A stretch of DNA of 64,000 nt from Oligoflexales bacterium (GTDB lineage Bacteria > Bdellovibrionota_B > Oligoflexia > Oligoflexales > RGVZ01): the NCBI GenBank assembly GCA_947445775.1, contig CANFEB010000002.1, forward strand, positions 62,001 to 126,000, given 5' to 3'. Shown one piece after another: positions 1 through 64,000 of this stretch; position 1 is the first letter of the stretch; each line of letters opens with the position of its first letter. Made by a program: the position numbers and the translations under genes. The notes beneath the pieces are model-generated. The model made no database searches, was not told where the DNA came from, and saw only the letters and a list, made by a program, of their open reading frames with translations.

Positions 1-9
1 CACCGAGCC

Positions 10-618
10 ATGGGCAAATCAATCTTGGGATGCGCCGCAGCCCTGCTATTATTCGCGTGCGAGGCGCGCGTGGATCCATTTGCGACGCCCCCAATTGGGG
101 CCGTGATGAGAATCAAACCGTCTCTGATCGATGGGATGCCTTCGGCGCTCGATCAGCGTAAAGGCCTCGCGGCAGCAGAGCCGACAAGGGCCACTTTGAT
201 TTATTTAACGAGCAAAAAAAAGGACGTGGACGGCGCGGCGGACACCAGTGACGACGTCACTGCAATTGTAGTCAGCGATTCCCGAGGTGAGAGAGCATCG
301 TGGAACTGGCAAAGCCTCGAGCGGGGCGCTGAATCATCATCATCACCATCACCATCACCATCACCATCATCATCATCTTCTTCTTCCGATTCTTATTCGC
401 ATTGCCGTCATTCTGAGCCGGATATGATAGAATTGCTGGCAGAGTTTGGGGGGATGGTCTTGATTTGCGACAGCACTTTAGTGGATGCGATGGACGCTGC
501 CAAAATCATTACATTCACCACCCGTAGTGGAGCCATCAAGAGTTTTACCAGTTGGGGAACTACCAACGCCGAATTGGGGAGTGGCAGGGCCATCGTAATC
601 CATTCCTTTCCCATTTGA
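10..618 (+). CDS. Unrecognised lipoprotein with Ser/Pro tract
   Basis: 202 residues. A short hydrophobic N-terminus ends in LLLFAC, which suggests a type II signal peptide with Cys17 as lipidated residue, so the protein probably sits in the envelope. No known family was recognised. Residues 109-126 are a Ser/Pro tract coded by runs of tca and tcacca (bases 334-386); it separates an N-terminal part from a C-terminal part of about 75 residues. The start lies 10 bases into the window, so the ribosome-binding site cannot be judged. It is the first of four lipoprotein genes on this strand (10-5497) and ends 44 bases before the next one. Confidence 0.6.
   Translation: MGKSILGCAAALLLFACEARVDPFATPPIGAVMRIKPSLIDGMPSALDQRKGLAAAEPTRATLIYLTSKKKDVDGAADTSDDVTAIVVSDSRGERASWNWQSLERGAESSSSPSPSPSPSSSSSSSDSYSHCRHSEPDMIELLAEFGGMVLICDSTLVDAMDAAKIITFTTRSGAIKSFTSWGTTNAELGSGRAIVIHSFPI
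334..386 (+). repeat. In-frame tca/tcacca microsatellite
   Basis: Runs of tca flank about four copies of tcacca. In the gene frame this encodes Ser and Ser-Pro; in the next frame the same bases would read as a run of His codons, but that frame is not the coding one. It belongs to the family of codon-multiple repeats seen across the window. Confidence 0.8.
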
Positions 619-662
619 TGATCACAAGTTGGTCATCACAACCCTGACCGCAAGGAATCGCG

Positions 663-2165
663 ATGAACGTGAAAAAAGGTTTGGCCGGGATATTTATTTT
701 TGTGATTATTGGAATCACGATCAGCTCCTGCAAATGCTCTGACTCAAATTTCAGTGGTGTGTCGAAAACGCGGCCTCCCACCACAGGTGGGGACCCAGGT
801 GACGATGCCAAGGGCGTCATCAGCAGGACGTTGAATTCTGTCACCAGCCACAAGATCTGGATTGTCACCTCTGCCGGCGTTGCAAAGCGTCTGACCTTAG
901 AGGGTAATGAGGTCAAAGAGACTCGAAGTTGGAGCGGCCTTGACGGCAATCTAGGCACCAGAACCTACGTCACCGAGGGTGGTTTCATCGCGGCCAGGTT
1001 TCCCAACATTTACTTTATTGATCCAGATGGCACCCCTCAGGGGCCGATTCCAGCCAGCAATAAAAAAGTCATTTCAGAAGCCACAGATCGCATTTGCTTG
1101 GCCTCGTATAAACGCGGAGACAAGCGCTTTATGCTGGCGGCTTGGGGCAAGGGGGCATATCGAGAGTTTCCCTTGGCCGACACGCCGCCATACCGCCCCA
1201 TGTGGGATGGGGCAGCCAGCCATGAAGGTACCCTGGGTCTGGCAGCCCTTTGGGGATACAGTTGCTTCATCGACCAGAAGAGAATGGTTTTTTACTCGCA
1301 GCATGGTGGTGGTGGCAACGCCTTGGACTTGAACACCATGCAGAAGGTTAATCCTGAGAGTGTGGCGCCCAATGCCAAGTTTGTTTCCGTCAACATCCCA
1401 CCCCTGACCAAAGTCATTCCTCTAACGTCTTTGCTGACCAAAGGCATTACTCCATCCTCTTACGCCATAGCCGGCGATGCCAACGGCAACATCATCAACG
1501 GAGTGGGCGTTTATACAGCGTCACATGATCCGATCAGTGACACGATTTGGGTGAGCAAGGGGAAAATTGGGGTTTATCCGGCGAGCTGTTTTTCCAGCAC
1601 GCCCAACTGTGCTGGCTTTGCCGAGTATGATCCCCCGGCTGGTGGGATTGGCCCAATGAGCGCTTTGAAAGATGGCCGAATTATCGGGGCAACCAGAACC
1701 TCAGGCAACATCTATGTCATGTCCCTGAAAAATCCCGCCGATCGCACCGCAGGAATCAATGTGACCAAGATCGCCTCAGTTGGGGGAGATCCCTATATGT
1801 ATACGGACTTCACCGGCGCAACTTTATATGTGAGCAACGCCGAACAAACTTTTGATTTTGGTGAGGCACCGGGTTTTGTTCCGGACAAAGCCGTGGTCGG
1901 GTCAAAATTCAGATGGACCGCAAAAGGCGGCGCATCCACTGAATGGAAGTCGATGAAGGTTGAAATCCGCTGCTACAATGACGGGGCCGCCAAGCCAGAA
2001 TTTGTTGAGGTTGGGCCCGTTGGATCTGACAGGGCCATCACCCCCATCAATGCGCCGTCATGCGCGGGTAAAAAAATCAACCGTGCCGATGTCCGCGTCA
2101 GCCAACTCGACAACGCGAGCACGATGGTTGGCGTGGACCGGATCGAGGTTCTCCTAGATCAATAG
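663..2165 (+). CDS. Unrecognised 500-residue lipoprotein
   Basis: The N-terminus is a clear lipoprotein signal: basic MNVKKG, a hydrophobic core, then TISSC as lipobox with Cys at about residue 23. The mature part is about 478 residues, rich in short beta-prone segments and Gly turns. It contains recurring phrases of the type seen in beta-propeller-like surface proteins (IVTSAG, GNIYVMSLKN), but no family could be named. Several Cys residues (near CFIDQ, CFSSTPNCAG, CYNDG, CAG) could form disulfides in the periplasm or on the surface. The start is ATG 663 after CGCAAGGAATCGCG, a moderate Shine-Dalgarno. Probably co-transcribed with the lipoprotein gene upstream. Function unknown. Confidence 0.65.
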   Translation: MNVKKGLAGIFIFVIIGITISSCKCSDSNFSGVSKTRPPTTGGDPGDDAKGVISRTLNSVTSHKIWIVTSAGVAKRLTLEGNEVKETRSWSGLDGNLGTRTYVTEGGFIAARFPNIYFIDPDGTPQGPIPASNKKVISEATDRICLASYKRGDKRFMLAAWGKGAYREFPLADTPPYRPMWDGAASHEGTLGLAALWGYSCFIDQKRMVFYSQHGGGGNALDLNTMQKVNPESVAPNAKFVSVNIPPLTKVIPLTSLLTKGITPSSYAIAGDANGNIINGVGVYTASHDPISDTIWVSKGKIGVYPASCFSSTPNCAGFAEYDPPAGGIGPMSALKDGRIIGATRTSGNIYVMSLKNPADRTAGINVTKIASVGGDPYMYTDFTGATLYVSNAEQTFDFGEAPGFVPDKAVVGSKFRWTAKGGASTEWKSMKVEIRCYNDGAAKPEFVEVGPVGSDRAITPINAPSCAGKKINRADVRVSQLDNASTMVGVDRIEVLLDQ

Positions 2166-2441
2166 TCCCTTGTAAGATGGGGTTTGACTTCCAATTTCAG
2201 TTTGATCTCGGCGAGGGTCATGGGCTGGGCTGGGCTTGGCTTGGCGTTTCGACTTTTTCTGCAGCCTCGCCCACTTCGCCCTGAGCGGCCCTCAAATACA
2301 AGTCAAGCGACCTGTCTACTAATTTTAAAAGTACCTTGGTATTTTTAACATGGCGAGTCATAAGTATGGGGTGATAATTTACATTGCGTATGGGTTATGA
2401 TAGCCTGAAGTAACCCTTTCGAATAAGTGTGCGGAACGTAT
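2166..2441. other. Intergenic region upstream of the DUF4143 ATPase
   Basis: 276 bases with no gene visible. It changes from GC-rich sequence with a short ctggg-type repeat (about 2222-2248) to AT-rich sequence from about 2320. An imperfect inverted repeat (AAGTACC TT GGTATTT) lies near 2330-2346 and could be an operator. No convincing -35/-10 pair was found. The composition change fits the left boundary of a transferred gene. Confidence 0.35.
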
Positions 2442-3764
2442 ATGGCTGTTTTTAGGAGAAAAATCGACAAAGCGCTCGAGGTTTGGCGCGAATCTCCAAT
2501 GCGTCAGCCCATGGTGCTAAGGGGGGCGCGTCAGGTTGGTAAATCTTTTGCCGTTCGCGAATTTGCAAAGGCTTCCTACGAGAATTTTTTTGAAGTGAAT
2601 TTCGAGCAGCGCTCTTCGTTTAAGAAAATTTTTGAAGGTGATTTGGATCCTGTCGTCATCCTCTCAGAATTGTCTCTGATTTTTGGAAAGCAAATTCGAC
2701 CGGGAGTCGATTTAATTTTTTTTGACGAAATTCAAGAATGCCCTCAGGCAATTGTCTCATTGCGATATTTTTACGAGCAGGCAAACGAATATCATATAAT
2801 TGCGGCTGGAAGTCTCTTGGAGTTTGCGCTCGAAAAAATATCGACTCCAGTTGGGCGAATAGCCTACGAGTTCATGTTTCCACTGTCATTTTCTGAATTC
2901 CTTTCAGCAACTAATCGGGAGCATCTTGTTGCTCATCTGCCGCGATTGCGCGGCGGCAAAATGGAGCCAACGAGCGAAACGGCTCACGCCCTTTTAACAA
3001 CTGCCATGAAAGATTATTTTATAATTGGTGGAATGCCTGCTGCGGTAAGCGCATTTGGAGAGAGTCGAGACTTCATTGCCGTGGCAGAAGTTCAAGATCG
3101 GATTCTGCAATCGTTTCGAGACGACGTACATAAATATGCTAGGGGTGAATTCCAATCGAGCAATCTCGAAAAACTTCTCGAGACTGGGGTTAAGCACGTT
3201 GGGAAACAAATTAAATATACAACCATATCTCCAGATACGGACATCAGGCGAACTAAGGCATCAATAAATTTGCTGGAAAAATCTTGTCTGCTGCATAAAA
3301 TAAGGTCGGTCAACCCATCAGGTCTACCGTTGGGGGCGGAGGCCAGCGATAAATATTTCAAGCTTCAATTTCTTGACATCGGTTTAGGCCAGCGGTGGGC
3401 TGGATTTTCTGCGGCTGCTGTGAACGCTGGAAAGGACCTGCTCGCGTTGCACGAGGGCCGTCTTGCCGAACAATTTGTTGGTCAACAACTACTCGCCGAA
3501 TCCTCCGTCGGCAGTGAAAATAGGTCGTTATATTGTTGGATAAGAGCAGAGAAAAACTCGGAAGCTGAGGTAGATTTCATCATAGCAAGAGACGGCGTGA
3601 TTATAGCTGTAGAAATTAAGTCGGGAACGTCCGGAAAGTTAAAAAGCCTCAAAGTAATGCGCGAAAAATACGCTGCAGTAAATCAAAGCGTCTGCCTTCA
3701 ACAACGTTCTAACGTTGAGGAAAACCAGGGGGTGCTATTTATGCCCTTGTATTCGATCCTGTAA
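2442..3764 (+). CDS. AAA ATPase with DUF4143 nuclease-like C-terminus
   Basis: About 440 residues. Walker A GARQVGKS lies near residue 30, Walker B LIFFDEIQ near 90, followed by the middle region typical of AAA_14/DUF4143 ATPases. The C-terminus carries EAEVDFII then AVEIKSG, the PD-(D/E)XK-like signature usual in this family. Such proteins are common in bacteria and archaea, often in mobile or defence-linked places, and their role is not settled. ATG 2442 is preferred over GTG 2427 because MAVFRRKID is the usual family start. The gene is visibly AT-richer than its neighbours, with many aaa, att and ttt codons. It lies between lipoprotein genes and is followed by a degenerate copy of its own tail, which suggests acquisition and partial duplication. 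Confidence 0.85.
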   Translation: MAVFRRKIDKALEVWRESPMRQPMVLRGARQVGKSFAVREFAKASYENFFEVNFEQRSSFKKIFEGDLDPVVILSELSLIFGKQIRPGVDLIFFDEIQECPQAIVSLRYFYEQANEYHIIAAGSLLEFALEKISTPVGRIAYEFMFPLSFSEFLSATNREHLVAHLPRLRGGKMEPTSETAHALLTTAMKDYFIIGGMPAAVSAFGESRDFIAVAEVQDRILQSFRDDVHKYARGEFQSSNLEKLLETGVKHVGKQIKYTTISPDTDIRRTKASINLLEKSCLLHKIRSVNPSGLPLGAEASDKYFKLQFLDIGLGQRWAGFSAAAVNAGKDLLALHEGRLAEQFVGQQLLAESSVGSENRSLYCWIRAEKNSEAEVDFIIARDGVIIAVEIKSGTSGKLKSLKVMREKYAAVNQSVCLQQRSNVEENQGVLFMPLYSIL

Positions 3765-3818
3765 GGTCGAATTGACTCACAAAGAATGTTACCGAAAATC
3801 ATTGTTTTTGGCCGGTGG

Positions 3819-3876
3819 GGCTTCGGCATCGTTCTAACATTCAAGAAAGTCAGGGTTTTTCTATTCTTGACGTTGG
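3819..3876 (+). pseudogene. Degenerate duplicate of the DUF4143 gene 3' end
   Basis: Bases 3819-3876 align without gaps to the end of the ATPase gene (from about 3694). The shared core CGTTCTAAC is identical and the flanks match at roughly 70%. Read in frame this remnant gives RSNIQESQGFSIL against RSNVEENQGVLFM in the intact gene. It has no start of its own and runs open into the next lipoprotein frame. It is either the scar of a second DUF4143 gene or a partial tandem duplication. Short length limits certainty. Confidence 0.55.
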
Positions 3877-3943
3877 TTTCCTAAAGATTTCACTTAAAAT
3901 TGCCGATAGTTGCTTGGAGTTTTATTTTTTAAGGAGGCGCTGG

Positions 3944-4507
3944 ATGCAACGGGCTTGGTCACAATTGGCGCTTTGTTTTGGATTGAGCGCTTTTAGCCTG
4001 AGTGGCTGCAGGGGCGCCAGTTTCCAGGGGGAAGGCAAACAAGCCAGCCTGCCGCCGCCGAAATGTCCCCAAGGAGTTCAAGTCAATTACGCGGCCTCCC
4101 AGGCAGGCGAATGTTGGAAGAGCCGGCGCGTCTTCAATACCAGCGCCGAACTTCCTAAGGGCGTTGACCGGTGCACAACCTTCAATCTAACCTCAAGTGG
4201 TTGTGATTCCCTAGACGCAGTTTTAAATACCGCCGAAGCCAAGGGGTACTACGAGTCCCACCAGCGCGAAACTTATCGGGGTGCAATTGCAGAGTTTCTG
4301 ATGCAGAAAAATTTAAGTTCCGGTGCGGTCGCCGTGGTCGGCTGCAGTGAGGGGGCCAATGCTGGAGTTTTTTACATTCAAATGGAAGGACATCCGGCCT
4401 CCGAAAATGAGTGCAGCAAGACCGTCGGCAAAACTGTTCTTAGTTTCTGTATTTATTCTTCAACTTCAAGCTACACTTCCGACACTAATAAGTGTGTCTG
4501 GCCGTAG
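3944..4507 (+). CDS. Unrecognised lipoprotein, Cys-rich
   Basis: 187 residues from ATG 3944, which has an excellent Shine-Dalgarno (AAGGAGG, 9 bases upstream). The frame is open further upstream to 3815, but that extension is the decayed DUF4143 tail and not part of the protein. The signal peptide ends in FSLSGC, a good lipobox. The mature part has six or more Cys residues (for example GECWK, DRCTTF, SSGCDS, VVGCSEG, NECSKT, FCIY, NKCVWP), pointing to a disulfide-bonded periplasmic or surface domain. No family recognised. It is followed by a 13-bp tandem repeat and another lipoprotein gene. Confidence 0.65.
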   Translation: MQRAWSQLALCFGLSAFSLSGCRGASFQGEGKQASLPPPKCPQGVQVNYAASQAGECWKSRRVFNTSAELPKGVDRCTTFNLTSSGCDSLDAVLNTAEAKGYYESHQRETYRGAIAEFLMQKNLSSGAVAVVGCSEGANAGVFYIQMEGHPASENECSKTVGKTVLSFCIYSSTSSYTSDTNKCVWP

Positions 4508-4546
4508 ATGCTTGAATATGGAAAGTTCTCGTTCCGCGCGGTCAAG

Positions 4547-4581
4547 GATGATGCCACATGATGATGCCACATGATGATGAC
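4547..4581 (+). repeat. 13-bp tandem repeat at a gene start
   Basis: Two copies of gatgatgccacat (4547-4559, 4560-4572) and a partial third. The array lies between two lipoprotein genes and ends in ATGATGATG, giving three adjacent in-frame start codons (4571, 4574, 4577). Unlike the repeats inside genes, the unit is not a multiple of three. Confidence 0.75.
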
Positions 4582-5497
4582 AGCTTTTAGAACCCCGTCA
4601 GTGCGTTACGCTTCCCTGATGGTCGCAGTATTTATTGCGTCTTCATGGATGTCGTTCGGATGCAAGGCCCGCTTGGAAAACAGCGGTGTGCGTTCGTCCG
4701 ATGTGCATTCGTCAGATGCCCTGGCCGATGATGAGAAACCGTTGCCTGATTACACTCCGCGGTTTCTTGAAATCGATGCTGGATCGCCACCATTCGCTCA
4801 ATTTGATTCAGAAGTCACAAAGGTCTTGTTGCCTGACAAGAATACGCACGATCTGTCTCTTGTTTCTGCACAGGCTAATATTTCCGATCAATACCGATAT
4901 TTTTTCAGCCTCTACTCATGGCAGGGCTTGGGCCCATTCAACTTGCCGCGCAATACCCATGTTTTTGGAGTTTTTGTCCGCCTTGATGGAAAAAAAGTCG
5001 AGTCCGATCCGATGGGCTACTTTACAATTAGTTGGAATGCTGCCGATGGTGACATCGCACTGGTTTTTCCGGCCAAGGCTGGACACAACTTCTCCCTCTC
5101 TGAGACGTATCGGCTGCGTGAAAGAATGAGCGCAGCGACCGAGGTCCGCAGGTCGCGAATGGTGGAGATAAAAAAGGAGGTATTTGACGCTGCTTTCGCC
5201 CATTACACGAGGATTGTCGTGGGCGAAAGCACGGGGATCGTATCCTACAAGATGTTGGACGATCTTGATGCCCGTGAGCGTGTCCGTCGCTTCTCCGTCG
5301 GCGGTTACAGCAATTGCCAGCATGCCATTGCAGACATCCTTTCCCGTGCCGACGGAACCCTTCTGGAGACGCTCCTTGCGCGCGGTTTCGAGGCGGGCGA
5401 CATGATTTATCAATGGCTGTCCCCACACTTCGTTAGTACCGATCCGCGCCTGGAAGTGATTGGGCAGCGCCTGCGTCTTCAAAAGTCCAACAACTGA
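4571..5497 (+). CDS. Unrecognised lipoprotein with NCQHA motif
   Basis: 308 residues. The hydrophobic N-terminus ends in WMSFGC at about residue 31, a weaker lipobox than in the neighbouring genes, so lipidation is likely but not certain. The mature part has a Ser-rich linker, then a compact domain of about 240 residues. A GGYSNCQHA segment near residue 245 puts Cys and His close together, which could be catalytic or metal-binding, but no family was recognised. Start choice among ATG 4571, 4574 and 4577 is open because the tandem repeat creates all three. It ends 30 bases before the UxuA-like gene and is probably transcribed with it. Confidence 0.6.
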   Translation: MMMTAFRTPSVRYASLMVAVFIASSWMSFGCKARLENSGVRSSDVHSSDALADDEKPLPDYTPRFLEIDAGSPPFAQFDSEVTKVLLPDKNTHDLSLVSAQANISDQYRYFFSLYSWQGLGPFNLPRNTHVFGVFVRLDGKKVESDPMGYFTISWNAADGDIALVFPAKAGHNFSLSETYRLRERMSAATEVRRSRMVEIKKEVFDAAFAHYTRIVVGESTGIVSYKMLDDLDARERVRRFSVGGYSNCQHAIADILSRADGTLLETLLARGFEAGDMIYQWLSPHFVSTDPRLEVIGQRLRLQKSNN

Positions 5498-5527
5498 CAG
5501 CTATGGGTGCATGCTAGAGGATAGACG

Positions 5528-6661
5528 ATGCTCGATTCGAAAAATACAAAGCCTGCTGGCACCAGCCGGCGAGAACTGCTTTTGGGGACGGTTAAAGCCG
5601 TTGCAGGAATGGCCTTGTTTGGTCCAGCCTCAATGGCCCAGGCGGCGTCTAAAGCTGCGTCCAAGGCGGATCTGCGCTGCGGCACCCAACAGGGTCCGAC
5701 AACGCCTGGGATGTTGGATTTTTTTAAACGCCACGGCGTGACCGACATTTGCGGTTATCCAGAGGACGAGGGCAATAAGGGCTTTTTTTCTACCAGCGAT
5801 CTCGAAAAGTGCCGCGACCTTTGTGCCCATCATGGAATTAAGCTGGCCATGATCCCTCTGCCGTTTTTAAGTTCCAGCCACATCGACCACGAAAAACGCC
5901 CGGCGATCCTGCTGGGGCAAAGCCCAGAGCGAGACCGCGATATCGAGGACATTGCCAAGACGATTGAGGCCTGTGGCAAGGCCGGTATTTCAGCCGTCAA
6001 ATACAACATGAGCTTACTTGGGGTGATGCGCACCGCAGAATCCCCGGGCCGCGGCGGCAGCGAGTACAGCACATGGAAGGAGGCCGAGGTGCCCCAAGCC
6101 AAACGCCAGCAACTTACCCGGGCTGGACGGGTGCCCGAGACGGTGTTCTGGCAACGGATAGAATACTTTGTGAAGGCCATCATGCCGGCCTGCGAAGCGG
6201 CAAAGGTCCGGGCGGCTTGCCACCCACAAGACCCGGGGACACCTCCAGGAGGGCTTTATGGCATCGACAACGTCTTGGGCACCGTGGATGGTTTGAAGCG
6301 CTTTGTGGGCATCAGTGCCAGTCCCTATCATGGCTTAAATTTCTGTGTGGGCACCGTTTCAGAGATGCTGAAAGACCCCGCCCGGGAGATCCTCGATGTG
6401 GTGGATTGGTTTGCCAGTCGCGGTCGGATTTTTAACATTCATTATCGCAATATAAGAGGCAAACGAGGTGATTTCATAGAGGTTTTCCCTGACGAGGGCG
6501 ACGTCGACATGGTGGCCGTGGCCAGGGTTTTAAGGGCCCGGGGTTATCGCGGGATGCTGATGCCCGACCATGTCCCCCATCACCAAGATGACCCCAAGGG
6601 GATGCAGGCATTTGCCTACGCTCAAGGGTACATAAAGGGGGTTATTCAGGCGTTGGGGTAG
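5528..6661 (+). CDS. Tat-exported mannonate dehydratase-like (UxuA) protein
   Basis: 377 residues. The N-terminus has a twin-arginine signal (TSRRELLLG, then a hydrophobic stretch ending at AQA), so the folded protein is probably exported. The rest follows the UxuA TIM-barrel pattern: KYNMS, ACHPQDPG, NFCVGT, FNIHYRNI and GMLMPDHVPHH, in order. In UxuA these loops hold the divalent metal and sugar acid; D-mannonate is dehydrated to 2-keto-3-deoxy-gluconate. UxuA is normally cytoplasmic and around 350-400 residues, and no other hexuronate gene is nearby, so the substrate may differ. The start has AGAGGA seven bases upstream. Family membership is fairly sure, the reaction is not. Confidence 0.7.
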   Translation: MLDSKNTKPAGTSRRELLLGTVKAVAGMALFGPASMAQAASKAASKADLRCGTQQGPTTPGMLDFFKRHGVTDICGYPEDEGNKGFFSTSDLEKCRDLCAHHGIKLAMIPLPFLSSSHIDHEKRPAILLGQSPERDRDIEDIAKTIEACGKAGISAVKYNMSLLGVMRTAESPGRGGSEYSTWKEAEVPQAKRQQLTRAGRVPETVFWQRIEYFVKAIMPACEAAKVRAACHPQDPGTPPGGLYGIDNVLGTVDGLKRFVGISASPYHGLNFCVGTVSEMLKDPAREILDVVDWFASRGRIFNIHYRNIRGKRGDFIEVFPDEGDVDMVAVARVLRARGYRGMLMPDHVPHHQDDPKGMQAFAYAQGYIKGVIQALG

Positions 6662-6753
6662 GACAAACCCTCAGGCGAATCCTGTCCTTGCCTTGGAAAG
6701 GCAGGCGGTGGTAATACCTGACCCCTGTTTTCGTTATTTTCAAGGGGATTGCC

Positions 6754-6918
6754 ATGGCCCGCTCTAGAGCACGCGACATCATCAAGCTCGTTTCCACCGC
6801 TGAAACCGGCTACTACTACACCACGACCAAGAAAAAGGGTAAGGACAAGCTTGAACTCAAAAAGTTTGACCCAGTGGTTCGCAAACACGTTGTCTTCAAA
6901 GAAGCTAAAATCAAGTAA
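6754..6918 (+). CDS. rpmG: 50S ribosomal protein L33
   Basis: 54 residues beginning [15 protein letters not shown], with [11 protein letters not shown] and the C-terminal [15 protein letters not shown] typical of L33. L33 sits near the E site of the large subunit. The form here lacks the Cys pairs of zinc-binding L33, so it is a zinc-independent type. ATG 6754 has AAGGGG six bases upstream. It is isolated from other ribosomal genes and is followed directly by the MBL-fold gene, whose TTG start abuts the rpmG stop. Confidence 0.93.
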
Positions 6919-7614
6919 TTGAATTTGGCTCCGCAACATTCTGATTTGTATCTCAAGCAGCTCTTGCTTGGGCCAATGGAAAACTTTGTCTACCTGATGG
7001 GTAGCAAGTCTTCCAAAGAGTGTTTTGTCATCGATCCCGCCTGGAATATCCAGGCAATCGAGGACGCGGCGACAGCAGACGGGATGACCATCACCGGCTG
7101 CCTGATCACGCACTACCATCCTGACCATTGTGGCGGCCACCTTTGGGGGCACGACATCGAAGGCGTCGCCGAACTTGTCGGGCGCAAGCCTGTGCCGGTT
7201 TACGTCCAGGCAGAGGAACTTGAAGGCGTCCAAAAAATCACCGGGCTAAGTCGCTCTGATTTTAAGGTCTGTCGCGGTGGCGATGTCATCGACATTGGTG
7301 CAAGCAAAGTCACCTTGATCCACACGCCAGGTCATACCCCAGGCAGTCAGTGCTTTCTCTGCAATGGGGCTCTTGTTTCGGGCGATACACTGTTTCTGTC
7401 GGGCTGCGGGCGGGTGGATTTACCGGGGGGAAACTCCGAGCAATTACACGAAAGCTTGGCCACAAAACTTGCCAAATTGCCCGGAGAAACCATCGTCTAT
7501 CCTGGACACCGCTATGACCCAAAAAATTCAGCATCCGTTGATGAACTTTTGAAAACCAATCCATACCTGAACGCCAAATCACTTGCAGAATGGCAGCGGC
7601 TGTTTCGCAACTAG
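6919..7614 (+). CDS. MBL-fold metallohydrolase (glyoxalase II-like)
   Basis: 231 residues. The metallo-beta-lactamase motifs are all present: THYHPDHCGGH (HxHxDH), HTPGHTPGS, SGDTLF and YPGHRY, giving the two-metal site of glyoxalase II-type hydrolases. Likely reactions are thioester hydrolysis or a related one; the substrate cannot be read from the sequence. Cytoplasmic, no signal peptide. The start is TTG 6919 immediately after the rpmG stop. ATG 6976 would cut off the first beta strand (LYLKQLLLGP) that the family keeps, so the TTG is preferred despite a weak ribosome-binding site. It is 9 bases from the DUF1993 gene. Confidence 0.85.
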   Translation: MNLAPQHSDLYLKQLLLGPMENFVYLMGSKSSKECFVIDPAWNIQAIEDAATADGMTITGCLITHYHPDHCGGHLWGHDIEGVAELVGRKPVPVYVQAEELEGVQKITGLSRSDFKVCRGGDVIDIGASKVTLIHTPGHTPGSQCFLCNGALVSGDTLFLSGCGRVDLPGGNSEQLHESLATKLAKLPGETIVYPGHRYDPKNSASVDELLKTNPYLNAKSLAEWQRLFRN

Positions 7615-7623
7615 GGAGATTTT

Positions 7624-8130
7624 ATGATCGTTGAAACTTTTGCCCAGTTTTCCAAAATGCTCGCGAACCTAGACAAGATTCTGGAGAAGGCTCAAAAATT
7701 CTCGGAACTCAAAAAATTTGATGCCGCCAACCTGTTGAATTCTCGGCTCGCACCAGATCAATTCAATTTCATTCGCCAAGTTCAAATCGCGTGCGATACA
7801 GCGAAATTCGCCGTAGCGAAATTGACGGGCATTGAAGCGCCAAAGTTTGAAGACAACGAGACAACCCTGGCGGAACTTCATCAGCGAATCAGCAAGACTC
7901 TGGAGTTTCTCTCGACGATTAAACCTGAGGCATGGAAGGGCTGGGAAACCAGAAAGACCCTAAATCCCAGAAAAGAAGGGAAATACCTGCCAGGCGACGA
8001 GTTTCTGACCCAGCATGCCGTCCCCAATTTTTATTTCCACATGAACGCAGCCTACGGGATTTTGCGCCACAACGGCGTTGACCTGGGCAAGATGGATTAT
8101 CTTGGCGTGATCACTTATCGCGACCTGTAG
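7624..8130 (+). CDS. DUF1993 family protein
   Basis: 168 residues, all-helical. The pattern near the C-terminus (PNFYFHMNAAYGILRHNGVDLGKMDYLG) matches the DUF1993 family of small DinB-like four-helix proteins of unknown function; His residues in this region may bind a metal as in related DinB-like folds. No signal peptide. ATG 7624 follows AGGGAG with about six bases of spacing. Co-transcription with the MBL-fold gene is likely. Only 11 bases separate its stop from the convergent ABC exporter gene, and no hairpin with a T-run is seen there. Confidence 0.8.
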   Translation: MIVETFAQFSKMLANLDKILEKAQKFSELKKFDAANLLNSRLAPDQFNFIRQVQIACDTAKFAVAKLTGIEAPKFEDNETTLAELHQRISKTLEFLSTIKPEAWKGWETRKTLNPRKEGKYLPGDEFLTQHAVPNFYFHMNAAYGILRHNGVDLGKMDYLGVITYRDL

Positions 8131-8141
8131 AATTTCCTGAT

Positions 8142-9875
8142 TTAGTTTAAAAAAGTTCCAGGCTGATCATGCAACTTCCGGTAAAGCCCGTTGGCCGATA
8201 TGAGGTCTGCGTGGCTGCCGCGTTCTAGAACCCTGCCGCCTTTGATGACCAGAATTTGCCCGCAGCGTGCCACCGTCGAAAGTCTATGAGCAATGACAAT
8301 GACGGTGCGCTCGTGGAGCATGGATTCAATGGCTTCTTGCACGCGTCGTTCCGAGTCAGGGTCCACACTGGACGTCGCCTCGTCCAAAATAATCAGCGTC
8401 GGATTTGTGGCCAACGCCCGCGCAAAGACAATCAGCTGACGTTGCCCATGGGAAAGATTGGCCCCTTGTTCCCGGACATGGAAGTCAAGGCCGCCCGGTA
8501 GCTTTGTGATGAAATCGCTTGCGCAGACGGCCTCCAATGCCCGGTTGATGGCATGGTCGTCGACGCCATCGCGGCCCAGTGAAATATTGAAGCGCAGCGT
8601 GCCGTCAAACAAAACAATGTCTTGAGGCACAATGGCGACTTTCTGGCGCAAGGTGGTCGGACTGATTCCCGAAATTTCAACTCCGTCGATGGTGATGCTG
8701 CCGCGGTAGCCGTCATAAAGGCGCGCCAGCAGTTTGATGATTGTAGATTTCCCAGAGCCAGTTGGACCCACGAGGGCCAGGCTCTTTCCTGCCGGCAGGT
8801 CAAACGTCACGCCTTGCAAAACGTCGCGCTGACCATAGGCAAAAGTCACGTTGGAAAACGAGACATTACCCTCGCGCATTTCAAAGGTGGTGTCGCCGGG
8901 GATGATCTCCTTGGTGTCGAGCAGGCCAAATATGCGGTCAATCGACGTAAAAGCGCCCTGAAGCATTGCCATCTTGTTGCCAAGTTGTTTGAGGGGTTCA
9001 AACATCTGCTGCACATATTGAACGAAAGCAACCAGGACCCCTGCGGAAATAGTACCCGCCATCAGGGAATCCGGCGCCAAGTGACGGATCGCCAACCACA
9101 AGACCAAGCCAGTGGTCATCGCCGAAAAACCATCAAGAACGGCAAACATCGCAGCGTCCAATACGACGCTGCGCATTTGCGCATTACGATAGGTGTCGTT
9201 GAGCCTTTCATAACGATTGGCTGCATCCGGCGCAGCATTGAGGGTCTTGATTGTAGCGGCGCCATACAGACATTCCTGGGTATAAGCGTTCAAGGCGGCG
9301 AGGTGCTTGCGGGCTGACAGCATCGAATCGCGAAGTCCCTTGGAAAATCCCCGGACGACAAGGATCAAAACCGGGATCATGACAAATGCCGTCAGGGCCA
9401 GACGCCAGTCCAAAAGCAGCATCCCGATCATGCACCCGGCGAGAACCGCAAGGTCAACTATCGAAGTCAAAACGCCTTGATTAAGGGATTCACTAAGGTT
9501 GTCAAATTCACTGGTGGCTCGCGTGACGAGCGCCCCGGACAGGGACCGGTCGTGGAAGCTGGCCGACAAACCCAGCACATGGCGAATCACGGATTCTCGC
9601 ATCGACCGGATCATCTGGTGGGTTGCCCAAGCGGCGGTAACGGTCTGGCCCGTGCGACAGGCGTATTCAAAAAAGATCGCCCCCAGATAAGTGATCCCCA
9701 TCCAGGCCAAATAGTGCAGATCCCCGGGGATGATGCCGTGGTCAATCGTCGCACGAAGGATCAAAGGTAAAGCGGCCTGCATTCCAGAGATGGCCGGCAC
9801 CAGACAGACGGCAACCAGCACTAGATGGCGATATTGCCGCAACCACGGCCACAATTTTCCAAGATCTCTGATCAT
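8142..9875 (-). CDS. ABC exporter half, canonical ATPase site (MdlB-like)
   Basis: 577 residues: six membrane segments in about 15-310, then an ATPase domain. Walker A GPTGSGKS is near residue 370, signature LSHGQRQ near 475, and Walker B LIILDEATSSVD near 497 with catalytic Glu present; switch His is in IVIAHRLST. The LSHGQ signature resembles the MdlB-type half of heterodimeric exporters. Its partner is probably the half-transporter at 11833-13596, whose catalytic Glu is Asp. The start overlaps the phosphatase stop by ATGA, so translation is coupled. It is the last gene of a five-gene unit. The substrate is unknown; lipids, peptides and drugs are all exported by relatives. Confidence 0.88.
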   Translation of the reverse strand: MIRDLGKLWPWLRQYRHLVLVAVCLVPAISGMQAALPLILRATIDHGIIPGDLHYLAWMGITYLGAIFFEYACRTGQTVTAAWATHQMIRSMRESVIRHVLGLSASFHDRSLSGALVTRATSEFDNLSESLNQGVLTSIVDLAVLAGCMIGMLLLDWRLALTAFVMIPVLILVVRGFSKGLRDSMLSARKHLAALNAYTQECLYGAATIKTLNAAPDAANRYERLNDTYRNAQMRSVVLDAAMFAVLDGFSAMTTGLVLWLAIRHLAPDSLMAGTISAGVLVAFVQYVQQMFEPLKQLGNKMAMLQGAFTSIDRIFGLLDTKEIIPGDTTFEMREGNVSFSNVTFAYGQRDVLQGVTFDLPAGKSLALVGPTGSGKSTIIKLLARLYDGYRGSITIDGVEISGISPTTLRQKVAIVPQDIVLFDGTLRFNISLGRDGVDDHAINRALEAVCASDFITKLPGGLDFHVREQGANLSHGQRQLIVFARALATNPTLIILDEATSSVDPDSERRVQEAIESMLHERTVIVIAHRLSTVARCGQILVIKGGRVLERGSHADLISANGLYRKLHDQPGTFLN

Positions 9876-11836
9876 GTTTGACCTGCCGCTGCAATGACAA
9901 CCAGGCAGACATCATCGCTGACTTTGCCGCCTGAGGTATGCCGGCGAAAATCAGAAATAATCTCGTCTTTGATGGCTGTGCTGGAAAAACTGCTTTTCAA
10001 GGCTGCCAGACACCGGACAAACGTGCGGTGAAAAGTTTTGCCCCCTTTTGATCGTCCATCGACAAGCCCATCGGTAAAAACCACCAGGCGCGCAGCGGCA
10101 GGAAATGCGTAGGTGGCATCGCCCCGAGCCTCCGCCTTGTTTTGAGGATCATTCTTCAGGTTATGGTTCAGGCTCTGATTCAGGCTGTTATTCAGGCTGT
10201 GATTCATTCCAAGTATAGGCTGCAACCCGCCCGTCAAAGCACGGGCCTTCATCAGTCCCGACTTGGAGGGCTCAAGGATTACCGGAAACTGGTGGCCAGC
10301 ATTTGCGATCGTCACCGTTTGCTGTTGGTAGTCAACCTTCAGGACGGCGCACGTCATTTGTAAATTGCTGTCGGCTGCGACCTTGTCCACGACACACTGG
10401 ATGAGTTCCAAAATCTGGGAAGGCCGGTTCACGGCAATATTATCGTGGGATCCCATGAGGCTGCGTAAACTTTCCAGAGCTCCGCTAACGGCCGCTGTGA
10501 TCATGCTCTGGGCAATTCCGTGCCCAGTGACGTCACCCATCATGACATAGATGGCCCGTTGTGCGGGGGCCTCAATCACATTGGTCCAATCGCCGCCAAC
10601 CCGCAAAACCGGCTCATAGTGAAAAGCTAGGTCCGATTGGAGTCCTCCGGGATTTTTACCGGAACCCCCGAGGTTCGCCCGCTGAACGCTTTCAGCAACT
10701 TTCATTTCAGCGGTCATTAGGGCGGACTCGTGGATGAACGACTGACGAACCATGGCAACTGTCGCCAAGGATGCGATTGATTTTAGTAATCCATGGGCAT
10801 GAGATTCCAGCGGCGCGTCGAAACCGAGGATAAATTCCCCAATCAGACGCTGGCGAGATTTCAAAGAAAATCGGTAGACGCGGTTTTCCGGTATGGCACT
10901 GAAGGCCCGGTCAATCTCTGTTTGAAGAGCGACGGGGGGCTGGTCAAGAAATTTGGCGATCAGCTGCCCGTCCAGAAACAGGCGCGGGGACGGGGCGTCA
11001 TAATGTGGGTCCTGACTATCTTTGGCAGGGATGAATGCCGCGATGGAGGCCTTGCCCAAGCGCACTGTGCTGCGCAGAGCCTGATCGATCAGGCTATTTG
11101 AGTCGTGGCCGGAAAAGATGTCCATGATCGCACCGTTTAGGATTTCCATGCGCTGGCGATTGTCGGCCAACGCTGCCTCGCGAATCGAAAGGTCCCGTGC
11201 CATGGAATTGACACTGTTGTTGATGCGGTTAACTTCCTCTTGAGCAGCATTTGGAAGTTGCAGCCGGTAGTCGCCGCTGGCAATCACATCCAACCCCCTG
11301 ATCAAGCGGTCGAGGGGATCACGCAGGTAGCGTTTCATGAGTTTGCGAGTCCCGATATTGACGGCACTGATCGCCAGAGCGAGGGCCATGGCGAGGAATA
11401 TCAGTGTGTCTGTTTGCTTTTGCCGGATGGTGGCATCGGTGAACCACAGGGTGAGTTGGCCGATGACAGCCCCGTTGCGCTCGACCGGGCGGGTCAAGGT
11501 GAGTCGGGGAGTTTCGCGGGACTTCCACCTTTCCAGCATGGTTTGACCGTGCTCATCAACTAATTTTGCGGCGGTGATGATGTCGGATTGCAGGAAAATC
11601 CCGACGATACGTTGGATTTCCCGGTCGTCAATGTTCCAAACAGGGCTAGTGAGCACTTCTGTGGCGCTCACCAAAAGTTCACCTGCCTTGGTATCAAGAT
11701 TTTCCAGTTCACGGTTATAGGAGAAAAAGAAATTCACTGTGCCCAAAAGTAAAAAAGCCAGGGTCACCAGAACCGACAAGCCGAAGCCAAGGTCGCCGGC
11801 GACGGTGCGCTTGGCGTGAGTGAATCTGGGGATCAT
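9872..11836 (-). CDS. HAMP-containing sensor phosphatase, SpoIIE/PP2C type
   Basis: 654 residues. A membrane segment near 13-35, a periplasmic domain of about 105 residues, a second membrane segment near 143-165, HAMP (RYLRDPLDRLIRGLDVIASGDY), a GAF-like middle, and a SpoIIE domain. Metal-binding acidic residues are in place: GDVTGHG near 430, FTDGLVDG near 587 and VSDDV near 633. Such proteins dephosphorylate anti-sigma-factor antagonists or other phosphoproteins in response to an external signal. ATG 11836 is chosen over an upstream start because it makes the ATGA overlap with the exporter gene before it. A 12-bp repeat encodes an Asn/Ser/Leu insert inside the catalytic domain. No anti-sigma or STAS gene is in the unit. 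Confidence 0.85.
   Translation of the reverse strand: MIPRFTHAKRTVAGDLGFGLSVLVTLAFLLLGTVNFFFSYNRELENLDTKAGELLVSATEVLTSPVWNIDDREIQRIVGIFLQSDIITAAKLVDEHGQTMLERWKSRETPRLTLTRPVERNGAVIGQLTLWFTDATIRQKQTDTLIFLAMALALAISAVNIGTRKLMKRYLRDPLDRLIRGLDVIASGDYRLQLPNAAQEEVNRINNSVNSMARDLSIREAALADNRQRMEILNGAIMDIFSGHDSNSLIDQALRSTVRLGKASIAAFIPAKDSQDPHYDAPSPRLFLDGQLIAKFLDQPPVALQTEIDRAFSAIPENRVYRFSLKSRQRLIGEFILGFDAPLESHAHGLLKSIASLATVAMVRQSFIHESALMTAEMKVAESVQRANLGGSGKNPGGLQSDLAFHYEPVLRVGGDWTNVIEAPAQRAIYVMMGDVTGHGIAQSMITAAVSGALESLRSLMGSHDNIAVNRPSQILELIQCVVDKVAADSNLQMTCAVLKVDYQQQTVTIANAGHQFPVILEPSKSGLMKARALTGGLQPILGMNHSLNNSLNQSLNHNLKNDPQNKAEARGDATYAFPAAARLVVFTDGLVDGRSKGGKTFHRTFVRCLAALKSSFSSTAIKDEIISDFRRHTSGGKVSDDVCLVVIAAAGQT
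10151..10210 (-). repeat. 12-bp in-frame tandem repeat in the phosphatase gene
   Basis: Five imperfect copies of a 12-base unit (type ctgattcaggct on the + strand). They encode a NSLNQSLNHNL-like insert between the conserved blocks of the SpoIIE domain, where relatives have a short loop. Confidence 0.8.
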
Positions 11837-13596
11837 TTTTGGTCCCCAGTCAGGTGTCCGACCTCGTTCCAAGTTCCAGCCGCCACTATTTTTCCGTGAT
11901 CCAGAATCAGGATGTGCTCGCAGGATTTTAATACCGAAGGTCGGTGGCTGGCGACGATCATGGCGCAACCCCGGCGGAGCAAAGTCTCAACAAGTTTTAC
12001 TTCGGTTAGTTGATCGACCGCAGACAATACGTCATCGAGGATCAAGACTTCGAAATCCCGCAAAAACAGCCGGGCAAGGGCCAGCCTTTGTTTTTGTCCA
12101 CCAGAAAGCCTGATTCCCTTTTCGCCAATCTCAGTTTGGAATCCCTGAGGCAATTCAGTGATTTCATCGAAAATCATGGCATCGCTTGCGGCGCGTTCGA
12201 CATCCGCCTTGGAAACAGGCTTTGCCAATCCAAAACGCAGATTCTCTTCCACAGAAGCCGAAAACAGATGCACCGTTTGAGCCGCCATGCCGCAGGATCG
12301 GCGAACTTCTACCGGATCTAGTGTCAGGAGGTCGCGTCCATGCAGAAAAATACTGTTCGCGGGCGGGTCGTAGAGTCGGACAATAAGTTGCAAGAGGGTC
12401 GTCTTGCCGCTGCCGACTGGGCCGGCGATGCCAATGCGGCCTTTTGCCGATAAATCAAAAGAAATTTGTTGAAGGGCAAACCTGTCAGGATCGTCCTGGT
12501 AGCGGAAGTTAAGGCCGCGGACTGAAATAATTGGAGTGGCTGCGGTGGCTTTGGTGGCTGTGGTGGCTGTGGTGGCAGTGGCTGCAGACATGGGCTTTTT
12601 CACGGCCACCGGTGCCTCTGCACTTTGGGACTCCATTTCATTGAGCCTGACGACTGCGGTTTTTGCGCGTTCATACATGGCGATGATCATTCCGACTGCC
12701 GTCAGCGGAAAACTGAGAAAGCCGATATAAACATTGAAGGCCAATATATCGCCAACCGTAATGCGGTTGTGGATCGCTTCGTAGCCACCGTAGAAAATAA
12801 CGGTCATCTGGCCAATCGATGCTAGGCAGCTCATGAGCGGAAAAACCGCGTTGCGGATGAAAACCAAACGCATGTTGCTGTCGTAGACCGCTTGGTTTTC
12901 AATCTTCGTTCGGTTCAGGAAAGATTCCTCGGCACTGCTTTGTTGGACGACGTGAACGTTGACAAAGGCCTCGGTAACCCGGTTGGTCAGGCGCCCGATG
13001 GCTTCTTGATTTTGGCGCGAGTATTCCTGCATGCGGGGCATGGCATAACGGGTGATCACCAGCATCAGGGCAAGGGGCGCGATGCAAGCAATGGTTAAAC
13101 CAACGTGGATGGTCAGCATCCGGCTGATGATGAAGGCACACAGAAAAATCAGGTTAAGCACCTGCAGCAGACCAAAGGCAAAAAAGACGCGCAGTTGTCC
13201 GATGTCATTGGACAGGCGAGAGACCAAATCCCCCATGCCGAAATGCATGAGGGCCTTTTGCGGAAGCCTCAATAAATGACGGAATGCATCCGTGCGTGAG
13301 TTGGCTTCGATGGTGCGACCTGGCCAAAAAACCAGAATCCGCGACAGGGATCGGATGAAAATTTGGAGCAGACCAAGGGCCATGATCAAAAGGGCGATTT
13401 TGGAAAGAGCCATTGGGTCAGGATTTGCTGACTGTTGGGCCGTCATCTGGTTCACGGCATTGACAACATCTTTGGCCAACAGCGGGATTTCAAGGGTGAT
13501 CAAATTCGTCGCGGCAAGGGCAATAAAACCAGCGGCGTACCATGGCCAAAGGGGCGCGGCATAGCGGCGAGCGAATCCTCCAAGTGCGTTATTCAT
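11833..13596 (-). CDS. ABC exporter half, degenerate ATPase site (MdlA-like)
   Basis: 587 residues: an exporter membrane domain (about 15-310), then an Ala/Thr-rich linker made by a 9-bp repeat, then the ATPase domain. Walker A GPVGSGKT is near 392, signature LSGGQKQR near 496, and Walker B LILDDVLSAVD near 516, so the catalytic Glu is Asp. This Glu-to-Asp change with an intact signature is the hallmark of MdlA/TM287-type halves that pair with a canonical half, here most likely the gene at 8142-9875. ATG 13596 is preferred to an upstream in-frame start because it forms ATGA with the preceding ATPase gene. The phosphatase gene lies between the two halves, which is unusual. Confidence 0.85.
   Translation of the reverse strand: MNNALGGFARRYAAPLWPWYAAGFIALAATNLITLEIPLLAKDVVNAVNQMTAQQSANPDPMALSKIALLIMALGLLQIFIRSLSRILVFWPGRTIEANSRTDAFRHLLRLPQKALMHFGMGDLVSRLSNDIGQLRVFFAFGLLQVLNLIFLCAFIISRMLTIHVGLTIACIAPLALMLVITRYAMPRMQEYSRQNQEAIGRLTNRVTEAFVNVHVVQQSSAEESFLNRTKIENQAVYDSNMRLVFIRNAVFPLMSCLASIGQMTVIFYGGYEAIHNRITVGDILAFNVYIGFLSFPLTAVGMIIAMYERAKTAVVRLNEMESQSAEAPVAVKKPMSAATATTATTATKATAATPIISVRGLNFRYQDDPDRFALQQISFDLSAKGRIGIAGPVGSGKTTLLQLIVRLYDPPANSIFLHGRDLLTLDPVEVRRSCGMAAQTVHLFSASVEENLRFGLAKPVSKADVERAASDAMIFDEITELPQGFQTEIGEKGIRLSGGQKQRLALARLFLRDFEVLILDDVLSAVDQLTEVKLVETLLRRGCAMIVASHRPSVLKSCEHILILDHGKIVAAGTWNEVGHLTGDQK
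12531..12584 (-). repeat. 9-bp in-frame tandem repeat in exporter linker
   Basis: Six imperfect copies of a 9-base unit (ctgtggtgg on the + strand) encode the ATTATTAT stretch that joins the membrane and ATPase domains. Confidence 0.8.
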
Positions 13597-14378
13597 TTCG
13601 TGACCTGGCGGGCATTGCGGGCATTGCGGGAATGAAGGAATGCCGACGGTGGCGGGGCAACCTCGGCAAATTTTCGTTCGAGAATCTCTTCGCGAGTGGT
13701 TTTTGACTCCGGCCACGAAATCGTTGATCCGTGGCCGTTGTGCAGAAAGAAACTTGAGTTGGCGAGTTCCGCTGCGAACGACGCGATATGAGTTGCGAAA
13801 ATGGTGATGCCCCCGGCGGCTTTCCGGCGCTGGATTTCCTGGCGCAGTGCCGCGATATGGCCCAGATCTAGAGCCTCAAATGGCTCATCCAGAATCAAGA
13901 TGTCTGGGTCGTGAAGGGTCGCGATGGCAAGGCCGACTCGCTTGCGCATTCCCATGGACAGCATGCCGATGGGGCGCTGGGCAAAATCCTGACAATCCCA
14001 GTAGGCCAGCGCATTGCCTGCGGCGTTGTGGGCGCGTTCCTCGGGGGCCAGCATTCCAGCGCTGTACCGGCATAGCTCGTCCGGGGTGGCCCACATTGGC
14101 AAAAGATTGTGTTGCGGCAGATAGCCGCATGATTTCCGTGATTCAGCTATTGGATGTCCGGACAGAGTCACTGTGCCCGAGGATGCGGCCATGTTGCCCG
14201 TCATGATTTGGAATAAAGTGCTTTTGCCGCTGCCGTTCGGACCTGAAACGGCAAGGCATGTGCCGCCTTCTAAATCCAGATCTATGGGGCCAAGCTTGAA
14301 TGCCGAGGCGCCGTCTGGGAATGTTTTTTCCAGAGCAGTGGTGTTCAGATGCAATTTAAAATTATTTTCCTGCATCAT
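13593..14378 (-). CDS. ABC transporter ATP-binding protein
   Basis: 261 residues, a single ATPase domain. Walker A GPNGSGKS near residue 45, Q-loop GYLPQHN, signature LSMGMRKRVGLA near 136, Walker B DILILDEPFEALD near 158 and switch His in FATHIA. The MGMRKR signature is typical of CcmA/ABC-2-like ATPases that work with a separate permease. The permease is presumably the product of the gene just upstream, joined by an ATGA overlap. The C-terminus carries a short NARNARQ repeat from a 9-bp unit (about 13609-13632) that overlaps the start region of the exporter gene. Substrate unknown. Confidence 0.85.
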   Translation of the reverse strand: MMQENNFKLHLNTTALEKTFPDGASAFKLGPIDLDLEGGTCLAVSGPNGSGKSTLFQIMTGNMAASSGTVTLSGHPIAESRKSCGYLPQHNLLPMWATPDELCRYSAGMLAPEERAHNAAGNALAYWDCQDFAQRPIGMLSMGMRKRVGLAIATLHDPDILILDEPFEALDLGHIAALRQEIQRRKAAGGITIFATHIASFAAELANSSFFLHNGHGSTISWPESKTTREEILERKFAEVAPPPSAFLHSRNARNARQVTK

Positions 14379-15667
14379 TTAATCTCCATCCGAAGCCGCT
14401 GATCCTGATGCTGGGCAAGAAAGATTATCACCACAGGCCAGAGCACAAAAGCAGCCTTTGTCGCAATGATAGCGGTGGCCAGAAATAAACTCGCCATCAG
14501 GGTGGTCAACATTTGAATGACCGGGCGGCGAACATCCACTTGCCACAACAAAAATGGAGTCAGTGAGGGTGCCATTGCAGCTGAAGCCGCCGCCGTAGCC
14601 ATGACCTCGCCTGGGGCGACGGCGAGGCCGGTGGTGGTGATGGCTGCGCAAACGCTGGCAACGATCAGGCCTGTGCCAGCATGGCTTCGGGCCACCTGGT
14701 GTGGCGTGATTCCGAGCGCATACTCAAAATGAATGGAATCGGCTTCAGCGGCGGCCTGGAAGATCAAGGGCAAGGCTGCAAACCAACCGGCAAACCAGGC
14801 GAAAATAGCGACGAAGGCCGAGGGTATGCCCGCAGCCGCCGCGACCGACATCCCGCCGGTCGCCAACAACGATGCGCCCCAAAAGGCCCAACTTGATGGG
14901 GCTCGGAGCATCAGCCCGGTGCGCCAGCGGATCATGGTGAGCAGCGGGGAACGCCAGTGCTTGGAAACAAGGCTGAATCTGCGGGGCGAGATGGCCAATT
15001 TGGTTGGTCTGCCTGAAATCGAAGGGCTGCGTTGGTCCTTTGGTGTTTGGGTGCGCAATGAAGCCAAGGCCGTTGCCAGGCATATGCCCAGCGTTGCCGC
15101 GATGATCGATGTTTCATGCCATGATACAAGCCACGAAACAATCCACGATACAATCCACGATACAAGCCGCGATAAAAGGCCTTCAAATGAGGGTGCAGCC
15201 ACGGCGATGGGACGTTGTTGCAAAACCCCGCCCCCGGCGAGGATGATGAGTGTCCCTGTGACCAAGCCGATGATTGTGGCCAGAATTGCTAGGGAAAATC
15301 CCTCGGTGATTCTGGCCCGTTTGGGATCAAGGCCTGACAGGATCGAAAAGTTAAGCCAGCCCACGGTTACGTCCCTTTGGGCGGCCCGGCGCACCATCAG
15401 GGAGCCAGTCAGGGCGATAATCAGGCAAACAACTGTGACGGCTCCCAGGGCAGCGCGGGGAACAATAGCGGCAATGTCTGCAGAGAAAACATCCCGAAAC
15501 ACGTGGATAAACAGGCTTCCAAAGACCCCTGCTGCCACCAAGCTGACGGCGGCCTCGGGAAGGCTGTGGCTGACCAGGCGCCGCCATGACGAGGCGATCC
15601 CCCGCCATGGTAGGGCCGCGCCGCGGAACATCCTGGACGGATTGCTTTTTGAGGGTAGTCGTGCCAT
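14375..15667 (-). CDS. Predicted ABC permease, polytopic membrane protein
   Basis: 430 residues from ATG 15667. Eight or more hydrophobic helices, for example near AAVSLVAAGVFGSLFIHVF, VCLIIALTGSLM, IGLVTGTLIILAGGG and FWGASLLATGGMSVAAAAG. A GITPHQVARSH segment between helices resembles a coupling helix. No family could be named with confidence; the role as permease rests on its ATGA-coupled ATPase neighbour. A 12-bp tandem repeat builds an (I/L)VSW-repeat helix. The frame is open to ATG 15718, but that longer start would overlap the divergent folE2 gene. Only about 30 bases separate the two divergent starts. Confidence 0.65.
   Translation of the reverse strand: MARLPSKSNPSRMFRGAALPWRGIASSWRRLVSHSLPEAAVSLVAAGVFGSLFIHVFRDVFSADIAAIVPRAALGAVTVVCLIIALTGSLMVRRAAQRDVTVGWLNFSILSGLDPKRARITEGFSLAILATIIGLVTGTLIILAGGGVLQQRPIAVAAPSFEGLLSRLVSWIVSWIVSWLVSWHETSIIAATLGICLATALASLRTQTPKDQRSPSISGRPTKLAISPRRFSLVSKHWRSPLLTMIRWRTGLMLRAPSSWAFWGASLLATGGMSVAAAAGIPSAFVAIFAWFAGWFAALPLIFQAAAEADSIHFEYALGITPHQVARSHAGTGLIVASVCAAITTTGLAVAPGEVMATAAASAAMAPSLTPFLLWQVDVRRPVIQMLTTLMASLFLATAIIATKAAFVLWPVVIIFLAQHQDQRLRMEIK
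15121..15180 (-). repeat. 12-bp in-frame tandem repeat building a membrane helix
   Basis: Five copies of a 12-base unit (acgatacaatcc type on the + strand). On the coding strand they give the IVSWIVSWLVSW-type segment, an almost perfect four-residue repeat in a hydrophobic helix of the permease. Confidence 0.85.
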
Positions 15668-15697
15668 GTAGAGGGTCGCCTGATAACACCTGTGGTA

Positions 15698-16525
15698 ATG
15701 AAAATGCTCGACGTACAAGGATCAATGATAACGCGTTCCCACGCCATTCAAAATGTTGGCGTCTCGGGATTGGAGTATCCTTTTACACCAGATCTAGGTG
15801 ACGGAGACGCTTTCCGGACCAGTGCAGTCTGGTCCCTCGGCGTCAGTTTGTCTGCCGAACAACGCGGCGCCCACATGTCGCGCTTTGTCGAAACCGTCGA
15901 CACCCTCGGAGATCGTCCCATATCCATCTCTGGGATGGTCGAATTTGTTCAAAATGTCCGCCAAACACTTGAAGCCAGCAGGGCCAGCTGTGAAGTGCGT
16001 TTTACTTGGTTTCGCAGGGTTTATGCGCCGGTGTCGCGCAAGTCAGCCCTCAATCCCCATCAAATCACCTGGCGAGTTGATTGTGGCGGCGGCGCTAGTG
16101 GCGACGGTGATGATGGTGGCAGCCAATCCCGGGCCTTTGTGACGGTGCAATTGCCCGTGAAATCCCTGTGCCCATGTTCCAAAGCAATTTCAGAGCGAGG
16201 CGCCCACAATCAGAGGTCCTTGGTGACGGTGACGATCCGTTCCTCCGCAGATGCGGCAAGTTTGATGCCGTCCATCGAAAAAATGGTGGCCATGGTGGAG
16301 TCCCACGCCAGTTCGCCGGTTTATCCAATTTTGAAACGTGCCGATGAAAAGTTCGTCACTGAGCTGGCTTATGACAATCCTGGGTTTGTGGAAGATCTCA
16401 TCCGCAGCATCGCAGGATCTCTGGGCGGATTTAGCGGCGTTGAAGCGTTCAAGCTTCATGTCCAGAATCAAGAATCAATTCATGCCCACGACTGTTTTGC
16501 CGAGATTACCTCGCCTTACTGGTAG
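15698..16525 (+). CDS. folE2: GTP cyclohydrolase FolE2 (type IB)
   Basis: About 275 residues. The order DVQ near the start, VGVSGLEYP, a CPCSKAISERGAHNQR block near residue 158 with the catalytic Cys, and a C-terminal HAHDCFAE is the FolE2 pattern. It converts GTP to 7,8-dihydroneopterin triphosphate, the first step of folate and queuosine precursors, and unlike FolE it can work without zinc. folK lies in the same window at 23982. Start choice among ATG 15698, 15704 and GTG 15692 is uncertain, but DVQ needs one of these. A low-complexity Gly/Asp insert (GGGASGDGDDGGS) follows VDC. The gene is divergent from the ABC permease with about 30 bases between starts. Confidence 0.88.
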   Translation: MKMLDVQGSMITRSHAIQNVGVSGLEYPFTPDLGDGDAFRTSAVWSLGVSLSAEQRGAHMSRFVETVDTLGDRPISISGMVEFVQNVRQTLEASRASCEVRFTWFRRVYAPVSRKSALNPHQITWRVDCGGGASGDGDDGGSQSRAFVTVQLPVKSLCPCSKAISERGAHNQRSLVTVTIRSSADAASLMPSIEKMVAMVESHASSPVYPILKRADEKFVTELAYDNPGFVEDLIRSIAGSLGGFSGVEAFKLHVQNQESIHAHDCFAEITSPYW

Positions 16526-16526
16526 G

Positions 16527-16580
16527 CAAAAAAAAACCCCACCCGTTGCCAGGCAGGGCAGTAACCGGACCGAAGGTCCA
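16527..16580 (-). terminator. Terminator for the Lys-rich gene
   Basis: Reading on the minus strand after the stop of the small gene, GGACC-TTC-GGTCC forms a hairpin closed by a C(TTCG)G loop (16567-16579). A weaker GC-rich hairpin follows, then a run of nine T (about 16529-16537). This fits a Rho-independent terminator lying between convergent genes, and it may also serve folE2. Confidence 0.5.
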
Positions 16581-16582
16581 GA

Positions 16583-16690
16583 TTACTTCTTCTTAGCGAC
16601 TTTTTTCTTCGCTGGCTTCTTAGCCTTCTTTGCTGCCTTCTTCTTGGTCTTAGCAGCCTTCTTTTTTGCGGTCTTCTTCTTCGCGGCCAT
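16583..16690 (-). CDS. 35-residue Lys/Ala-rich histone H1-like protein
   Basis: ATG 16690 is preceded by AAGGAG with a good spacing. The product has 35 residues, almost only Lys and Ala with one Pro, one Val and two Thr, in KKKAAKKA-type repeats. It resembles the Lys-rich tails of histone H1-like bacterial DNA-binding proteins. A likely role is binding DNA or other polyanions in the cytoplasm. A putative promoter lies upstream and a hairpin with a T-run downstream, so it looks like a free-standing, well-expressed gene. It is too short for family assignment, but start, RBS and terminator together support it. Confidence 0.72.
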   Translation of the reverse strand: MAAKKKTAKKKAAKTKKKAAKKAKKPAKKKVAKKK

Positions 16691-16783
16691 TATTCACTCC
16701 TTCGATTAAATGTAGTCGAGATTCAATGAAATGCGAATGCATTCACATCGCTCTCAACCAAACTAAAGATACATCTACCAATA

Positions 16784-16812
16784 TTATTACAGAATTTTTT
16801 GTCATTGATCAA
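16784..16812 (-). promoter_or_regulatory. Possible promoter of the Lys-rich gene
   Basis: On the minus strand TTGATC (16807-16812), 17 bases of spacer and TAATAA (16784-16789) resemble a housekeeping -35/-10 pair, placed about 95 bases before ATG 16690. AT-rich surroundings make chance matches possible. Confidence 0.35.
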
Positions 16813-16854
16813 TTGTTTGAGGTGCTCATGTGAAATATTTATTCGTTAATGAAC

Positions 16855-17196
16855 TTATTTGAGACATCCGGTTGCCTGAAAAATTTTCGCCAAATCTATT
16901 TTTGCATCAATACATTCCAATCCATACCGATACAAATCCCGTTTTCCAAAGTCATCTTTAGTCCACACAATCCGCATTTTGATGATTTGTTTTTTTTCAA
17001 CAGAGAGCCCAATTTCAGTGTCCTCAGGGATTTTTTCCGACATGATGACGCCCAGTCCATGCCGACTCACATCGATCGGGCGGGCCGACATGGTGCGGTT
17101 GCTGGCAATCAGAAACAAGCGGCCAGGCATCAAACCCGTAAGGGTCTCTCGCCCATCAGTTCTGCGTTCCTTGAATACCAGTTGAAGTTTGCTCAT
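16855..17196 (-). CDS. PilZ domain protein
   Basis: About 113 residues from ATG 17196 (MSKLQ), or 117 from ATG 17208. It is essentially a single PilZ domain: ERRTDGRE at the front supplies the basic motif, and PIDVSRHGLGVIM matches the D/NxSxxG motif that binds c-di-GMP. It probably acts as a cytoplasmic c-di-GMP receptor, for example in motility or surface behaviour. A diguanylate cyclase with FHA domain is encoded at 42515. The gene stands alone between the Lys-rich gene and a divergent ImmA-like gene. The first basic motif is less compact than the usual RxxxR, so ligand binding is likely but not certain. Confidence 0.75.
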   Translation of the reverse strand: MSKLQLVFKERRTDGRETLTGLMPGRLFLIASNRTMSARPIDVSRHGLGVIMSEKIPEDTEIGLSVEKKQIIKMRIVWTKDDFGKRDLYRYGLECIDAKIDLAKIFQATGCLK

Positions 17197-17208
17197 ACCT
17201 TGTTCCAT

Positions 17209-17510
17209 CCACTCCAGAAAACTTCAGTCAATTCAGCTGACCACAATTCACCCATAGGTATCTTCGGCCATCGGTGGACGTGGCATGAGGAGAATTCGAT
17301 AAAGTCATGTAAATACACCGAAAATACTCGAAAATTTGCCAACCTGAAATGTCCCAAGCTGGAATTCACCTGTAATTCACCAGCGATACCCGGACTGCAT
17401 TCAAGAATGCATTAAGGTTGCTGGAGGAATTAAATCCTCAGGAATCAGGTACAATATAAAGGAAGAATTCAATGAACGCGGCGCCCTGCGGGGGCCGGTG
17501 GAGGAATGAA
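17209..17510. other. Divergent intergenic region before the ImmA-like gene
   Basis: About 300 bases between divergent genes. It holds three copies of AATTCACC (near 17247, 17364 and 17374), a near-palindrome CTG(G)AGGA-ATTAAA-TCCTCAG at about 17421-17442, and TACAAT at 17450-17455 that could be a -10 element for the ImmA-like gene. No good -35 is seen at the right distance, which would suit an activator- or operator-controlled promoter. Two possible starts follow: ATG 17472 and ATG 17511. Confidence 0.35.
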
Positions 17511-18188
17511 ATGATCGCGATCTTTCCGCAACTTGCTGCCTGTGCTGCTGCCAAAGACACCGAAAAGCTTGCGGTGATGGTCCGCACGCAGTTTGGTTTT
17601 ACCAATCCGAAGTTCGACGCAGCAGAATTATTGAAGTGTATCGGAGTGGAGACGGAAGCCTTGCCCCTTGATTGCTCGGGTAACCTGCTGGTGCGTGATG
17701 AGAAGGGCCAGTTTTCAGTCATTGCACTGGTTCCAGCCGGATTGACCCGTGATGTGCGCCAGTTTCGCTTGGCCCATTTGCTCGGGCATTTTCTGTTGCA
17801 TGTGCAAGGCGGCATTGCAGACGGCAATTACAAGGGGCATGGATTTCGCGAAGTCATTTGCCCCTACGCTCGTTACGTATCTGGCACGGCTGCCGCAGGG
17901 TTCAAGTCCATTCCGGGGGATGAGGCGACGGCCGAGGATCTGGCAGATGATTTTGCTGCGGCTGTCATCTTGCCCAGAAGTCTAGTCGCTGCTGCCGTGG
18001 CCAAAGGTGCCGATGCGGAAGGTCTAGCGGATTTTTTTGGTTGCGCGCCTGAATTAGTTAATCGTCGCCTTGTCCGGCTCGACCTTGTGAAGCAAAGTAA
18101 GCCCGAAATAAACTTCAGTGGAATGGCGCGCATCCGCGAGATCGCGTCCCGTCTGGAGCGTTCCCCAGGGACTTCGTCGCGTAAATAG
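17511..18188 (+). CDS. ImmA/IrrE-like protein lacking the catalytic Glu
   Basis: 225 residues from ATG 17511 (GGAGG six bases upstream); ATG 17472, also with a fair RBS, would add 13 residues. The order RFRLAHLLGHFLLH, then a DDFAAAVILP block, matches the DUF955/ImmA fold (normally AHELGH then a FAAxLLMP block). Here the Glu of HExxH is Leu90, so both zinc His remain but the catalytic base is missing. ImmA-type peptidases cleave repressors in stress or mobile-element control; this one is more likely a binding or sensing protein. It ends 11 bases before acetoacetyl-CoA synthetase and probably shares its transcript, so it may regulate that gene. Confidence 0.6.
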   Translation: MIAIFPQLAACAAAKDTEKLAVMVRTQFGFTNPKFDAAELLKCIGVETEALPLDCSGNLLVRDEKGQFSVIALVPAGLTRDVRQFRLAHLLGHFLLHVQGGIADGNYKGHGFREVICPYARYVSGTAAAGFKSIPGDEATAEDLADDFAAAVILPRSLVAAAVAKGADAEGLADFFGCAPELVNRRLVRLDLVKQSKPEINFSGMARIREIASRLERSPGTSSRK

Positions 18189-18199
18189 GAAAGAGTCGT

Positions 18200-20245
18200 T
18201 TGCTCGTGTCTAATTTTTCATCAAACATGCATGAGTTTGCAGCGTTTGCCGGTGCGCGCCATGGAATTGATTTGGCATCTTGGCCGGCTTTATATGCGTG
18301 GTCGATCAGCGACACGGCGGCATTTTGGGGCGCTGTTGCGGATTTTTCGGGGATTGTCTGGCAAACCCCGCCGTCAAGAACTTGGCAGGAGCCGCCGCCC
18401 GGAAAAATGCGCGGCTCCAAGTGGTTTCCGGGTGCGACGCTTAATTTTGCGCAAAATCTGATTCCGGTACCCAGCTACCAAGAAGTCATTGTCGCTCATG
18501 CCGAGGGTGGTCGCCGCCGGCGTTTTCTTTATGCATCTGAATTACGCGAGCAGGTTGCGGCATGCCAAGCGGCCCTAAAATCATGTGGCGTGGTCAAGGG
18601 GGATCGCGTCTGCGGTGTTCTGGCCAATACGCCCGAAGCAATTGTGGCCATGCTTGCTACAGCATCGCTCGGGGCAGTCTGGGCTTCGTGTTCTCCTGAT
18701 TTTGGGGAACAGGCCATTGTCGATCGATTTCGTCAAATCGGACCCAAGGTCATGTTTGCAACACGCCGTTACGTTTATGGCGGCAAGGCGATTGATTGCG
18801 CGTCGAAAATTCGGTCTTGTGCCCTGAAATTTAATGCTGCGGATTCAGGCGAGGAACTACGCCGTGTTGTTTGGGTCGACCACTTGAGTGGATCTCTGCC
18901 TGAGTCAGGATTTGCTGAATCATCGTGGAGCGACTGGCTCAATCCAGCGACCGCATCAGGCCAACCAGACGCGCTGACCTTTGAGCCGTGTGGGTTTGAA
19001 GATCCGCTTTATATCCTCTTTTCATCCGGCACGACCGGTGTTCCCAAGTGCATAGTCCACAGCGTGGGCGGCACATTGCTGCAGCACAAGAAGGAAATCC
19101 TGCTGCATTGCAACCTTGGCAGGCGTGGGGTAGCGAACTTTGATTCCGGATCGCGCCTGCTATTTTTCACCACTTGCGGGTGGATGATGTGGAATTGGAT
19201 GGCGTCTGCCCTGGCCACCGGCACGTCCATTGTTCTTTATGATGGCTCTCCGGTGGCGCCAGATGCTGGGGCGTTGTGGCGCATGGTTGACAGCGAGGGG
19301 GTCACAGCTTTCGGGCTCAGTCCGAAGTATGTCGCGGCCTGCAAATCCGCTGGAATTCATCCTCAGTCCGATCATGATTTGTCGCGCCTCAAATGGATAT
19401 TGTCCACGGGATCGCCGCTCTTGCCAGACCATTTTGAATGGCTTTACGCAGAGGCTGGGCAGGGTCTGCATGTGGCCTCCATTTCAGGCGGAACCGACAT
19501 CATTTCCTGCTTTATGCTGGGAAATCCCATGAAGCCGGTAAGCCTTGGTGAGATCCAGGGGCCGGGCCTCGGAATGGCGATTGAGTGCTGGGATGGGAAT
19601 GGCCATCCTGTTTCTCGAGGTAGCGGGCTCAACGGTGAACTGGTCTGCACCAAGCCATTTGTTTCCATGCCGGTGGGCTTTTGGAATGATCCATCCGGAG
19701 AAAAATACCGCCAAGCTTATTTCGAGCATTTTAGCAAAATCGACCCTTTGCATGACCATGAGGTCTGGCGCCACGGTGATTACGTCGAGTTTACAGCCAA
19801 TGGCGGGATTATCGTTCACGGCAGGTCGGATGCGACATTGAATCCGGGGGGCGTGCGCATTGGCACGGCCGAGATCTACCGGGTGGTGGAGAGGATGGTC
19901 GGAGTGCAGGATTCAGTGGCTGTTGGTGTTAAGCGCGGTGCTGGTGCCGGCGGTGACGGTGGCGACGAGGACGTGGTTCTTTTGATCAAGCTTGCCCCAG
20001 GGCAGATCCTCGATAAATCCTTTGAGGACCACCTGCGTCAAATGATACGAAAAGAACTGAGTCCGCGGCATGTTCCCGCCGTGATTATGGCAGTTGCGGA
20101 TATACCCTATACGCGCAGCGGCAAAAAAATGGAGTTGGTCGTGGCGCAAATTTTGCGTGGGCAGGAGATCGCAAACCTCTCGTCGATTGCCAATCCGGAG
20201 TCGGTGGCTGCCGTGACCGAAGTCAAAACCAGGATTTTTGGATAA
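18200..20245 (+). CDS. aacS: Acetoacetyl-CoA synthetase
   Basis: 681 residues, slightly longer than the usual 650. The N-terminal W-F-P-G-A-T-L-N-F-A segment, the AMP-binding loop LFSSGTTGVPK, FTTCGWMMWNW, the SGGTDI block and the C-terminal PYTRSGKKME lysine motif place it in the acetoacetate-CoA ligase group of the ANL superfamily. It makes acetoacetyl-CoA from acetoacetate, ATP and CoA, feeding ketone bodies or polyhydroxybutyrate products into central metabolism. TTG 18200 has AGGAAAGA at good spacing; ATG 18227 lacks one. A Gly/Ala/Asp-rich insert (GAGAGGDGGDED) interrupts the C-terminal domain. The next small gene overlaps or directly follows its stop. Confidence 0.9.
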   Translation: MLVSNFSSNMHEFAAFAGARHGIDLASWPALYAWSISDTAAFWGAVADFSGIVWQTPPSRTWQEPPPGKMRGSKWFPGATLNFAQNLIPVPSYQEVIVAHAEGGRRRRFLYASELREQVAACQAALKSCGVVKGDRVCGVLANTPEAIVAMLATASLGAVWASCSPDFGEQAIVDRFRQIGPKVMFATRRYVYGGKAIDCASKIRSCALKFNAADSGEELRRVVWVDHLSGSLPESGFAESSWSDWLNPATASGQPDALTFEPCGFEDPLYILFSSGTTGVPKCIVHSVGGTLLQHKKEILLHCNLGRRGVANFDSGSRLLFFTTCGWMMWNWMASALATGTSIVLYDGSPVAPDAGALWRMVDSEGVTAFGLSPKYVAACKSAGIHPQSDHDLSRLKWILSTGSPLLPDHFEWLYAEAGQGLHVASISGGTDIISCFMLGNPMKPVSLGEIQGPGLGMAIECWDGNGHPVSRGSGLNGELVCTKPFVSMPVGFWNDPSGEKYRQAYFEHFSKIDPLHDHEVWRHGDYVEFTANGGIIVHGRSDATLNPGGVRIGTAEIYRVVERMVGVQDSVAVGVKRGAGAGGDGGDEDVVLLIKLAPGQILDKSFEDHLRQMIRKELSPRHVPAVIMAVADIPYTRSGKKMELVVAQILRGQEIANLSSIANPESVAAVTEVKTRIFG

Positions 20246-20249
20246 ATTT

Positions 20250-20495
20250 ATGACTAAATCGATGACTAAATCTACTCCTTCGACCTATCAGGCCAGTACC
20301 GACAGCATGCCCACCAAGGATTTGCTGAAGGCCCAGCGAAAGCAGGACTACGAAAAAGAAAAAGCCCAGCGCAAGAGGGATAAAGAGGCCGATAAGGCCC
20401 GGAAGCTCCAGGCTAAATCGGATACCAAGGCCGAGCGCGACAAGGCGCTGTGGTCTGGGTTGAAGCGTGGCACAACGTTGGACGGAGACGAGTGA
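20250..20495 (+). CDS. Small charged coiled-coil protein
   Basis: About 81 residues from ATG 20250 (a TTG at 20238 is an alternative). It starts with MTKSMTKS from a 12-bp duplication (20250-20273), then a Lys/Glu/Arg/Gln-rich helix (KAQRKQDYEKEKAQRKRDKEADKARK) that is probably a long single helix or coiled coil. No membrane segment, no family recognised. The last bases overlap the GTG start of the ABC exporter gene (GTGA), so the two are translationally coupled, and it may assist or regulate that exporter. Confidence 0.6.
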   Translation: MTKSMTKSTPSTYQASTDSMPTKDLLKAQRKQDYEKEKAQRKRDKEADKARKLQAKSDTKAERDKALWSGLKRGTTLDGDE

Positions 20496-22273
20496 ACCCG
20501 GCCAACCAGTTTCTTTGGCGCCACATTGTCCAGCGCAAGTGGCTTTATGCAGGTGGGCTACTCAGCCTGCTTCTGACCAGTATTACCGAAGTGATGGCCC
20601 CCAAGTTTGCCCAGTGGACGCTGGACGCCGTTAATATTGATAACTCGTTAAATCCTGGCTCTAGCTCCGGCTCTAGCTCTAGCTCTAGTAACCTCCGCGA
20701 CTCCTTGGCTTGGTTGGCTGTTGCTTTTATTTTCACCGGATTTGCCGGTCTGGCTGGACGCATTGGCTGGCGCCAAACTCTGGCCCGCGCCACTCATGAA
20801 TCAGGGCGCATGCTGCGAATCCAGTTGTGGGACCAGATTGCCTTTCTGCCTATGCGGTTTTTTCGGGAGGGCAGCCTCGGCGAATTGATGAGCCGCTTCA
20901 GCGCTGACGTCAATCAGGCGCGAATGCTGTTCGGGTTCACGCTGGTTTTATGGCTCGATTGTGTTTTTTTCACGGTATTCGCGTTTGCCGCAATGTTTTT
21001 GATCAGTTGGCGTGCGGGCCTTGCGTGTATGATTGTTATCGTTGCGGTCCCGGCATTGCTGCGCAACCTGGCCCGGCTTGAATACATGCAACACGAAAAA
21101 TCCCAGTCGACACTGGCGTCTTTCTCAGACCGGATGGCGCAAAATCTTTCGGCAATCAAGATTCAACGTGCCGGTGGCACCGAACGGTTTTGGAGTGCCA
21201 TGCTTGATCGGGGCGCGCGCTTGTATGCAAGCGACCGATTGCGGGTTCTCAAAACGGGGCTCCGGATTTTTCCTGTGACTTCTGGCGCAAGCCTTGTCTG
21301 TGTGGCGGCCGTCATGATCACCGGATGGTTTGACCTTCACACTGGCCGCATCGGGGCCGGCGGCATGTTCGCCTTGTTTGCTTACGCCACGATGCTGCAA
21401 TCGCCGCTTTTTGAATTGGCTGATCTTGTGTCGGAGTTGCAACGCGGGCGGGCCAGCCTTGTCCGTGTTTTGGAAGTGTGCAGAACCGGAAGTATCCTTG
21501 GGTCGCCTGAGTCGATCAACGGCGAAATTCTCAATGGGCCGGCAAATCTGCATCAGATTGTCAGGACGCCGGTGCACGATGTTCAAAAAATCGCGATCCG
21601 GGTCCGGCAACTGGTGGTCCATTCGGGTATTTCTGGCCATCAAGGCTTCAGGGCTGGTCCCTTGGATTTCGAGGTGGCGCCTGGGGAATGGTTGGGGATC
21701 TCGGGACGGATTGGCTCTGGTAAATCGTTGCTGTTGGCGACGTTGGCGGGGATTCATCACGAGGCCAGCGGCACCATCGAGGCCCAGATGGTCACATTTC
21801 AGCCTCAGCGGCCTTTTGTTTTTTCCGGAACAGTCCGCGAAAATCTGGAGCTTGGTGGCCTTGCAGACGATCGCGGCGATGGCGACGATGCAAAAATCTG
21901 GGCCGCCCTTGAAACAGTCGCGTTGGACGAAGAAATTCGCAATATGCCTGGTGGCCTGGAGGCGTACCTCCATGAAGGCGGCATCAACCTTTCGGGAGGC
22001 CAGCGCCAGCGTTTGACCCTCGCACGGGCATTGCTACGCGAATCGCCAGTCATGCTGATGGACGCCCCCCTTTCTGCCCTCGACGAGCAGACTGAGCAGA
22101 AAATTCTTGGAAACCTGCGTCGGCGTCTCATAGCCCGTGCGGTTATCCTCGTTTCGCACCGGCCAGGGGTTCTTGTCGCGTGCGACCGCATCTTTAAAAT
22201 GGGAGGTGGAGGTGCCAATGAAGCTGAAAATGAAGCTGAAAATGAAGCGGACCAACAAGCCCTACACTCCTGA
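20492..22273 (+). CDS. ABC exporter half with Ala in place of catalytic Glu
   Basis: 593 residues from GTG 20492, which overlaps the previous stop as GTGA and has GGAG upstream. Exporter membrane domain in about 10-310, with a Ser-rich loop after the first helix made by a 6-bp repeat (20659-20688). ATPase domain: Walker A GRIGSGKS near 407, signature LSGGQRQR near 500 and Walker B VMLMDAPLSALD near 523, where Ala replaces the catalytic Glu. The switch His is present (LVSHRPG). It is therefore the degenerate-site half of a heterodimer whose active half is the next gene. The C-terminal NEAENEAENEAD comes from the 12-bp repeat shared with the start of that gene. Confidence 0.87.
   Translation: MNPANQFLWRHIVQRKWLYAGGLLSLLLTSITEVMAPKFAQWTLDAVNIDNSLNPGSSSGSSSSSSNLRDSLAWLAVAFIFTGFAGLAGRIGWRQTLARATHESGRMLRIQLWDQIAFLPMRFFREGSLGELMSRFSADVNQARMLFGFTLVLWLDCVFFTVFAFAAMFLISWRAGLACMIVIVAVPALLRNLARLEYMQHEKSQSTLASFSDRMAQNLSAIKIQRAGGTERFWSAMLDRGARLYASDRLRVLKTGLRIFPVTSGASLVCVAAVMITGWFDLHTGRIGAGGMFALFAYATMLQSPLFELADLVSELQRGRASLVRVLEVCRTGSILGSPESINGEILNGPANLHQIVRTPVHDVQKIAIRVRQLVVHSGISGHQGFRAGPLDFEVAPGEWLGISGRIGSGKSLLLATLAGIHHEASGTIEAQMVTFQPQRPFVFSGTVRENLELGGLADDRGDGDDAKIWAALETVALDEEIRNMPGGLEAYLHEGGINLSGGQRQRLTLARALLRESPVMLMDAPLSALDEQTEQKILGNLRRRLIARAVILVSHRPGVLVACDRIFKMGGGGANEAENEAENEADQQALHS
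20659..20688 (+). repeat. 6-bp in-frame tandem repeat (ctctag)
   Basis: Five units of ctctag, one altered to ctccgg, coding for Ser/Gly residues in the loop after the first membrane helix of the exporter half. Confidence 0.75.
22217..22252 (+). repeat. 12-bp tandem repeat across an overlapping gene start
   Basis: Three units of aatgaagctgaa, the last altered. In one frame they encode the acidic tail (NEAE) of the upstream exporter half; in the other they encode MKLKMKLKMK at the start of the downstream half. The array gives three in-frame ATG codons at 22218, 22230 and 22242. Confidence 0.85.
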
Positions 22274-24044
22274 ATCGGCTCATAATCGTCCAGTCCCCGA
22301 TGCCGTAGGGATTCGGGCCCTTTGGAATCTCGCCGGCAAGTCGAAATCTGCCATGGGGTTGGCTGCGGCAATTTTAATGCTGGCGGCGGCATTTGCCACG
22401 ACGGCCTCATGGGTGATGGGGATCGGAATTGACGCAATCATTTCCCGTCAATGGAATGAAACGCTGCTCTATGGCCTGGCGTTTCTTTCCTTCGAGTGTT
22501 TTGGGGTGGCTCTGCAATATTTTGGGCGTCGACGCCTGGCGGTGGTCACGACGGAAGTGGCCCTAGATGCGAGACTTGATTTGATTCGCAAACAGGCATC
22601 ATTGCCGATGAGTTACTTTGACCAGCAGCCAATCGGCCGCATCCTGACGCGCCTGACCAACGATGTTGAAGGGATCGAAGGATTTTTTGGTGGCACCCTG
22701 GCCCGTATGATGATCGCCGTGATTCAAATGATTTCGGTGTTTGCCGGACTTTTGATGCTGGACTTTAGGTTTGGAGCCATCACGATTCTTACAAGTGTGC
22801 CGGCGTTGGTGCTGGTCTTTACCCTCAATGCGCCCGTGCGTCGTTGGTTGCGTATTTTCAAATATCATTCCGCTCACGTCAACAGCCTGTTTGCTGAGTT
22901 TGTCAGTGGCATCGCTGTGCTGCGAACTTATTCATTAGAGGCTTGGGCGCGCGGGCGGCTCTCTAAAGCTATTCAAACGCAGTTCGAGGCTGGTATGCGG
23001 GTCCTGCATTGGAACAGCATGGTGCGTCCGGCTGCCGTATTCTTGAGCGCCCTTCCCATGGGGTGGGTGATTTTGGGGGGCGGCAGCGCCGTGGCGGATG
23101 GCACCATGACGCTGGGCACGCTTGCAGTTTTTCTGCGCTTGGCCGAACGTTACGGGACTCCGGTGCGGACTATCACGCAGGAAATTCAGGTGATTCAGGA
23201 GGCACTGGCCTCGGGCGAGCGCGTTCATGAAATGCTCTCTGAAAAATCAGCCACAAAATCTGGGAGCCTTCGGGCTGGGGTCAGCGGCGCGGTTTCATTT
23301 AAGAATGTTTTTTTGTCCTATGCTCCTGATACGCTGGCAAAATCTGTTTTGCATGACATTTCCTTCGACACTCGTCCGGGTGAGCGCATTGGTATCGTGG
23401 GGCGGACTGGGTCTGGCAAGACATCGCTGGTCAGCTTGATTCCTGGACTTTATGAGCCACACGCTGGTCAGGTCGTGATTGATGGTGTGCCTCTTGGCCA
23501 ATGGGACATGGAGTATCTGCGCCGGCAGATCAGTTTTTCGACGCAAGATGCAATCTTGTTCCGGGGGACGTTGCGAGAAAACCTGCTGGGCTTTCCAGGC
23601 ACTGATTTTGAGGACTGGAGCAGTGTCGAAGGTGCCTGCCATGAAAGCGGTTTAATGGACCTTATGCAGAAGGACCGCTCAGGGCGTTTCAATTTGGGGC
23701 TTGATGCCAAGGTTTTCGCGGGCGGCGAGAATTTCAGTTCCGGCGAAAAACAGATCATTGCCTTGACGCGGGCTCTGGTGACTCGTCCACGTATTTTGAT
23801 CCTTGATGAGGCGACTGCCAGCATCGATCAGAAACTTGAGGTCAAGGCGATGCAATCCATCGGGCGATTACTCCCAGATTGCACCTGTTTTATCATTGCC
23901 CACAAGTATCAGACCCTGGCCGAGTGTGACCGGATTATCGTCATTGACGATGGACGTCTCATCGCCGACATACCTTCTGGTTCAGAATATGAAGTTCGCG
24001 AGCGGCTTCAGGCCATTAGAGAACCGGTCTCGAATCTCGTTTGA
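22218..24044 (+). CDS. ABC exporter half, canonical Glu and altered signature
   Basis: 608 residues from ATG 22218, with GGAGGTGGAGG upstream. Six membrane segments in about 35-320. ATPase domain: Walker A GRTGSGKT near 394, altered signature FSSGEKQ near 504, Walker B ILILDEATASID near 526 with catalytic Glu, and switch His in IIAHKYQT. An altered signature with a good Glu complements the partner that has LSGGQ but no Glu, so the pair should form one competent and one degenerate ATP site, as in MdlAB and LmrCD. The gene overlaps its partner by 56 bases. Its 3' end overlaps the convergent folK gene by 63 bases. Substrate unknown. Confidence 0.88.
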   Translation: MKLKMKLKMKRTNKPYTPESAHNRPVPDAVGIRALWNLAGKSKSAMGLAAAILMLAAAFATTASWVMGIGIDAIISRQWNETLLYGLAFLSFECFGVALQYFGRRRLAVVTTEVALDARLDLIRKQASLPMSYFDQQPIGRILTRLTNDVEGIEGFFGGTLARMMIAVIQMISVFAGLLMLDFRFGAITILTSVPALVLVFTLNAPVRRWLRIFKYHSAHVNSLFAEFVSGIAVLRTYSLEAWARGRLSKAIQTQFEAGMRVLHWNSMVRPAAVFLSALPMGWVILGGGSAVADGTMTLGTLAVFLRLAERYGTPVRTITQEIQVIQEALASGERVHEMLSEKSATKSGSLRAGVSGAVSFKNVFLSYAPDTLAKSVLHDISFDTRPGERIGIVGRTGSGKTSLVSLIPGLYEPHAGQVVIDGVPLGQWDMEYLRRQISFSTQDAILFRGTLRENLLGFPGTDFEDWSSVEGACHESGLMDLMQKDRSGRFNLGLDAKVFAGGENFSSGEKQIIALTRALVTRPRILILDEATASIDQKLEVKAMQSIGRLLPDCTCFIIAHKYQTLAECDRIIVIDDGRLIADIPSGSEYEVRERLQAIREPVSNLV

Positions 24045-24485
24045 AAGGGATTTGTGGCTAACCGGATGGATCCATTGCGCTGCGACATCGCCGGCTGGAA
24101 TCAATACAAAATCCCGCTCAAGCATCCGGGCGTGAGGAATTTGCAGGAATTCTAAATCAATCTGAATTGGTTGCCCGACGCCATCGCGAGCCAAGATGAT
24201 GTCGAGATCCATGGTTCGGTTCCCCCAGTGGACGCTCCGCTCCCGCCCTAGGGATATTTCAATTTCCAACAACACTTTTAGAAGTGAATGCGGGTCTAGC
24301 TTGGAGGCAAGCACGAGGGCGCCATTAAGAAAGGGCTTATCGGCGGCACCAATGGGATCAGTGGCGTAGAGATGAGAGCGGCCGTGGATTTTTCCGCAGC
24401 GGGCTTCAATCAAACGGGCGGCCTGCCGGATCAAATCCAGCCGGTCGCCCATGTTCGAACCTATGGCAATCAGATATTCGTTCAC
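23982..24485 (-). CDS. folK: Hydroxymethyldihydropterin pyrophosphokinase (HPPK)
   Basis: 167 residues, the usual size. EYLIAIGSNMGDR is the N-terminal HPPK signature; SHLYATDPIG, FLNGALV, GRERSVHWGNRTMDLDIIL and IPHARMLERDFVLIP follow in order, including the DLDI acidic pair that binds magnesium. It transfers pyrophosphate from ATP to 6-hydroxymethyl-dihydropterin in folate synthesis. The start is GTG 24485, forming GTGA with the stop of the upstream protease gene. Longer in-frame starts would add 39 residues with no family similarity. It is the last gene of the unit that begins with mreB. Its final 63 bases overlap the convergent ABC gene. Confidence 0.93.
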   Translation of the reverse strand: MNEYLIAIGSNMGDRLDLIRQAARLIEARCGKIHGRSHLYATDPIGAADKPFLNGALVLASKLDPHSLLKVLLEIEISLGRERSVHWGNRTMDLDIILARDGVGQPIQIDLEFLQIPHARMLERDFVLIPAGDVAAQWIHPVSHKSLSNEIRDRFSNGLKPLANFIF

Positions 24486-25825
24486 TGAATAAACGTTTGT
24501 ACTTTCAGCTCGACCTCTTGAAGGGTGCCCAAATCGGATGTTGCGGCATCGCGGATGATGACTTGCCAGTTGCCATTGGCTGGAAGTTTGCGCAATTGCC
24601 ACAGTGCCTTGACGGCAACGCCATCCATTCCAAAGGTCCGTTCGATCACCGTTGCGGGGCGAGATGCCGGATTGTCTGTGGGAGAGTCATCGGGTTTAGA
24701 GAAGTGGGACGAATTCCCGAGTGCTCCAAGATAAACCTCAGTGCCGTTTGGGTGGCGCATGCTTACGCGAAGGTCTCCAGGGTAAGTGTGCTCGATTTTG
24801 ACGCGGACTCCGATGGCTGCAATTTCGCCGCTCGAAAGAATATTGAGGTCCTGGGTGATGCCTGCGGGATCGTTGTCAGGAATTGGGGTTGCGAGCCCGG
24901 TGATTTTCGCAGCATGGATTTCCGTTGGGCGCTCGTCAATATCCAGATATTCAGCAAATACCGTGGATTTGGTCACGTCTTCTCCGCGGCAAGCGTCCTG
25001 GGCGCAGACGTTACTCTTGGAGCATCCATTCACATACTGGAAATCCCTTTCGCCACGAACAAGAATTCCTTCAATTTCCCTCGTCTCTTCATTGAAGACC
25101 GCTGACCCCGAATTGCCACCGTAGGTATCGAGGTTGGCGACAAAGAAAGGCTTGTCGGGATTGGAATTTCTGACACTTGCGTCACCGGCAACTTTGGTCG
25201 GCAGGCCGCTTGGATGACCGATGACGAGCAATTTAGTGTCGGATTTCGTTGCTCCCTGTTTTTTGTATTGAAGGGGCGTGCGACCCGCGACAGGACGATC
25301 GAGTCTAACAATGGCAAAGTCCGATTGGGTCTCGTCGTCAACTTCTTGGGCGATAATAGACTTGCAGGTGAAAACATTGTCGGACGGGACCGATGACAAA
25401 TCAGTCGTTGGTTCGTTATAGCCAAAGTCGAAGACGAACGAGGTGCTGTCACAACGGATCTGTGATGTCATGCAGTGGCCTGCCGTCACCAAAATATCGG
25501 GGCCAACGAGAAAGCCTGAACAAAATCCGGCTGTAGGTTGCTCCCTGAATGGCTCGTCCGCGCAAAGCTGCATGGCATCGCCAAAATTCTCTGAAGCAAC
25601 GTTCAAGTGACCGGCACGGGAGGCGTGAGGTGTCAGCTTTGAAGTTTCCATCAAGACTGCGGTAGAGCGGGCCAGAAGGCGCCAGCTCTCGGGTACCTTG
25701 GCATCATGAAGGTCTAGGCGGTTATCTTCGCCGTAGACCACTTCAGGGCGTGGATTTGCCGCCTGTGCCGTTGTAAATACAGTTGAGACAATCGCTAAGG
25801 CTGAAAGCAGCGTCCTTGCTGGCAT
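24482..25825 (-). CDS. Secreted trypsin-like protease with P-domain
   Basis: 447 residues. A signal peptide ends at AQA near residue 22. The chymotrypsin-fold triad is visible: His in VTAGHC (about 118), Asp in SDFAIVRLD (about 168) and Ser in YGGNSGSAVF (about 239). The last 130 residues (ITQDLNILSSGEI to the end, with HTYPGDLRVSMRHPNGTEV) match the proprotein-convertase P-domain, a beta-sandwich often fused to secreted proteases. Several Cys pairs (CADE, CSGF, GHC, CDS, CSKSNVCAQDAC) suggest disulfides. It is probably periplasmic or extracellular and could degrade host, prey or envelope proteins. It follows the gluzincin lipoprotein gene after 66 bases. Confidence 0.88.
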   Translation of the reverse strand: MPARTLLSALAIVSTVFTTAQAANPRPEVVYGEDNRLDLHDAKVPESWRLLARSTAVLMETSKLTPHASRAGHLNVASENFGDAMQLCADEPFREQPTAGFCSGFLVGPDILVTAGHCMTSQIRCDSTSFVFDFGYNEPTTDLSSVPSDNVFTCKSIIAQEVDDETQSDFAIVRLDRPVAGRTPLQYKKQGATKSDTKLLVIGHPSGLPTKVAGDASVRNSNPDKPFFVANLDTYGGNSGSAVFNEETREIEGILVRGERDFQYVNGCSKSNVCAQDACRGEDVTKSTVFAEYLDIDERPTEIHAAKITGLATPIPDNDPAGITQDLNILSSGEIAAIGVRVKIEHTYPGDLRVSMRHPNGTEVYLGALGNSSHFSKPDDSPTDNPASRPATVIERTFGMDGVAVKALWQLRKLPANGNWQVIIRDAATSDLGTLQEVELKVQTFIQ

Positions 25826-25891
25826 TTGAAACCCCTGATTTTACGAATTTTTCGAACGTTTTTTTAAGGGTAACCAAGGTTGGCCGCGTAG

Positions 25892-26785
25892 TCAAATTTC
25901 GTTGATGAAATTTTTTCGGACAAACAGGTTCAATACAGAGGAAACGTTTTTGACTGGAAGTTGATTCAGGATGAGGTAGCCGGGGGAACTCGGCCACGAT
26001 GGATCACGATTAAAACCAAATCCAGGAAGTTCGCGAATCAATTGTGGGTTGCTGCCAGTGGCGAGAAAGGCCAAGGCGTCAGCACAGGCTTCGTCAAAGG
26101 CTGCATCAAAGGCTGAGTCAAAGGTTTTGGCATTGGCGTTGGCATTGCGATGTGCGTGCACAACACGTAACTGATCAAGCACATGATGGCCCATTTCATG
26201 GGCATGAATGAACGGCGCATTCCACAGGTGAACAGTTCCCGGAAGATTTTTTGACGATGGATAAAGGGAAATTCGTGCCGTGCTGGGATCGTAGGATGCA
26301 TTGTCTGTGACGAATTTAGAAACCTTACCCCGTGCATCTTCATAGACGGGAAACAAATCAATAGAGACCGGCGGTAGTGCTTGCCCTGTCAATTCCAGAA
26401 ACGCGGGGGCTAGGGCAGCGTGCTGGGTGCTTACACTGGAAACAATTTCCTGAAGGATCGAATCCACCTGTTGAGAACCTTGGCAGTATACAATCGCAGT
26501 GGCGGGGCTCGCAATGGAGACAACTTTTGTTGCTGCTGTTGTGACGTGATGCCGTCCCCAAGTGATTTCCCGGACAGGACCGCTGGGGGCGAGGCACGGC
26601 ATTTTGATCATTGGGGAGTGCCGCGATGGGCTATTTGCCGGTAAATTTACGAATAGTTCAGGCGCGGGTTCTGCATCGCCTGGAAATCCGCGATTTAATG
26701 GCCCGCAGGCTGCCGGCAGAAATAACATCATAGATGCAATCGCGGGCATAGCCGCCGCCGTCAGAATTTTAATTTTCGCAGGCAA
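25892..26785 (-). CDS. HExxH zinc metalloprotease, likely lipoprotein
   Basis: 297 residues from TTG 26785, six bases after the rodA stop. The signal region ends in FLPAAC, a possible lipobox. HAHEMGHHVL near residue 194 gives the HExxH zinc motif, and FDEACADALAFL about 37 residues later supplies the third ligand, so it is a gluzincin. A 12-bp repeat between them makes an Ala/Asn/Phe/Asp-rich insert (NANANAK then SAFDAAFDEA). Family not named beyond this. It sits directly behind rodA in the elongation operon, so a role in cell-wall or envelope protein processing is possible, though context alone supports that. Confidence 0.7.
   Translation of the reverse strand: MPAKIKILTAAAMPAIASMMLFLPAACGPLNRGFPGDAEPAPELFVNLPANSPSRHSPMIKMPCLAPSGPVREITWGRHHVTTAATKVVSIASPATAIVYCQGSQQVDSILQEIVSSVSTQHAALAPAFLELTGQALPPVSIDLFPVYEDARGKVSKFVTDNASYDPSTARISLYPSSKNLPGTVHLWNAPFIHAHEMGHHVLDQLRVVHAHRNANANAKTFDSAFDAAFDEACADALAFLATGSNPQLIRELPGFGFNRDPSWPSSPGYLILNQLPVKNVSSVLNLFVRKNFINEI
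26088..26147 (-). repeat. 12-bp in-frame tandem repeat in the gluzincin gene
   Basis: Five 12-base units: three of type gctgcatcaaag, then two of type gcgttggcattg. They encode the Asn-Ala and Phe-Asp-Ala repeats lying between the HExxH motif and its Glu ligand. Confidence 0.8.
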
Positions 26786-26791
26786 TGGTTT

Positions 26792-28000
26792 TTAGCCCCG
26801 CAAAGTTTTGTTGGCGAATTTTGAAGCGAGGGCTCCAAACGGCTTCACCCGACGAAATAGCCCCAAATTCTCGCGATCGATCGATATCAGGGAGCCCAGG
26901 GCGATACACACGCTCAGATAAGCGGAGCCGCCATAGCTGAACAGTGGCAAGGGAATTCCAACGACCGGGAACATACCCAAAACCATCGAAGCGTTGATGA
27001 CAAACTCAAGAAACAAAAACGCCGTCAGGCCGATCCCAAGCAGGCTGGTGAACGAATCTTTAGCCTGGCGGGCGATTTCGAGGGCGACGTAACTCATGGC
27101 GCCAAACAAGACAAAGGTCAGAAAGGCTCCAGCGAAGCCGTGCTCCTCTGCGAATACTGAAAAGATGAAGTCCGTGTGTCGCTCGGGAAGAAATTGAAGC
27201 TGGGTTTGAGTCCCTTGCATGAAGCCCTTGCCCATGATTTGCCCACTGCCGACAGCCACCAGACTTTGGAGCGAATGGTAACCACTGCCCCCCGGGTCCA
27301 ATGCCGGATTGAAGAGGTTTAGGATGCGAAGTTTCTGGTAGTCGTGAAAGAGGCCGAACCAGGCGATGATGAGTAGGACCAATCCCGTGCTGGCCACGAT
27401 GATGATGCTTTTGCGGTCAACCTGGACAAAGGCGATTTGTGATACGGAAATCAGGACGCAAATCCCGGCGGTGCCCAGATCAGGCTGAGGAAAGATCAGC
27501 GCAAAAATCAATCCGATCATTCCGGCAAGCAACCACAGATCGCTTAACTTGTAGGCTGCGCGCAACTTGTTGGTGTAGAAAAATCGTGCTGTCACCAAGG
27601 CGGCGGTTACCTTTGCCAGTTCGGAAGGCTGACCACGGAAGCCGGCGAATTCAATCCAACGCTGGGAGCCGCCCGCGACATCCCCGATCACAAGGACAAT
27701 GGCCAGTAGGGTGCAGACGAAGCCAAAGATCCAGTAAGCGTAGGTGTTCAACGTGCGTGGCGCGATCAGCCATCCAAAGGTAAAGAACAGCCCAATTCCC
27801 AAGGCTGCATTGCGGATCTGAGAGTAAAAGAAGCTATTGCCGTCGGTGGCACTGTATAGATTCATCAGGCCAAGCATGACGAGAAGCGCAAAAATCACGC
27901 ACAGCATCCGCGTGTAGTGTTGATTGGACTCCCGGATGTCACTGCCCAGACTGAGGGCTGTGCCATCAAAGTCGCTGTTTGTCTTCCGGGTCTTCAGCAT
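26792..28000 (-). CDS. rodA: Rod shape-determining protein RodA
   Basis: 402 residues, about ten membrane helices. SEDS-family landmarks are present: a GGSQRWI segment, PSELAKV, QPDLGTAG, GSGGYHSLQSLVAVGSGQIMGKGF and LPERHTDFIFSVFAEEHGF, with the acidic residues needed for glycosyl transfer. RodA polymerises lipid II into glycan strands along the side wall together with PBP2, whose gene lies immediately upstream. ATG 28000 overlaps the end of mrdA by 35 bases and has GAGGAC seven bases upstream. Confidence 0.95.
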   Translation of the reverse strand: MLKTRKTNSDFDGTALSLGSDIRESNQHYTRMLCVIFALLVMLGLMNLYSATDGNSFFYSQIRNAALGIGLFFTFGWLIAPRTLNTYAYWIFGFVCTLLAIVLVIGDVAGGSQRWIEFAGFRGQPSELAKVTAALVTARFFYTNKLRAAYKLSDLWLLAGMIGLIFALIFPQPDLGTAGICVLISVSQIAFVQVDRKSIIIVASTGLVLLIIAWFGLFHDYQKLRILNLFNPALDPGGSGYHSLQSLVAVGSGQIMGKGFMQGTQTQLQFLPERHTDFIFSVFAEEHGFAGAFLTFVLFGAMSYVALEIARQAKDSFTSLLGIGLTAFLFLEFVINASMVLGMFPVVGIPLPLFSYGGSAYLSVCIALGSLISIDRENLGLFRRVKPFGALASKFANKTLRG

Positions 28001-29918
28001 TTGAGCTGTCCTCTGCTTCGCGAACGGTCTGGGCCGCGGCTGCGGCTGCAGCGACGGGAGTGCGTTGTTTTTTCAGGCGCCAATATTGATTCAGAATTTT
28101 TCCGGCTATCGGTGCTGCTGAGGCGCCGCCTCCACCAATGCTGTCGTTTTCGCTGACCACAGCCACGACGATTTCCGGGTCTTCAACTGGGGCAAAAGCG
28201 GCAAACATGGCGTGTTCTTTCCACTTCATGCTGACGTCGCGCTGGTTGTGATTTTTTTTGAGGCTGACAACTTGCACGGATCCTGTTTTACCGGCAATGC
28301 GCACACCCTCAACCCGGGCCCGTTTGCCGGTGCCCTGTTCGTCCATCACCACGGATTCGAGCCCCTCGCGCACGGCGGCATAGGTCGCAGGGGATATGTA
28401 GGGGACGGTGCGAATCAACTGTGGCGATTCCTCGAGGATCAATTTACCAACGTGGCTGACCACCTTGTTGACGATTTGCGGCTTCCAGATACTTCCGCCG
28501 TTGGCAATCGTGGCATACAAGGAAGCCAGTTGGATAGGGGTGACCAAGTTGTAGCCCTGTCCGATGGCAATGGGCGGCGTTTCTCCGGGGGCCCAGGGCA
28601 ACCGGTGCGTTAGTTTTTTCCAAGCGGTGGTAGGGACCAATCCCGGCCGCTCCATATTGAGGGGCAGTCCGAGTCGCTGGCCAAGCCCAAGGGCTCGTGC
28701 GTATTTAGCGATGCGATCCACTCCGAGTTCAACGCCAACGCGGTAGAAGTACACGTCGCAGGACCTCATCAAGGCTTCGCGCATGTTGACTTGACCGTGA
28801 CCTTCGCGGATGTGGCAATGAAAGACTTGATTTCCAGTGGTGAAGTGTCCAGGACAAAAAAACCGCGATTGGGGATCCACAACTTTTTCTTCAAGGGCAG
28901 CCAAGGCAACGACGGCCTTGTAAGTTGATCCGGGCGGGAATTCACCGCCGGTAGTTTTGTCTAGAAACGGGTGGTAGGGATCGCTCAGCAATGCGCGCCA
29001 TTCCTCGCCACTCAGGCCAACCTGGTAAATGGAGGGATCGAATCCTGGTTCGCTGACGATGGAAAGTATCTGGCCGTTTTTTGGATTCATGACGACCACG
29101 GCGCCGTATTTTCCACGGAAGGCATCGACCGTGGTTTTTTGAAGTTCGGCATCGATCGTCAGAATGATGTCATCACCCGGTATAGCCGCAACTTCCGGCA
29201 GGTTCCACCGGTCGCGATCAAACAGGTGGGATTGGCGGCCGAAGGCATCGACCTGGATCATGCGGTACCCGCGCTTACCGCGCAGGTGTGGTTCCCACCG
29301 GGCCTCGATGCCTTGTTTGCCGATCAAATCCCCCATCATGTAGGGGTTTTCATTGTTGTGGCGATTAAGTTCTTCGAGTTTGGATTTGTTGATTTCGCCA
29401 AGGTAGCCCAATAAATGTGCAGGCGTGTCAGGCTGATAATCGCGACGCGGGGCAACACTGATGTCGATACCAGGCAGGAAAACCCTGTTGGATTGTACGG
29501 TCGAGACTTCGTGGATGGAAAGATTGCGTTTCAAGTTGATGGGCAGGAATTTTGGTTGGCCGGCAGAAAGTTGCAGGCGTTTTTCAAATGTCGCAATCGG
29601 AACATGCAAAAGGCGAGATAGGACTTTGAAGGTTGTTTCCTTGTCCTTTACGTATTGGGGAATATACGCCAGGTCGAAAAACGGCCGGTTGCCGAGCAGC
29701 ACCTGGCCATAGCGGTCCAAGATAATTCCGCGGGGGGAAGGAATCTCGATTTTACGGATCCTATTGTTCTCGGAGATGCGCCGGTAATATTCTCCGCGAT
29801 AAACCTGCACGAACCACAGCCGCAAAATTAGGATGGAGGTCATTCCAACCAGAACGACGGATGCCCAAAAAAAGCGGTTTTCGACGACAACCGATTCGCG
29901 GCGAAAGATTTTTTTCAT
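27966..29918 (-). CDS. mrdA: Penicillin-binding protein 2
   Basis: 650 residues. One N-terminal membrane anchor (about 18-38), the PBP dimerisation region (RKIEIPSPRGIILDRYG), then a transpeptidase domain with SxxK in PGSTYK near 328, SxN-type SCDVYFY and KTG in IAGKTGSV. It crosslinks peptidoglycan in the elongation complex with RodA and MreBCD. The C-terminal tail is Ala-rich (TPVAAAAAAAQT) and partly encoded in the region shared with rodA. It starts in an ATGA overlap with mreD. Confidence 0.95.
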   Translation of the reverse strand: MKKIFRRESVVVENRFFWASVVLVGMTSILILRLWFVQVYRGEYYRRISENNRIRKIEIPSPRGIILDRYGQVLLGNRPFFDLAYIPQYVKDKETTFKVLSRLLHVPIATFEKRLQLSAGQPKFLPINLKRNLSIHEVSTVQSNRVFLPGIDISVAPRRDYQPDTPAHLLGYLGEINKSKLEELNRHNNENPYMMGDLIGKQGIEARWEPHLRGKRGYRMIQVDAFGRQSHLFDRDRWNLPEVAAIPGDDIILTIDAELQKTTVDAFRGKYGAVVVMNPKNGQILSIVSEPGFDPSIYQVGLSGEEWRALLSDPYHPFLDKTTGGEFPPGSTYKAVVALAALEEKVVDPQSRFFCPGHFTTGNQVFHCHIREGHGQVNMREALMRSCDVYFYRVGVELGVDRIAKYARALGLGQRLGLPLNMERPGLVPTTAWKKLTHRLPWAPGETPPIAIGQGYNLVTPIQLASLYATIANGGSIWKPQIVNKVVSHVGKLILEESPQLIRTVPYISPATYAAVREGLESVVMDEQGTGKRARVEGVRIAGKTGSVQVVSLKKNHNQRDVSMKWKEHAMFAAFAPVEDPEIVVAVVSENDSIGGGGASAAPIAGKILNQYWRLKKQRTPVAAAAAAAQTVREAEDSSNAEDPEDKQRL

Positions 29919-30484
29919 CCCACCTGATCCTCAGGGGGAAGGCTGTGGTTGGTCGTGCGGGCAAAGAATACACCGATTGCTGTTGCGATCGCTGTTCGCA
30001 AGATCTGGGAGAGTGCATAGCGCCAATCGAGACGACCTGGATCCTGAGTCACGGCGATCACAAGGGTTTCAATGGCAATGACCCATGCCATGCATGAAAT
30101 CAGGGTTACGGTCCACGGACCGATGTGACGCCACGATAAAGTATAGCGGATAAAATTCAAGGTCACGGCGGCGCTCCAATAAGCTGACATGTACATGCCG
30201 GCCGGCGCTGTTGACCTAGTTTCTTGGAGCAATCCGGCGATAATGGCTAGAGGCAGCGACTTGTGCAGCGGAGCAAAGATAAAAAAAACAAATAGCCACG
30301 GAGTCAGGATGTCGATCCGCAGGGCACCAAGGGTTTGGTGGGGAATTATGGTGTGTTCAATCGCTGCCAACATGCACAGATGCAATAAATCCAGCAGGAA
30401 ACTTCCGGAATCCGGGCGTGGCCACAAGGCGCCCGCAAGTTTTTGCAGGGCTGACTGGTCGGAGGTCTCTAATACTCTTTCCAT
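29915..30484 (-). CDS. mreD: Rod shape-determining protein MreD
   Basis: 189 residues with about five hydrophobic helices after a 30-residue polar N-terminus (MERVLETSDQSALQKL). Sequence conservation in MreD is low, so the call rests on size, membrane pattern and position between mreC and mrdA. It links MreC and the elongation enzymes in the inner membrane. A G-rich stretch (GGGGGGG) lies just before the start and acts as RBS. ATGA coupling to mrdA. Confidence 0.88.
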   Translation of the reverse strand: MERVLETSDQSALQKLAGALWPRPDSGSFLLDLLHLCMLAAIEHTIIPHQTLGALRIDILTPWLFVFFIFAPLHKSLPLAIIAGLLQETRSTAPAGMYMSAYWSAAVTLNFIRYTLSWRHIGPWTVTLISCMAWVIAIETLVIAVTQDPGRLDWRYALSQILRTAIATAIGVFFARTTNHSLPPEDQVG

Positions 30485-30496
30485 ATGGGCCCCCCC

Positions 30497-31384
30497 TTAT
30501 CCGTTTCCGCTTTTTAGCGTGCGTTCAAGCCAGTCCGGTCCGGCAGTCTCCACGATCTTTTCCAGTTCGGGATCCAATTGATGCAACACCATGACTTCTT
30601 CGATGCGACGATAATCCACCCACGGTTCAACCGTGATGATTTGTGAAACGTTGTCCGACTCGTATGTGATCCGCATCACCCGGCCGACAGGCAATCCCTT
30701 GGGAAAGCCGCCAACGATGCCAGACGTGATGATGGTGTCGCCGATGCGGATTTCGGCGCCTTTTTGGAGGTTAAGCCGGCAGAGGTCGCTGGTGAAACCA
30801 TTGAGCACGCCTCGCACCCGTGTTCGTTGTAGGAGGACGTCCAGGTTGAAGTCAAAGTCGACCATGAGTTGGACATCCGACTCCTTAAGGCCCGTCCTGA
30901 TGACGCGCCCGATGATTCCATTGGGTGCGATGACCGGCATTCCGGCTTTTACGCCGTCAAGGCTCCCCCGGCTGATTCTGAGGGCTTTGAACAAGTTGTT
31001 GACTCGGGTACCGATAACCTCTGCCACCAGCATTTTTTCCGGCTGCAGTTCGGACAATCCCAAGAGTTGACGTAACCGCGTTGTCTGGCGGACCTGTTCC
31101 TCATAATCCATGAGTTTGGTTTGCAGGATCGCAATTTTTGCTTGGAGTTTTTGATTCTCTTGAGCTGCGCCTGACAGGGCAATATAGGACTGCCAGATAT
31201 CGGAAAGGTTGGTGACGAATCCATGCCAGATCGAAATCGCTGGATGGATGACTTCCTGGCCGACAAGGGCGTTCACCCGGTCGCCGCGCCATGGCTTCAT
31301 AGAAGAAGACATGAAAAAAAACGGGGCCAGAACAGCGCTGGCGATCAAGGCTACTTTTTGAAGGTGGCTTTGACGTGTCGTCAT
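30497..31384 (-). CDS. mreC: Rod shape-determining protein MreC
   Basis: 295 residues. A short cytoplasmic N-terminus, one membrane helix (about 10-28), a coiled coil (ENQKLQAKIAILQTKLMDYEEQV) and the two beta-barrel region with VIGTRVNNLFKALRISRGSLDGVKAGMPVI and GIIGRVIRTG, all usual for MreC. It forms the periplasmic scaffold that activates PBP2. It lies 53 bases downstream of mreB and 12 bases upstream of mreD. Confidence 0.94.
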   Translation of the reverse strand: MTTRQSHLQKVALIASAVLAPFFFMSSSMKPWRGDRVNALVGQEVIHPAISIWHGFVTNLSDIWQSYIALSGAAQENQKLQAKIAILQTKLMDYEEQVRQTTRLRQLLGLSELQPEKMLVAEVIGTRVNNLFKALRISRGSLDGVKAGMPVIAPNGIIGRVIRTGLKESDVQLMVDFDFNLDVLLQRTRVRGVLNGFTSDLCRLNLQKGAEIRIGDTIITSGIVGGFPKGLPVGRVMRITYESDNVSQIITVEPWVDYRRIEEVMVLHQLDPELEKIVETAGPDWLERTLKSGNG

Positions 31385-31437
31385 GGCTGAACTGCCCCTA
31401 ATTTAAACATCCACTAATATTCAGTGATCGGAAAACC

Positions 31438-32490
<1,053 letters not shown>

Positions 32491-32597
32491 TCAGGGTCTG
32501 AGCAGATGCATCGCAGGGGCCGAATTACGTTCTTGGATCATTTAGGTATTAATCGTCGTTAACACGCTATAGCATTTTGTGCTACACGTTATGTCTA

Positions 32598-32626
32598 CTT
32601 ATTTCCTATCTGAGCAGAAATGACAA
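32598..32626 (-). promoter_or_regulatory. mreB: Possible mreB operon promoter
   Basis: On the minus strand TTGTCA (32621-32626), a 17-base spacer and AATAAG (32598-32603) resemble a housekeeping promoter and would give a leader of about 120 bases before mreB. The -10 is a partial match only. Confidence 0.3.
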
Positions 32627-32641
32627 GAAAGGACTCTCTCA

Positions 32642-34279
32642 ATGCTGCGCTGGAAGAATACGGGACTCAAGCATATCGACGCTGCGAGCGGAAAAAAAAT
32701 TCTGAGGAATTCGGGCGCTTATACCACACTCCTGGTGGCAGTCATCGCTATGAGCTTTTTCGGGGTTTGTGACCCGAATGGCGGTATGCGGGCACCGGCT
32801 GGATCTGCTGCAAAAGTAGGCAGCGATGCGATTTCGGGCAACGACTTCCGTCGCGCTTATCAGGATTCTTATCAACGCCTCCAGTCACAGTTTAAGGACG
32901 GGTTTGACCCGGCCACCTTCCGCCTCGCCCATGGGGTGCTGCGGCAGTTGATCGACGAGAGAATTTTATTTGCTGAGGCCGTTAAAGTGGGGATGCAGGT
33001 CAGTGACGACGAAATTGCCCGGCTTTTGACCGATGCTCAGGCCTTCAAAGACGAAAAGGGAGCTTTTTCAAGTGAGGCATTCAAAAATTACCTCCGGTCC
33101 AAACGTTATAGCGAGGCTTCTTTCCAAGACGAAATTCGTCGTTCGTTGACCGTTCAACGGTTTCGCGATCTGGTGTCTCGCTCCAATTTCGCTAGCGAAG
33201 CTGCTGCCGTGCAGGAATATGCCCTTACGGAGACCAAGCTCGATGTCGAATTCCTGAAGTTTTCAGCGACGGATGTCAAGGTCAGCGTCACCGAGGCTGA
33301 CGTGGCAAAATTTGCCACATCTGACGACGGCAAAAAGAAAATCAAAGAATATTTTGACGGGCACACGTCGGAGTTCAATTCCGAAGCCCAGGTTCGTGCT
33401 CGCCACATCCTCGTCGGCTTTGAGGGGACTAGAAGTGCATCGGCCGATGCGGCCAAACGCAAAAAAGAAACGGCTCGCCAGCGTGCGGCTGAGGTCCTGG
33501 CCAAGGTTCGTGCCGCCGGGGCTGATTTCGCCAAGATTGCCCGGGAATTTACCGATGAGGCCGCCGGCAAGGGCAAGGGTGGGGATTTGGGTTTTTTCTC
33601 TCGCGAAATGATGGTCAAGGAATTCGCTGATGCAGCCTTTTTGCTGCGATCGGGACAAATCAGCGAGATTGTGGAATCGCCTTTTGGCTTTCACGTGATC
33701 AAGGCCGAGGAATTGAAGGCTGCCCGTCATGAGGCACTGGAAGAGGCGTCACCTGGCATTGCCCGCAAACTTCTGGCCGAGGAATCCCGCCCGGCCCTCG
33801 TCAAGGCCCAGGTAGACCGGCTGGCCGCTGCCACCGCCAAGGGTGGTAATGACCTGGAGCAGATCCGCAAGGAATTTGGCATGACATGGAAGGCCACCGG
33901 AGAGTTCGGGCAGACGGCCAAGGTCGTTCCTGAAATTGGCAGTGAAAACAGTGTGTTGGCCGCTGTATTTGCCCTGTCAACGCCGGGACAGACGGCCCAG
34001 AAATTGCTGGAAAGCCGCGGTGCCCATTTTGTTTTACGTCTGAAGAAAAAAACAGCCCCCGATATGGCCAAGTTGACCCCTGCAAAGAAGGCTGAATTGC
34101 ACCGCAGCGAATCAGGGGCATTCGGAAATGCATACCTGACTTCTATGGAGAAAAGCCTCCGCGAAGATTTGCAGAAACGTGGCAGGATCTGGGAAAATCC
34201 AGATTACTTGCAGGTGGACAGCCGCAAGGAAGTCGCTGATATCGGCGGCGATGGCATGCCTGTGGATGCAGGCGGCTGA
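32642..34279 (+). CDS. PpiD/SurA-like peptidyl-prolyl isomerase
   Basis: 545 residues. One membrane helix near 27-45 anchors it to the inner membrane. A SurA-N-like helical region follows (GNDFRRAYQDSYQRLQ, VLRQLIDERILF), then a parvulin domain at about 250-350 with ARHILVGF, FTDEAAGKGKGGDLGFF and SPFGFHVIK. The architecture is that of PpiD, which helps periplasmic proteins fold as they leave the Sec channel. ATG 32642 follows AAAGGAC. The NAD kinase gene starts 9 bases after its stop, so the two are probably co-transcribed. Confidence 0.87.
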   Translation: MLRWKNTGLKHIDAASGKKILRNSGAYTTLLVAVIAMSFFGVCDPNGGMRAPAGSAAKVGSDAISGNDFRRAYQDSYQRLQSQFKDGFDPATFRLAHGVLRQLIDERILFAEAVKVGMQVSDDEIARLLTDAQAFKDEKGAFSSEAFKNYLRSKRYSEASFQDEIRRSLTVQRFRDLVSRSNFASEAAAVQEYALTETKLDVEFLKFSATDVKVSVTEADVAKFATSDDGKKKIKEYFDGHTSEFNSEAQVRARHILVGFEGTRSASADAAKRKKETARQRAAEVLAKVRAAGADFAKIAREFTDEAAGKGKGGDLGFFSREMMVKEFADAAFLLRSGQISEIVESPFGFHVIKAEELKAARHEALEEASPGIARKLLAEESRPALVKAQVDRLAAATAKGGNDLEQIRKEFGMTWKATGEFGQTAKVVPEIGSENSVLAAVFALSTPGQTAQKLLESRGAHFVLRLKKKTAPDMAKLTPAKKAELHRSESGAFGNAYLTSMEKSLREDLQKRGRIWENPDYLQVDSRKEVADIGGDGMPVDAGG

Positions 34280-34288
34280 GGAACAGCA

Positions 34289-35221
34289 GTGGTTGACCGC
34301 CCATTGAAATCTACTGTGCTGTCTACTGTGAACTTGCTAGTGGTTCGCAAGACCACAAACCTCGAGTGGCATGGGGGAGTCATCCGGCGGGAAGTTGCCG
34401 CCGGACGCATGCCAGCAGAGGATTTGGCCAGGTTGCAGCGGGCCCACGATGAGCATTATCAGACCCTCGATGGGCTTCGTGCCAGACTTCTGAGCCAGCA
34501 AATCGCTTTTGTCGAGATCACGCGGGAGTGCGATTGGCCACGATCCCAGAAATTCGATGCTGTGGTTACCGTTGGTGGCGATGGCACCTTGTTGGCTGCC
34601 AGTCACAGCGTATTAGATGACACTTTGACCGTTGGAGTGCGCTCTTCGCGCTCAAGCGTTGGCCATCTGTGCGCCTACGACGGCGCTAGTCTGGACCTCT
34701 TGGTAGAAGATTTGAAGGGGCGCCGCTGCCGGACCAAGCGGGTCACGCGCATCAAGGCTATGATCCGGCGTGCCGGATCAACGGAAACCCTGGAAACCGA
34801 ACCAGTGCTGAATGATTTTCTCTATTGCAATCTGAATCCAGCGGCGACCACTCGCTACTTGTTGCGGATCAACGACCACGTTGAAGAGCAAAAATCGTCG
34901 GGCATCTGGGTGGCGACGGCCGTAGGCAGTTCGGCGGCCATCGCCGGGGCCGGGGGGCAAACGGTGCCCTGGAGCGACCGCAGGATTCAATTTCGCGTCC
35001 GCGAGGTTTTTTCCGGTGGTCGTATGAAGCCTGACGTCACCAGCGGTTTTTTTGACCCCACAAAAGACACGACGGAAATTGAAAACCGCAGCGAACGGGC
35101 GTTTCTGGCCCTCGATGGCCAGCATGGGGAAGTCCCTTTGAATCTTGGAGATACTGTTCGTTTTTGTGCGGCCCCTGAATTGGTTTTGGCGGTTGCAGAG
35201 GCAGCCGCGCCCGCTAACTGA
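34289..35221 (+). CDS. NAD kinase family protein
   Basis: 310 residues from GTG 34289 (GAGGAA upstream). VTVGGDGTLLAAS near residue 96 is the NAD kinase GGDGT motif; a SSGIWVATAVGSSAAIAGAGG block matches the substrate loop, usually with GSTAY. The NE motif reads LNDFLYCN, a Glu-to-Asp-type variant. NAD kinase makes NADP from NAD and ATP in the cytoplasm. The deviations from the E. coli enzyme resemble the more divergent group that includes mitochondrial NADK2, so activity is likely but the subgroup is open. No other nadK-like gene is in the window. Confidence 0.78.
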   Translation: MVDRPLKSTVLSTVNLLVVRKTTNLEWHGGVIRREVAAGRMPAEDLARLQRAHDEHYQTLDGLRARLLSQQIAFVEITRECDWPRSQKFDAVVTVGGDGTLLAASHSVLDDTLTVGVRSSRSSVGHLCAYDGASLDLLVEDLKGRRCRTKRVTRIKAMIRRAGSTETLETEPVLNDFLYCNLNPAATTRYLLRINDHVEEQKSSGIWVATAVGSSAAIAGAGGQTVPWSDRRIQFRVREVFSGGRMKPDVTSGFFDPTKDTTEIENRSERAFLALDGQHGEVPLNLGDTVRFCAAPELVLAVAEAAAPAN

Positions 35222-35340
35222 GGAATCTTCATGCCCGTTGCCTCAGGCCCTTGAATTAAATCTTTCCAAACTTCTGCCGAAGCCTCCTTCAGTGAGACTG
35301 CCGTGCGTCACGGTGCTGACCCAACTGGAGGAAAATTTAC

Positions 35341-36084
35341 ATGCGTTATTTTGCCATGGTCATCTTGTCTGGCGTTTTGGCCCAAGCAGCTCAAACCGCC
35401 CAGGCTGGGGAAATCAATCGCCGCCTCATCACCGAAATTGATCCGGTTGCCCCGTCCTCGGCCAGTTACGAACAACTGGCCAGCGGGATCACCACCAGCA
35501 AGTTTGGGGCGTCGGTGGATTTCAACGTTGGTGAAAGGTTTTCTATGGGGCCGGAATTTTGGAGCGGGACGTTTCTGGCAAAAGGTGATGCCTCAGAAAA
35601 TTCAGATTTTCGCCGGGAAGACATGTTTCCTGGAGAACGCCACAAGTTGGATGCAATTCGCTTGCGTTGGAACGTCAGTTTTTGGGAGGTTCCGGAGTCG
35701 ATGCGGGGCTGGTACACGCGTCTGAGCTATGACTTCATTAAAGTTAATTCCAGGGCGAATCGTTATACGGAAAGCCTGGATTCGGCCAATGCTCTGCCGG
35801 TTGATTTTTCGGGTGAGGTCCCATCGGATGAGACTGATTTGATCACCGACATGCGCCACGGAATGTCTTTGGGAGTTGGCAACCGTTGGCTGGTGAGCCG
35901 GCAAAATGTTTCGCTGTCAATTGGCGCCGGAATTTCGCGCTATTTCCGCCGCAGCGTGACGGTCGACAGCAAGGATTCTCAGGCCGTCGCGGACTATGAG
36001 GACATGATCAATACGTTGCCTGACACGCGCCTTGCTCTGCGTCCGATCCCGGAACTCAGTTTGGGAGTTGGCTACGCGTTTTAA
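35341..36084 (+). CDS. Outer-membrane beta-barrel protein, unrecognised
   Basis: 247 residues. A signal peptide ends at AQAG near residue 23. The mature part alternates polar and hydrophobic residues (RLRWNVSF, GWYTRLSYDFIKV, SLGVGNRWLV, NVSLSIGAGIS) and ends in LSLGVGYAF, with the terminal Phe typical of proteins inserted by BamA. Probably a small eight- to ten-strand barrel. GGAGGAAA lies eight bases before ATG 35341. No family named. Confidence 0.72.
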   Translation: MRYFAMVILSGVLAQAAQTAQAGEINRRLITEIDPVAPSSASYEQLASGITTSKFGASVDFNVGERFSMGPEFWSGTFLAKGDASENSDFRREDMFPGERHKLDAIRLRWNVSFWEVPESMRGWYTRLSYDFIKVNSRANRYTESLDSANALPVDFSGEVPSDETDLITDMRHGMSLGVGNRWLVSRQNVSLSIGAGISRYFRRSVTVDSKDSQAVADYEDMINTLPDTRLALRPIPELSLGVGYAF

Positions 36085-36117
36085 AGTGATTTCTTTTAGT
36101 TTTACATTTGCGTCTCG

Positions 36118-37491
36118 TCACCCGCCCGTGACGGAAATGGCGTCCACAAGCAGCCAAGGCGACGAGAATCCGCCGCCGACGGCTTCAGTTTCCAGGGACG
36201 CGGCTTCGATTTTTTTTGCGAATTCGAAAAAATTACCTGCGATCATGGTTTCAGTCACTGCCCCCGAGTCCTTGCCGTCGACATAGAGCCGACTGGATTT
36301 CGCCACACCGCTGAAGTCTCCCTTGATGGCATCGGTGTTGCCGGAAAATCGGTCGACGAGGAGGATCTCGCGCCGCGAGCGCAGCAAATCTGCCAGCAAA
36401 GCGCCCCCTGGTGCCAAAGACATTCCAAATGGCCCGCCCGACATGTGATTGGAAGTGGTTTGGAGGCGCTTCGCCGAATAACAGTCGTGAAGGTGCATGC
36501 ACAGCTTGCCGCTTTCGAAAATTACCTGACCCCGGGTCGGCAGGCCGTCACCGTCAAAGGTTGTAACCCCGGCAAAAGCAGGATTATGGGGCTGGTCACG
36601 CAAAGAGATCACCGGACTTACCACAACGTTGCCAATGTCATTTTCCCAGCGGCTCTTACCATCCATCACGGATGAGCCCGATGCATGATAAAGCATGAAT
36701 CCCGTGAGCAGTTCTTCGACAGCGCGCGGGCTGAAGACGACTAGGCCCTTGTAGGAATTCGCCTTGCGGGGATGCAGGTTGCCCGTCACTTTGGCAGCAA
36801 AATTTTCTGCAGTTGCCATCAGACGGGACTCCGAATCACTGGTTTTCCAGGAAAATCCTGAATCGTAGTCAAAACCGGAAACGGCGTCGCCGTCGATACC
36901 CATACCGAAAAATGACCAGCCGAGCATCGTCTGCATTTCAGATTGTGCAACGCCGAGGGAATTATAAAGGGCGTGAAAACTGGTGGAGACACTCATCTCA
37001 AACTTGTCGATGGAGACTCGTTTATCTTGTGTCGCCCGAGCCAAAGCCGCTCCCATCAGTTCCTGGATCTCGGCCAGAGAGGTATCAGCCGTACCGTCAT
37101 CAAACATGAAGTCGAGTTTTTTTGCTTTGGGCGCCGAGGTCCCATTCGGCATGTTCAGGGCAGGGTCCGCGATGGAAAACGAAGCCAGGGCTAGGGCGTC
37201 TTCGACACCTTTATAAATTGACTCAGCCCGGATAATATTTGTCGAGGCGCTGCCCTTTTTCTGGTCCTTATGGACGAGCAGGCCAATCTTCTGGTCTTCC
37301 AGGCTGTTGGCAAGGGAGACCTCTTTGTTTTCGACCACCAGGCGGCGCGTGATGCTGGCCGACGCCGCGACTTTAATCCGGTCGGCGCCTTTTTTCATGC
37401 CGTGATCTAAAATTTTGGCGGCAAGAGTTTCCATCTCGGCAGATGTTTTGCCCAAGGCTGCGGCAGTCTCGCCTGAATTGATGTTTTTCAT
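36118..37491 (-). CDS. pmbA: TldE/PmbA-type metalloprotease subunit
   Basis: 457 residues. The order RRLVVENKEVSLANS, YSLGVAQSEM-like middle, YKGLVVFSPRAVEELL, LYHASGSSVMDGKSRW and the C-terminal VDGKDSGAVTETMIAGNFFE matches TldE/PmbA, the subunit without HExxH. With TldD it forms a heterodimer that trims unfolded peptides and matures some peptide products. The gene overlaps tldD by ATGA, as in many genomes. Confidence 0.88.
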   Translation of the reverse strand: MKNINSGETAAALGKTSAEMETLAAKILDHGMKKGADRIKVAASASITRRLVVENKEVSLANSLEDQKIGLLVHKDQKKGSASTNIIRAESIYKGVEDALALASFSIADPALNMPNGTSAPKAKKLDFMFDDGTADTSLAEIQELMGAALARATQDKRVSIDKFEMSVSTSFHALYNSLGVAQSEMQTMLGWSFFGMGIDGDAVSGFDYDSGFSWKTSDSESRLMATAENFAAKVTGNLHPRKANSYKGLVVFSPRAVEELLTGFMLYHASGSSVMDGKSRWENDIGNVVVSPVISLRDQPHNPAFAGVTTFDGDGLPTRGQVIFESGKLCMHLHDCYSAKRLQTTSNHMSGGPFGMSLAPGGALLADLLRSRREILLVDRFSGNTDAIKGDFSGVAKSSRLYVDGKDSGAVTETMIAGNFFEFAKKIEAASLETEAVGGGFSSPWLLVDAISVTGG

Positions 37492-38885
37492 CCCTGTCGT
37501 CCTCCAACATTCATTTTACAGCGGATATAAGGCCCGCCAGCGTCTACTTTTGCGGGCTGTCCCTTGCCGCAATAACCCGTGCCCAAGTCCCAGCGAAATT
37601 CGCTGCTGACGGCATCGACCGTCTGCAGAACATCGAACGCAATGCCCGATAAAGTTGCTTCACGCAGAAGCTCTGTTTTTTTGCCGTTTTTTATTTGCCA
37701 GACATACCCTGTCCCGAACATGAATTCGCCGTTGCTGTCGGCCTGACCGCTGCCAGCCCCTTCCACCAGATAACCATCGTCGATCCCGCTGATCATGTCG
37801 GCGAGTTTTGATGTTCCGGGTTGCAGGAAAGTATTACGCATGCGGATCAGAGGCTCGTCGTTGAAAAGCCAGGCTCGGGCATTACCCGTTGGCGCCACAC
37901 CAAATTCAGCGGCCGATTCGCGGTTGTGCAGGTAGGAAACAAGGACGCCGTCTTTGATGATAGTCGTGGTTTCTGTTTCGACCCCTTCGTCATCAAAGGG
38001 CAAGTTGCCGACCGCGTAACCGGCGATGGTCTCGCAACCCGTGTCGGCCATGGTGACCAAATTGGAGGCGACGGTGGCTCCGATCTTGCCTTGGGCCACG
38101 GACCCAGACTTCACAAAGTCAGCCTCAACCGTATGGCCGATGGCCTCATGGCATAAAAGCCCCACAACGGCTGGTGCGAGGATGACGGTTTTTTTACCGC
38201 CCTCTGGATATTTAGCGGAAAGTAAATCAACGGCAGTGCGGGCGGTTTCTTCGACCACGTTGGCCAAGGATGGATGATCATAAAGGCAAGTCCAACCACC
38301 TGAAACGCCAGCTCCGCGTGAACTTGTCGCGCGCTCGCCGTCTTTTTCGGCAATGGCCGACAAGGAGAATTCGGGCAGGGCCATCTTGGCACTGGCCGCG
38401 GCTCCATCAGAGGTCACGACGATTTTTTCTTCTAGGAGTTCGTTGTAGCGGCAGCGGGCCGTATGCAAGGATTGAGATGCCTTGGCCAGTTTTTGTTCAT
38501 AATTGATTACCGCCCCCAATTTATCGGCGATGGGCATGGCCAATAGCTCATGAAATCCCGGTCCGATCCAGTCCACCACGGAGAGTTTGCCCTTTTGTAA
38601 AATCAAGTCTTTTTTACCGCGCCCTGCGACGATGGCGCGGGCGTTGTTGCGGGCCTGTTCGATTGCGCGAATGATGGACCCTTCGTCAACCCGTGCTGTG
38701 GCAGCAAATCCCCAAGCCCCGTCGATCAGCGCACGGACACCGACGCCCTCAACCACAGAGTGATTGGCAATATCCACGCGGCCGCGTTGCGCCATGAATG
38801 AATTCGATTGGCGCTTGTGGTAGCGCAGCTCGATGTAGCTGTGGCCGCCATGTTGCGCGACGAGTTTTTTAAGAAGTTCTTTCAT
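37488..38885 (-). CDS. tldD: Metalloprotease TldD
   Basis: 465 residues. The zinc motif CHEAIGHTVEAD near residue 246 is the HExxxH of TldD, and YLVEGAGSGQADSNGEFMFGTGYVW with the C-terminal GYCGKGQPAKVDAGGPYIRC region also fit. It is the catalytic partner of TldE, encoded immediately downstream with ATGA coupling. No antimicrobial-peptide precursor gene such as mccB17 is seen nearby, so a general peptidase role is assumed. Confidence 0.93.
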   Translation of the reverse strand: MKELLKKLVAQHGGHSYIELRYHKRQSNSFMAQRGRVDIANHSVVEGVGVRALIDGAWGFAATARVDEGSIIRAIEQARNNARAIVAGRGKKDLILQKGKLSVVDWIGPGFHELLAMPIADKLGAVINYEQKLAKASQSLHTARCRYNELLEEKIVVTSDGAAASAKMALPEFSLSAIAEKDGERATSSRGAGVSGGWTCLYDHPSLANVVEETARTAVDLLSAKYPEGGKKTVILAPAVVGLLCHEAIGHTVEADFVKSGSVAQGKIGATVASNLVTMADTGCETIAGYAVGNLPFDDEGVETETTTIIKDGVLVSYLHNRESAAEFGVAPTGNARAWLFNDEPLIRMRNTFLQPGTSKLADMISGIDDGYLVEGAGSGQADSNGEFMFGTGYVWQIKNGKKTELLREATLSGIAFDVLQTVDAVSSEFRWDLGTGYCGKGQPAKVDAGGPYIRCKMNVGGRQG

Positions 38886-38929
38886 GAGGTTCCCCTGTCA
38901 CTGCTGGGATAGTGGGTGTCTGAGATTCA

Positions 38930-41314
38930 TTATGGCACGGAGGCGCCGGAAGTGCGCCGGGCATTTTGTTCCATTTGGTCTAGAACGGTCCGATTGTTTT
39001 GGCCCCTGACAGACGCAGCGGCTCTGAGCCACATGGCATGGGCGCGCGCAGTTTGATTCTGTCGTTCCAGTAATTCTGCCAGGCTGCGGTACCATTCAAA
39101 GGCAAAGGCGGGTTCATGGGCGATGACGGCGTTGTCGATTTTTGTTTTTATGAAATCATCAAGATCATTTATTTTCGTGAATTTTACGGGCGAAACCCCC
39201 GACCTCAGCCAGTGGCGCAGGTGCAAATAGTGGATGAGCCATGGCGTTTTGCCGGCGTCCGGGATTTCCGGAATTTCTGCCCAACCCGCCATATACCAAC
39301 GCCACCGCGCAGCCTCGGCGGCGGGCAGAATCTGGCCTAGTCGATGTCGGACGATAATTTGGCGGGCCAAATGCACCGGCAACGGATGAAGGGCATGAAA
39401 CTTAACCAGATCACTGAGATCCGGATTCACTTTTAACTTTGACCCACTGAATGCCAGCAGGTCCAATGCGAGGATGCGCCGCTCAATGTCCTCTTCATTG
39501 CGTGGGGGCCACGCTGATCCGGTTGTGGTTGGGGCCGTGATATCTGCAGCGACGGCTTCACCCAATGATCTGGCCCCAACTAGATTCTGGTCATGGAATG
39601 CCTTATGGGCCAATTGCCGCAATGCCATCAATTGGTAGGCCGGGTCGCCGGAAATTTCTGCCATTGATTCCAGAGATTCTTTGTCAGGTCCAGCCGCCAT
39701 TTGCTCGGCAAAACTATGGGGGCAGACATCCATGGCAACACCCCTGGAGCGAAACAAAGTGCTGGCGCGGACTCGATTTTTAAGTTTGCCAAAGGCTCTG
39801 GATGCGACGCTGGATGAGGCGCTAGATGAGGCCATGGATGAGCTGAGGGAAATTTCTTTTTGCCAAAGTGCAATCAGTGTCTCTGCGCTTTCACCGGTGG
39901 CATCACGCCAATTTTTTCCCGCATATAATCTAGTCACAGCGGCGATGCCACCAGGTCTGCGGGCGAGCCATCCCATCAGCGAACCGGCTTGGGTGTAGGC
40001 ACGTGGACCCGATTCCAGCCAAAACGTCCAGGGACTAAACAGGCGCGCTGGGTTGCCGGAGCGTCCTGATGCGAACAATTCTGCCGCTGCATCATCCAGG
40101 GACATGACGCTGAAAATATTGGCATCCGGCGCCAGGGCAACCGCAAGGCCTTCGGTGATGGCCATATTGGGATGAAATCCAAGGCCATGAAAGGCGATGC
40201 GCGACGTCAGGGCGTGAACAAGTTCATGACGCAGAGTCGGATGGGGAACGCGATAGGGAGCAGCGGCGCTATGGATGGCAGCGACACCGGCGGCAGCCAA
40301 GCCGGCGGCAGCAGGGAGGCTAGCGACGGTGATGTGAACCCCCGGCGTGAAAACGTCGGTGATGTCGGTGGCACCCCCGCCAAACCACAGTTTTTTTGAA
40401 CGCGAATCTGGATACGCATAGATGTCGATGTCGGGATAATCAAGAGGCCCAAGGATGATTTTTAGATCATGAATGTGAAAGGCGGCTTCGGCGGCCAACC
40501 GCGAGGCATCGTCGGGATTCGTCATGAAATGGAAGAGGCGAAATCCAGGGCGAATGAGCGTCTGGGGAAACTGGCGTTGCAGGATGCTGCTGCCGTGGCC
40601 TGTAACCGGAGAATCTAGAGTCATGATGGTGATGACAGCCCAGGCTAATCCAAGGACGACGATGAGAAGTCGCTTCATAAAATTTTGGTAGAAGGCCAGC
40701 CCGGCGGCAGCAAAAAAGCAGGCTTGCCCGATGCGAGTAAGGATGATGTCGCGGTGAAGCCAGATCCGTTCGTCGTAAATTGGCCCGTGCAAAAATCCGA
40801 ACAGCCAGTGCACCGCGCGTTTTTGCGGCATAAGCCACAACGTTGCGGAGAGGCTGGCCAGTGAGGCTAAAATGACGGCGATCCAAATCGAAATATATTT
40901 TATGTTTTGGTGCGAGAGTCTTCTTTTTGATGACGTGGCGTCTGATTTGTCCATGAAGTGCCGTGCAATCGTGCCCGCGGAGGCTGCGAGGATGCACGAG
41001 GGGAGGGCTTGCACCAATAGCCACTGACCATAACCAAGTCCACTACAAGGACAGAGTTGCGCAGCAAACATCAAGAACCCTGGCAGGGCGAGGCCGATAA
41101 ACAGGGATCCGACAGTCACCATCCAATCGGCGAGGGAGTATCTTCGTGGGGAAGGACCAAAACAGATGACTGCGATAGGCCAAAAGACGGCGACCATGGC
41201 GGCAGCCATGGTGACATGCTCGTATTCAAGATTTCTGCCGGATCGAGTCACCAGCGGAAGGGCGCCAGCGAGAATCCCGACCAAAATTGCTTGCGGCCCC
41301 GCCATAAAAGCCAT
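38930..41314 (-). CDS. Polytopic membrane protein with gluzincin peptidase domain
   Basis: 794 residues. About seven hydrophobic helices in the first 250 residues, then a soluble domain with TLRHELVHAL near 361 (HExxH) and MAITEGLAVAL about 20 residues on, giving the Glu ligand; this spacing is that of peptidase MA-like gluzincins. The last 300 residues are helical and may be a TPR-like region. A Ser-rich insert (SSSMASSSASSSVASRA) comes from a 12-bp repeat. Membrane topology predicts the protease domain next to the membrane. No exact family could be named. It lies 44 bases upstream of tldD, so peptide turnover may be a common theme of this unit. Confidence 0.72.
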   Translation of the reverse strand: MAFMAGPQAILVGILAGALPLVTRSGRNLEYEHVTMAAAMVAVFWPIAVICFGPSPRRYSLADWMVTVGSLFIGLALPGFLMFAAQLCPCSGLGYGQWLLVQALPSCILAASAGTIARHFMDKSDATSSKRRLSHQNIKYISIWIAVILASLASLSATLWLMPQKRAVHWLFGFLHGPIYDERIWLHRDIILTRIGQACFFAAAGLAFYQNFMKRLLIVVLGLAWAVITIMTLDSPVTGHGSSILQRQFPQTLIRPGFRLFHFMTNPDDASRLAAEAAFHIHDLKIILGPLDYPDIDIYAYPDSRSKKLWFGGGATDITDVFTPGVHITVASLPAAAGLAAAGVAAIHSAAAPYRVPHPTLRHELVHALTSRIAFHGLGFHPNMAITEGLAVALAPDANIFSVMSLDDAAAELFASGRSGNPARLFSPWTFWLESGPRAYTQAGSLMGWLARRPGGIAAVTRLYAGKNWRDATGESAETLIALWQKEISLSSSMASSSASSSVASRAFGKLKNRVRASTLFRSRGVAMDVCPHSFAEQMAAGPDKESLESMAEISGDPAYQLMALRQLAHKAFHDQNLVGARSLGEAVAADITAPTTTGSAWPPRNEEDIERRILALDLLAFSGSKLKVNPDLSDLVKFHALHPLPVHLARQIIVRHRLGQILPAAEAARWRWYMAGWAEIPEIPDAGKTPWLIHYLHLRHWLRSGVSPVKFTKINDLDDFIKTKIDNAVIAHEPAFAFEWYRSLAELLERQNQTARAHAMWLRAAASVRGQNNRTVLDQMEQNARRTSGASVP
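39798..39845 (-). repeat. 12-bp in-frame tandem repeat in the membrane gluzincin
   Basis: Four units of type ctggatgaggcg on the + strand, coding for Ser/Ala residues after the peptidase domain. Confidence 0.8.
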
Positions 41315-41329
41315 GACAGTTATACCGGC

Positions 41330-41833
41330 CTAGAAGGTTTGCAAAAAAGACCAGGAACGCGAGCCATGACGACTCATCGCTAGCAAGTCGCGGCGGTGGC
41401 GCGTGATTGTGGTGACGATCTGGCGTGACTGACGAGCATCGTTGCCTTCAGTGGCGTGGGCGCGGGCGGAAATTCGCATTTCTTCCAGAACCCTTTCGGC
41501 GTCTACGAGCAGCCTCATGACGCGCATCGTCACCGCGCACACGTCGCTCACCTGGTGTGGTTGCTGATCGTCTTGATCTGCTGTGCCAGTGGGGATCGAA
41601 TGAGAGTGATTTTCTGCGGCGCGGTAATCGTTGACGCATTCTGCTAGAGAATCTTCTTTCAGGATTCGGCTGATAAAAGCCAAATGATCAACCCGGCGTT
41701 TGATGAGGCCAAGGGTTTCGTTCTTGTAAACACTGGCACGGTAGTACGTTGTCTGCTGACGGATTTCGTCAAGCACGTCGGATGCGAGATCGGTTAGTTC
41801 GAAAATGACATCGCCAAAGCGCAAACGTGACAT
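41330..41833 (-). CDS. Unrecognised helical cytoplasmic protein
   Basis: 167 residues from ATG 41833, which has GGAGG at five bases; an upstream in-frame ATG (41857) lacks one. The sequence is mostly alpha-helical with many charged residues and a His/Gln/Asp-rich segment near the middle (ENHSHSIPTGTADQDDQQPHQ). No signal peptide or membrane helix. No family recognised. It lies 15 bases upstream of the membrane gluzincin gene and 44 bases downstream of a lipoprotein gene, so it is probably part of the same transcript. Confidence 0.6.
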   Translation of the reverse strand: MSRLRFGDVIFELTDLASDVLDEIRQQTTYYRASVYKNETLGLIKRRVDHLAFISRILKEDSLAECVNDYRAAENHSHSIPTGTADQDDQQPHQVSDVCAVTMRVMRLLVDAERVLEEMRISARAHATEGNDARQSRQIVTTITRHRRDLLAMSRHGSRSWSFLQTF

Positions 41834-41877
41834 GGAAGCCTCCAGGTTGCATTGCATTACGCGAGTCGGGAATTCTT

Positions 41878-42501
41878 TTACCAGGTCATGGTCACATCAG
41901 CGTCTGGGTTGGTGAATTGAATCTGAAACTGGTTGGCCGCAGCCAATTCGGGACTATCGGTGGTGCGTGATGGCGTGTCGAAGACGACCATGTATTCGGC
42001 CGACCAGCGATTGACACTAGGAAAATAGGACTTCCAGCGATCTTTGTCGGCAAGGCGGCGGACCAATGCGGGGCGCATAGTTTTATCGCCGGCCACCATC
42101 TGAATGGTCCAATGGTCCTGGTCGGCTAGGTCATCGACCCGGGCATCGGGTGAAAACAAAGAGACAAAGAAGGCGCTTTTGCCGGAGGCATCTTCAAAGA
42201 ACTGCATCTTGTTCTTGGTGAATCGCTCGGCGCGGCGCGCAAAAGCAGTCCTGAAATCAGGGGATAAGTAAGTGGCGTCGATGGAGTATTTGGTTTCAAA
42301 GTCACGCATCACCGTGGTCGAGCGCGAGGCCTTACGCCAGGCACCTTCGTAGGCGCTATCTTGCTCAATGGTCGGCAGCATCTCAACCTTGGTTTTGGCA
42401 CCAGATCCTGTTGTGCAACCCGAGGCCAGAATATGCAGCGCGCACAGGGCCCACACATATGTTTTCAATTTCAAAAGATATTTGGTTTGACGATTTTTCA
42501 C
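41878..42501 (-). CDS. Unrecognised lipoprotein
   Basis: 207 residues from GTG 42501, preceded by AAAGGAG at five bases. The N-terminus is basic (MKNRQTKYLLKLK), hydrophobic and ends in ILASGC, a good lipobox. The mature domain of about 180 residues contains TFFVSLFSPDARVDDLADQDHWTIQM-like alternation typical of a compact alpha/beta fold, but no family was recognised. It starts 13 bases after the FHA-GGDEF gene, suggesting co-transcription. Confidence 0.65.
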   Translation of the reverse strand: MKNRQTKYLLKLKTYVWALCALHILASGCTTGSGAKTKVEMLPTIEQDSAYEGAWRKASRSTTVMRDFETKYSIDATYLSPDFRTAFARRAERFTKNKMQFFEDASGKSAFFVSLFSPDARVDDLADQDHWTIQMVAGDKTMRPALVRRLADKDRWKSYFPSVNRWSAEYMVVFDTPSRTTDSPELAAANQFQIQFTNPDADVTMTW

Positions 42502-42514
42502 AAATTCTCCTTTG

Positions 42515-43417
42515 TCAAATGGCCGACGTGACGCGGTTGCGTCCGTCCTGTTTTGATTGATAAAGCCGCTGGTCGGCGACTTCTAGAAAATCGGTGGCAA
42601 GATTGTGACTTGCTGCAAGTTCGGCAACGCCCAGCGACAACGTTTGTTTGTGCTGGACTTGTTGGCCGGCCTCATTGGTCACCATGAATGGATGCGTCTC
42701 CAGGGCGGAGCGAATGCGTTCCGCAAATTCAGTCGCCTTTTTGATTGGCGTGTTGGGCAGGAGGATCAGGAACTCCTCGCCGCCAAAACGCCCAAAGATG
42801 TCGTCTTTACGGATGACGCTTTTCACGATGCTTGCGGTCTCGCGTAAAACGTAATCGCCGGCATTGTGGCCGTAGGTGTCATTCACCTTTTTAAAGAGAT
42901 CCAGATCGAAGCTGATGATGCACAGCGGCCGTGTGCTGCTGCGACTGAATTTGATTTCTGCGTCAAGGTTGTCGGTCAAATAGCGCTTGTTGAAAATCTG
43001 TGTTCCCGCATCTACAACAGAGCGGCTCCAGCCTTCATCTTCGCAAATCGTTTCGAGGTCCTCATAGGCATTGAAGCGCATCAAGACATTGCCAAAACGG
43101 ATGTGATCCCGGTGTTTCACGGCCAGTTTGCTGGTGACTTTCTGGTCGTTGACAAAAGTTCCGTTGGAGCTGCCGAGGTCCTCGACTTCTACGAGATCTG
43201 CGTTGATGAGGATGCGCGCATGTTTGCGCGAGACGCTGGGCTCTTGGATGATCACGGTGCAGTCGGTGGCCCGACCGATGCTGGACTCGGCGGGATCCAA
43301 TGGGTGGCGTTTGAACACATCGCCGTGCAGTCGGGTGAGGCTGGCGCGATTGCGTTTGGGAGACGTGAAAATGTTCAGTGTGCCGGGTTCTGCAATTATG
43401 GTTTTTTCAGTGGTCAT
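42515..43417 (-). CDS. FHA-GGDEF diguanylate cyclase (DgcB-like)
   Basis: 300 residues. An FHA domain at about 45-115 (SSIGRATDCTVII, PSVSRKHARI, LGSSNGTFVN) binds phosphothreonine, and a GGDEF domain at about 140-300 has FDLDLFKKVNDTYGHNAGD and RFGGEEF near 211, the active-site form that makes c-di-GMP. Bdellovibrio DgcB, needed for prey invasion, has the same two-domain order, and its FHA domain is reported to bind a phosphothreonine in its own N-terminus. Here MTTEKTII offers Thr2, Thr3 and Thr6. The PEGA kinase at 52761 is a possible partner. Cytoplasmic, no membrane helix. An RxxD inhibitory site was not seen before GGEEF. Confidence 0.87.
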   Translation of the reverse strand: MTTEKTIIAEPGTLNIFTSPKRNRASLTRLHGDVFKRHPLDPAESSIGRATDCTVIIQEPSVSRKHARILINADLVEVEDLGSSNGTFVNDQKVTSKLAVKHRDHIRFGNVLMRFNAYEDLETICEDEGWSRSVVDAGTQIFNKRYLTDNLDAEIKFSRSSTRPLCIISFDLDLFKKVNDTYGHNAGDYVLRETASIVKSVIRKDDIFGRFGGEEFLILLPNTPIKKATEFAERIRSALETHPFMVTNEAGQQVQHKQTLSLGVAELAASHNLATDFLEVADQRLYQSKQDGRNRVTSAI

Positions 43418-43680
43418 GATGCGCCTTTGGCCCGTACTTGGGGACCTTTAACCGTCCGGAAATGTTCAACATGTAAATGGTATCACCTCATTGGGCCGGG
43501 CCGGACCCCCCGGGGGAGAGGAAAGCGGGGGGGCGGGTTTCTGGAGGGGCGGCGGGAGGGGCGTTGGGATGGGCTTTAAAAGTTGCAAGCCCGTGAGAAG
43601 TCCGGAAAAGGTCTTTCTTTTTAGGAGATGGCTTAATACGATCCAAATTAAGATCCAGGGATTGAATTTGGAGGCATCCG
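43418..43680. promoter_or_regulatory. G-rich divergent intergenic region upstream of ugd
   Basis: 263 bases without a gene. From 43493 to 43573 the + strand holds more than eight runs of three or more G (one of seven), enough for one or two G-quadruplexes, plus the palindrome CCCCCCGGGGG (43506-43516). Downstream is a more ordinary leader with GGAGG before the ugd ATG. No -35/-10 pair was clear. The G-run density is unlike any other intergenic region in the window. Confidence 0.5.
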
Positions 43681-45099
43681 ATGAAGTTGACGGTGGTGGG
43701 CTCGGGCTACGTTGGTTTAGTGACGGGAGTTTGTTTTGCCGAAGTTGGTCATGATGTCGTCTGTGTCGACACCGATGCCAGCAAGATTGCTATGCTGCGT
43801 GATAACGTCCCGCCCATCTATGAACCCGGGCTTGAAGAACTGTTGAAGCGCAATGCCGCTCATGAGCGCTTGAATTTCACGACAAAACTGGCCGAGGCTT
43901 TGCCAGACTCCGCTGCGGTGTTTATCGCGGTCGGCACGCCTGAGGGTGAAGACGGCTCCTCGGATCTGCGTTATGTCAAGGCGGTCGCCACCGAAATTGG
44001 GCGCCTCGCGGTGGCGTCACTCCTGGTGGTGGTCAAGTCTACAGTTCCTGTTGGGACGTGCGATATGGTGGAGGCCGCAATTGAGGCGGAACTTGCTAAG
44101 CGGTTTCCGGTCGGCAATGGTTCCAAGCCCAAGCCAAGGGTGCGCGTCGCGTCGAATCCGGAATTCCTGAAGGAAGGCACGGCCATCGACGATTTCATGA
44201 AGCCCGACCGGATTGTCACTGGGGTTACCGATCCGGAATCCGCGGCGATTTTCTTGGAGATGTACGCCCCCTTTGTGCAAGACGATCCTTCCCGTTTGCA
44301 AGTGATTGAACGTCGTTCCAGCGAGATGACCAAATATGCGGCCAACGCGATGCTGGCGACACGGATCAGTTTCATGAACGAACTTTCGCGGCTGTGCGAA
44401 GTGGTCGGCGCAAATATTGATGACGTGCGCCGGGGGATTGGCTCCGACGGGCGGATCGGCAAGAAGTTTCTTTACGCTGGCCCAGGCTACGGCGGGTCAT
44501 GCTTTCCCAAGGATGTCGAGGCTCTGCTCAGCACGGCACAGCAAAATAATTGCGAACTCACCGTACTGAAGGCCGTGAGCCACGCGAATAAAATGCAAAA
44601 AATGCATGTGGCTCGCAAAATTCATAGCCACTTTGGCGGTGATTTGAAGGGGCGCAAAATTGCTGTTTGGGGCCTTGCCTTCAAACCAGGGACGGATGAT
44701 GTCCGTGAGGCTCCGGCCTTGACGATTTTGAGTGCGCTGGTGAATTGGGGGGCGGAAGTTGTTGCCCACGATCCAGTGGCGCAAAAAACTTTTTCTCAAG
44801 CTTGGGAGCAGGCTGGGATGAAACCTTCGCAAATCTTATACATGGAGGATTCCTACGATGCTCTTGATGGCGCCGATGCTTTGATCTTGCTGACGGAATG
44901 GCCGGAATATAAACGTCCATCATGGACGCGGATTCGCAGCCTGCTGCGCACTCCGGCCGTTTTTGATTTGCGAAATCAATATCCATACAAGGCTTTGGCG
45001 GATGCTGGATTTCATTACGAATGCGTTGGGCGGCCGGATTCGCGCACGGGAAATAATGGCGGCGAATCACGGCCTGGTCCAGAGGGACGCCCGTCATGA
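43681..45099 (+). CDS. ugd: UDP-glucose 6-dehydrogenase
   Basis: 472 residues. VVGSGYVGLVTG at residues 5-16 is the NAD-binding loop, IAVGTPEGEDG and VKSTVPVGT follow, and the catalytic Cys is in GYGGSCFPKD near residue 273. The enzyme oxidises UDP-glucose to UDP-glucuronate with two NAD, feeding capsule, lipopolysaccharide or aminoarabinose synthesis. GGAGG lies seven bases before ATG 43681. gmhA follows with an ATGA overlap, so both supply envelope sugars. A Gly/Arg/Pro-rich tail after residue 450 lies outside the usual family end. Confidence 0.95.
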   Translation: MKLTVVGSGYVGLVTGVCFAEVGHDVVCVDTDASKIAMLRDNVPPIYEPGLEELLKRNAAHERLNFTTKLAEALPDSAAVFIAVGTPEGEDGSSDLRYVKAVATEIGRLAVASLLVVVKSTVPVGTCDMVEAAIEAELAKRFPVGNGSKPKPRVRVASNPEFLKEGTAIDDFMKPDRIVTGVTDPESAAIFLEMYAPFVQDDPSRLQVIERRSSEMTKYAANAMLATRISFMNELSRLCEVVGANIDDVRRGIGSDGRIGKKFLYAGPGYGGSCFPKDVEALLSTAQQNNCELTVLKAVSHANKMQKMHVARKIHSHFGGDLKGRKIAVWGLAFKPGTDDVREAPALTILSALVNWGAEVVAHDPVAQKTFSQAWEQAGMKPSQILYMEDSYDALDGADALILLTEWPEYKRPSWTRIRSLLRTPAVFDLRNQYPYKALADAGFHYECVGRPDSRTGNNGGESRPGPEGRPS

Positions 45100-45686
45100 T
45101 GTTAGAACACGTCCGGGCAACCATGGCCGAGGCGGCGCAGGCCCTTGATGCCTTGCGCAAGAACGAAGCCGCTTTGGCGGCCGTGGCCCGTGGCGCGGAA
45201 TTGATGGTGGCTTCGTTGCGTCAGGGCGGCTGCCTTTACAGTTGCGGCAATGGTGGGTCGATGTGCGACGCCATGCATTTTGCCGAAGAACTAACGGGTC
45301 GTTACCGCAAGGATCGTCCGGCAGTTCGGGCGATCAGCATCAGTGATGCCAGTCACATGTCTTGCGTTGGCAATGACTATGGTTACGAATTCGTATTCTC
45401 TCGTTACGTCGAGGCTCACGGCCGATCTGGTGATGTATTGCTGGCCATCAGCACCAGTGGCTCCAGTAAGAATGTGCTGCGTGCGGTCGAAGTGGCTCGG
45501 GAGCGCGGCATGAAAGTCGTGGCCCTGACGGGGCGTCCAGGAAGTGTCATTGGATCGATGGCCGATGTTGAAATTTGCACTCCAGGCGGCGCCTATGCCG
45601 ACCGTGTGCAAGAACTTCATATCAAAGTAATCCATACGTTTATGGAGCTGATTGAACGTAATTTGTTTCCGGAACTTTATCGTTAG
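45096..45686 (+). CDS. gmhA: Phosphoheptose isomerase
   Basis: 196 residues, standard length. SCGNGGSMCDAMHFAEELTGRYRKDRP and SISDASHMSCVGNDYGYEFVFSRYVEA are GmhA signatures, and ISTSGSSKNVLRA is the SIS sugar-phosphate loop; Glu and His near ELHIKVIH complete the site. It converts sedoheptulose 7-phosphate to D-glycero-D-manno-heptose 7-phosphate, the first step of the heptose of the lipopolysaccharide core. It implies a heptose-containing LPS. Coupled to ugd by ATGA. Confidence 0.95.
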   Translation: MMLEHVRATMAEAAQALDALRKNEAALAAVARGAELMVASLRQGGCLYSCGNGGSMCDAMHFAEELTGRYRKDRPAVRAISISDASHMSCVGNDYGYEFVFSRYVEAHGRSGDVLLAISTSGSSKNVLRAVEVARERGMKVVALTGRPGSVIGSMADVEICTPGGAYADRVQELHIKVIHTFMELIERNLFPELYR

Positions 45687-45714
45687 TCCCCTCGGTTACG
45701 CATTTTTTTTGTTG

Positions 45715-45776
45715 GACTTTGATCGAGATCCTTCGCTGCGCTCAGGACACGTCGCTGGCGCGAAAGCGCCAGCGAC
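45715..45776. repeat. Inverted repeat between gmhA and helicase
   Basis: GTCGCTGGCGC-GAAA-GCGCCAGCGAC at 45751-45776 is a perfect 11-bp stem with a GAAA loop, and the preceding GAGATCCTTCGCTGCGCTCAGGA (45725-45747) has a short internal inverted repeat. The pair lies between convergent genes. No T-run follows on either strand, so it is not a classic terminator. The arrangement resembles repetitive extragenic palindromes; only one copy was seen in this window. Confidence 0.55.
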
Positions 45777-45779
45777 TAC

Positions 45780-48260
45780 CTAAAGATTCAACGACAGCGG
45801 ATCGCGCAGGATTTCTTTGCGCAGGGCAATTGCGTAGGGAGAGACTCCAGTAATTCCGGATTGCCCCAGTGATTGCATATAGGTCGCGACGCGGAACAGA
45901 ACATTCATGATATCGCCGGCACCGAAACCATCGGTGGCGATTTCCTTGACGAGTTCTTCCCAGCGGATTCCAGACAACCACCGATGCACGATGTATGCAC
46001 CTGCCGGGTTGATTTCGCGCAGCGGTGCAGTTTCCGAATTGCGATCGACTTCAGCTTTTCTCTTCCACGATCCACGCCGTCCCGTCGACAAGTCGTACAA
46101 ATCTTCAAAGAGTTCGATCGGGTACAGCTCGCGAAGTTCAGCATCGACATCAGGAATTTTGAATGGAAAACGGTAGGCGTCACTCATTCTTGGTTCTTTG
46201 AAACGCGCCAAGGAAAAGGCGCCCATGAGTTCAGCAAAACGCCCAAGATTTTCCGCCTGCAAGGTATTGTCGGCAATCCTGCGTGCGATCAGCATGCCGC
46301 CAGCCTGCGGAAAGTAACGCGCGACGCTGCCAAAGGACGTCAGTTTTTCGGTGTCATCCAGGGCGCCAATAGAATGCAGGTGCAAATGCATATGGGCAAG
46401 GCGGCTCGATGCGACGCGATCTTCGATATAGGTGTGGCATTTGCGGCGATGCTTGCAGGTCGGACACAGCGACGTGGCATTATCTTCTTTCCAGAAATTG
46501 ACGATTTCAGAGGTCGGGGAACGGCACGGCAATTTTTGATCGCTCAAGTGATCCTGGACATCACCCGTTTGAACAATGGAAAGGTCGGCCTTCCTGTCTT
46601 TGAAGGCCAGAAAACTTTTTTCGTAAAATTGCTCAATGGCACGCAGGCTGAATCCGCGGCCGATCAGTCCGAGAAATGTCGTTGGATCTTTGCGAAGCCG
46701 CGACTCACAAGCTTCGCGAGACGTGGCTCCCATTCGCCCAAAATAATCCGGTGCGGGCCAAAGGCTGTAACCGATGGCGTCTCGTCCGCGCCTTCCAGCC
46801 CGACCCAGCATTTGCAGCACTTCCGAGGGCGCATAGTTGGTAAAACCCTGGTCCCCGGGGCGGTCATAGTCAGAGATTAGCGTGGACCGGACTGAGAAGT
46901 TGATCCCAAGGCTCAGACCCATGGTCGCCGTGCAAAAACGCAGGAGCCCGTTTTTCAATAATTGCTCGATTGCCATTCGAACGGGGGCTGCAAGTCCAGA
47001 ATGATGCCAAGCCACGCCATAGGTTTGGATCGCGCGCCGTAGGTCCTGGCTCATGAAGGACAGGGCTCGGACCTCGCCGTGGATTTTCTGCAAGGCCTCA
47101 CCAATTTTTTGGCTGTCTTCGAGGGGCAAGGGCTGCATCTCGCGAACAATCGCAACCGCCAGCCGCTCGCACGCAATGCGGCGGCCAGCATACATGATGC
47201 ACGGAGTGAGTTCCCGATCCAGGATGGACTTGGCAAGGAGGGCGATTTCCTCGGGTTGTGGGGCACGGTCTGGGCGTCCGCCGGTATCTGGCTTCTCAAA
47301 TAATTTCGGCGGCAGTTGATCAGCCAAAATCCACTCGTCTTGACAGTGAACGAGGCCAGCCAAAGGCACTGGGCGATGGGTTGTCCGCACCAGTTCGCAC
47401 GGGAGTTTCCTGATATTGGTGAGCCAGGTGCAAATTTCCTCGGCATTGGCGACCGATGCCGACAGCATTAGCAATTGGCATGAGGCCGGCGTCAGAATCA
47501 GGGCTTCTTCCCAGGCGCTGCCCCGGCTGGGGTCTTGGAGGTAATGATATTCATCAAAGACGACCAGGGTTCTACCAAGGTCAGGCTCTGTGCCCAGCAG
47601 CGAGTTGCGGTAGGACTCAAGGGTTGCCACAACGATCGGGGCATTTAAATTTTCTTTGATGTCCCCCGTGGCGATGCCAACATTTTCGGCGCCAAAAATT
47701 GCCCGGAGTTCCCGGACTTTGTCGTTCGAAAGGCTTTTGACCGGTGTTGTGTAAGCGGCACGGAAGCCAGGTTTGTGGATGTGCGCCGCGAAAAACGATT
47801 CCACCACGCGGGTTTTTCCGGCGGAAGTCGGCGCATCGACCACGACGCTGCCGCCCTCATGAAGGATATTGCAGGCTTGTTCCTGCCAGGGGTCGAGTGC
47901 CGTGGCTGATTTAGTCACTGGCTGCATTGCCTGGGCACGCCAATTTTCCATTTGTTTGCGCGTGGTCTCGATGGCCTGCTTAGCGTCAAATTTCGAGCCT
48001 AGATTTGGCTTTGAAATTGGCCTTGAATTTGGGCGCGGATTTGGATGTGGATTTGATTTGGAACTTGACCGTGAATTTGATTTGGAATTTGGGCTCTGGG
48101 CGTCAGGTTCAAGGCGAACACGGTGGGGCTGTCCCCTGCCACCGCTACCTCCACCGCTACCGCGCGAAGGCCCAGATCCAGCCGGCTGCGAGGAGGTTTC
48201 CTCGCGACGCCGACTGGGTTTTCCGGACTTGCCAGATTTGGAATTTTTTCTTCGGGTCAT
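45780..48260 (-). CDS. Ski2-like DExH RNA helicase
   Basis: 826 residues. A disordered Ser/Asn/Pro/Arg N-terminus (about 1-100) precedes two RecA domains: motif I DAPTSAGKT near 141, motif II VVFDEYH near 234, motif III LMLSASV, and motif VI QMLGRAGRRGRD. The motifs belong to the Ski2/Mtr4-type helicases. Near residue 593 CPTCKHRRKCH forms a Cys-x2-Cys-x5-Cys cluster that may bind zinc or an iron-sulfur centre. Such helicases are less common in bacteria and may take part in RNA turnover. The basic tail is made of 12-bp repeats. The gene lies three bases downstream of glnN, probably in the same unit. Confidence 0.88.
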   Translation of the reverse strand: MTRRKNSKSGKSGKPSRRREETSSQPAGSGPSRGSGGGSGGRGQPHRVRLEPDAQSPNSKSNSRSSSKSNPHPNPRPNSRPISKPNLGSKFDAKQAIETTRKQMENWRAQAMQPVTKSATALDPWQEQACNILHEGGSVVVDAPTSAGKTRVVESFFAAHIHKPGFRAAYTTPVKSLSNDKVRELRAIFGAENVGIATGDIKENLNAPIVVATLESYRNSLLGTEPDLGRTLVVFDEYHYLQDPSRGSAWEEALILTPASCQLLMLSASVANAEEICTWLTNIRKLPCELVRTTHRPVPLAGLVHCQDEWILADQLPPKLFEKPDTGGRPDRAPQPEEIALLAKSILDRELTPCIMYAGRRIACERLAVAIVREMQPLPLEDSQKIGEALQKIHGEVRALSFMSQDLRRAIQTYGVAWHHSGLAAPVRMAIEQLLKNGLLRFCTATMGLSLGINFSVRSTLISDYDRPGDQGFTNYAPSEVLQMLGRAGRRGRDAIGYSLWPAPDYFGRMGATSREACESRLRKDPTTFLGLIGRGFSLRAIEQFYEKSFLAFKDRKADLSIVQTGDVQDHLSDQKLPCRSPTSEIVNFWKEDNATSLCPTCKHRRKCHTYIEDRVASSRLAHMHLHLHSIGALDDTEKLTSFGSVARYFPQAGGMLIARRIADNTLQAENLGRFAELMGAFSLARFKEPRMSDAYRFPFKIPDVDAELRELYPIELFEDLYDLSTGRRGSWKRKAEVDRNSETAPLREINPAGAYIVHRWLSGIRWEELVKEIATDGFGAGDIMNVLFRVATYMQSLGQSGITGVSPYAIALRKEILRDPLSLNL
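48004..48099 (-). repeat. Eight-unit 12-bp repeat in the helicase N-terminus
   Basis: Eight consecutive 12-base units (tttgatttggaa type on the + strand), diverged but in register. On the coding strand each gives four residues of pattern (K/R)(S/P)N(S/P). Confidence 0.85.
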
Positions 48261-48263
48261 TAA

Positions 48264-50513
48264 CTACAGAATGTATAGGAGTTCCCGGTATTTAGGAAGC
48301 GACCAAAGTGAATCATCGACCAGAAGTTCGAGTTCGTCTGAAGCCTGGCGCACGGCCTCCATTAGCCCCATCCCTTCGCCGGCCAGCCTTTCAGCCAGTT
48401 TTTCTTCGTCGTGGATGGCAGCGGTTGCCTCCACAAAAGTTTTCAGGAGGCTCGTTTGTTCAACGAGGGTTCCGTACAGTCTGGTCAGACCCTCAAAGCG
48501 TGTAGCGACAGCCTTGGGCGTTTTGCCCATGGCCCGACTGCAAGCTTCGACGGCGGCAGATTGCTGGGAAATTTGGCATTCAACCGCAGGAAGAACCTGC
48601 GTGCTGACCATTTCCAGCAGGGTTTCGAGTTCGATCAACCTGATTTTATTATAGCGTTCAACAAAGACGTTGTAGCGCGCCTTGGATTCTTCCTTGCTTA
48701 GAATGCCAAGGCGTTCCAGCAATTCTTGGGTGCGTGCCTCGTTCAATACCTTCAAGGCTTCGGGTGTAGTCCGCAGGTTGGGTAGGCCGCGCCCTTCGGC
48801 GTCCTGGTGCCAAGCTGTGGAATATCCGTTGCCTTCAAAGCGAATTTTCTTGGTGGCTTTAATCGTCTCCTGGATCAGCGCCAGAATATGCTCGGCCGAT
48901 GGGCGTTCACCGCCGCGACGGCGCAGCTCGGCGTTCATCGTCTCCAGTGCGTCAGCCGCAGCCGCATTGAGGAAGGTCAATGACGGACTGATGCTGGCCG
49001 AAGAACCGACGGCCCGGAATTCAAACTTGTTGCCCGTGAAAGCAAACGGTGAAGTCCGGTTGCGGTCAGTGTTGTCGCGGGAAATCACCGGTACCCGCGC
49101 GAGGTCCAGGTTGATCTCGCGTTGGCGCTCGGTCATGGCACCCCCACGTCCGTCGGTCAACTTGTTCAAAACCTCATCCAAGGTCTCGCCAAGAAAGACA
49201 CTCATGATCGCAGGAGGAGCTTCATTGGCCCCCAGACGGAAATCGTTTCCTGCCGAAGCAATCGCCATGCGCAGCATCGCCCCATGATCGTGGATCGCCT
49301 TGATGCTGGCTGCCAAGAAATACAGGAAGCGAATGTTGTCGGATGGATTATCGCCGGGTTCAAGCATGTTGTGGCCGTTGCTGTCTGCCAGTGACCAATT
49401 GACATGCTTGCCTGATCCATTGATTCCCGCGAACGGTTTTTCATGGAACAGCACCGTCAAGTGGTGGCGCTTGCCCACGGATTTGAGTACTTCCATCACG
49501 AGCTGGTTGTGGTCCGCAGCGACGTTAGCAAATTCAAAGATCGGTGCCATTTCGCACTGATTCGGAGCCACTTCGTTGTGCCTGGTTTTGCACGGGACTC
49601 CTAATTTGTAGAGTTCTTGCTCGCATTCCATCATGAAGCTTAAAACGCGCGGCTTGATCGATCCAAAATAGTGGTCTTCGAGTTGCTGCCCCCGGGGCGG
49701 GTTCCTTCCCAGCAACGTGCGGCCGGCCAAAATTAAATCGGGGCGCAAGGCAGCAAGAGAGTCATCGACGACAAAATATTCTTGTTCTGGTCCTGCTGTC
49801 GCTACGCAGTATTTGACGTCGTCGTGACCGAGGAGGTGCAGGGCTTCGCAGGCGCGGCGATTCAACGCAGCGAGGGATTTCAGTAACGGTGTCTTCTGAT
49901 CGAGGGATTCTCCGCTGTAGGAAATAAACAGCGATGGAATGCAGAGCGTGGTTCCATGCTCAGTCTGCATCAGAAACATCGGTGACGAGGCATCCCATAC
50001 GGTATAGCCACGTGCCTCAAAGGTTGACCGGCGGCCACCCGATGGAAAACTTGATGCGTCAGGTTCAGATTGGATTAATTCTTTGCCTGTGAATCTCTCG
50101 ACGGCACAGCCTTTGTTGTCAAATGAGAAAAAGGAGTCGTGCTTTTCGGCGGTGGCTCCTGTTTGAGGTTGGAACCAGTGGCAATAGTGAGTCGCGCCTT
50201 TAGAGATCGCCCAGTCTTTCACAGCATGGGCAACGAGGTCGGCAAGTTCGCGCGGCAGTGATTCCCCGCTGGTTGCGTACTCTTTTAGTTTGGCGACGTC
50301 ATGGGACTTCAGCTTTTTTTCCATCAGTTCAAAGCTGAAGGTGTTGCGTCCAAAAAATTCCGAAACCTTGAGCGGAGCATCGTCGGAACCCGCGGGGCGT
50401 TGAAATCCTCGACTGCGGCGCGCGGATGCAATGGCGGCGGCGTGCATGCGCTCTGATGAACGATTCGAACTGTTGGGGGCGGATAGGGTCGTTGTTGTAA
50501 CGGAGGCAGACAT
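48264..50513 (-). CDS. glnN: Glutamine synthetase type III
   Basis: 749 residues, the size range of the hexameric GSIII family (about 700-730) and much longer than GlnA. Landmarks are PSLFISYSGESLDQKTPLLKS, GPEQEYFVVD, GINGSGKHVNWSLAD and EAPPAIMSVFLG. It makes glutamine from glutamate, ammonia and ATP. ATG 50513 has GAGGAGCC upstream; the frame is open to 50546. The N-terminus is Ser/Thr-rich. It follows coaE by about 42 bases. GSIII is known from Bacteroidetes, cyanobacteria, Bdellovibrionota and others. No other glnA is in this window. Confidence 0.95.
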   Translation of the reverse strand: MSASVTTTTLSAPNSSNRSSERMHAAAIASARRSRGFQRPAGSDDAPLKVSEFFGRNTFSFELMEKKLKSHDVAKLKEYATSGESLPRELADLVAHAVKDWAISKGATHYCHWFQPQTGATAEKHDSFFSFDNKGCAVERFTGKELIQSEPDASSFPSGGRRSTFEARGYTVWDASSPMFLMQTEHGTTLCIPSLFISYSGESLDQKTPLLKSLAALNRRACEALHLLGHDDVKYCVATAGPEQEYFVVDDSLAALRPDLILAGRTLLGRNPPRGQQLEDHYFGSIKPRVLSFMMECEQELYKLGVPCKTRHNEVAPNQCEMAPIFEFANVAADHNQLVMEVLKSVGKRHHLTVLFHEKPFAGINGSGKHVNWSLADSNGHNMLEPGDNPSDNIRFLYFLAASIKAIHDHGAMLRMAIASAGNDFRLGANEAPPAIMSVFLGETLDEVLNKLTDGRGGAMTERQREINLDLARVPVISRDNTDRNRTSPFAFTGNKFEFRAVGSSASISPSLTFLNAAAADALETMNAELRRRGGERPSAEHILALIQETIKATKKIRFEGNGYSTAWHQDAEGRGLPNLRTTPEALKVLNEARTQELLERLGILSKEESKARYNVFVERYNKIRLIELETLLEMVSTQVLPAVECQISQQSAAVEACSRAMGKTPKAVATRFEGLTRLYGTLVEQTSLLKTFVEATAAIHDEEKLAERLAGEGMGLMEAVRQASDELELLVDDSLWSLPKYRELLYIL

Positions 50514-50555
50514 TGGTTGGCTCCTCATCGGTGGGTGAAAAGGCACAACCGCAGA

Positions 50556-51245
50556 TTAGGTGGCGTTGCTAGATTTCTGCAAGCCTTTTTCGCTGCGAAA
50601 AGCTTTCTGGAGTAGGCTTAGACTGTATTCGACAGACTCAGCCATGGATTCCAGGGGTGCAGCGGTGTCGAATGCGAGGTTAGCCATTGCAGCTTTGGCA
50701 GAAGCATCCATTTGTCCGGCGAGCATTTTCTCTGCAACGGCCCGGGGGACGCCGCGTTGGTGCTCAAGGCGGTCCAGTTGCATGCTTCGTGGGCAGTGGG
50801 TGGCCCAGACTTCGCGGAAATGTTTTTGGGATCCCGTTTCAAAAATCAGTGCTGCTTCATAGAAGAAAATATTTGGTTTCTTGTCCAAGCCTTTGCGGGC
50901 CAATTCTTCGTGAAGTTCTTGCCGGATTGCGGGATGCATGATGGCGTCCAACTTCGCCCGTGCGTCGGCATCCGCAAATATAATATTTCGCAAATTTTTC
51001 CGGTCCAAATGTCCGGTCGAGTCAAGGATGTTGGGGCCAAAGGTTTGGACGATCGCCGCCAAAGCTGGGAGCCCGGGCATGACCACGCGGTGCGCCAGTT
51101 CATCGGCATCAATGACGGTGAAGCCCTTGTCTCGCAATATTTTTGCTAGTGTGGACTTGCCAGTGGCGATGCCGCCAGTCAGGGCAATTCCCCATGATTT
51201 AATCAAGGGCTCAAAAATTGTAGGAGATTTGTGCTTCAAGGCCAT
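50556..51245 (-). CDS. coaE: Dephospho-CoA kinase
   Basis: 229 residues from ATG 51245; TTG 51266 is also possible. IALTGGIATGKST is the P-loop, then FTVIDADELAHRVV, HLDRKNLRNIIF, MHPAIRQELHEEL and FFYEAALIFETG are CoaE signatures. It phosphorylates dephospho-CoA in the last step of CoA synthesis. The start region overlaps the end of the PEGA gene by 35 bases, so translation is coupled. The gene is usually near housekeeping genes; here it is upstream of glnN. Confidence 0.92.
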   Translation of the reverse strand: MALKHKSPTIFEPLIKSWGIALTGGIATGKSTLAKILRDKGFTVIDADELAHRVVMPGLPALAAIVQTFGPNILDSTGHLDRKNLRNIIFADADARAKLDAIMHPAIRQELHEELARKGLDKKPNIFFYEAALIFETGSQKHFREVWATHCPRSMQLDRLEHQRGVPRAVAEKMLAGQMDASAKAAMANLAFDTAAPLESMAESVEYSLSLLQKAFRSEKGLQKSSNAT

Positions 51246-52764
51246 CCTCACCCAAGCCGGTTTCAAATGCCATACCGCGGCGACGTCCGCGCGATTTCTT
51301 TTTTGATTTGCTGGACGGTGCGTTGATGCTCGCCTCGATTGTGCTGGTCACCCATACTGCGCCAAAAGCAAGTAAACCCAACGTGGCGTTTTGGTCGCTC
51401 GACTTGGCGAAGGTCTTTTGTTTGTTTGCCTCAGCCTCGTTGTATTCAAACTCCGCCGAGGCCGGCGACGTCGAGTCCCGCGCGGTAATGTACTTGTTGT
51501 AATTTATTTTCGCAGATGCCGCATTCGATGAGTTGATGAAATAGAGGGCCAGTGCCCCGCCTTGGGCGGCAGTGAATGCGCCGCCAAGCAGGTAATTCCT
51601 GTTTTGGTATTGGCCAGCTCCGAACGGCAAAAATTTAATGACGGGATTGCGCGATCCGGCTGAAGCCTTTTTCGTTGCGGCAACCCGTGGAAAAAGTTCT
51701 TCAGTTGAGGGCGGCCCAGATTGGCTTGGCGCTTCAGCCACGGAAGGCAAAGGCGATTCGGCCACCGAGGGCGGCGCCATGGTATCCATTGGCGGTGCAA
51801 CGGGCGCGGCCATTGCAGGCGGCGGCTGCTGTTGCGGGTAGTAATAATACGGCGACGGGGCCTGGTACATTGGGGGGCTGAAGCCGGGGGCATAGCCGGG
51901 GTTGTAACCGGGTGCGTAGCCTGGGTTGTAGCCTGGGTTGTAGCCGGGCGCGTAGCCTGGGTTGTAGCCAGGGGCACCCTGATAATTCGGGTAGTTTGGA
52001 TAGGATGGTGGATACGCGGGAGCCTGCTGATAAGGCTGCTGATAAGGCTGCTGATATCCAGGTTGCGCGTACCCCTGCTGGGGCGCCGGATTGGAGCCTG
52101 GGCCGTAACCGGGCTGATAACTCGGAGCCTGCTGCTGCCTTGGTTGCTGCCGCGGTGCTGCCGGCCTAAGCTGAGAAGGCTGTGAAGGCCGACTAGGTTG
52201 AGGTGCCCTGGGCGTTGGCGATCTAGGAGCTGAAAAGCTTGCGGCGGGCCCGGACTCAGTCCCGGCAAAATCGTCCCCGAAAAGATTTTGACCTTTTTTG
52301 AGCGGTTGTTTGCCTGGGGCACCGGCGGCGCTTCGCCGTTGAGGCAGCGCCTGTTTCCGCCCGGCAACTGTTGGGCGAGCCCCTGGTGATTGCCGTTTTG
52401 GAGCCTGGGCTTTAATAAGAGTCACGTTGACGGTGTTGCGGGCATTCACCTTGACTAGGGTTTTGATACGTTGGGGCTGATAACCGGGAGCTGAAACGCT
52501 AATCACCTGGATCCCTGGATCGACTTCAAAAGCATTGCCTGCATTGCCCAAGATGATGCCGTCTTGAGTCACCGTGGCTCCCCGGACGTTGCAAGTCACG
52601 GTCAAGATGGTTTGTTTGATCAGCACTTTTTTTACGGGTTGTGCCTTGCTCGACGCTCGCGTTACTGGTCTAGCTGATGGTGCCTTTGCTGAAATCGATC
52701 CCAAGTCTGATCCCAGAAATGTCACCGCAATCATCAAGCGAATGAATAGTGGTTTGATGTTCAT
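51211..52764 (-). CDS. PEGA-domain protein with Pro/Gly/Tyr/Gln-rich repeat tract
   Basis: 517 residues. A signal peptide or anchor (about 8-27), a PEGA beta-sandwich domain at about 50-115 (LTVTCNVRGATVTQDG, VISVSAPGYQPQRIK), and a long disordered tract at about 130-350. Within this, PGYNPGYA repeats come from eight 12-bp units and PYQQ repeats from three more. The C-terminal part has Gly/Ala-rich hydrophobic segments (GGAFTAAQGGALALYF) and a basic KSKKKSRGRRRG stretch. It probably sits in the envelope. It overlaps the start of the PEGA kinase gene by ATGA, so the two likely work together. Confidence 0.72.
   Translation of the reverse strand: MNIKPLFIRLMIAVTFLGSDLGSISAKAPSARPVTRASSKAQPVKKVLIKQTILTVTCNVRGATVTQDGIILGNAGNAFEVDPGIQVISVSAPGYQPQRIKTLVKVNARNTVNVTLIKAQAPKRQSPGARPTVAGRKQALPQRRSAAGAPGKQPLKKGQNLFGDDFAGTESGPAASFSAPRSPTPRAPQPSRPSQPSQLRPAAPRQQPRQQQAPSYQPGYGPGSNPAPQQGYAQPGYQQPYQQPYQQAPAYPPSYPNYPNYQGAPGYNPGYAPGYNPGYNPGYAPGYNPGYAPGFSPPMYQAPSPYYYYPQQQPPPAMAAPVAPPMDTMAPPSVAESPLPSVAEAPSQSGPPSTEELFPRVAATKKASAGSRNPVIKFLPFGAGQYQNRNYLLGGAFTAAQGGALALYFINSSNAASAKINYNKYITARDSTSPASAEFEYNEAEANKQKTFAKSSDQNATLGLLAFGAVWVTSTIEASINAPSSKSKKKSRGRRRGMAFETGLGEDGLEAQISYNF
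51882..51977 (-). repeat. Eight-unit 12-bp repeat coding for PGYN/PGYA
   Basis: Eight register-true units of 12 bases (agcctgggttgt type on the + strand). Each encodes four residues of the PGY(N/A) repeat in a disordered tract. Confidence 0.9.
52022..52057 (-). repeat. Three-unit 12-bp repeat coding for PYQQ
   Basis: Three units of type ggctgctgataa on the + strand, coding for the YQQP repeat next to the PGYN tract. Confidence 0.8.
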
Positions 52765-54854
52765 GGTTCCCGCCCTCTTTTCAGGGGCTCTGGGTTCGTG
52801 CTTTGGGAGCGGGGAAATTCGACGCTGTAGGTAATCCCACTGGCAGACGTGCTGGTGTCGATCCGACGCTCTTTGAAGTCACCGTCTGACTCAACCCGAA
52901 CCGTAAAACGGCCCAATGGAAGTCTCACGGATTTTGATGCCTGTTCAAGGCGCAGTCTTTGTATTTTAGCGTTGGTATCTGGAGCAGGCGTGATCGTGAC
53001 ATTGGCAGGCCAACGGTTGGTGGTGATCGTCAAAGTTCGGACTTCGCCGCCCTGATAATCTCCGGTAGCCAGGGACTTGATTTCGCTGCGTTCCAAAGTG
53101 ACATTGCCCAATGACAAACGTTCGTCCTTGGCAACAGAAATTTTCCTCACATAATCACGATAGCCGTTGCGGCGAAGCGTCAAGGTGTTGGATCCAGAGT
53201 TGACGACGAGCCAGCCGCTGCCGCTCCCACGATCAATTGTGGTGCCAATGCGCTTGTTGTTGACGAAAATTTCTGCGGCCGGCCGCGATGCAATCGAAAT
53301 GCGCGCGATCCCAGGCGACGGAAAATTTGAGGTAACGGCCGAGGGAATAGCTATGGCGGTTGCCACTGGTGGTGTGGCTGGCGTTGCGGCCGGGCTTGTT
53401 GGTGGCGTTGCGGGAAGTGGTTGGTGAGGGCGCGGCTTGATGGTCGGCGACGGGCGCGTGCCTTTCCTGTTCGGTTTTGTTGGTGGCGCTGAAACTTCTG
53501 GTTTGACTGAATTGGACGGAATAGACGGAATGGACGGAATGGACGGAATGGACGGAATCACCTCAACCCCCGCCAGCGGCGGAACTTCCGTGGGAGTTGG
53601 TCTGACCTGAGGGGTTGAAGTCGAGGTTGCTGGTGTAGTTGATCCTGGTGGTTTTGACACCAGGGCTGATTTGAAGTTTCGTAAAATCCGGAATTCAGTT
53701 AGCCAAAGTCCGGCCATGGCAATTGCGACAAAGATAGCGATCACCACGGGAATCTGACTGCCGCGCGTGCTGAATCCCTGGCTGCGCAGGGATGGGCGGC
53801 GCTTGGCTCGAGATTTTTGCGGCGCAACTGGTCTGATCAGCTTGGGTGTCGCTGTTCTGATTTTCGTTTTTCGCCCGCGAGAAATCTGGGGTGCATCGGG
53901 AATCGTGGGACTGATTTCGCCGTCGAATCCAGAACCGGAGTTGGACCCGGTGGCAATCGACTCAGGCGGCTTCGTTGCACCCCGAAGAACATACGACTCC
54001 AGCTCCAAGGCGCTGGAATAAACTTTTTGCGACGACAGCCAGGCATCAATTTCAACTCCCAAATCGCTTGCGCTTTGAAATCTTGCTTCCGCATTTTTCT
54101 GCATGCAGCGGACAACCATGCGGTCAATTTCCGTGCTGAGCCCGTGGGTACGGAATCGCGGATAAACAAACTCACCCTTGGAAATTTTTTCGATCACGTC
54201 GGAACTACTCGCCCCTTCATAGGGCAGCCGGCCAGTCAGCAATTCGTAGAAAAGCACGCCGAGGCTGCAAATGTCGCTGCGGGCATCAACGTTGCGGCCC
54301 TTGACTTGTTCTGGTGACATGTAGCTCGGCGATCCCATGAACATGCCGGTTTGTGTTTTGCGATGGTTGTGCGTGTCCTTGGCGATTCCGAAGTCCATCA
54401 ATTTTAGACGGCCATCAAGGGTGACCATGACGTTTTCGGGCTTGATGTCGCGGTGGACGATTCCGGAGCGGTGGGCGTGGTCCAGGGCGCGGGATATTTC
54501 CCGGACGATGCAGGCGGCGGTTGTCTGGGGCAGGCGACGGTCGGGCCGCGCTTGCAGCATGTTGGCCAGGGTTACGCCGTTGATGAGTTCGCCGACCAGC
54601 CAAAGTTGTTCCAACTCGGGGCCAGAAAAATCATACATCCGCATGATGTTCGGATGATCAAGGGTCGAGACGGCCAAGGCTTCTTGCTGGAACCGCGATC
54701 TGATCTCAGGATTTCGGCGCAGATGATCATGGAGAATCTTCACGGCAACGTAGCGGCCCAACTTTTCGTCGAGGGCGCGATACACGTTGGCCATGCCGCC
54801 TTCTCCGAGGCGATCAAGGATTCGGTAACGTTGTCCGAGTACGGCATTTCTCAT
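52761..54854 (-). CDS. Membrane Ser/Thr protein kinase with PEGA domain
   Basis: 697 residues. Kinase domain at about 8-270: GEGGMANVY, VAVKIL, VHRDIKPENVM near 132, DFGIAKD and MSPEQVKG, all catalytic residues present. A basic linker, one membrane helix near 365-381, an IPS-rich tract from a 9-bp repeat near 430-448, and a PEGA domain near 515-590 (IARISIASRPAAEIFVNNKRIG). The kinase is cytoplasmic and the PEGA part periplasmic, as in the PknB-type receptor plan. Coupled by ATGA to the PEGA gene downstream. The PP2C gene at 59755 could reverse its action, and the FHA cyclase at 42515 could read it. These links are inferred. Confidence 0.9.
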   Translation of the reverse strand: MRNAVLGQRYRILDRLGEGGMANVYRALDEKLGRYVAVKILHDHLRRNPEIRSRFQQEALAVSTLDHPNIMRMYDFSGPELEQLWLVGELINGVTLANMLQARPDRRLPQTTAACIVREISRALDHAHRSGIVHRDIKPENVMVTLDGRLKLMDFGIAKDTHNHRKTQTGMFMGSPSYMSPEQVKGRNVDARSDICSLGVLFYELLTGRLPYEGASSSDVIEKISKGEFVYPRFRTHGLSTEIDRMVVRCMQKNAEARFQSASDLGVEIDAWLSSQKVYSSALELESYVLRGATKPPESIATGSNSGSGFDGEISPTIPDAPQISRGRKTKIRTATPKLIRPVAPQKSRAKRRPSLRSQGFSTRGSQIPVVIAIFVAIAMAGLWLTEFRILRNFKSALVSKPPGSTTPATSTSTPQVRPTPTEVPPLAGVEVIPSIPSIPSIPSIPSNSVKPEVSAPPTKPNRKGTRPSPTIKPRPHQPLPATPPTSPAATPATPPVATAIAIPSAVTSNFPSPGIARISIASRPAAEIFVNNKRIGTTIDRGSGSGWLVVNSGSNTLTLRRNGYRDYVRKISVAKDERLSLGNVTLERSEIKSLATGDYQGGEVRTLTITTNRWPANVTITPAPDTNAKIQRLRLEQASKSVRLPLGRFTVRVESDGDFKERRIDTSTSASGITYSVEFPRSQSTNPEPLKRGREP
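53511..53564 (-). repeat. Six-unit 9-bp repeat in the kinase linker
   Basis: Six units of aatggacgg type on the + strand, coding for IPS repeats between membrane helix and PEGA domain. Confidence 0.85.
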
Positions 54855-54890
54855 GCCTGTGTGATCGGTTTAAGTTGCCCATAGCTTTAT

Positions 54891-54916
54891 GATCGGACCT
54901 CACGATCAGACCTCGT
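54891..54916. repeat. 13-bp tandem repeat across a stop codon
   Basis: Two imperfect units (gatcggacctcac, gatcagacctcgt) lie over the end of the HAD gene and the gap before the kinase gene. The unit length is 13, not a multiple of three. Confidence 0.6.
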
Positions 54917-56360
54917 GGGGAAGAATATCGTGGGAAGACGTAAATCGTTTAAATGGGCTGTAAAAACGCAAGTTTGACGCTCGGCTTGTGTAGACGCAGG
55001 CGTATGACTCCACTTGATTTGCAAATCGGGAGCGCTCCAGGCCCACCTTCATCAGGCCGCCCCATACGGGGTGGATGTTTGCCTCCCGTTCGGCGATGGC
55101 TTGCTTGATTTGCTCGTCGTTCTCGCTCAGAAATGCCTGCTTCTCATGGGCATTTTTCAAGTTTTTTTCATTTTCAGTCAAAAGGTGGCGAACCCGGTGG
55201 TTATCCCCTCGGTCGGTGGCGATTTTCGCCTGCCGGGCGTTGGAGGCAATTTTGGAACGCAGGATCTGCAATTCTTCATCGCAAATTTCTCTTGCACTTA
55301 TTTTTGCGTAAATTTGTTGCAGGGCCGGACGAAGTTCCTCGATTTTCAAAAGTTCCTTTTCGAGTTCTTCCACCACCAAAACGGTGCGCCAGTTGACGGA
55401 CCCCTTGGACCGAATGATATCGCCGTAGATGTGATCTCCAACATAAAGAATTTCATCGCCGCGAAATCCTGTCAGGTTCTGGAGTAGTTGTGCGTTGCCA
55501 CCCTGATAGACTTTGCCGGGCTGGAGTTCGCCGTTGGACGCAGTCAGCAGGTTGGATTGCGTCACAACTTCGTAGAAGGGTTGAGTTCCCGTGAAAAATC
55601 CAGGTTTGCCCGATCCAACGATGACATACCGGAAATATTGTCGCCAATCTGGAAAATCTGAACTTGCCTCGCCGAGGACAAACTTCATGACGGCGTCGGT
55701 GTAGGTCCAGTTGGAATTAGTCAGCAGAAATAGATGTTTACCGGCATCCATTGTCCGGATCAAGGCCGTGGCAAGATGCTTATCGCGAATAAAAAATTTC
55801 TCTGGGTTGCCCAGGACTTCATTTTTGATGCTGCCGTCAGCATGGCTTTTGTCGATGAATTGTCGCAAGTCCGCGTAGACCTCCCGGAATGATTTTTGGA
55901 TCTTTCCTGGGTTGGTGCTCATGTAATCGACAATTTCAGCGAAAAGCTGGACTTCACTCAATGCAAAGAAGGAGTCCATCGAGAGGAATTCATACGCCTT
56001 GAAACTTTCGCTGTTGTAGAGCTTGTGGCGTGTTTCCTTGTCGAGCCTTGTATGTCCATGGAAGGCAATTTTGACATATTTGTGACTGTCGACCTTGAGA
56101 ATGTTGCCGCGGTCCATGTCCACAAGCAGGCCGCGCATTAGAAATTCTGGTTTGAATTGTAGGCTTTCAAGTTCTGCTGGATATCCGGCAGCGATGAATT
56201 TTTGTAGGGTGGCCCGGAACGCCAAGGCTTCGAACGCCTCACGATTATAAATGGCCAAGGTATGGTCCATGTCGAATCCGATGGCCCGGATGTTCCCCAT
56301 GTTGAGCGAACGGTTGACGTAGATTTTTTGCCATTTTTCAAGTGTATTACGTTTTGTCAT
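54906..56360 (-). CDS. HAD-IG family 5'-nucleotidase
   Basis: 484 residues. AIGFDMDHTLAIYN near residue 25 is HAD motif I (DxDxT), LFLLTNSN is motif II and ILYVGDHIYGDI motif IV, in the order and length of the cN-II-like HAD-IG nucleotidases. They remove phosphate from purine nucleoside monophosphates in the cytoplasm. The C-terminal third has a long coiled helix. The start overlaps the end of the PilZ-like gene by 14 bases, so coupling is likely. It lies upstream of the PEGA kinase gene after 51 bases. Confidence 0.9.
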   Translation of the reverse strand: MTKRNTLEKWQKIYVNRSLNMGNIRAIGFDMDHTLAIYNREAFEALAFRATLQKFIAAGYPAELESLQFKPEFLMRGLLVDMDRGNILKVDSHKYVKIAFHGHTRLDKETRHKLYNSESFKAYEFLSMDSFFALSEVQLFAEIVDYMSTNPGKIQKSFREVYADLRQFIDKSHADGSIKNEVLGNPEKFFIRDKHLATALIRTMDAGKHLFLLTNSNWTYTDAVMKFVLGEASSDFPDWRQYFRYVIVGSGKPGFFTGTQPFYEVVTQSNLLTASNGELQPGKVYQGGNAQLLQNLTGFRGDEILYVGDHIYGDIIRSKGSVNWRTVLVVEELEKELLKIEELRPALQQIYAKISAREICDEELQILRSKIASNARQAKIATDRGDNHRVRHLLTENEKNLKNAHEKQAFLSENDEQIKQAIAEREANIHPVWGGLMKVGLERSRFANQVESYACVYTSRASNLRFYSPFKRFTSSHDILPHEV

Positions 56361-56985
56361 TGGGTTTTACCATGGTGAATTTTAAACCGACTTGTTGGTG
56401 CAACTTGCCGTTTTCGTCCATGAAGCGCCGTTGATATACAGCCTCGGCTTCGTGTTCAGAATACAGTTTGTCCCCGATCAAGATTTTTACCTTGCTGATT
56501 TTGCGGCCGGGTTTCAATAATTGGCTGTTTGTGGCAGTACGCAATGAGAAACCTGATGCCGACATGTCTAGGACTGGCTTCACCATTATCGTTTCTTCGT
56601 CTTCGGGGTTTGTGAATTCACAGCGGACATTTTCGTCGCTGGAAAAACCAAATCGCTCGTCGCCGCGGGTTTCGCTGATGGAATCCACCTTGGTCGTATG
56701 GAAAATGAAATTCTTTCCGTCACTTTCAAGTTTGTCGGAGTGAATTCGCAGCAAATCAACTTGGATCCAAAATTGATTGGATTTGACGAAAGCCGAAATC
56801 AGGTTGAATGGGACCGTATTGCCCACATGCACTAATTTATCCTTAACAGCAATAATTCGTGTTCCAAACGAAATATCTAGGCCGTCGCCGCTGATGATGG
56901 CAGGTTGGCTGGGTTTAACGAATTCCCCAATTAATTTAGCAAGATCGTCCGTGGGGGCGTCTTTATTGTCATTTGGCGTGGCCAT
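56347..56985 (-). CDS. PilZ-like c-di-GMP receptor candidate
   Basis: 212 residues from ATG 56985, with AAGGAGG nine bases upstream (the frame is open to 57021). An N-terminal domain of about 110 residues is followed by a PilZ-like C-terminal domain with VRCEF and VLDMSASGFSLRT, the second of which matches D/NxSxxG. The first RxxxR motif is weak. A YcgR-type two-domain plan is likely. It could connect c-di-GMP to the envelope protein encoded just upstream, which ends two bases before its start. Binding is not proven by sequence. Confidence 0.65.
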   Translation of the reverse strand: MATPNDNKDAPTDDLAKLIGEFVKPSQPAIISGDGLDISFGTRIIAVKDKLVHVGNTVPFNLISAFVKSNQFWIQVDLLRIHSDKLESDGKNFIFHTTKVDSISETRGDERFGFSSDENVRCEFTNPEDEETIMVKPVLDMSASGFSLRTATNSQLLKPGRKISKVKILIGDKLYSEHEAEAVYQRRFMDENGKLHQQVGLKFTMVKPNDKT

Positions 56986-56986
56986 A

Positions 56987-58702
56987 TTAGCGAGCCTCCT
57001 TGAAGAATACATAATCAGCAAATCGTTCGTTCAAACGCTCGACACGTTGAACATTCGGAAACGCGTGGGTGATCGCAATCTGGAATTTTAATTGATTGAA
57101 TGCAAACTCTTGCATGGTTGGATTGCCGTTGTCTACATAGAGGAGGCTGGTCCCCAGCTGGGTTTCGTCGCTAAGGTTCCAGCGGATACCACCCTGAAAA
57201 ACCAAGCCAGAATCATCGCGTGTGCATAGAATGGGTTGACCCGCAGTGCCGCCTACGTCGCTGCCGGAAACTTGGACGGCGTTGGTGTTGCAGGCGCCAC
57301 TCATTCTTGGACGCCCGAGGCTGTAATGATCCTGGTAGAAGCCTGCAAGTCCATTCAGCGAAAAAATTGAATTGATCCTGAAGTCGGCTTCGCCGAATGC
57401 ACCCAAACGGCTGAAATCCACCCAATAATCATTGAAAATAAAGTCGTAATGAAATGCTTCGGCCGAGATTGTCAGGCGATTGTCCATCAAAAATTGGGTG
57501 TGGCTGGCACCGAAACTCAATGCCGGAGTCGCGGAACCCCCGAAAAAGTCGTAGGTCTTGTTGGACAGATCAGGAGTCTCGAAATTGATTTCTTTCCGCA
57601 AATACATGTATGCGGTCGTTCGGGATTTCTCCGCAAAACTGGCGCTGATCCACGGAATGACTACGGTGGTGTCGCTCACGCTCAGGCTGCTGCGCAGGTC
57701 GCCTTCCTCGTCGCCTGAAAAATAATCTGAGCCGATTTTGGAAATCTCAAAGCGACCAAAAACTCCGGCATCAAATTTCTCTGTAGCCTTGCCCCGAAAG
57801 TCACCAAATAAAGTATGCCGGCGTTTGAGCAAGTCGAACCTGAAGGGGAAGTAGCGGGTATTGAATGGTTCATCAAAAAATTGCTGCAGTCTTGTATCCG
57901 TCGAATAATAGGTCTGGCGGTAGATGTAGCCCCCGGAGGCTGTCCTGGTGCCTTCCCGCCATGGGCCGATGCCGACCCCGGCGTTAGCTAGAATGCCGTA
58001 TTCGCTGTCGGAGGCGTCGACCAATGGTGATCCCGAATCGTCGCTCGGGTCCTTGTAATTTGAGTTTAGATACATGAATCCAGTCTGCACGAACCAGAAG
58101 TGGGGATAATCGAACAGGGAGCGCCGGTTGTTGCTGTAGTAGAGGCGTTCCATGTCTGGTTTTTCTATGCCAGGGGCCAGTTCGTTAAATTTTCCAGCTT
58201 GTGCAGATGCCAAAAGTTTATCGGCCTGTGGCCGGTTGCTGCCAGCCGGAAACCTTTGGACGTAGGACTTGAGAAAAGTGATGCAGCGTTCCGCGTTTCT
58301 GGTCCGGTATTCGAGGCTGGCCAGTTCAAACAAGGCTTTGCCGGCGGCTTCATTGGAATGGGCTGCTGATTGCAGGAACCAATACCGTGCTGAAGCATTC
58401 TGCCCGGTGGCCTCGTATGCGAGGCCAAGGTAGAGCGAATTTAGTGAGGCTTCCCTGATTTTTCCCGCCGAGTAAAGCAGTGGTTTTATGGCTTTGGCTG
58501 GGAATCCATTCTGGTACCAGGCGACTCCCAGTAAGTGCCAAGATACATAATCAAAGCGATTTTTTTGAAGTTTGCGCTTGAGGGTCTGAATGACCTGTTG
58601 GCCATGGGAGGCATTTTCTGCGGCTTCAACTTTGGGGGGATGGCTCCCAACCGCGTACAGGGCTATAATCAGAAACAGCAGGAATTTCAGGTTTCGAATC
58701 AA
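56987..58702 (-). CDS. TPR protein with outer-membrane barrel
   Basis: 571 residues from TTG 58702. A signal peptide ends near residue 27 (VEA). Three or more TPR-like helical pairs lie in about 30-175 (VSWHLLGVAWYQNG, NSLYLGLAYEATGQ, ALFELASLEYRTRN). The rest, about 190-571, is beta-rich with repeats of aromatic/hydrophobic alternation (KYDFFGG-like, LTISAEAFHYDFIFNDYW, FQGGIRWNLSDETQLG). It does not end in Phe. It is probably an outer-membrane protein whose periplasmic TPRs recruit partners. It has the same plan as the protein at 61910 but little sequence similarity. A divergent gene starts 29 bases away. Confidence 0.68.
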   Translation of the reverse strand: MIRNLKFLLFLIIALYAVGSHPPKVEAAENASHGQQVIQTLKRKLQKNRFDYVSWHLLGVAWYQNGFPAKAIKPLLYSAGKIREASLNSLYLGLAYEATGQNASARYWFLQSAAHSNEAAGKALFELASLEYRTRNAERCITFLKSYVQRFPAGSNRPQADKLLASAQAGKFNELAPGIEKPDMERLYYSNNRRSLFDYPHFWFVQTGFMYLNSNYKDPSDDSGSPLVDASDSEYGILANAGVGIGPWREGTRTASGGYIYRQTYYSTDTRLQQFFDEPFNTRYFPFRFDLLKRRHTLFGDFRGKATEKFDAGVFGRFEISKIGSDYFSGDEEGDLRSSLSVSDTTVVIPWISASFAEKSRTTAYMYLRKEINFETPDLSNKTYDFFGGSATPALSFGASHTQFLMDNRLTISAEAFHYDFIFNDYWVDFSRLGAFGEADFRINSIFSLNGLAGFYQDHYSLGRPRMSGACNTNAVQVSGSDVGGTAGQPILCTRDDSGLVFQGGIRWNLSDETQLGTSLLYVDNGNPTMQEFAFNQLKFQIAITHAFPNVQRVERLNERFADYVFFKEAR

Positions 58703-58731
58703 CGTTTCTGCAACCCATCAGGTGGTGCGCC

Positions 58732-59571
58732 GTGATCAAGACACCCTGCGCCGGGATCCATCTTTCTGGACCCAATGCCAACAAAACGGCAGTGGTAGTG
58801 CTGCGGCCTTTTGCCGACGATCATACGCCAGGATTTGAACTGGTCAGAGTATATGAAAAGATTGGCTCTTTTGGGAACTTGTTTTCGGATGACCGCCTTT
58901 TCGGAATCCTGACCCGCGAAGGTCCTTTTGGTGCCGTGTTCGTCGACTGTCCGCTGACAGTCCCGCCCTGTGTCGATTGTGTGCGCCCCGCCTGCCCTGG
59001 GGTGGTTCATTGTGACGATGTCGGTGTTGCTTGGATGCTGTCAGTTGCCAGTCGCCCGGGGGCCTCCAAGCACCGCAAACGCCGCAAAATAAATCCCCAG
59101 GGGCAACGTTTGTGGGATGTGTTGCAGAAGGTGCCAGATGCTTCAACAGCTCCGACCTACAGTTCAAATCAAGCGCCCCTCGTGGTCCGGGCTCGGACCC
59201 TGCAGCGCCGCCTGAATTCCCCGGCCGCTTCCCAGGTAACGTTGCAAGAAACATTTGTTCCGTCCGTGGTTGAGCGATTGGCCCAGCAATGTGGTGTTGA
59301 TTCTGGATCGCGCTCTCCTTCGATCGCTTATCGTAGTTTCGAGGGCGGAGCAGCATTTCGGCGCACTATGATTCAGGCCATGGTTCGCACGGGGCTTCTC
59401 CGAGACTCTGTAAATACGACGCCAGCCGTTGCATCGTTGCACCATTCGGTGGAAGTCTTTCACGCTCTTGTGACGGCCTGGGTGTCCGGCATGCATGCCG
59501 CCGGTAAAACCTCCCTCCCGGTTGCAGGCTTTGTTGAAGCCGGTGGCGGTTGGGTTTACCTTCCCAAATGA
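58732..59571 (+). CDS. DUF429-like RNase H-fold protein
   Basis: 279 residues from GTG 58732, preceded by AGGTGG. AGIHLSGPNANKTA and FVDCPLTVPPC fit the GID.SG and D.PLSLP motifs of DUF429, predicted RNase H-fold nucleases, but the first Asp is His. A CVDCVRPACPG cluster with a further CD in VVHCDDV may bind zinc. Cytoplasmic. The family link is tentative and the altered Asp makes nuclease activity doubtful. It stands alone, divergent from the TPR-barrel gene with only 29 bases between starts. Confidence 0.55.
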   Translation: MIKTPCAGIHLSGPNANKTAVVVLRPFADDHTPGFELVRVYEKIGSFGNLFSDDRLFGILTREGPFGAVFVDCPLTVPPCVDCVRPACPGVVHCDDVGVAWMLSVASRPGASKHRKRRKINPQGQRLWDVLQKVPDASTAPTYSSNQAPLVVRARTLQRRLNSPAASQVTLQETFVPSVVERLAQQCGVDSGSRSPSIAYRSFEGGAAFRRTMIQAMVRTGLLRDSVNTTPAVASLHHSVEVFHALVTAWVSGMHAAGKTSLPVAGFVEAGGGWVYLPK

Positions 59572-59754
59572 TCATCTGGATTTGGCGATTTCTCACATAC
59601 TTTCCAAGTTTCCTTGAATTCTCGTGATTTAAATTGTTCGACGAGACCCCGTGCCGGTCATTCGAGCACGCTTTCCTGACTAAATTCTTAAGCCGACAAG
59701 ATTCCTTCCGAAACCTTCTGAGCAACGTCATATCGACGGAGGCAGGAGGCATCG
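59572..59754. other. Intergenic leader of the PP2C gene
   Basis: 183 bases, AT-richer than average. No gene, hairpin with T-run or convincing promoter was found. GGAGG precedes the GTG start of the PP2C gene. Confidence 0.3.
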
Positions 59755-60489
59755 GTGCAAATCCGGATGGCGGGCGTTACCCATATTGGGCGCCGTCGTA
59801 AAAACAATCAGGACAGCCTTTTCTTTGATGAAGGCCATGGCATCGGCGTGGTTGCCGACGGCATTGGCGGACGAAAGGGCGGCGAGATTGCGTCGACCCT
59901 CGTGGTCGAAGGAATCCGCGAGGCCTTTCTTGGCTCTGAGGTCATTCGTCACGAGGAAGTAGCCCCGTTTCTTGCTGCTGCTGTCGACACAGTGAATGCG
60001 AATGTATTCGCGTTTGGCCGTGAAAATCTTGAATATGCAGGCCTCGGTTCGACCATGGAGTGCATTTTTTTCTCTGGAGATATGGTCTACATCGCCCATG
60101 TTGGCGACAGCCGGACCTACCTATACGAAAATGGGCATTTGTTTCAGCTGACCCTTGACCACAATGTCGAAAATTTTGTGGAGCGGGGCCTAGTGCAGCG
60201 TGAATCCCTCAGCGATCCCTCTGTCCGGGGCGCCGCCCTCGTCAAGGCCGTTGGACTACAGCCCCGCTGCGAGATGGACATTTGCAGGATCAAACGTCGT
60301 CCTGGTCAAGTTTATGTTTCTTGTTCTGATGGCCTCACTTCTATGCTTGGCGATAAGGAAGTCGCTGCCATGTTGGGAGCACATTCGGGCAACTTGCAGA
60401 AAGCTTCCGAAATACTTCTTGATGCCGCCAATGCGGCTGGTGGTCGCGACAACATAACGGTCCTTCTGGCCCGTGTGGAGAGTCGCTGA
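59755..60489 (+). CDS. PP2C-type Ser/Thr protein phosphatase
   Basis: 244 residues from GTG 59755. RRKNNQDSLF, VVADGIGGRKGGEIAS, IAHVGDSRTYLY, SCSDGLTSML and GRDNITVLLARV are PP2C motifs in order, with all the metal-binding Asp residues. It is a single cytoplasmic domain that would remove phosphate from Ser/Thr proteins, likely opposing the PEGA kinase at 52761. It is the first gene of a three-gene unit with the GYF-like membrane protein (TGATG overlap) and the TPR-barrel protein. Confidence 0.93.
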   Translation: MQIRMAGVTHIGRRRKNNQDSLFFDEGHGIGVVADGIGGRKGGEIASTLVVEGIREAFLGSEVIRHEEVAPFLAAAVDTVNANVFAFGRENLEYAGLGSTMECIFFSGDMVYIAHVGDSRTYLYENGHLFQLTLDHNVENFVERGLVQRESLSDPSVRGAALVKAVGLQPRCEMDICRIKRRPGQVYVSCSDGLTSMLGDKEVAAMLGAHSGNLQKASEILLDAANAAGGRDNITVLLARVESR

Positions 60490-61901
60490 TGCCTAAATCG
60501 CAACTATACCTCGTCCGCCGCGAACTTGAGACCTTCACAGGTCCGGTGACAGCCGACGAGCTTTTGCATCATCTAGATCGCATGGCCATCGGCATGCGTG
60601 ATGAAATCTGCGGCCACTGTGGCCCATGGGTTTTCCTGGACGACCGTGAAAAACTAAAGATGTTTTATCCGGAACTGCTCAGCCTGGTGCAGTCTGCGGC
60701 CATCGGTGGCTGGTCAGCGGATATTGGCGCGTTCCGAAATGAGCCAACCATCAAGGGTATAGCCATTCTTCCGCGCCGGAAAGCTGACCGTCGTGTTCTC
60801 GTGGCGGCGGCCTTCTTTGGTCTCGCGATCATTGCCGCCGTCGTTGCCTGGCTGCTTGCTGGTTCCGCCGAATTGTCCAGCCGGATCATTGGATCCCCGG
60901 CGCCACAAGTGGCGGAATTCAATGCCTTGCTTCAGTCGGGCAAGGTCGCCGAGTTCGCTGTGGCCATGGAGGCGCAGTTGCCGCGCATCATCGACCGCGC
61001 CAATCGCAATCAAGAGGCTTTCGGCGTCTGGCTGCCGTACCTCAGGACCTACGCTTTCAATGAACGGGGCGTCGGTGAGATTGACGGGATCCAATCAAAA
61101 AAACTTAGGGGCGAGGCGCCCGTTTCGGCGCCGGCTGATTGCTCGGTCAGATCTTGGGTGAAGCGCTGGCGGGAAGCCGGCCCCTCAGTAACGGCTGTCG
61201 CGCGTGGTGAATCATTGCCTTCGGATCATTGGGGGCGGTTGCTCGCATGGGACCCGTATTGGATCGGCCGCCGATCGCAAAAGGGTTGGCTTCACCCGCG
61301 GAATTTCTATCATGGTTGTGTTCTGACTGCATTGCGGGCACTCGAATCGATCGATGTTGGGCCAGATGCTGAGCCTGCGCGCCAACGCCTCGTTGTGATG
61401 GCTGCTTTGATTCAAGACCAGAAATCTTCCGACAAATCTATGTTGAAGAAATTACGAGAATCTATTTCTGGACCAAACAAACGGACTGCGACGGCATTCG
61501 GCTTATGGACTTGTTTGGATTTGGCCCAGACCCGCACTGAATTGGATGTGTGCCTTGAGAGTCCTTGGCATGCCTTGATGGAATCTGATTACAACCGCGA
61601 AAAATTTTACTGGTCGATGCTGCGCCTTGCTGTGAAGGCTCAATCGGCTGGGAACACTGCGGCTTGGCCACTGTTGCGCAACGATTTGCAGGCTTTCATT
61701 GTCGGGCGGGATTACGCCGACTCGTACACGAGGCTGGATTATACTGAAGAAATGCAATTTGTCGGGACGCAGAAAGGCATTTTACCTGAATCGATGCTGG
61801 TCCCATCCGTGTCGTCCTCGTCGGCGTTATCACCGTCGTCACCCACAGGCGCAACAGCGAAATCCTCTGCCACCGACATCCAAGTCGATCTCGCGCATTG
61901 A
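60489..61901 (+). CDS. GYF-like domain membrane protein, unrecognised
   Basis: 470 residues. The first 60 residues (YLVRRELETFTGPVTADELLHHL, GPWVFLDDREKL) resemble a GYF_2-type small domain. A single membrane helix at about 100-120 (VLVAAAFFGLAIIAAVVAWLLAG) leads to a periplasmic domain of about 340 residues rich in helices, with no family recognised; a Ser/Pro-rich tail ends it. The plan is of a cytoplasmic sensor or binding head joined to a periplasmic part. Because its start overlaps the PP2C stop and it precedes a TPR-barrel gene, it may transmit phosphorylation signals to the envelope; this is inferred. Confidence 0.6.
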   Translation: MPKSQLYLVRRELETFTGPVTADELLHHLDRMAIGMRDEICGHCGPWVFLDDREKLKMFYPELLSLVQSAAIGGWSADIGAFRNEPTIKGIAILPRRKADRRVLVAAAFFGLAIIAAVVAWLLAGSAELSSRIIGSPAPQVAEFNALLQSGKVAEFAVAMEAQLPRIIDRANRNQEAFGVWLPYLRTYAFNERGVGEIDGIQSKKLRGEAPVSAPADCSVRSWVKRWREAGPSVTAVARGESLPSDHWGRLLAWDPYWIGRRSQKGWLHPRNFYHGCVLTALRALESIDVGPDAEPARQRLVVMAALIQDQKSSDKSMLKKLRESISGPNKRTATAFGLWTCLDLAQTRTELDVCLESPWHALMESDYNREKFYWSMLRLAVKAQSAGNTAAWPLLRNDLQAFIVGRDYADSYTRLDYTEEMQFVGTQKGILPESMLVPSVSSSSALSPSSPTGATAKSSATDIQVDLAH

Positions 61902-61909
61902 GGCGCCAG

Positions 61910-63589
61910 ATGACTTCTATCGTCAAAGCAACAAAGCAGATTCTCAGTCGATGTCGTATTATTTATTTGTGGTTTTTGTTTTTGTATTTGTTTTTTTCGT
62001 CCCAATCTTTTGCTGGAGTAGCGCAGGCTGGAGTCGACCCGGTGGCAGCGCTTGCGAATTTTCTGCAGCGCGGCGACTGCCCTTCGTCCATCGGATTGGC
62101 CAAGCAGATCCTTACCCGTTACCCCTACGGCACCGTGGAGGCGGCCCAGGCTAACCTGGCGCTTGGCAGTTGCTATTTGCGTGCGAAACGCTGGTCAGCG
62201 GCGCAACGCGTGCTGCGCCTTGCGCGGCCGCTTCCCGGACGCACCGCCCAAACGCGCCGGCGCCTTGAGGAGTTTGCTGCCGAGCGCGAGCGTGATGAAA
62301 GCCGCTCTATGGGAACCGCCACCAATAATTCCTCGTGGCATCCCGTTGCCGCGCAGCCTTACTGGCAGCCGCCCGTACCCATCATCATGCCGCCGTTGGA
62401 ACCATCCAACGGAAAGGGAACACAGCGGCCCCGTCAGCGTCCAAGTCCTGCACCCGTAAAGGCGCCAAAACCGCCGGGACCAAGCACCAGCTTTTCCATA
62501 ACGCCAGCCCTTTCATACGGCCGTAAATACACGAGCAGCGATTATAGTGGCCTCAAGCAGGGCAACGGAAGCACCGGGAAAAGCGTGAGCAAGATTACGG
62601 CCCAGGTGCGATCTGAAACGCCAATGGCCTACGCCGGCGGCGATATGCTCGCCTTGTCGCTTCCTATTGAATTGGATTATACCCAGGAGGCAAGTCATGG
62701 GGAGGCCGTGAGTTTTGTAAGAGCCGATGAAGCAGCAACGACAGTGGCCGGGACGGTTACCTCCAGTGGCGCCGCTACAAATAATTTCAACACGACTGCC
62801 ACGCCAGCCTTGACGTTGCCTCTGAGCAGCTCAATTGAACTCAAGGGTGCGTATCGATTTTCATTGACCCTACCGGACTTCATGGACGCCAATAAAAAAT
62901 CGTCACACAAGCCATCGGCGTCCCTTGATGCCGAGGCTGGTGCCTGGAAAGTTTCTGCTGGCGTATCTTATGAGGAGCGGTTTGGAAGTTCTGCTGAATC
63001 TACAGAGAGCTCGACCGCATTGAATGGCAGCGTTTCTTACGGGGCCGGTGTCCAGACTTGGACGTTGGCGCTGGCCCGCACAAATACAGAAGTACCATTG
63101 AATCTCCGAATCGCAGGGAATACCGCTGCGAACACCAATGCGTCGTTGACCGGCAAATTTGGCAGTGATTCTGGTGATTTCAAGTTGGTGGGAACTTACA
63201 ATGCCTACGACCGGTTTGATGGGATTTTGATCTCGATACCGGCGACGGCCATGGAGCTTTTGGGAGAAGTAGACGTGCCGTTTGGAGTATTTACTTTGGG
63301 AGGAAGTTTTTCCTGGGCGTCGCAGTCTGATTTTGAGCAGAGCTTTAAAATCAAAGACGACTCTGGCACCGAGGTGGAAAATAAGACTTCTGCCGAGGGA
63401 TCTCAGATCAAGTTCGGTGGTAACTTCAAGGTCATCGCCGTGAAGTGGTTGGCGATTGGGATTTCCTACTCATACCAATCGACGGATTACACAATCACCA
63501 ATCCGGTGGTTCAAAAAAACTTTCTCATAAAAAATGCAGACCTGATTACGACGACTGTATTCAGCGCGTCGATTTTCAGGGAATTTTAA
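61910..63589 (+). CDS. TPR protein with outer-membrane barrel
   Basis: 559 residues from ATG 61910 (GAGG upstream). A signal peptide ends near SFAG. Short helical TPR-like repeats at about 40-110 (SIGLAKQILTRYPYGTVEAAQANLALGSCYL), a Pro-rich linker at about 145-190, and a beta-barrel of about 370 residues ending in VFSASIFREF with the terminal Phe of BAM substrates. The barrel part is Ser/Thr/Gly-rich. It has the same signal-TPR-barrel layout as the gene at 56987. Together with the PP2C and GYF-like genes it forms an apparent envelope-signalling unit. Confidence 0.7.
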   Translation: MTSIVKATKQILSRCRIIYLWFLFLYLFFSSQSFAGVAQAGVDPVAALANFLQRGDCPSSIGLAKQILTRYPYGTVEAAQANLALGSCYLRAKRWSAAQRVLRLARPLPGRTAQTRRRLEEFAAERERDESRSMGTATNNSSWHPVAAQPYWQPPVPIIMPPLEPSNGKGTQRPRQRPSPAPVKAPKPPGPSTSFSITPALSYGRKYTSSDYSGLKQGNGSTGKSVSKITAQVRSETPMAYAGGDMLALSLPIELDYTQEASHGEAVSFVRADEAATTVAGTVTSSGAATNNFNTTATPALTLPLSSSIELKGAYRFSLTLPDFMDANKKSSHKPSASLDAEAGAWKVSAGVSYEERFGSSAESTESSTALNGSVSYGAGVQTWTLALARTNTEVPLNLRIAGNTAANTNASLTGKFGSDSGDFKLVGTYNAYDRFDGILISIPATAMELLGEVDVPFGVFTLGGSFSWASQSDFEQSFKIKDDSGTEVENKTSAEGSQIKFGGNFKVIAVKWLAIGISYSYQSTDYTITNPVVQKNFLIKNADLITTTVFSASIFREF

Positions 63590-63616
63590 GCGAGGCCGTT
63601 ATATATCGTCTGAAGT

Positions 63617-63820
63617 TTAAAGCGGCCGCAATTTTTCAACCTGCATTCTAGTCTGTTCCAGGCGTTCCTTCATGGATTTGATGATTTCAAATCCGCGTTG
63701 AACTTTGCTGGTGACATCGTCGAGATCTTGTTTGTTTTGTCCAAGGTCGCGAACAATGGCCTCTACTTCTTCCATCATTTCCCGGTAGCGGCGTGATTCC
63801 TTAATTTCCTGGCTATTCAT
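63617..63820 (-). CDS. xseB: Exodeoxyribonuclease VII small subunit
   Basis: 67 residues from ATG 63820, for which AAGGAG lies eight bases upstream; ATG 63826 is two bases from the RBS and thus less likely. Two helices with YREMMEEVEAIVRDL and VQRGFEIIKSMKERLEQTRMQVEKL give the XseB two-helix fold that wraps XseA. It lies downstream of xseA after about 15 bases, the common gene order. Confidence 0.82.
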   Translation of the reverse strand: MNSQEIKESRRYREMMEEVEAIVRDLGQNKQDLDDVTSKVQRGFEIIKSMKERLEQTRMQVEKLRPL

Positions 63821-63835
63821 GTTCATTACTCCTTA

Positions 63836-64000
63836 TTACTGAAGAATTGACTCAAACGCCTCAACGACGAGGGTCACCGGGCCATCCTTGAGTCTGGCGT
63901 GCACCCGCATGCCGGTGTGCAATTTTGTAACGCTGTCAATCGTCTCGCCATTGATGCTAAGGCGCGTCCACCCCTTCTCCAACCAGGGTTTCGGGTCCAG
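63836..64000 (-). CDS. xseA: Exodeoxyribonuclease VII large subunit, 3' end
   Basis: Only the last 54 codons are inside the window; the gene continues beyond base 64000. The visible part, KPWLEKGWTRLSING then IDSVTKLHTGMRVHARLKDG, matches the C-terminal XseA pattern (normally RGYA...G.V..S...L..GD.....L.DG). XseA with XseB degrades single-stranded DNA into oligonucleotides. The call is strengthened by xseB immediately downstream. Confidence 0.75.
   Translation of the reverse strand: MDPKPWLEKGWTRLSINGETIDSVTKLHTGMRVHARLKDGPVTLVVEAFESILQ

Follow-up and report, generated by a model that had tools for sequence, protein, structure and literature searches.

Heterodimeric ABC exporters in which one of the ATP sites is degenerate represent a described class of bacterial transporters (PMC5216877, PMC12038006). 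TM287/288, BmrCD/YheIH, TmrAB and EfrCD are composed of two halves, one of which carries Asp instead of Glu in its Walker B motif, while the other features a variant signature. The two halves described here, designated expA and expB, share these properties; in contrast to exporters of the TM287/288 type, they are parted by a signaling gene in some lineages and follow a second permease-ATPase pair. SpoIIE-type sensor phosphatases are commonly regarded as components of partner switches involving STAS proteins. SiaA, RsbU and RsbP, like the phosphatase P0006 encoded between expA and expB, combine a sensor region, a helical linker and a SpoIIE/PP2C domain, but the P0006 gene is not adjoined by a gene for a STAS or SiaC partner, and its operon encodes transporters instead. 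Co-encoding of an ABC exporter with a Ser/Thr phosphorylation enzyme is known from Rv1747-PknF of Mycobacterium tuberculosis (PMC3908365), although in that case the enzyme is a kinase and not a phosphatase, and Rv1747 possesses FHA domains and is no split heterodimer of the expA/expB type. In BceAB-BceRS, a membrane signaling protein is likewise encoded together with an ABC transporter; that module comprises a histidine kinase, a response regulator and a permease with a large extracytoplasmic loop, none of which is present in the operon analyzed here, where the permease has no Pfam match and the signaling protein is a PP2C phosphatase. Each part of this locus is of a known kind, and their combination, for which no description was found in the open-access literature searched, appears to be new to that literature.

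The window, i.e., the whole analyzed stretch of 64,000 nucleotides, is placed in the Oligoflexales by its relatives, the nearest public records being Oligoflexales and Pseudobacteriovorax metagenome assemblies; as read from the sample names, the carrier group represents freshwater bacteria. Five genes on the minus strand, joined by four ATGA overlaps, follow one another in the order permease, ATPase, exporter half, phosphatase, exporter half, exactly as described in the first-pass annotation. The first of them encodes the permease P0005 (14375..15667; 430 aa), followed by the genes for the ABC ATPase P0004 (13593..14378; 261 aa), the exporter half P0003 (expA; 11833..13596; 587 aa), the membrane-bound sensor phosphatase P0006 (9872..11836; 654 aa) and the exporter half P0001 (expB; 8142..9875; 577 aa). 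A FolE2 gene is located upstream in divergent orientation, and genes encoding a DUF1993 protein and a metallo-beta-lactamase protein are located downstream on the opposite strand. Promoter- and terminator-like sites in the window did not exceed chance level, and screening with defense-system models yielded generic ATPase matches only.

Both P0003 and P0001 contain the Pfam domains ABC_membrane and ABC_tran and hence represent two half-transporters encoded together. Replacement of the catalytic Glu is restricted to one half: the degenerate Walker B motif of expA (ILDDVLSAVD) carries Asp (D522) at this position and is accompanied by an intact LSGGQ signature, while expB features the Walker B motif ILDEATSSVD with the catalytic E499 and the variant signature LSHGQ. 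This division, with Glu lost from one half and the signature altered in its partner, is classically described for heterodimeric exporters. Across the aligned loci, expA shows the LDD-type Walker B motif LDDVLSAxD together with LSGGQ; expB, where the region is present, shows the LDE-type motif LDEATSSxD and in most loci the signature LS[H/Q]GQ, the overall range being LS[H/Q/Y]GQ or IS[V/Q]GQ. Since the Asp/Glu asymmetry is kept in every locus having the region, with or without the phosphatase, the asymmetric pair of a full-site and an Asp-for-Glu half noticed at first pass is a conserved feature. Judged by these motifs, expA and expB are predicted to pair as a type IV ABC exporter of the heterodimeric class in which one ATP site is degenerate. 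From the distribution of the motifs, the consensus site would be formed by the Walker motifs of expB and the signature of expA, and the degenerate site by the reverse combination. The more specific assignment to the MdlA/MdlB type had to be abandoned, as P0003 scored 254 bits against the NCBIfam model SmdA (cut-off 845) and P0001 scored 320 bits against SmdB (cut-off 746), both equivalog cut-offs thus being missed by a wide margin. Furthermore, P0001 reached 432 bits against the model TIGR02203 of the MsbA lipid A exporter (cut-off 602). Because both halves stay below the curated SmdA, SmdB and MsbA cut-offs, no substrate can be named. Among solved bacterial half-exporters, YheI is closest to expA and a TmrAB chain is closest to expB. 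The dN/dS values of the exporter halves were in the range of 0.038-0.105 in close pairs.

The permease P0005 is a predicted multi-helix protein that matched neither Pfam nor PHROGs and had no significant counterpart in the PDB. All Foldseek matches had E > 0.08, those to a mycobacterial efflux pump (8k1p) and to NosY (7o0y) being suggestive only, and the predicted multi-helix fold weakly resembles that of ABC-2 type permeases. The CcmA/GldA-like ATPase P0004 matched ABC_tran and is presumed to be the partner of the permease. Permease orthologues were found in 31 loci; this family (14375-15667 in the window) is kept order-wide together with its ATPase, yet is represented by no Pfam model.

P0006 had initially been described as a HAMP-SpoIIE sensor phosphatase with two helices. 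Its SpoIIE domain clearly exceeded the Pfam cut-off (E 7.9e-26, 91.6 bits, cut-off 25), and two long helices are present in the structural model; the HAMP assignment did not hold at the Pfam threshold (21.4 bits, cut-off 25), and CHASE5 also fell below its threshold (21.6 bits, cut-off 27). All metal ligands of the SpoIIE/PP2C domain are present, and 12 sequences show no variation at D416, D435, D589 and D642 or in the GDVTGHG motif. In the AlphaFold2 model, whose domain arrangement is uncertain (mean pLDDT 74.7, pTM 0.44), a helix, a mixed domain of ~90 residues, a second helix, a coiled coil, an alpha/beta domain termed GAF-like from the model and without Pfam match, a long helix and the PP2C domain follow one another. 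Based on this model, a layout is predicted that consists of a TM helix, a periplasmic CHASE5-like region, a TM helix, a HAMP-like coiled coil, the GAF-like domain, a linker helix (residues 345-388) and the SpoIIE/PP2C domain. The PP2C fold matched those of RssB (3f7a), SpoIIE (5ucg) and SiaA (6k4e). The phosphatase is under purifying selection, its dN/dS values in three close pairs (0.057, 0.114 and 0.134) being near those of the exporter halves and below that of the permease. In the phylogenetic tree, the operon phosphatases form one group (99/98 support) together with a sister-genus homologue and three paralogues from a second family. In a plasmid search, similarity to SpoIIE-type proteins was no more than partial, with identities of about 22-28%. 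The closest phosphatase homologue of the sister genus has no GAF-like region and is encoded at another locus, where its gene overlaps an SBP_bac_3 gene (L053:8141-10415; also L050, L051 and L052), which suggests a GAF-less sensor phosphatase linked to a periplasmic solute-binding protein.

In 4/4 genomes of the window genus and 7/7 of the second family (f8), expA and expB flank the phosphatase gene. The complete five-gene order was found in all four genus genomes and in six of the seven f8 genomes, giving 10 complete loci; in the seventh (G035), the permease is not detectable and expB is cut off at the contig end. The arrangement is thus not private to the window genome, a possibility that the first-pass annotation had named as refuting, and its recurrence in 10 complete loci of two families is more than chance would produce. 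Compared to the window proteins by BLASTP, those of f8 showed identities of 33-36% (phosphatase), 47-51% (expA) and 56-58% (expB); over the loci with this placement, phosphatase identity was in the range of 33-39%. Profile searches of 58 genomes from the phylum yielded 12 long-form phosphatase members, and those of 383 genomes reaching well beyond it added none; they covered homologues of this phosphatase only, and SpoIIE families unrelated to it may be arranged in the same way in other phyla. Placement of the phosphatase gene inside the exporter operon is real, conserved and selectively maintained. In a genome of family f11 (G026), the genes for permease, ATPase and phosphatase follow one another with no expA between them, and the contig stops 72 bases past the phosphatase gene. 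Searches of G026 at E<=1e-80 for expA and 1e-90 for expB yielded no exporter half, and the partner of the phosphatase may therefore be the permease-ATPase pair. The operons of f8 and G026 (L042, L043, L045-L049) are divergent from an operon which we take, by eye, to encode a YejABE-like peptide transporter, the corresponding place in the window being that of folE2.

From the ATGA joints it had been suggested at first pass that phosphatase and exporter are made in a fixed ratio. The four-base stop/start overlaps of the phosphatase gene with expA (11833..11836, minus strand) and with expB (9872..9875, minus strand) are kept in 4/4 genus genomes and absent in f8, where gaps of 15-131 bases occur at these joints (lengths refer to starts of the longest ORF, except that the ATG overlap was taken for the window genome). 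Fixed-ratio synthesis by ATGA coupling is therefore not a conserved feature. ATGA overlaps as such are common in the window, joining 10 of 41 co-directional gene pairs. Hairpins are present in some of the f8 gaps between expA and the phosphatase gene, one of them (in G016) being followed by a T-run, but the fold scores are for the most part unremarkable; it is uncertain whether the genes of the second family are co-transcribed. Judged from the gene arrangement, exporter and phosphatase are likely co-regulated.

Exporter halves that are adjacent and accompanied by no phosphatase were found in 20 genomes of the order; 18 phosphatase-less loci were read, to which G030 and G042 add adjacent expA/expB matches. 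Families f1 (the sister genus), f2, f3, f6, f10 and f11 feature the order permease-ATPase-expA-expB with adjacent, mostly overlapping halves. The same permease-ATPase pair precedes the exporter halves in nearly all phosphatase-less loci read, the pair being located apart in G019. Family f7 possesses an expA-expB pair with a 626-base gap devoid of a long ORF, or a disrupted second half. At L118:1958-7903, expB is replaced by a 1981-aa ORF encoding an ABC membrane domain and, behind it, a long region devoid of Pfam matches; this ORF may result from misassembly or gene decay. Flanking genes for an acyl-CoA-synthetase-like protein (presumably acetoacetyl-CoA synthetase, as identified by eye), an M78-like and a PilZ-like protein are common to the window genus, the sister genus and f6, indicating that these operons occupy the same locus. 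The 20 genomes with adjacent halves imply that the phosphatase gene was inserted into, or lost from, a pre-existing exporter operon, and its absence from the operon in most families implies that the pump can do without the phosphatase. The transporter-gene trees have an unresolved backbone, and the AU test rejected neither the genus plus the second family (p 0.27) nor the genus plus the sister genus (p 0.31) as a clade, so that a single gain followed by losses, several gains and transfer are indistinguishable. The patchy distribution and the retention of the exporter without the phosphatase in other genomes, as well as the gaps instead of overlaps in the second family and the location of the closest sister-genus homologue at another locus, would be consistent with hitch-hiking, i.e., a gene that landed by chance, is merely co-expressed, serves an unrelated pathway and keeps its place since relocation is rare. 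This explanation is unlikely, however, given that two families have kept the place although identity is down to about 35% and that a third family carries the phosphatase in the same operon.

Regarding candidate targets, five SpoIIE-type proteins and, scoring over cut-off, four Hanks-type kinases are encoded in the host genome. This genome, which is about 90% complete and whose divergent STAS proteins may escape Pfam, gave no match to STAS (PF01740) at E<=0.01 or to STAS_2 (PF13466) at E<=0.001, and nothing exceeded the cut-off for HATPase_c_2. In most other carriers, too, no small STAS protein exceeded the cut-off; G029 showed one weak match in a 161-aa frame. Both the STAS substrate and the HATPase_c_2 anti-sigma kinase of an RsbU/V/W system thus escaped detection in the host genome, and a classical partner switch is not supported. 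Neither are SiaC and SiaB genes adjacent as in SiaABCD, the neighbors being genes for transporters, FolE2, a metallo-beta-lactamase and DUF1993; in the genome-wide search for SiaC, the controls were silent. The PP2C domain, being of the SpoIIE/RsbU/SiaA kind, would fit a partner switch whose STAS anti-anti-sigma or SiaC-like substrate was missed by the searches and for which the operon is target or companion, but in view of the STAS and HATPase_c_2 results for host and other carriers this is improbable.

The phosphatase could also act on the transporter itself, removing a phosphate placed by a Hanks-type kinase on a subunit of the exporter or of the permease-ATPase pair and thereby gating export. 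Its place between the halves in two families and the presence of Ser/Thr kinases beside undetected STAS partners would agree with such a function, for which the two-gene operon of the kinase PknF and the ABC exporter Rv1747 represents a precedent (PMC3908365). However, no Ser/Thr column separates exporters with phosphatase from those without, and the inter-domain linker of expA is variable, so that direct control of the pump, possible as it may be, is unsupported by the sequences. Since, in addition, the exporter pair occurs without phosphatase in 20 genomes and the operon contains no kinase gene, direct action on the transporter is considered very unlikely. The signal-controlled export proposed in the first-pass annotation likewise stays conjectural, considering the lack of an exporter Ser/Thr tracking the phosphatase, the presence of the phosphatase without exporter halves in G026 and the 20 genomes possessing the exporter alone.

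Conversely, the exporter could serve as sensor, the phosphatase reading transport activity or transporter conformation as in Bce modules, whose architecture provides a known precedent (PMC10314905). An integral membrane signaling protein is indeed co-located with two ABC transporters, and the SBP_bac_3 gene overlapping the GAF-less homologue of the sister genus represents another transporter-type partner. Nevertheless, this reading is quite unlikely, as P0006, unlike the intramembrane-sensing BceS, has a separate periplasmic domain comprising about 90 residues, and the operon encodes no recognizable BceB-like permease or histidine kinase. It is also decidedly improbable that P0006 is a sensor phosphatase which works independently of STAS and is coupled directly to the heterodimeric exporter, either by sensing flux or by dephosphorylating the exporter and thereby switching it; such a protein would be to phosphatases what the Bce module of transporter and kinase is to kinases.

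Based on gene neighborhood, from which its function is deduced, the sensor phosphatase was probably recruited into an old exporter operon, is co-expressed with it and acts on a Ser/Thr phosphoprotein encoded elsewhere. The old Oligoflexales operon comprises an ABC-2-like permease and its ATPase as well as the predicted heterodimeric exporter with one degenerate site, and some lineages carry the membrane-anchored phosphatase between the two exporter-half genes. The small periplasmic domain may sense an envelope cue related to the operon's export. The signal would run from the HAMP-like coiled coil via the GAF-like domain to the linker helix, whereupon the PP2C domain would dimerize and switch on, by analogy with RsbU-type phosphatases, which are activated when linkers forming a coiled coil dimerize the catalytic domains (PMC12143880). 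The active phosphatase would then dephosphorylate its target, a Ser/Thr phosphoprotein encoded outside the operon. Co-transcription would ensure that pump and sensor appear together, and neither fixed stoichiometry nor direct binding to the pump would be needed.

A sensor phosphatase residing in an exporter operon, in a genome without detectable STAS, represents a tractable case for finding another substrate class of these enzymes. Moreover, relatives with and without the phosphatase provide a natural comparison for asking whether transport and Ser/Thr signaling are linked. The locus suggests that a pump and a signaling pathway are wired together in these bacteria.
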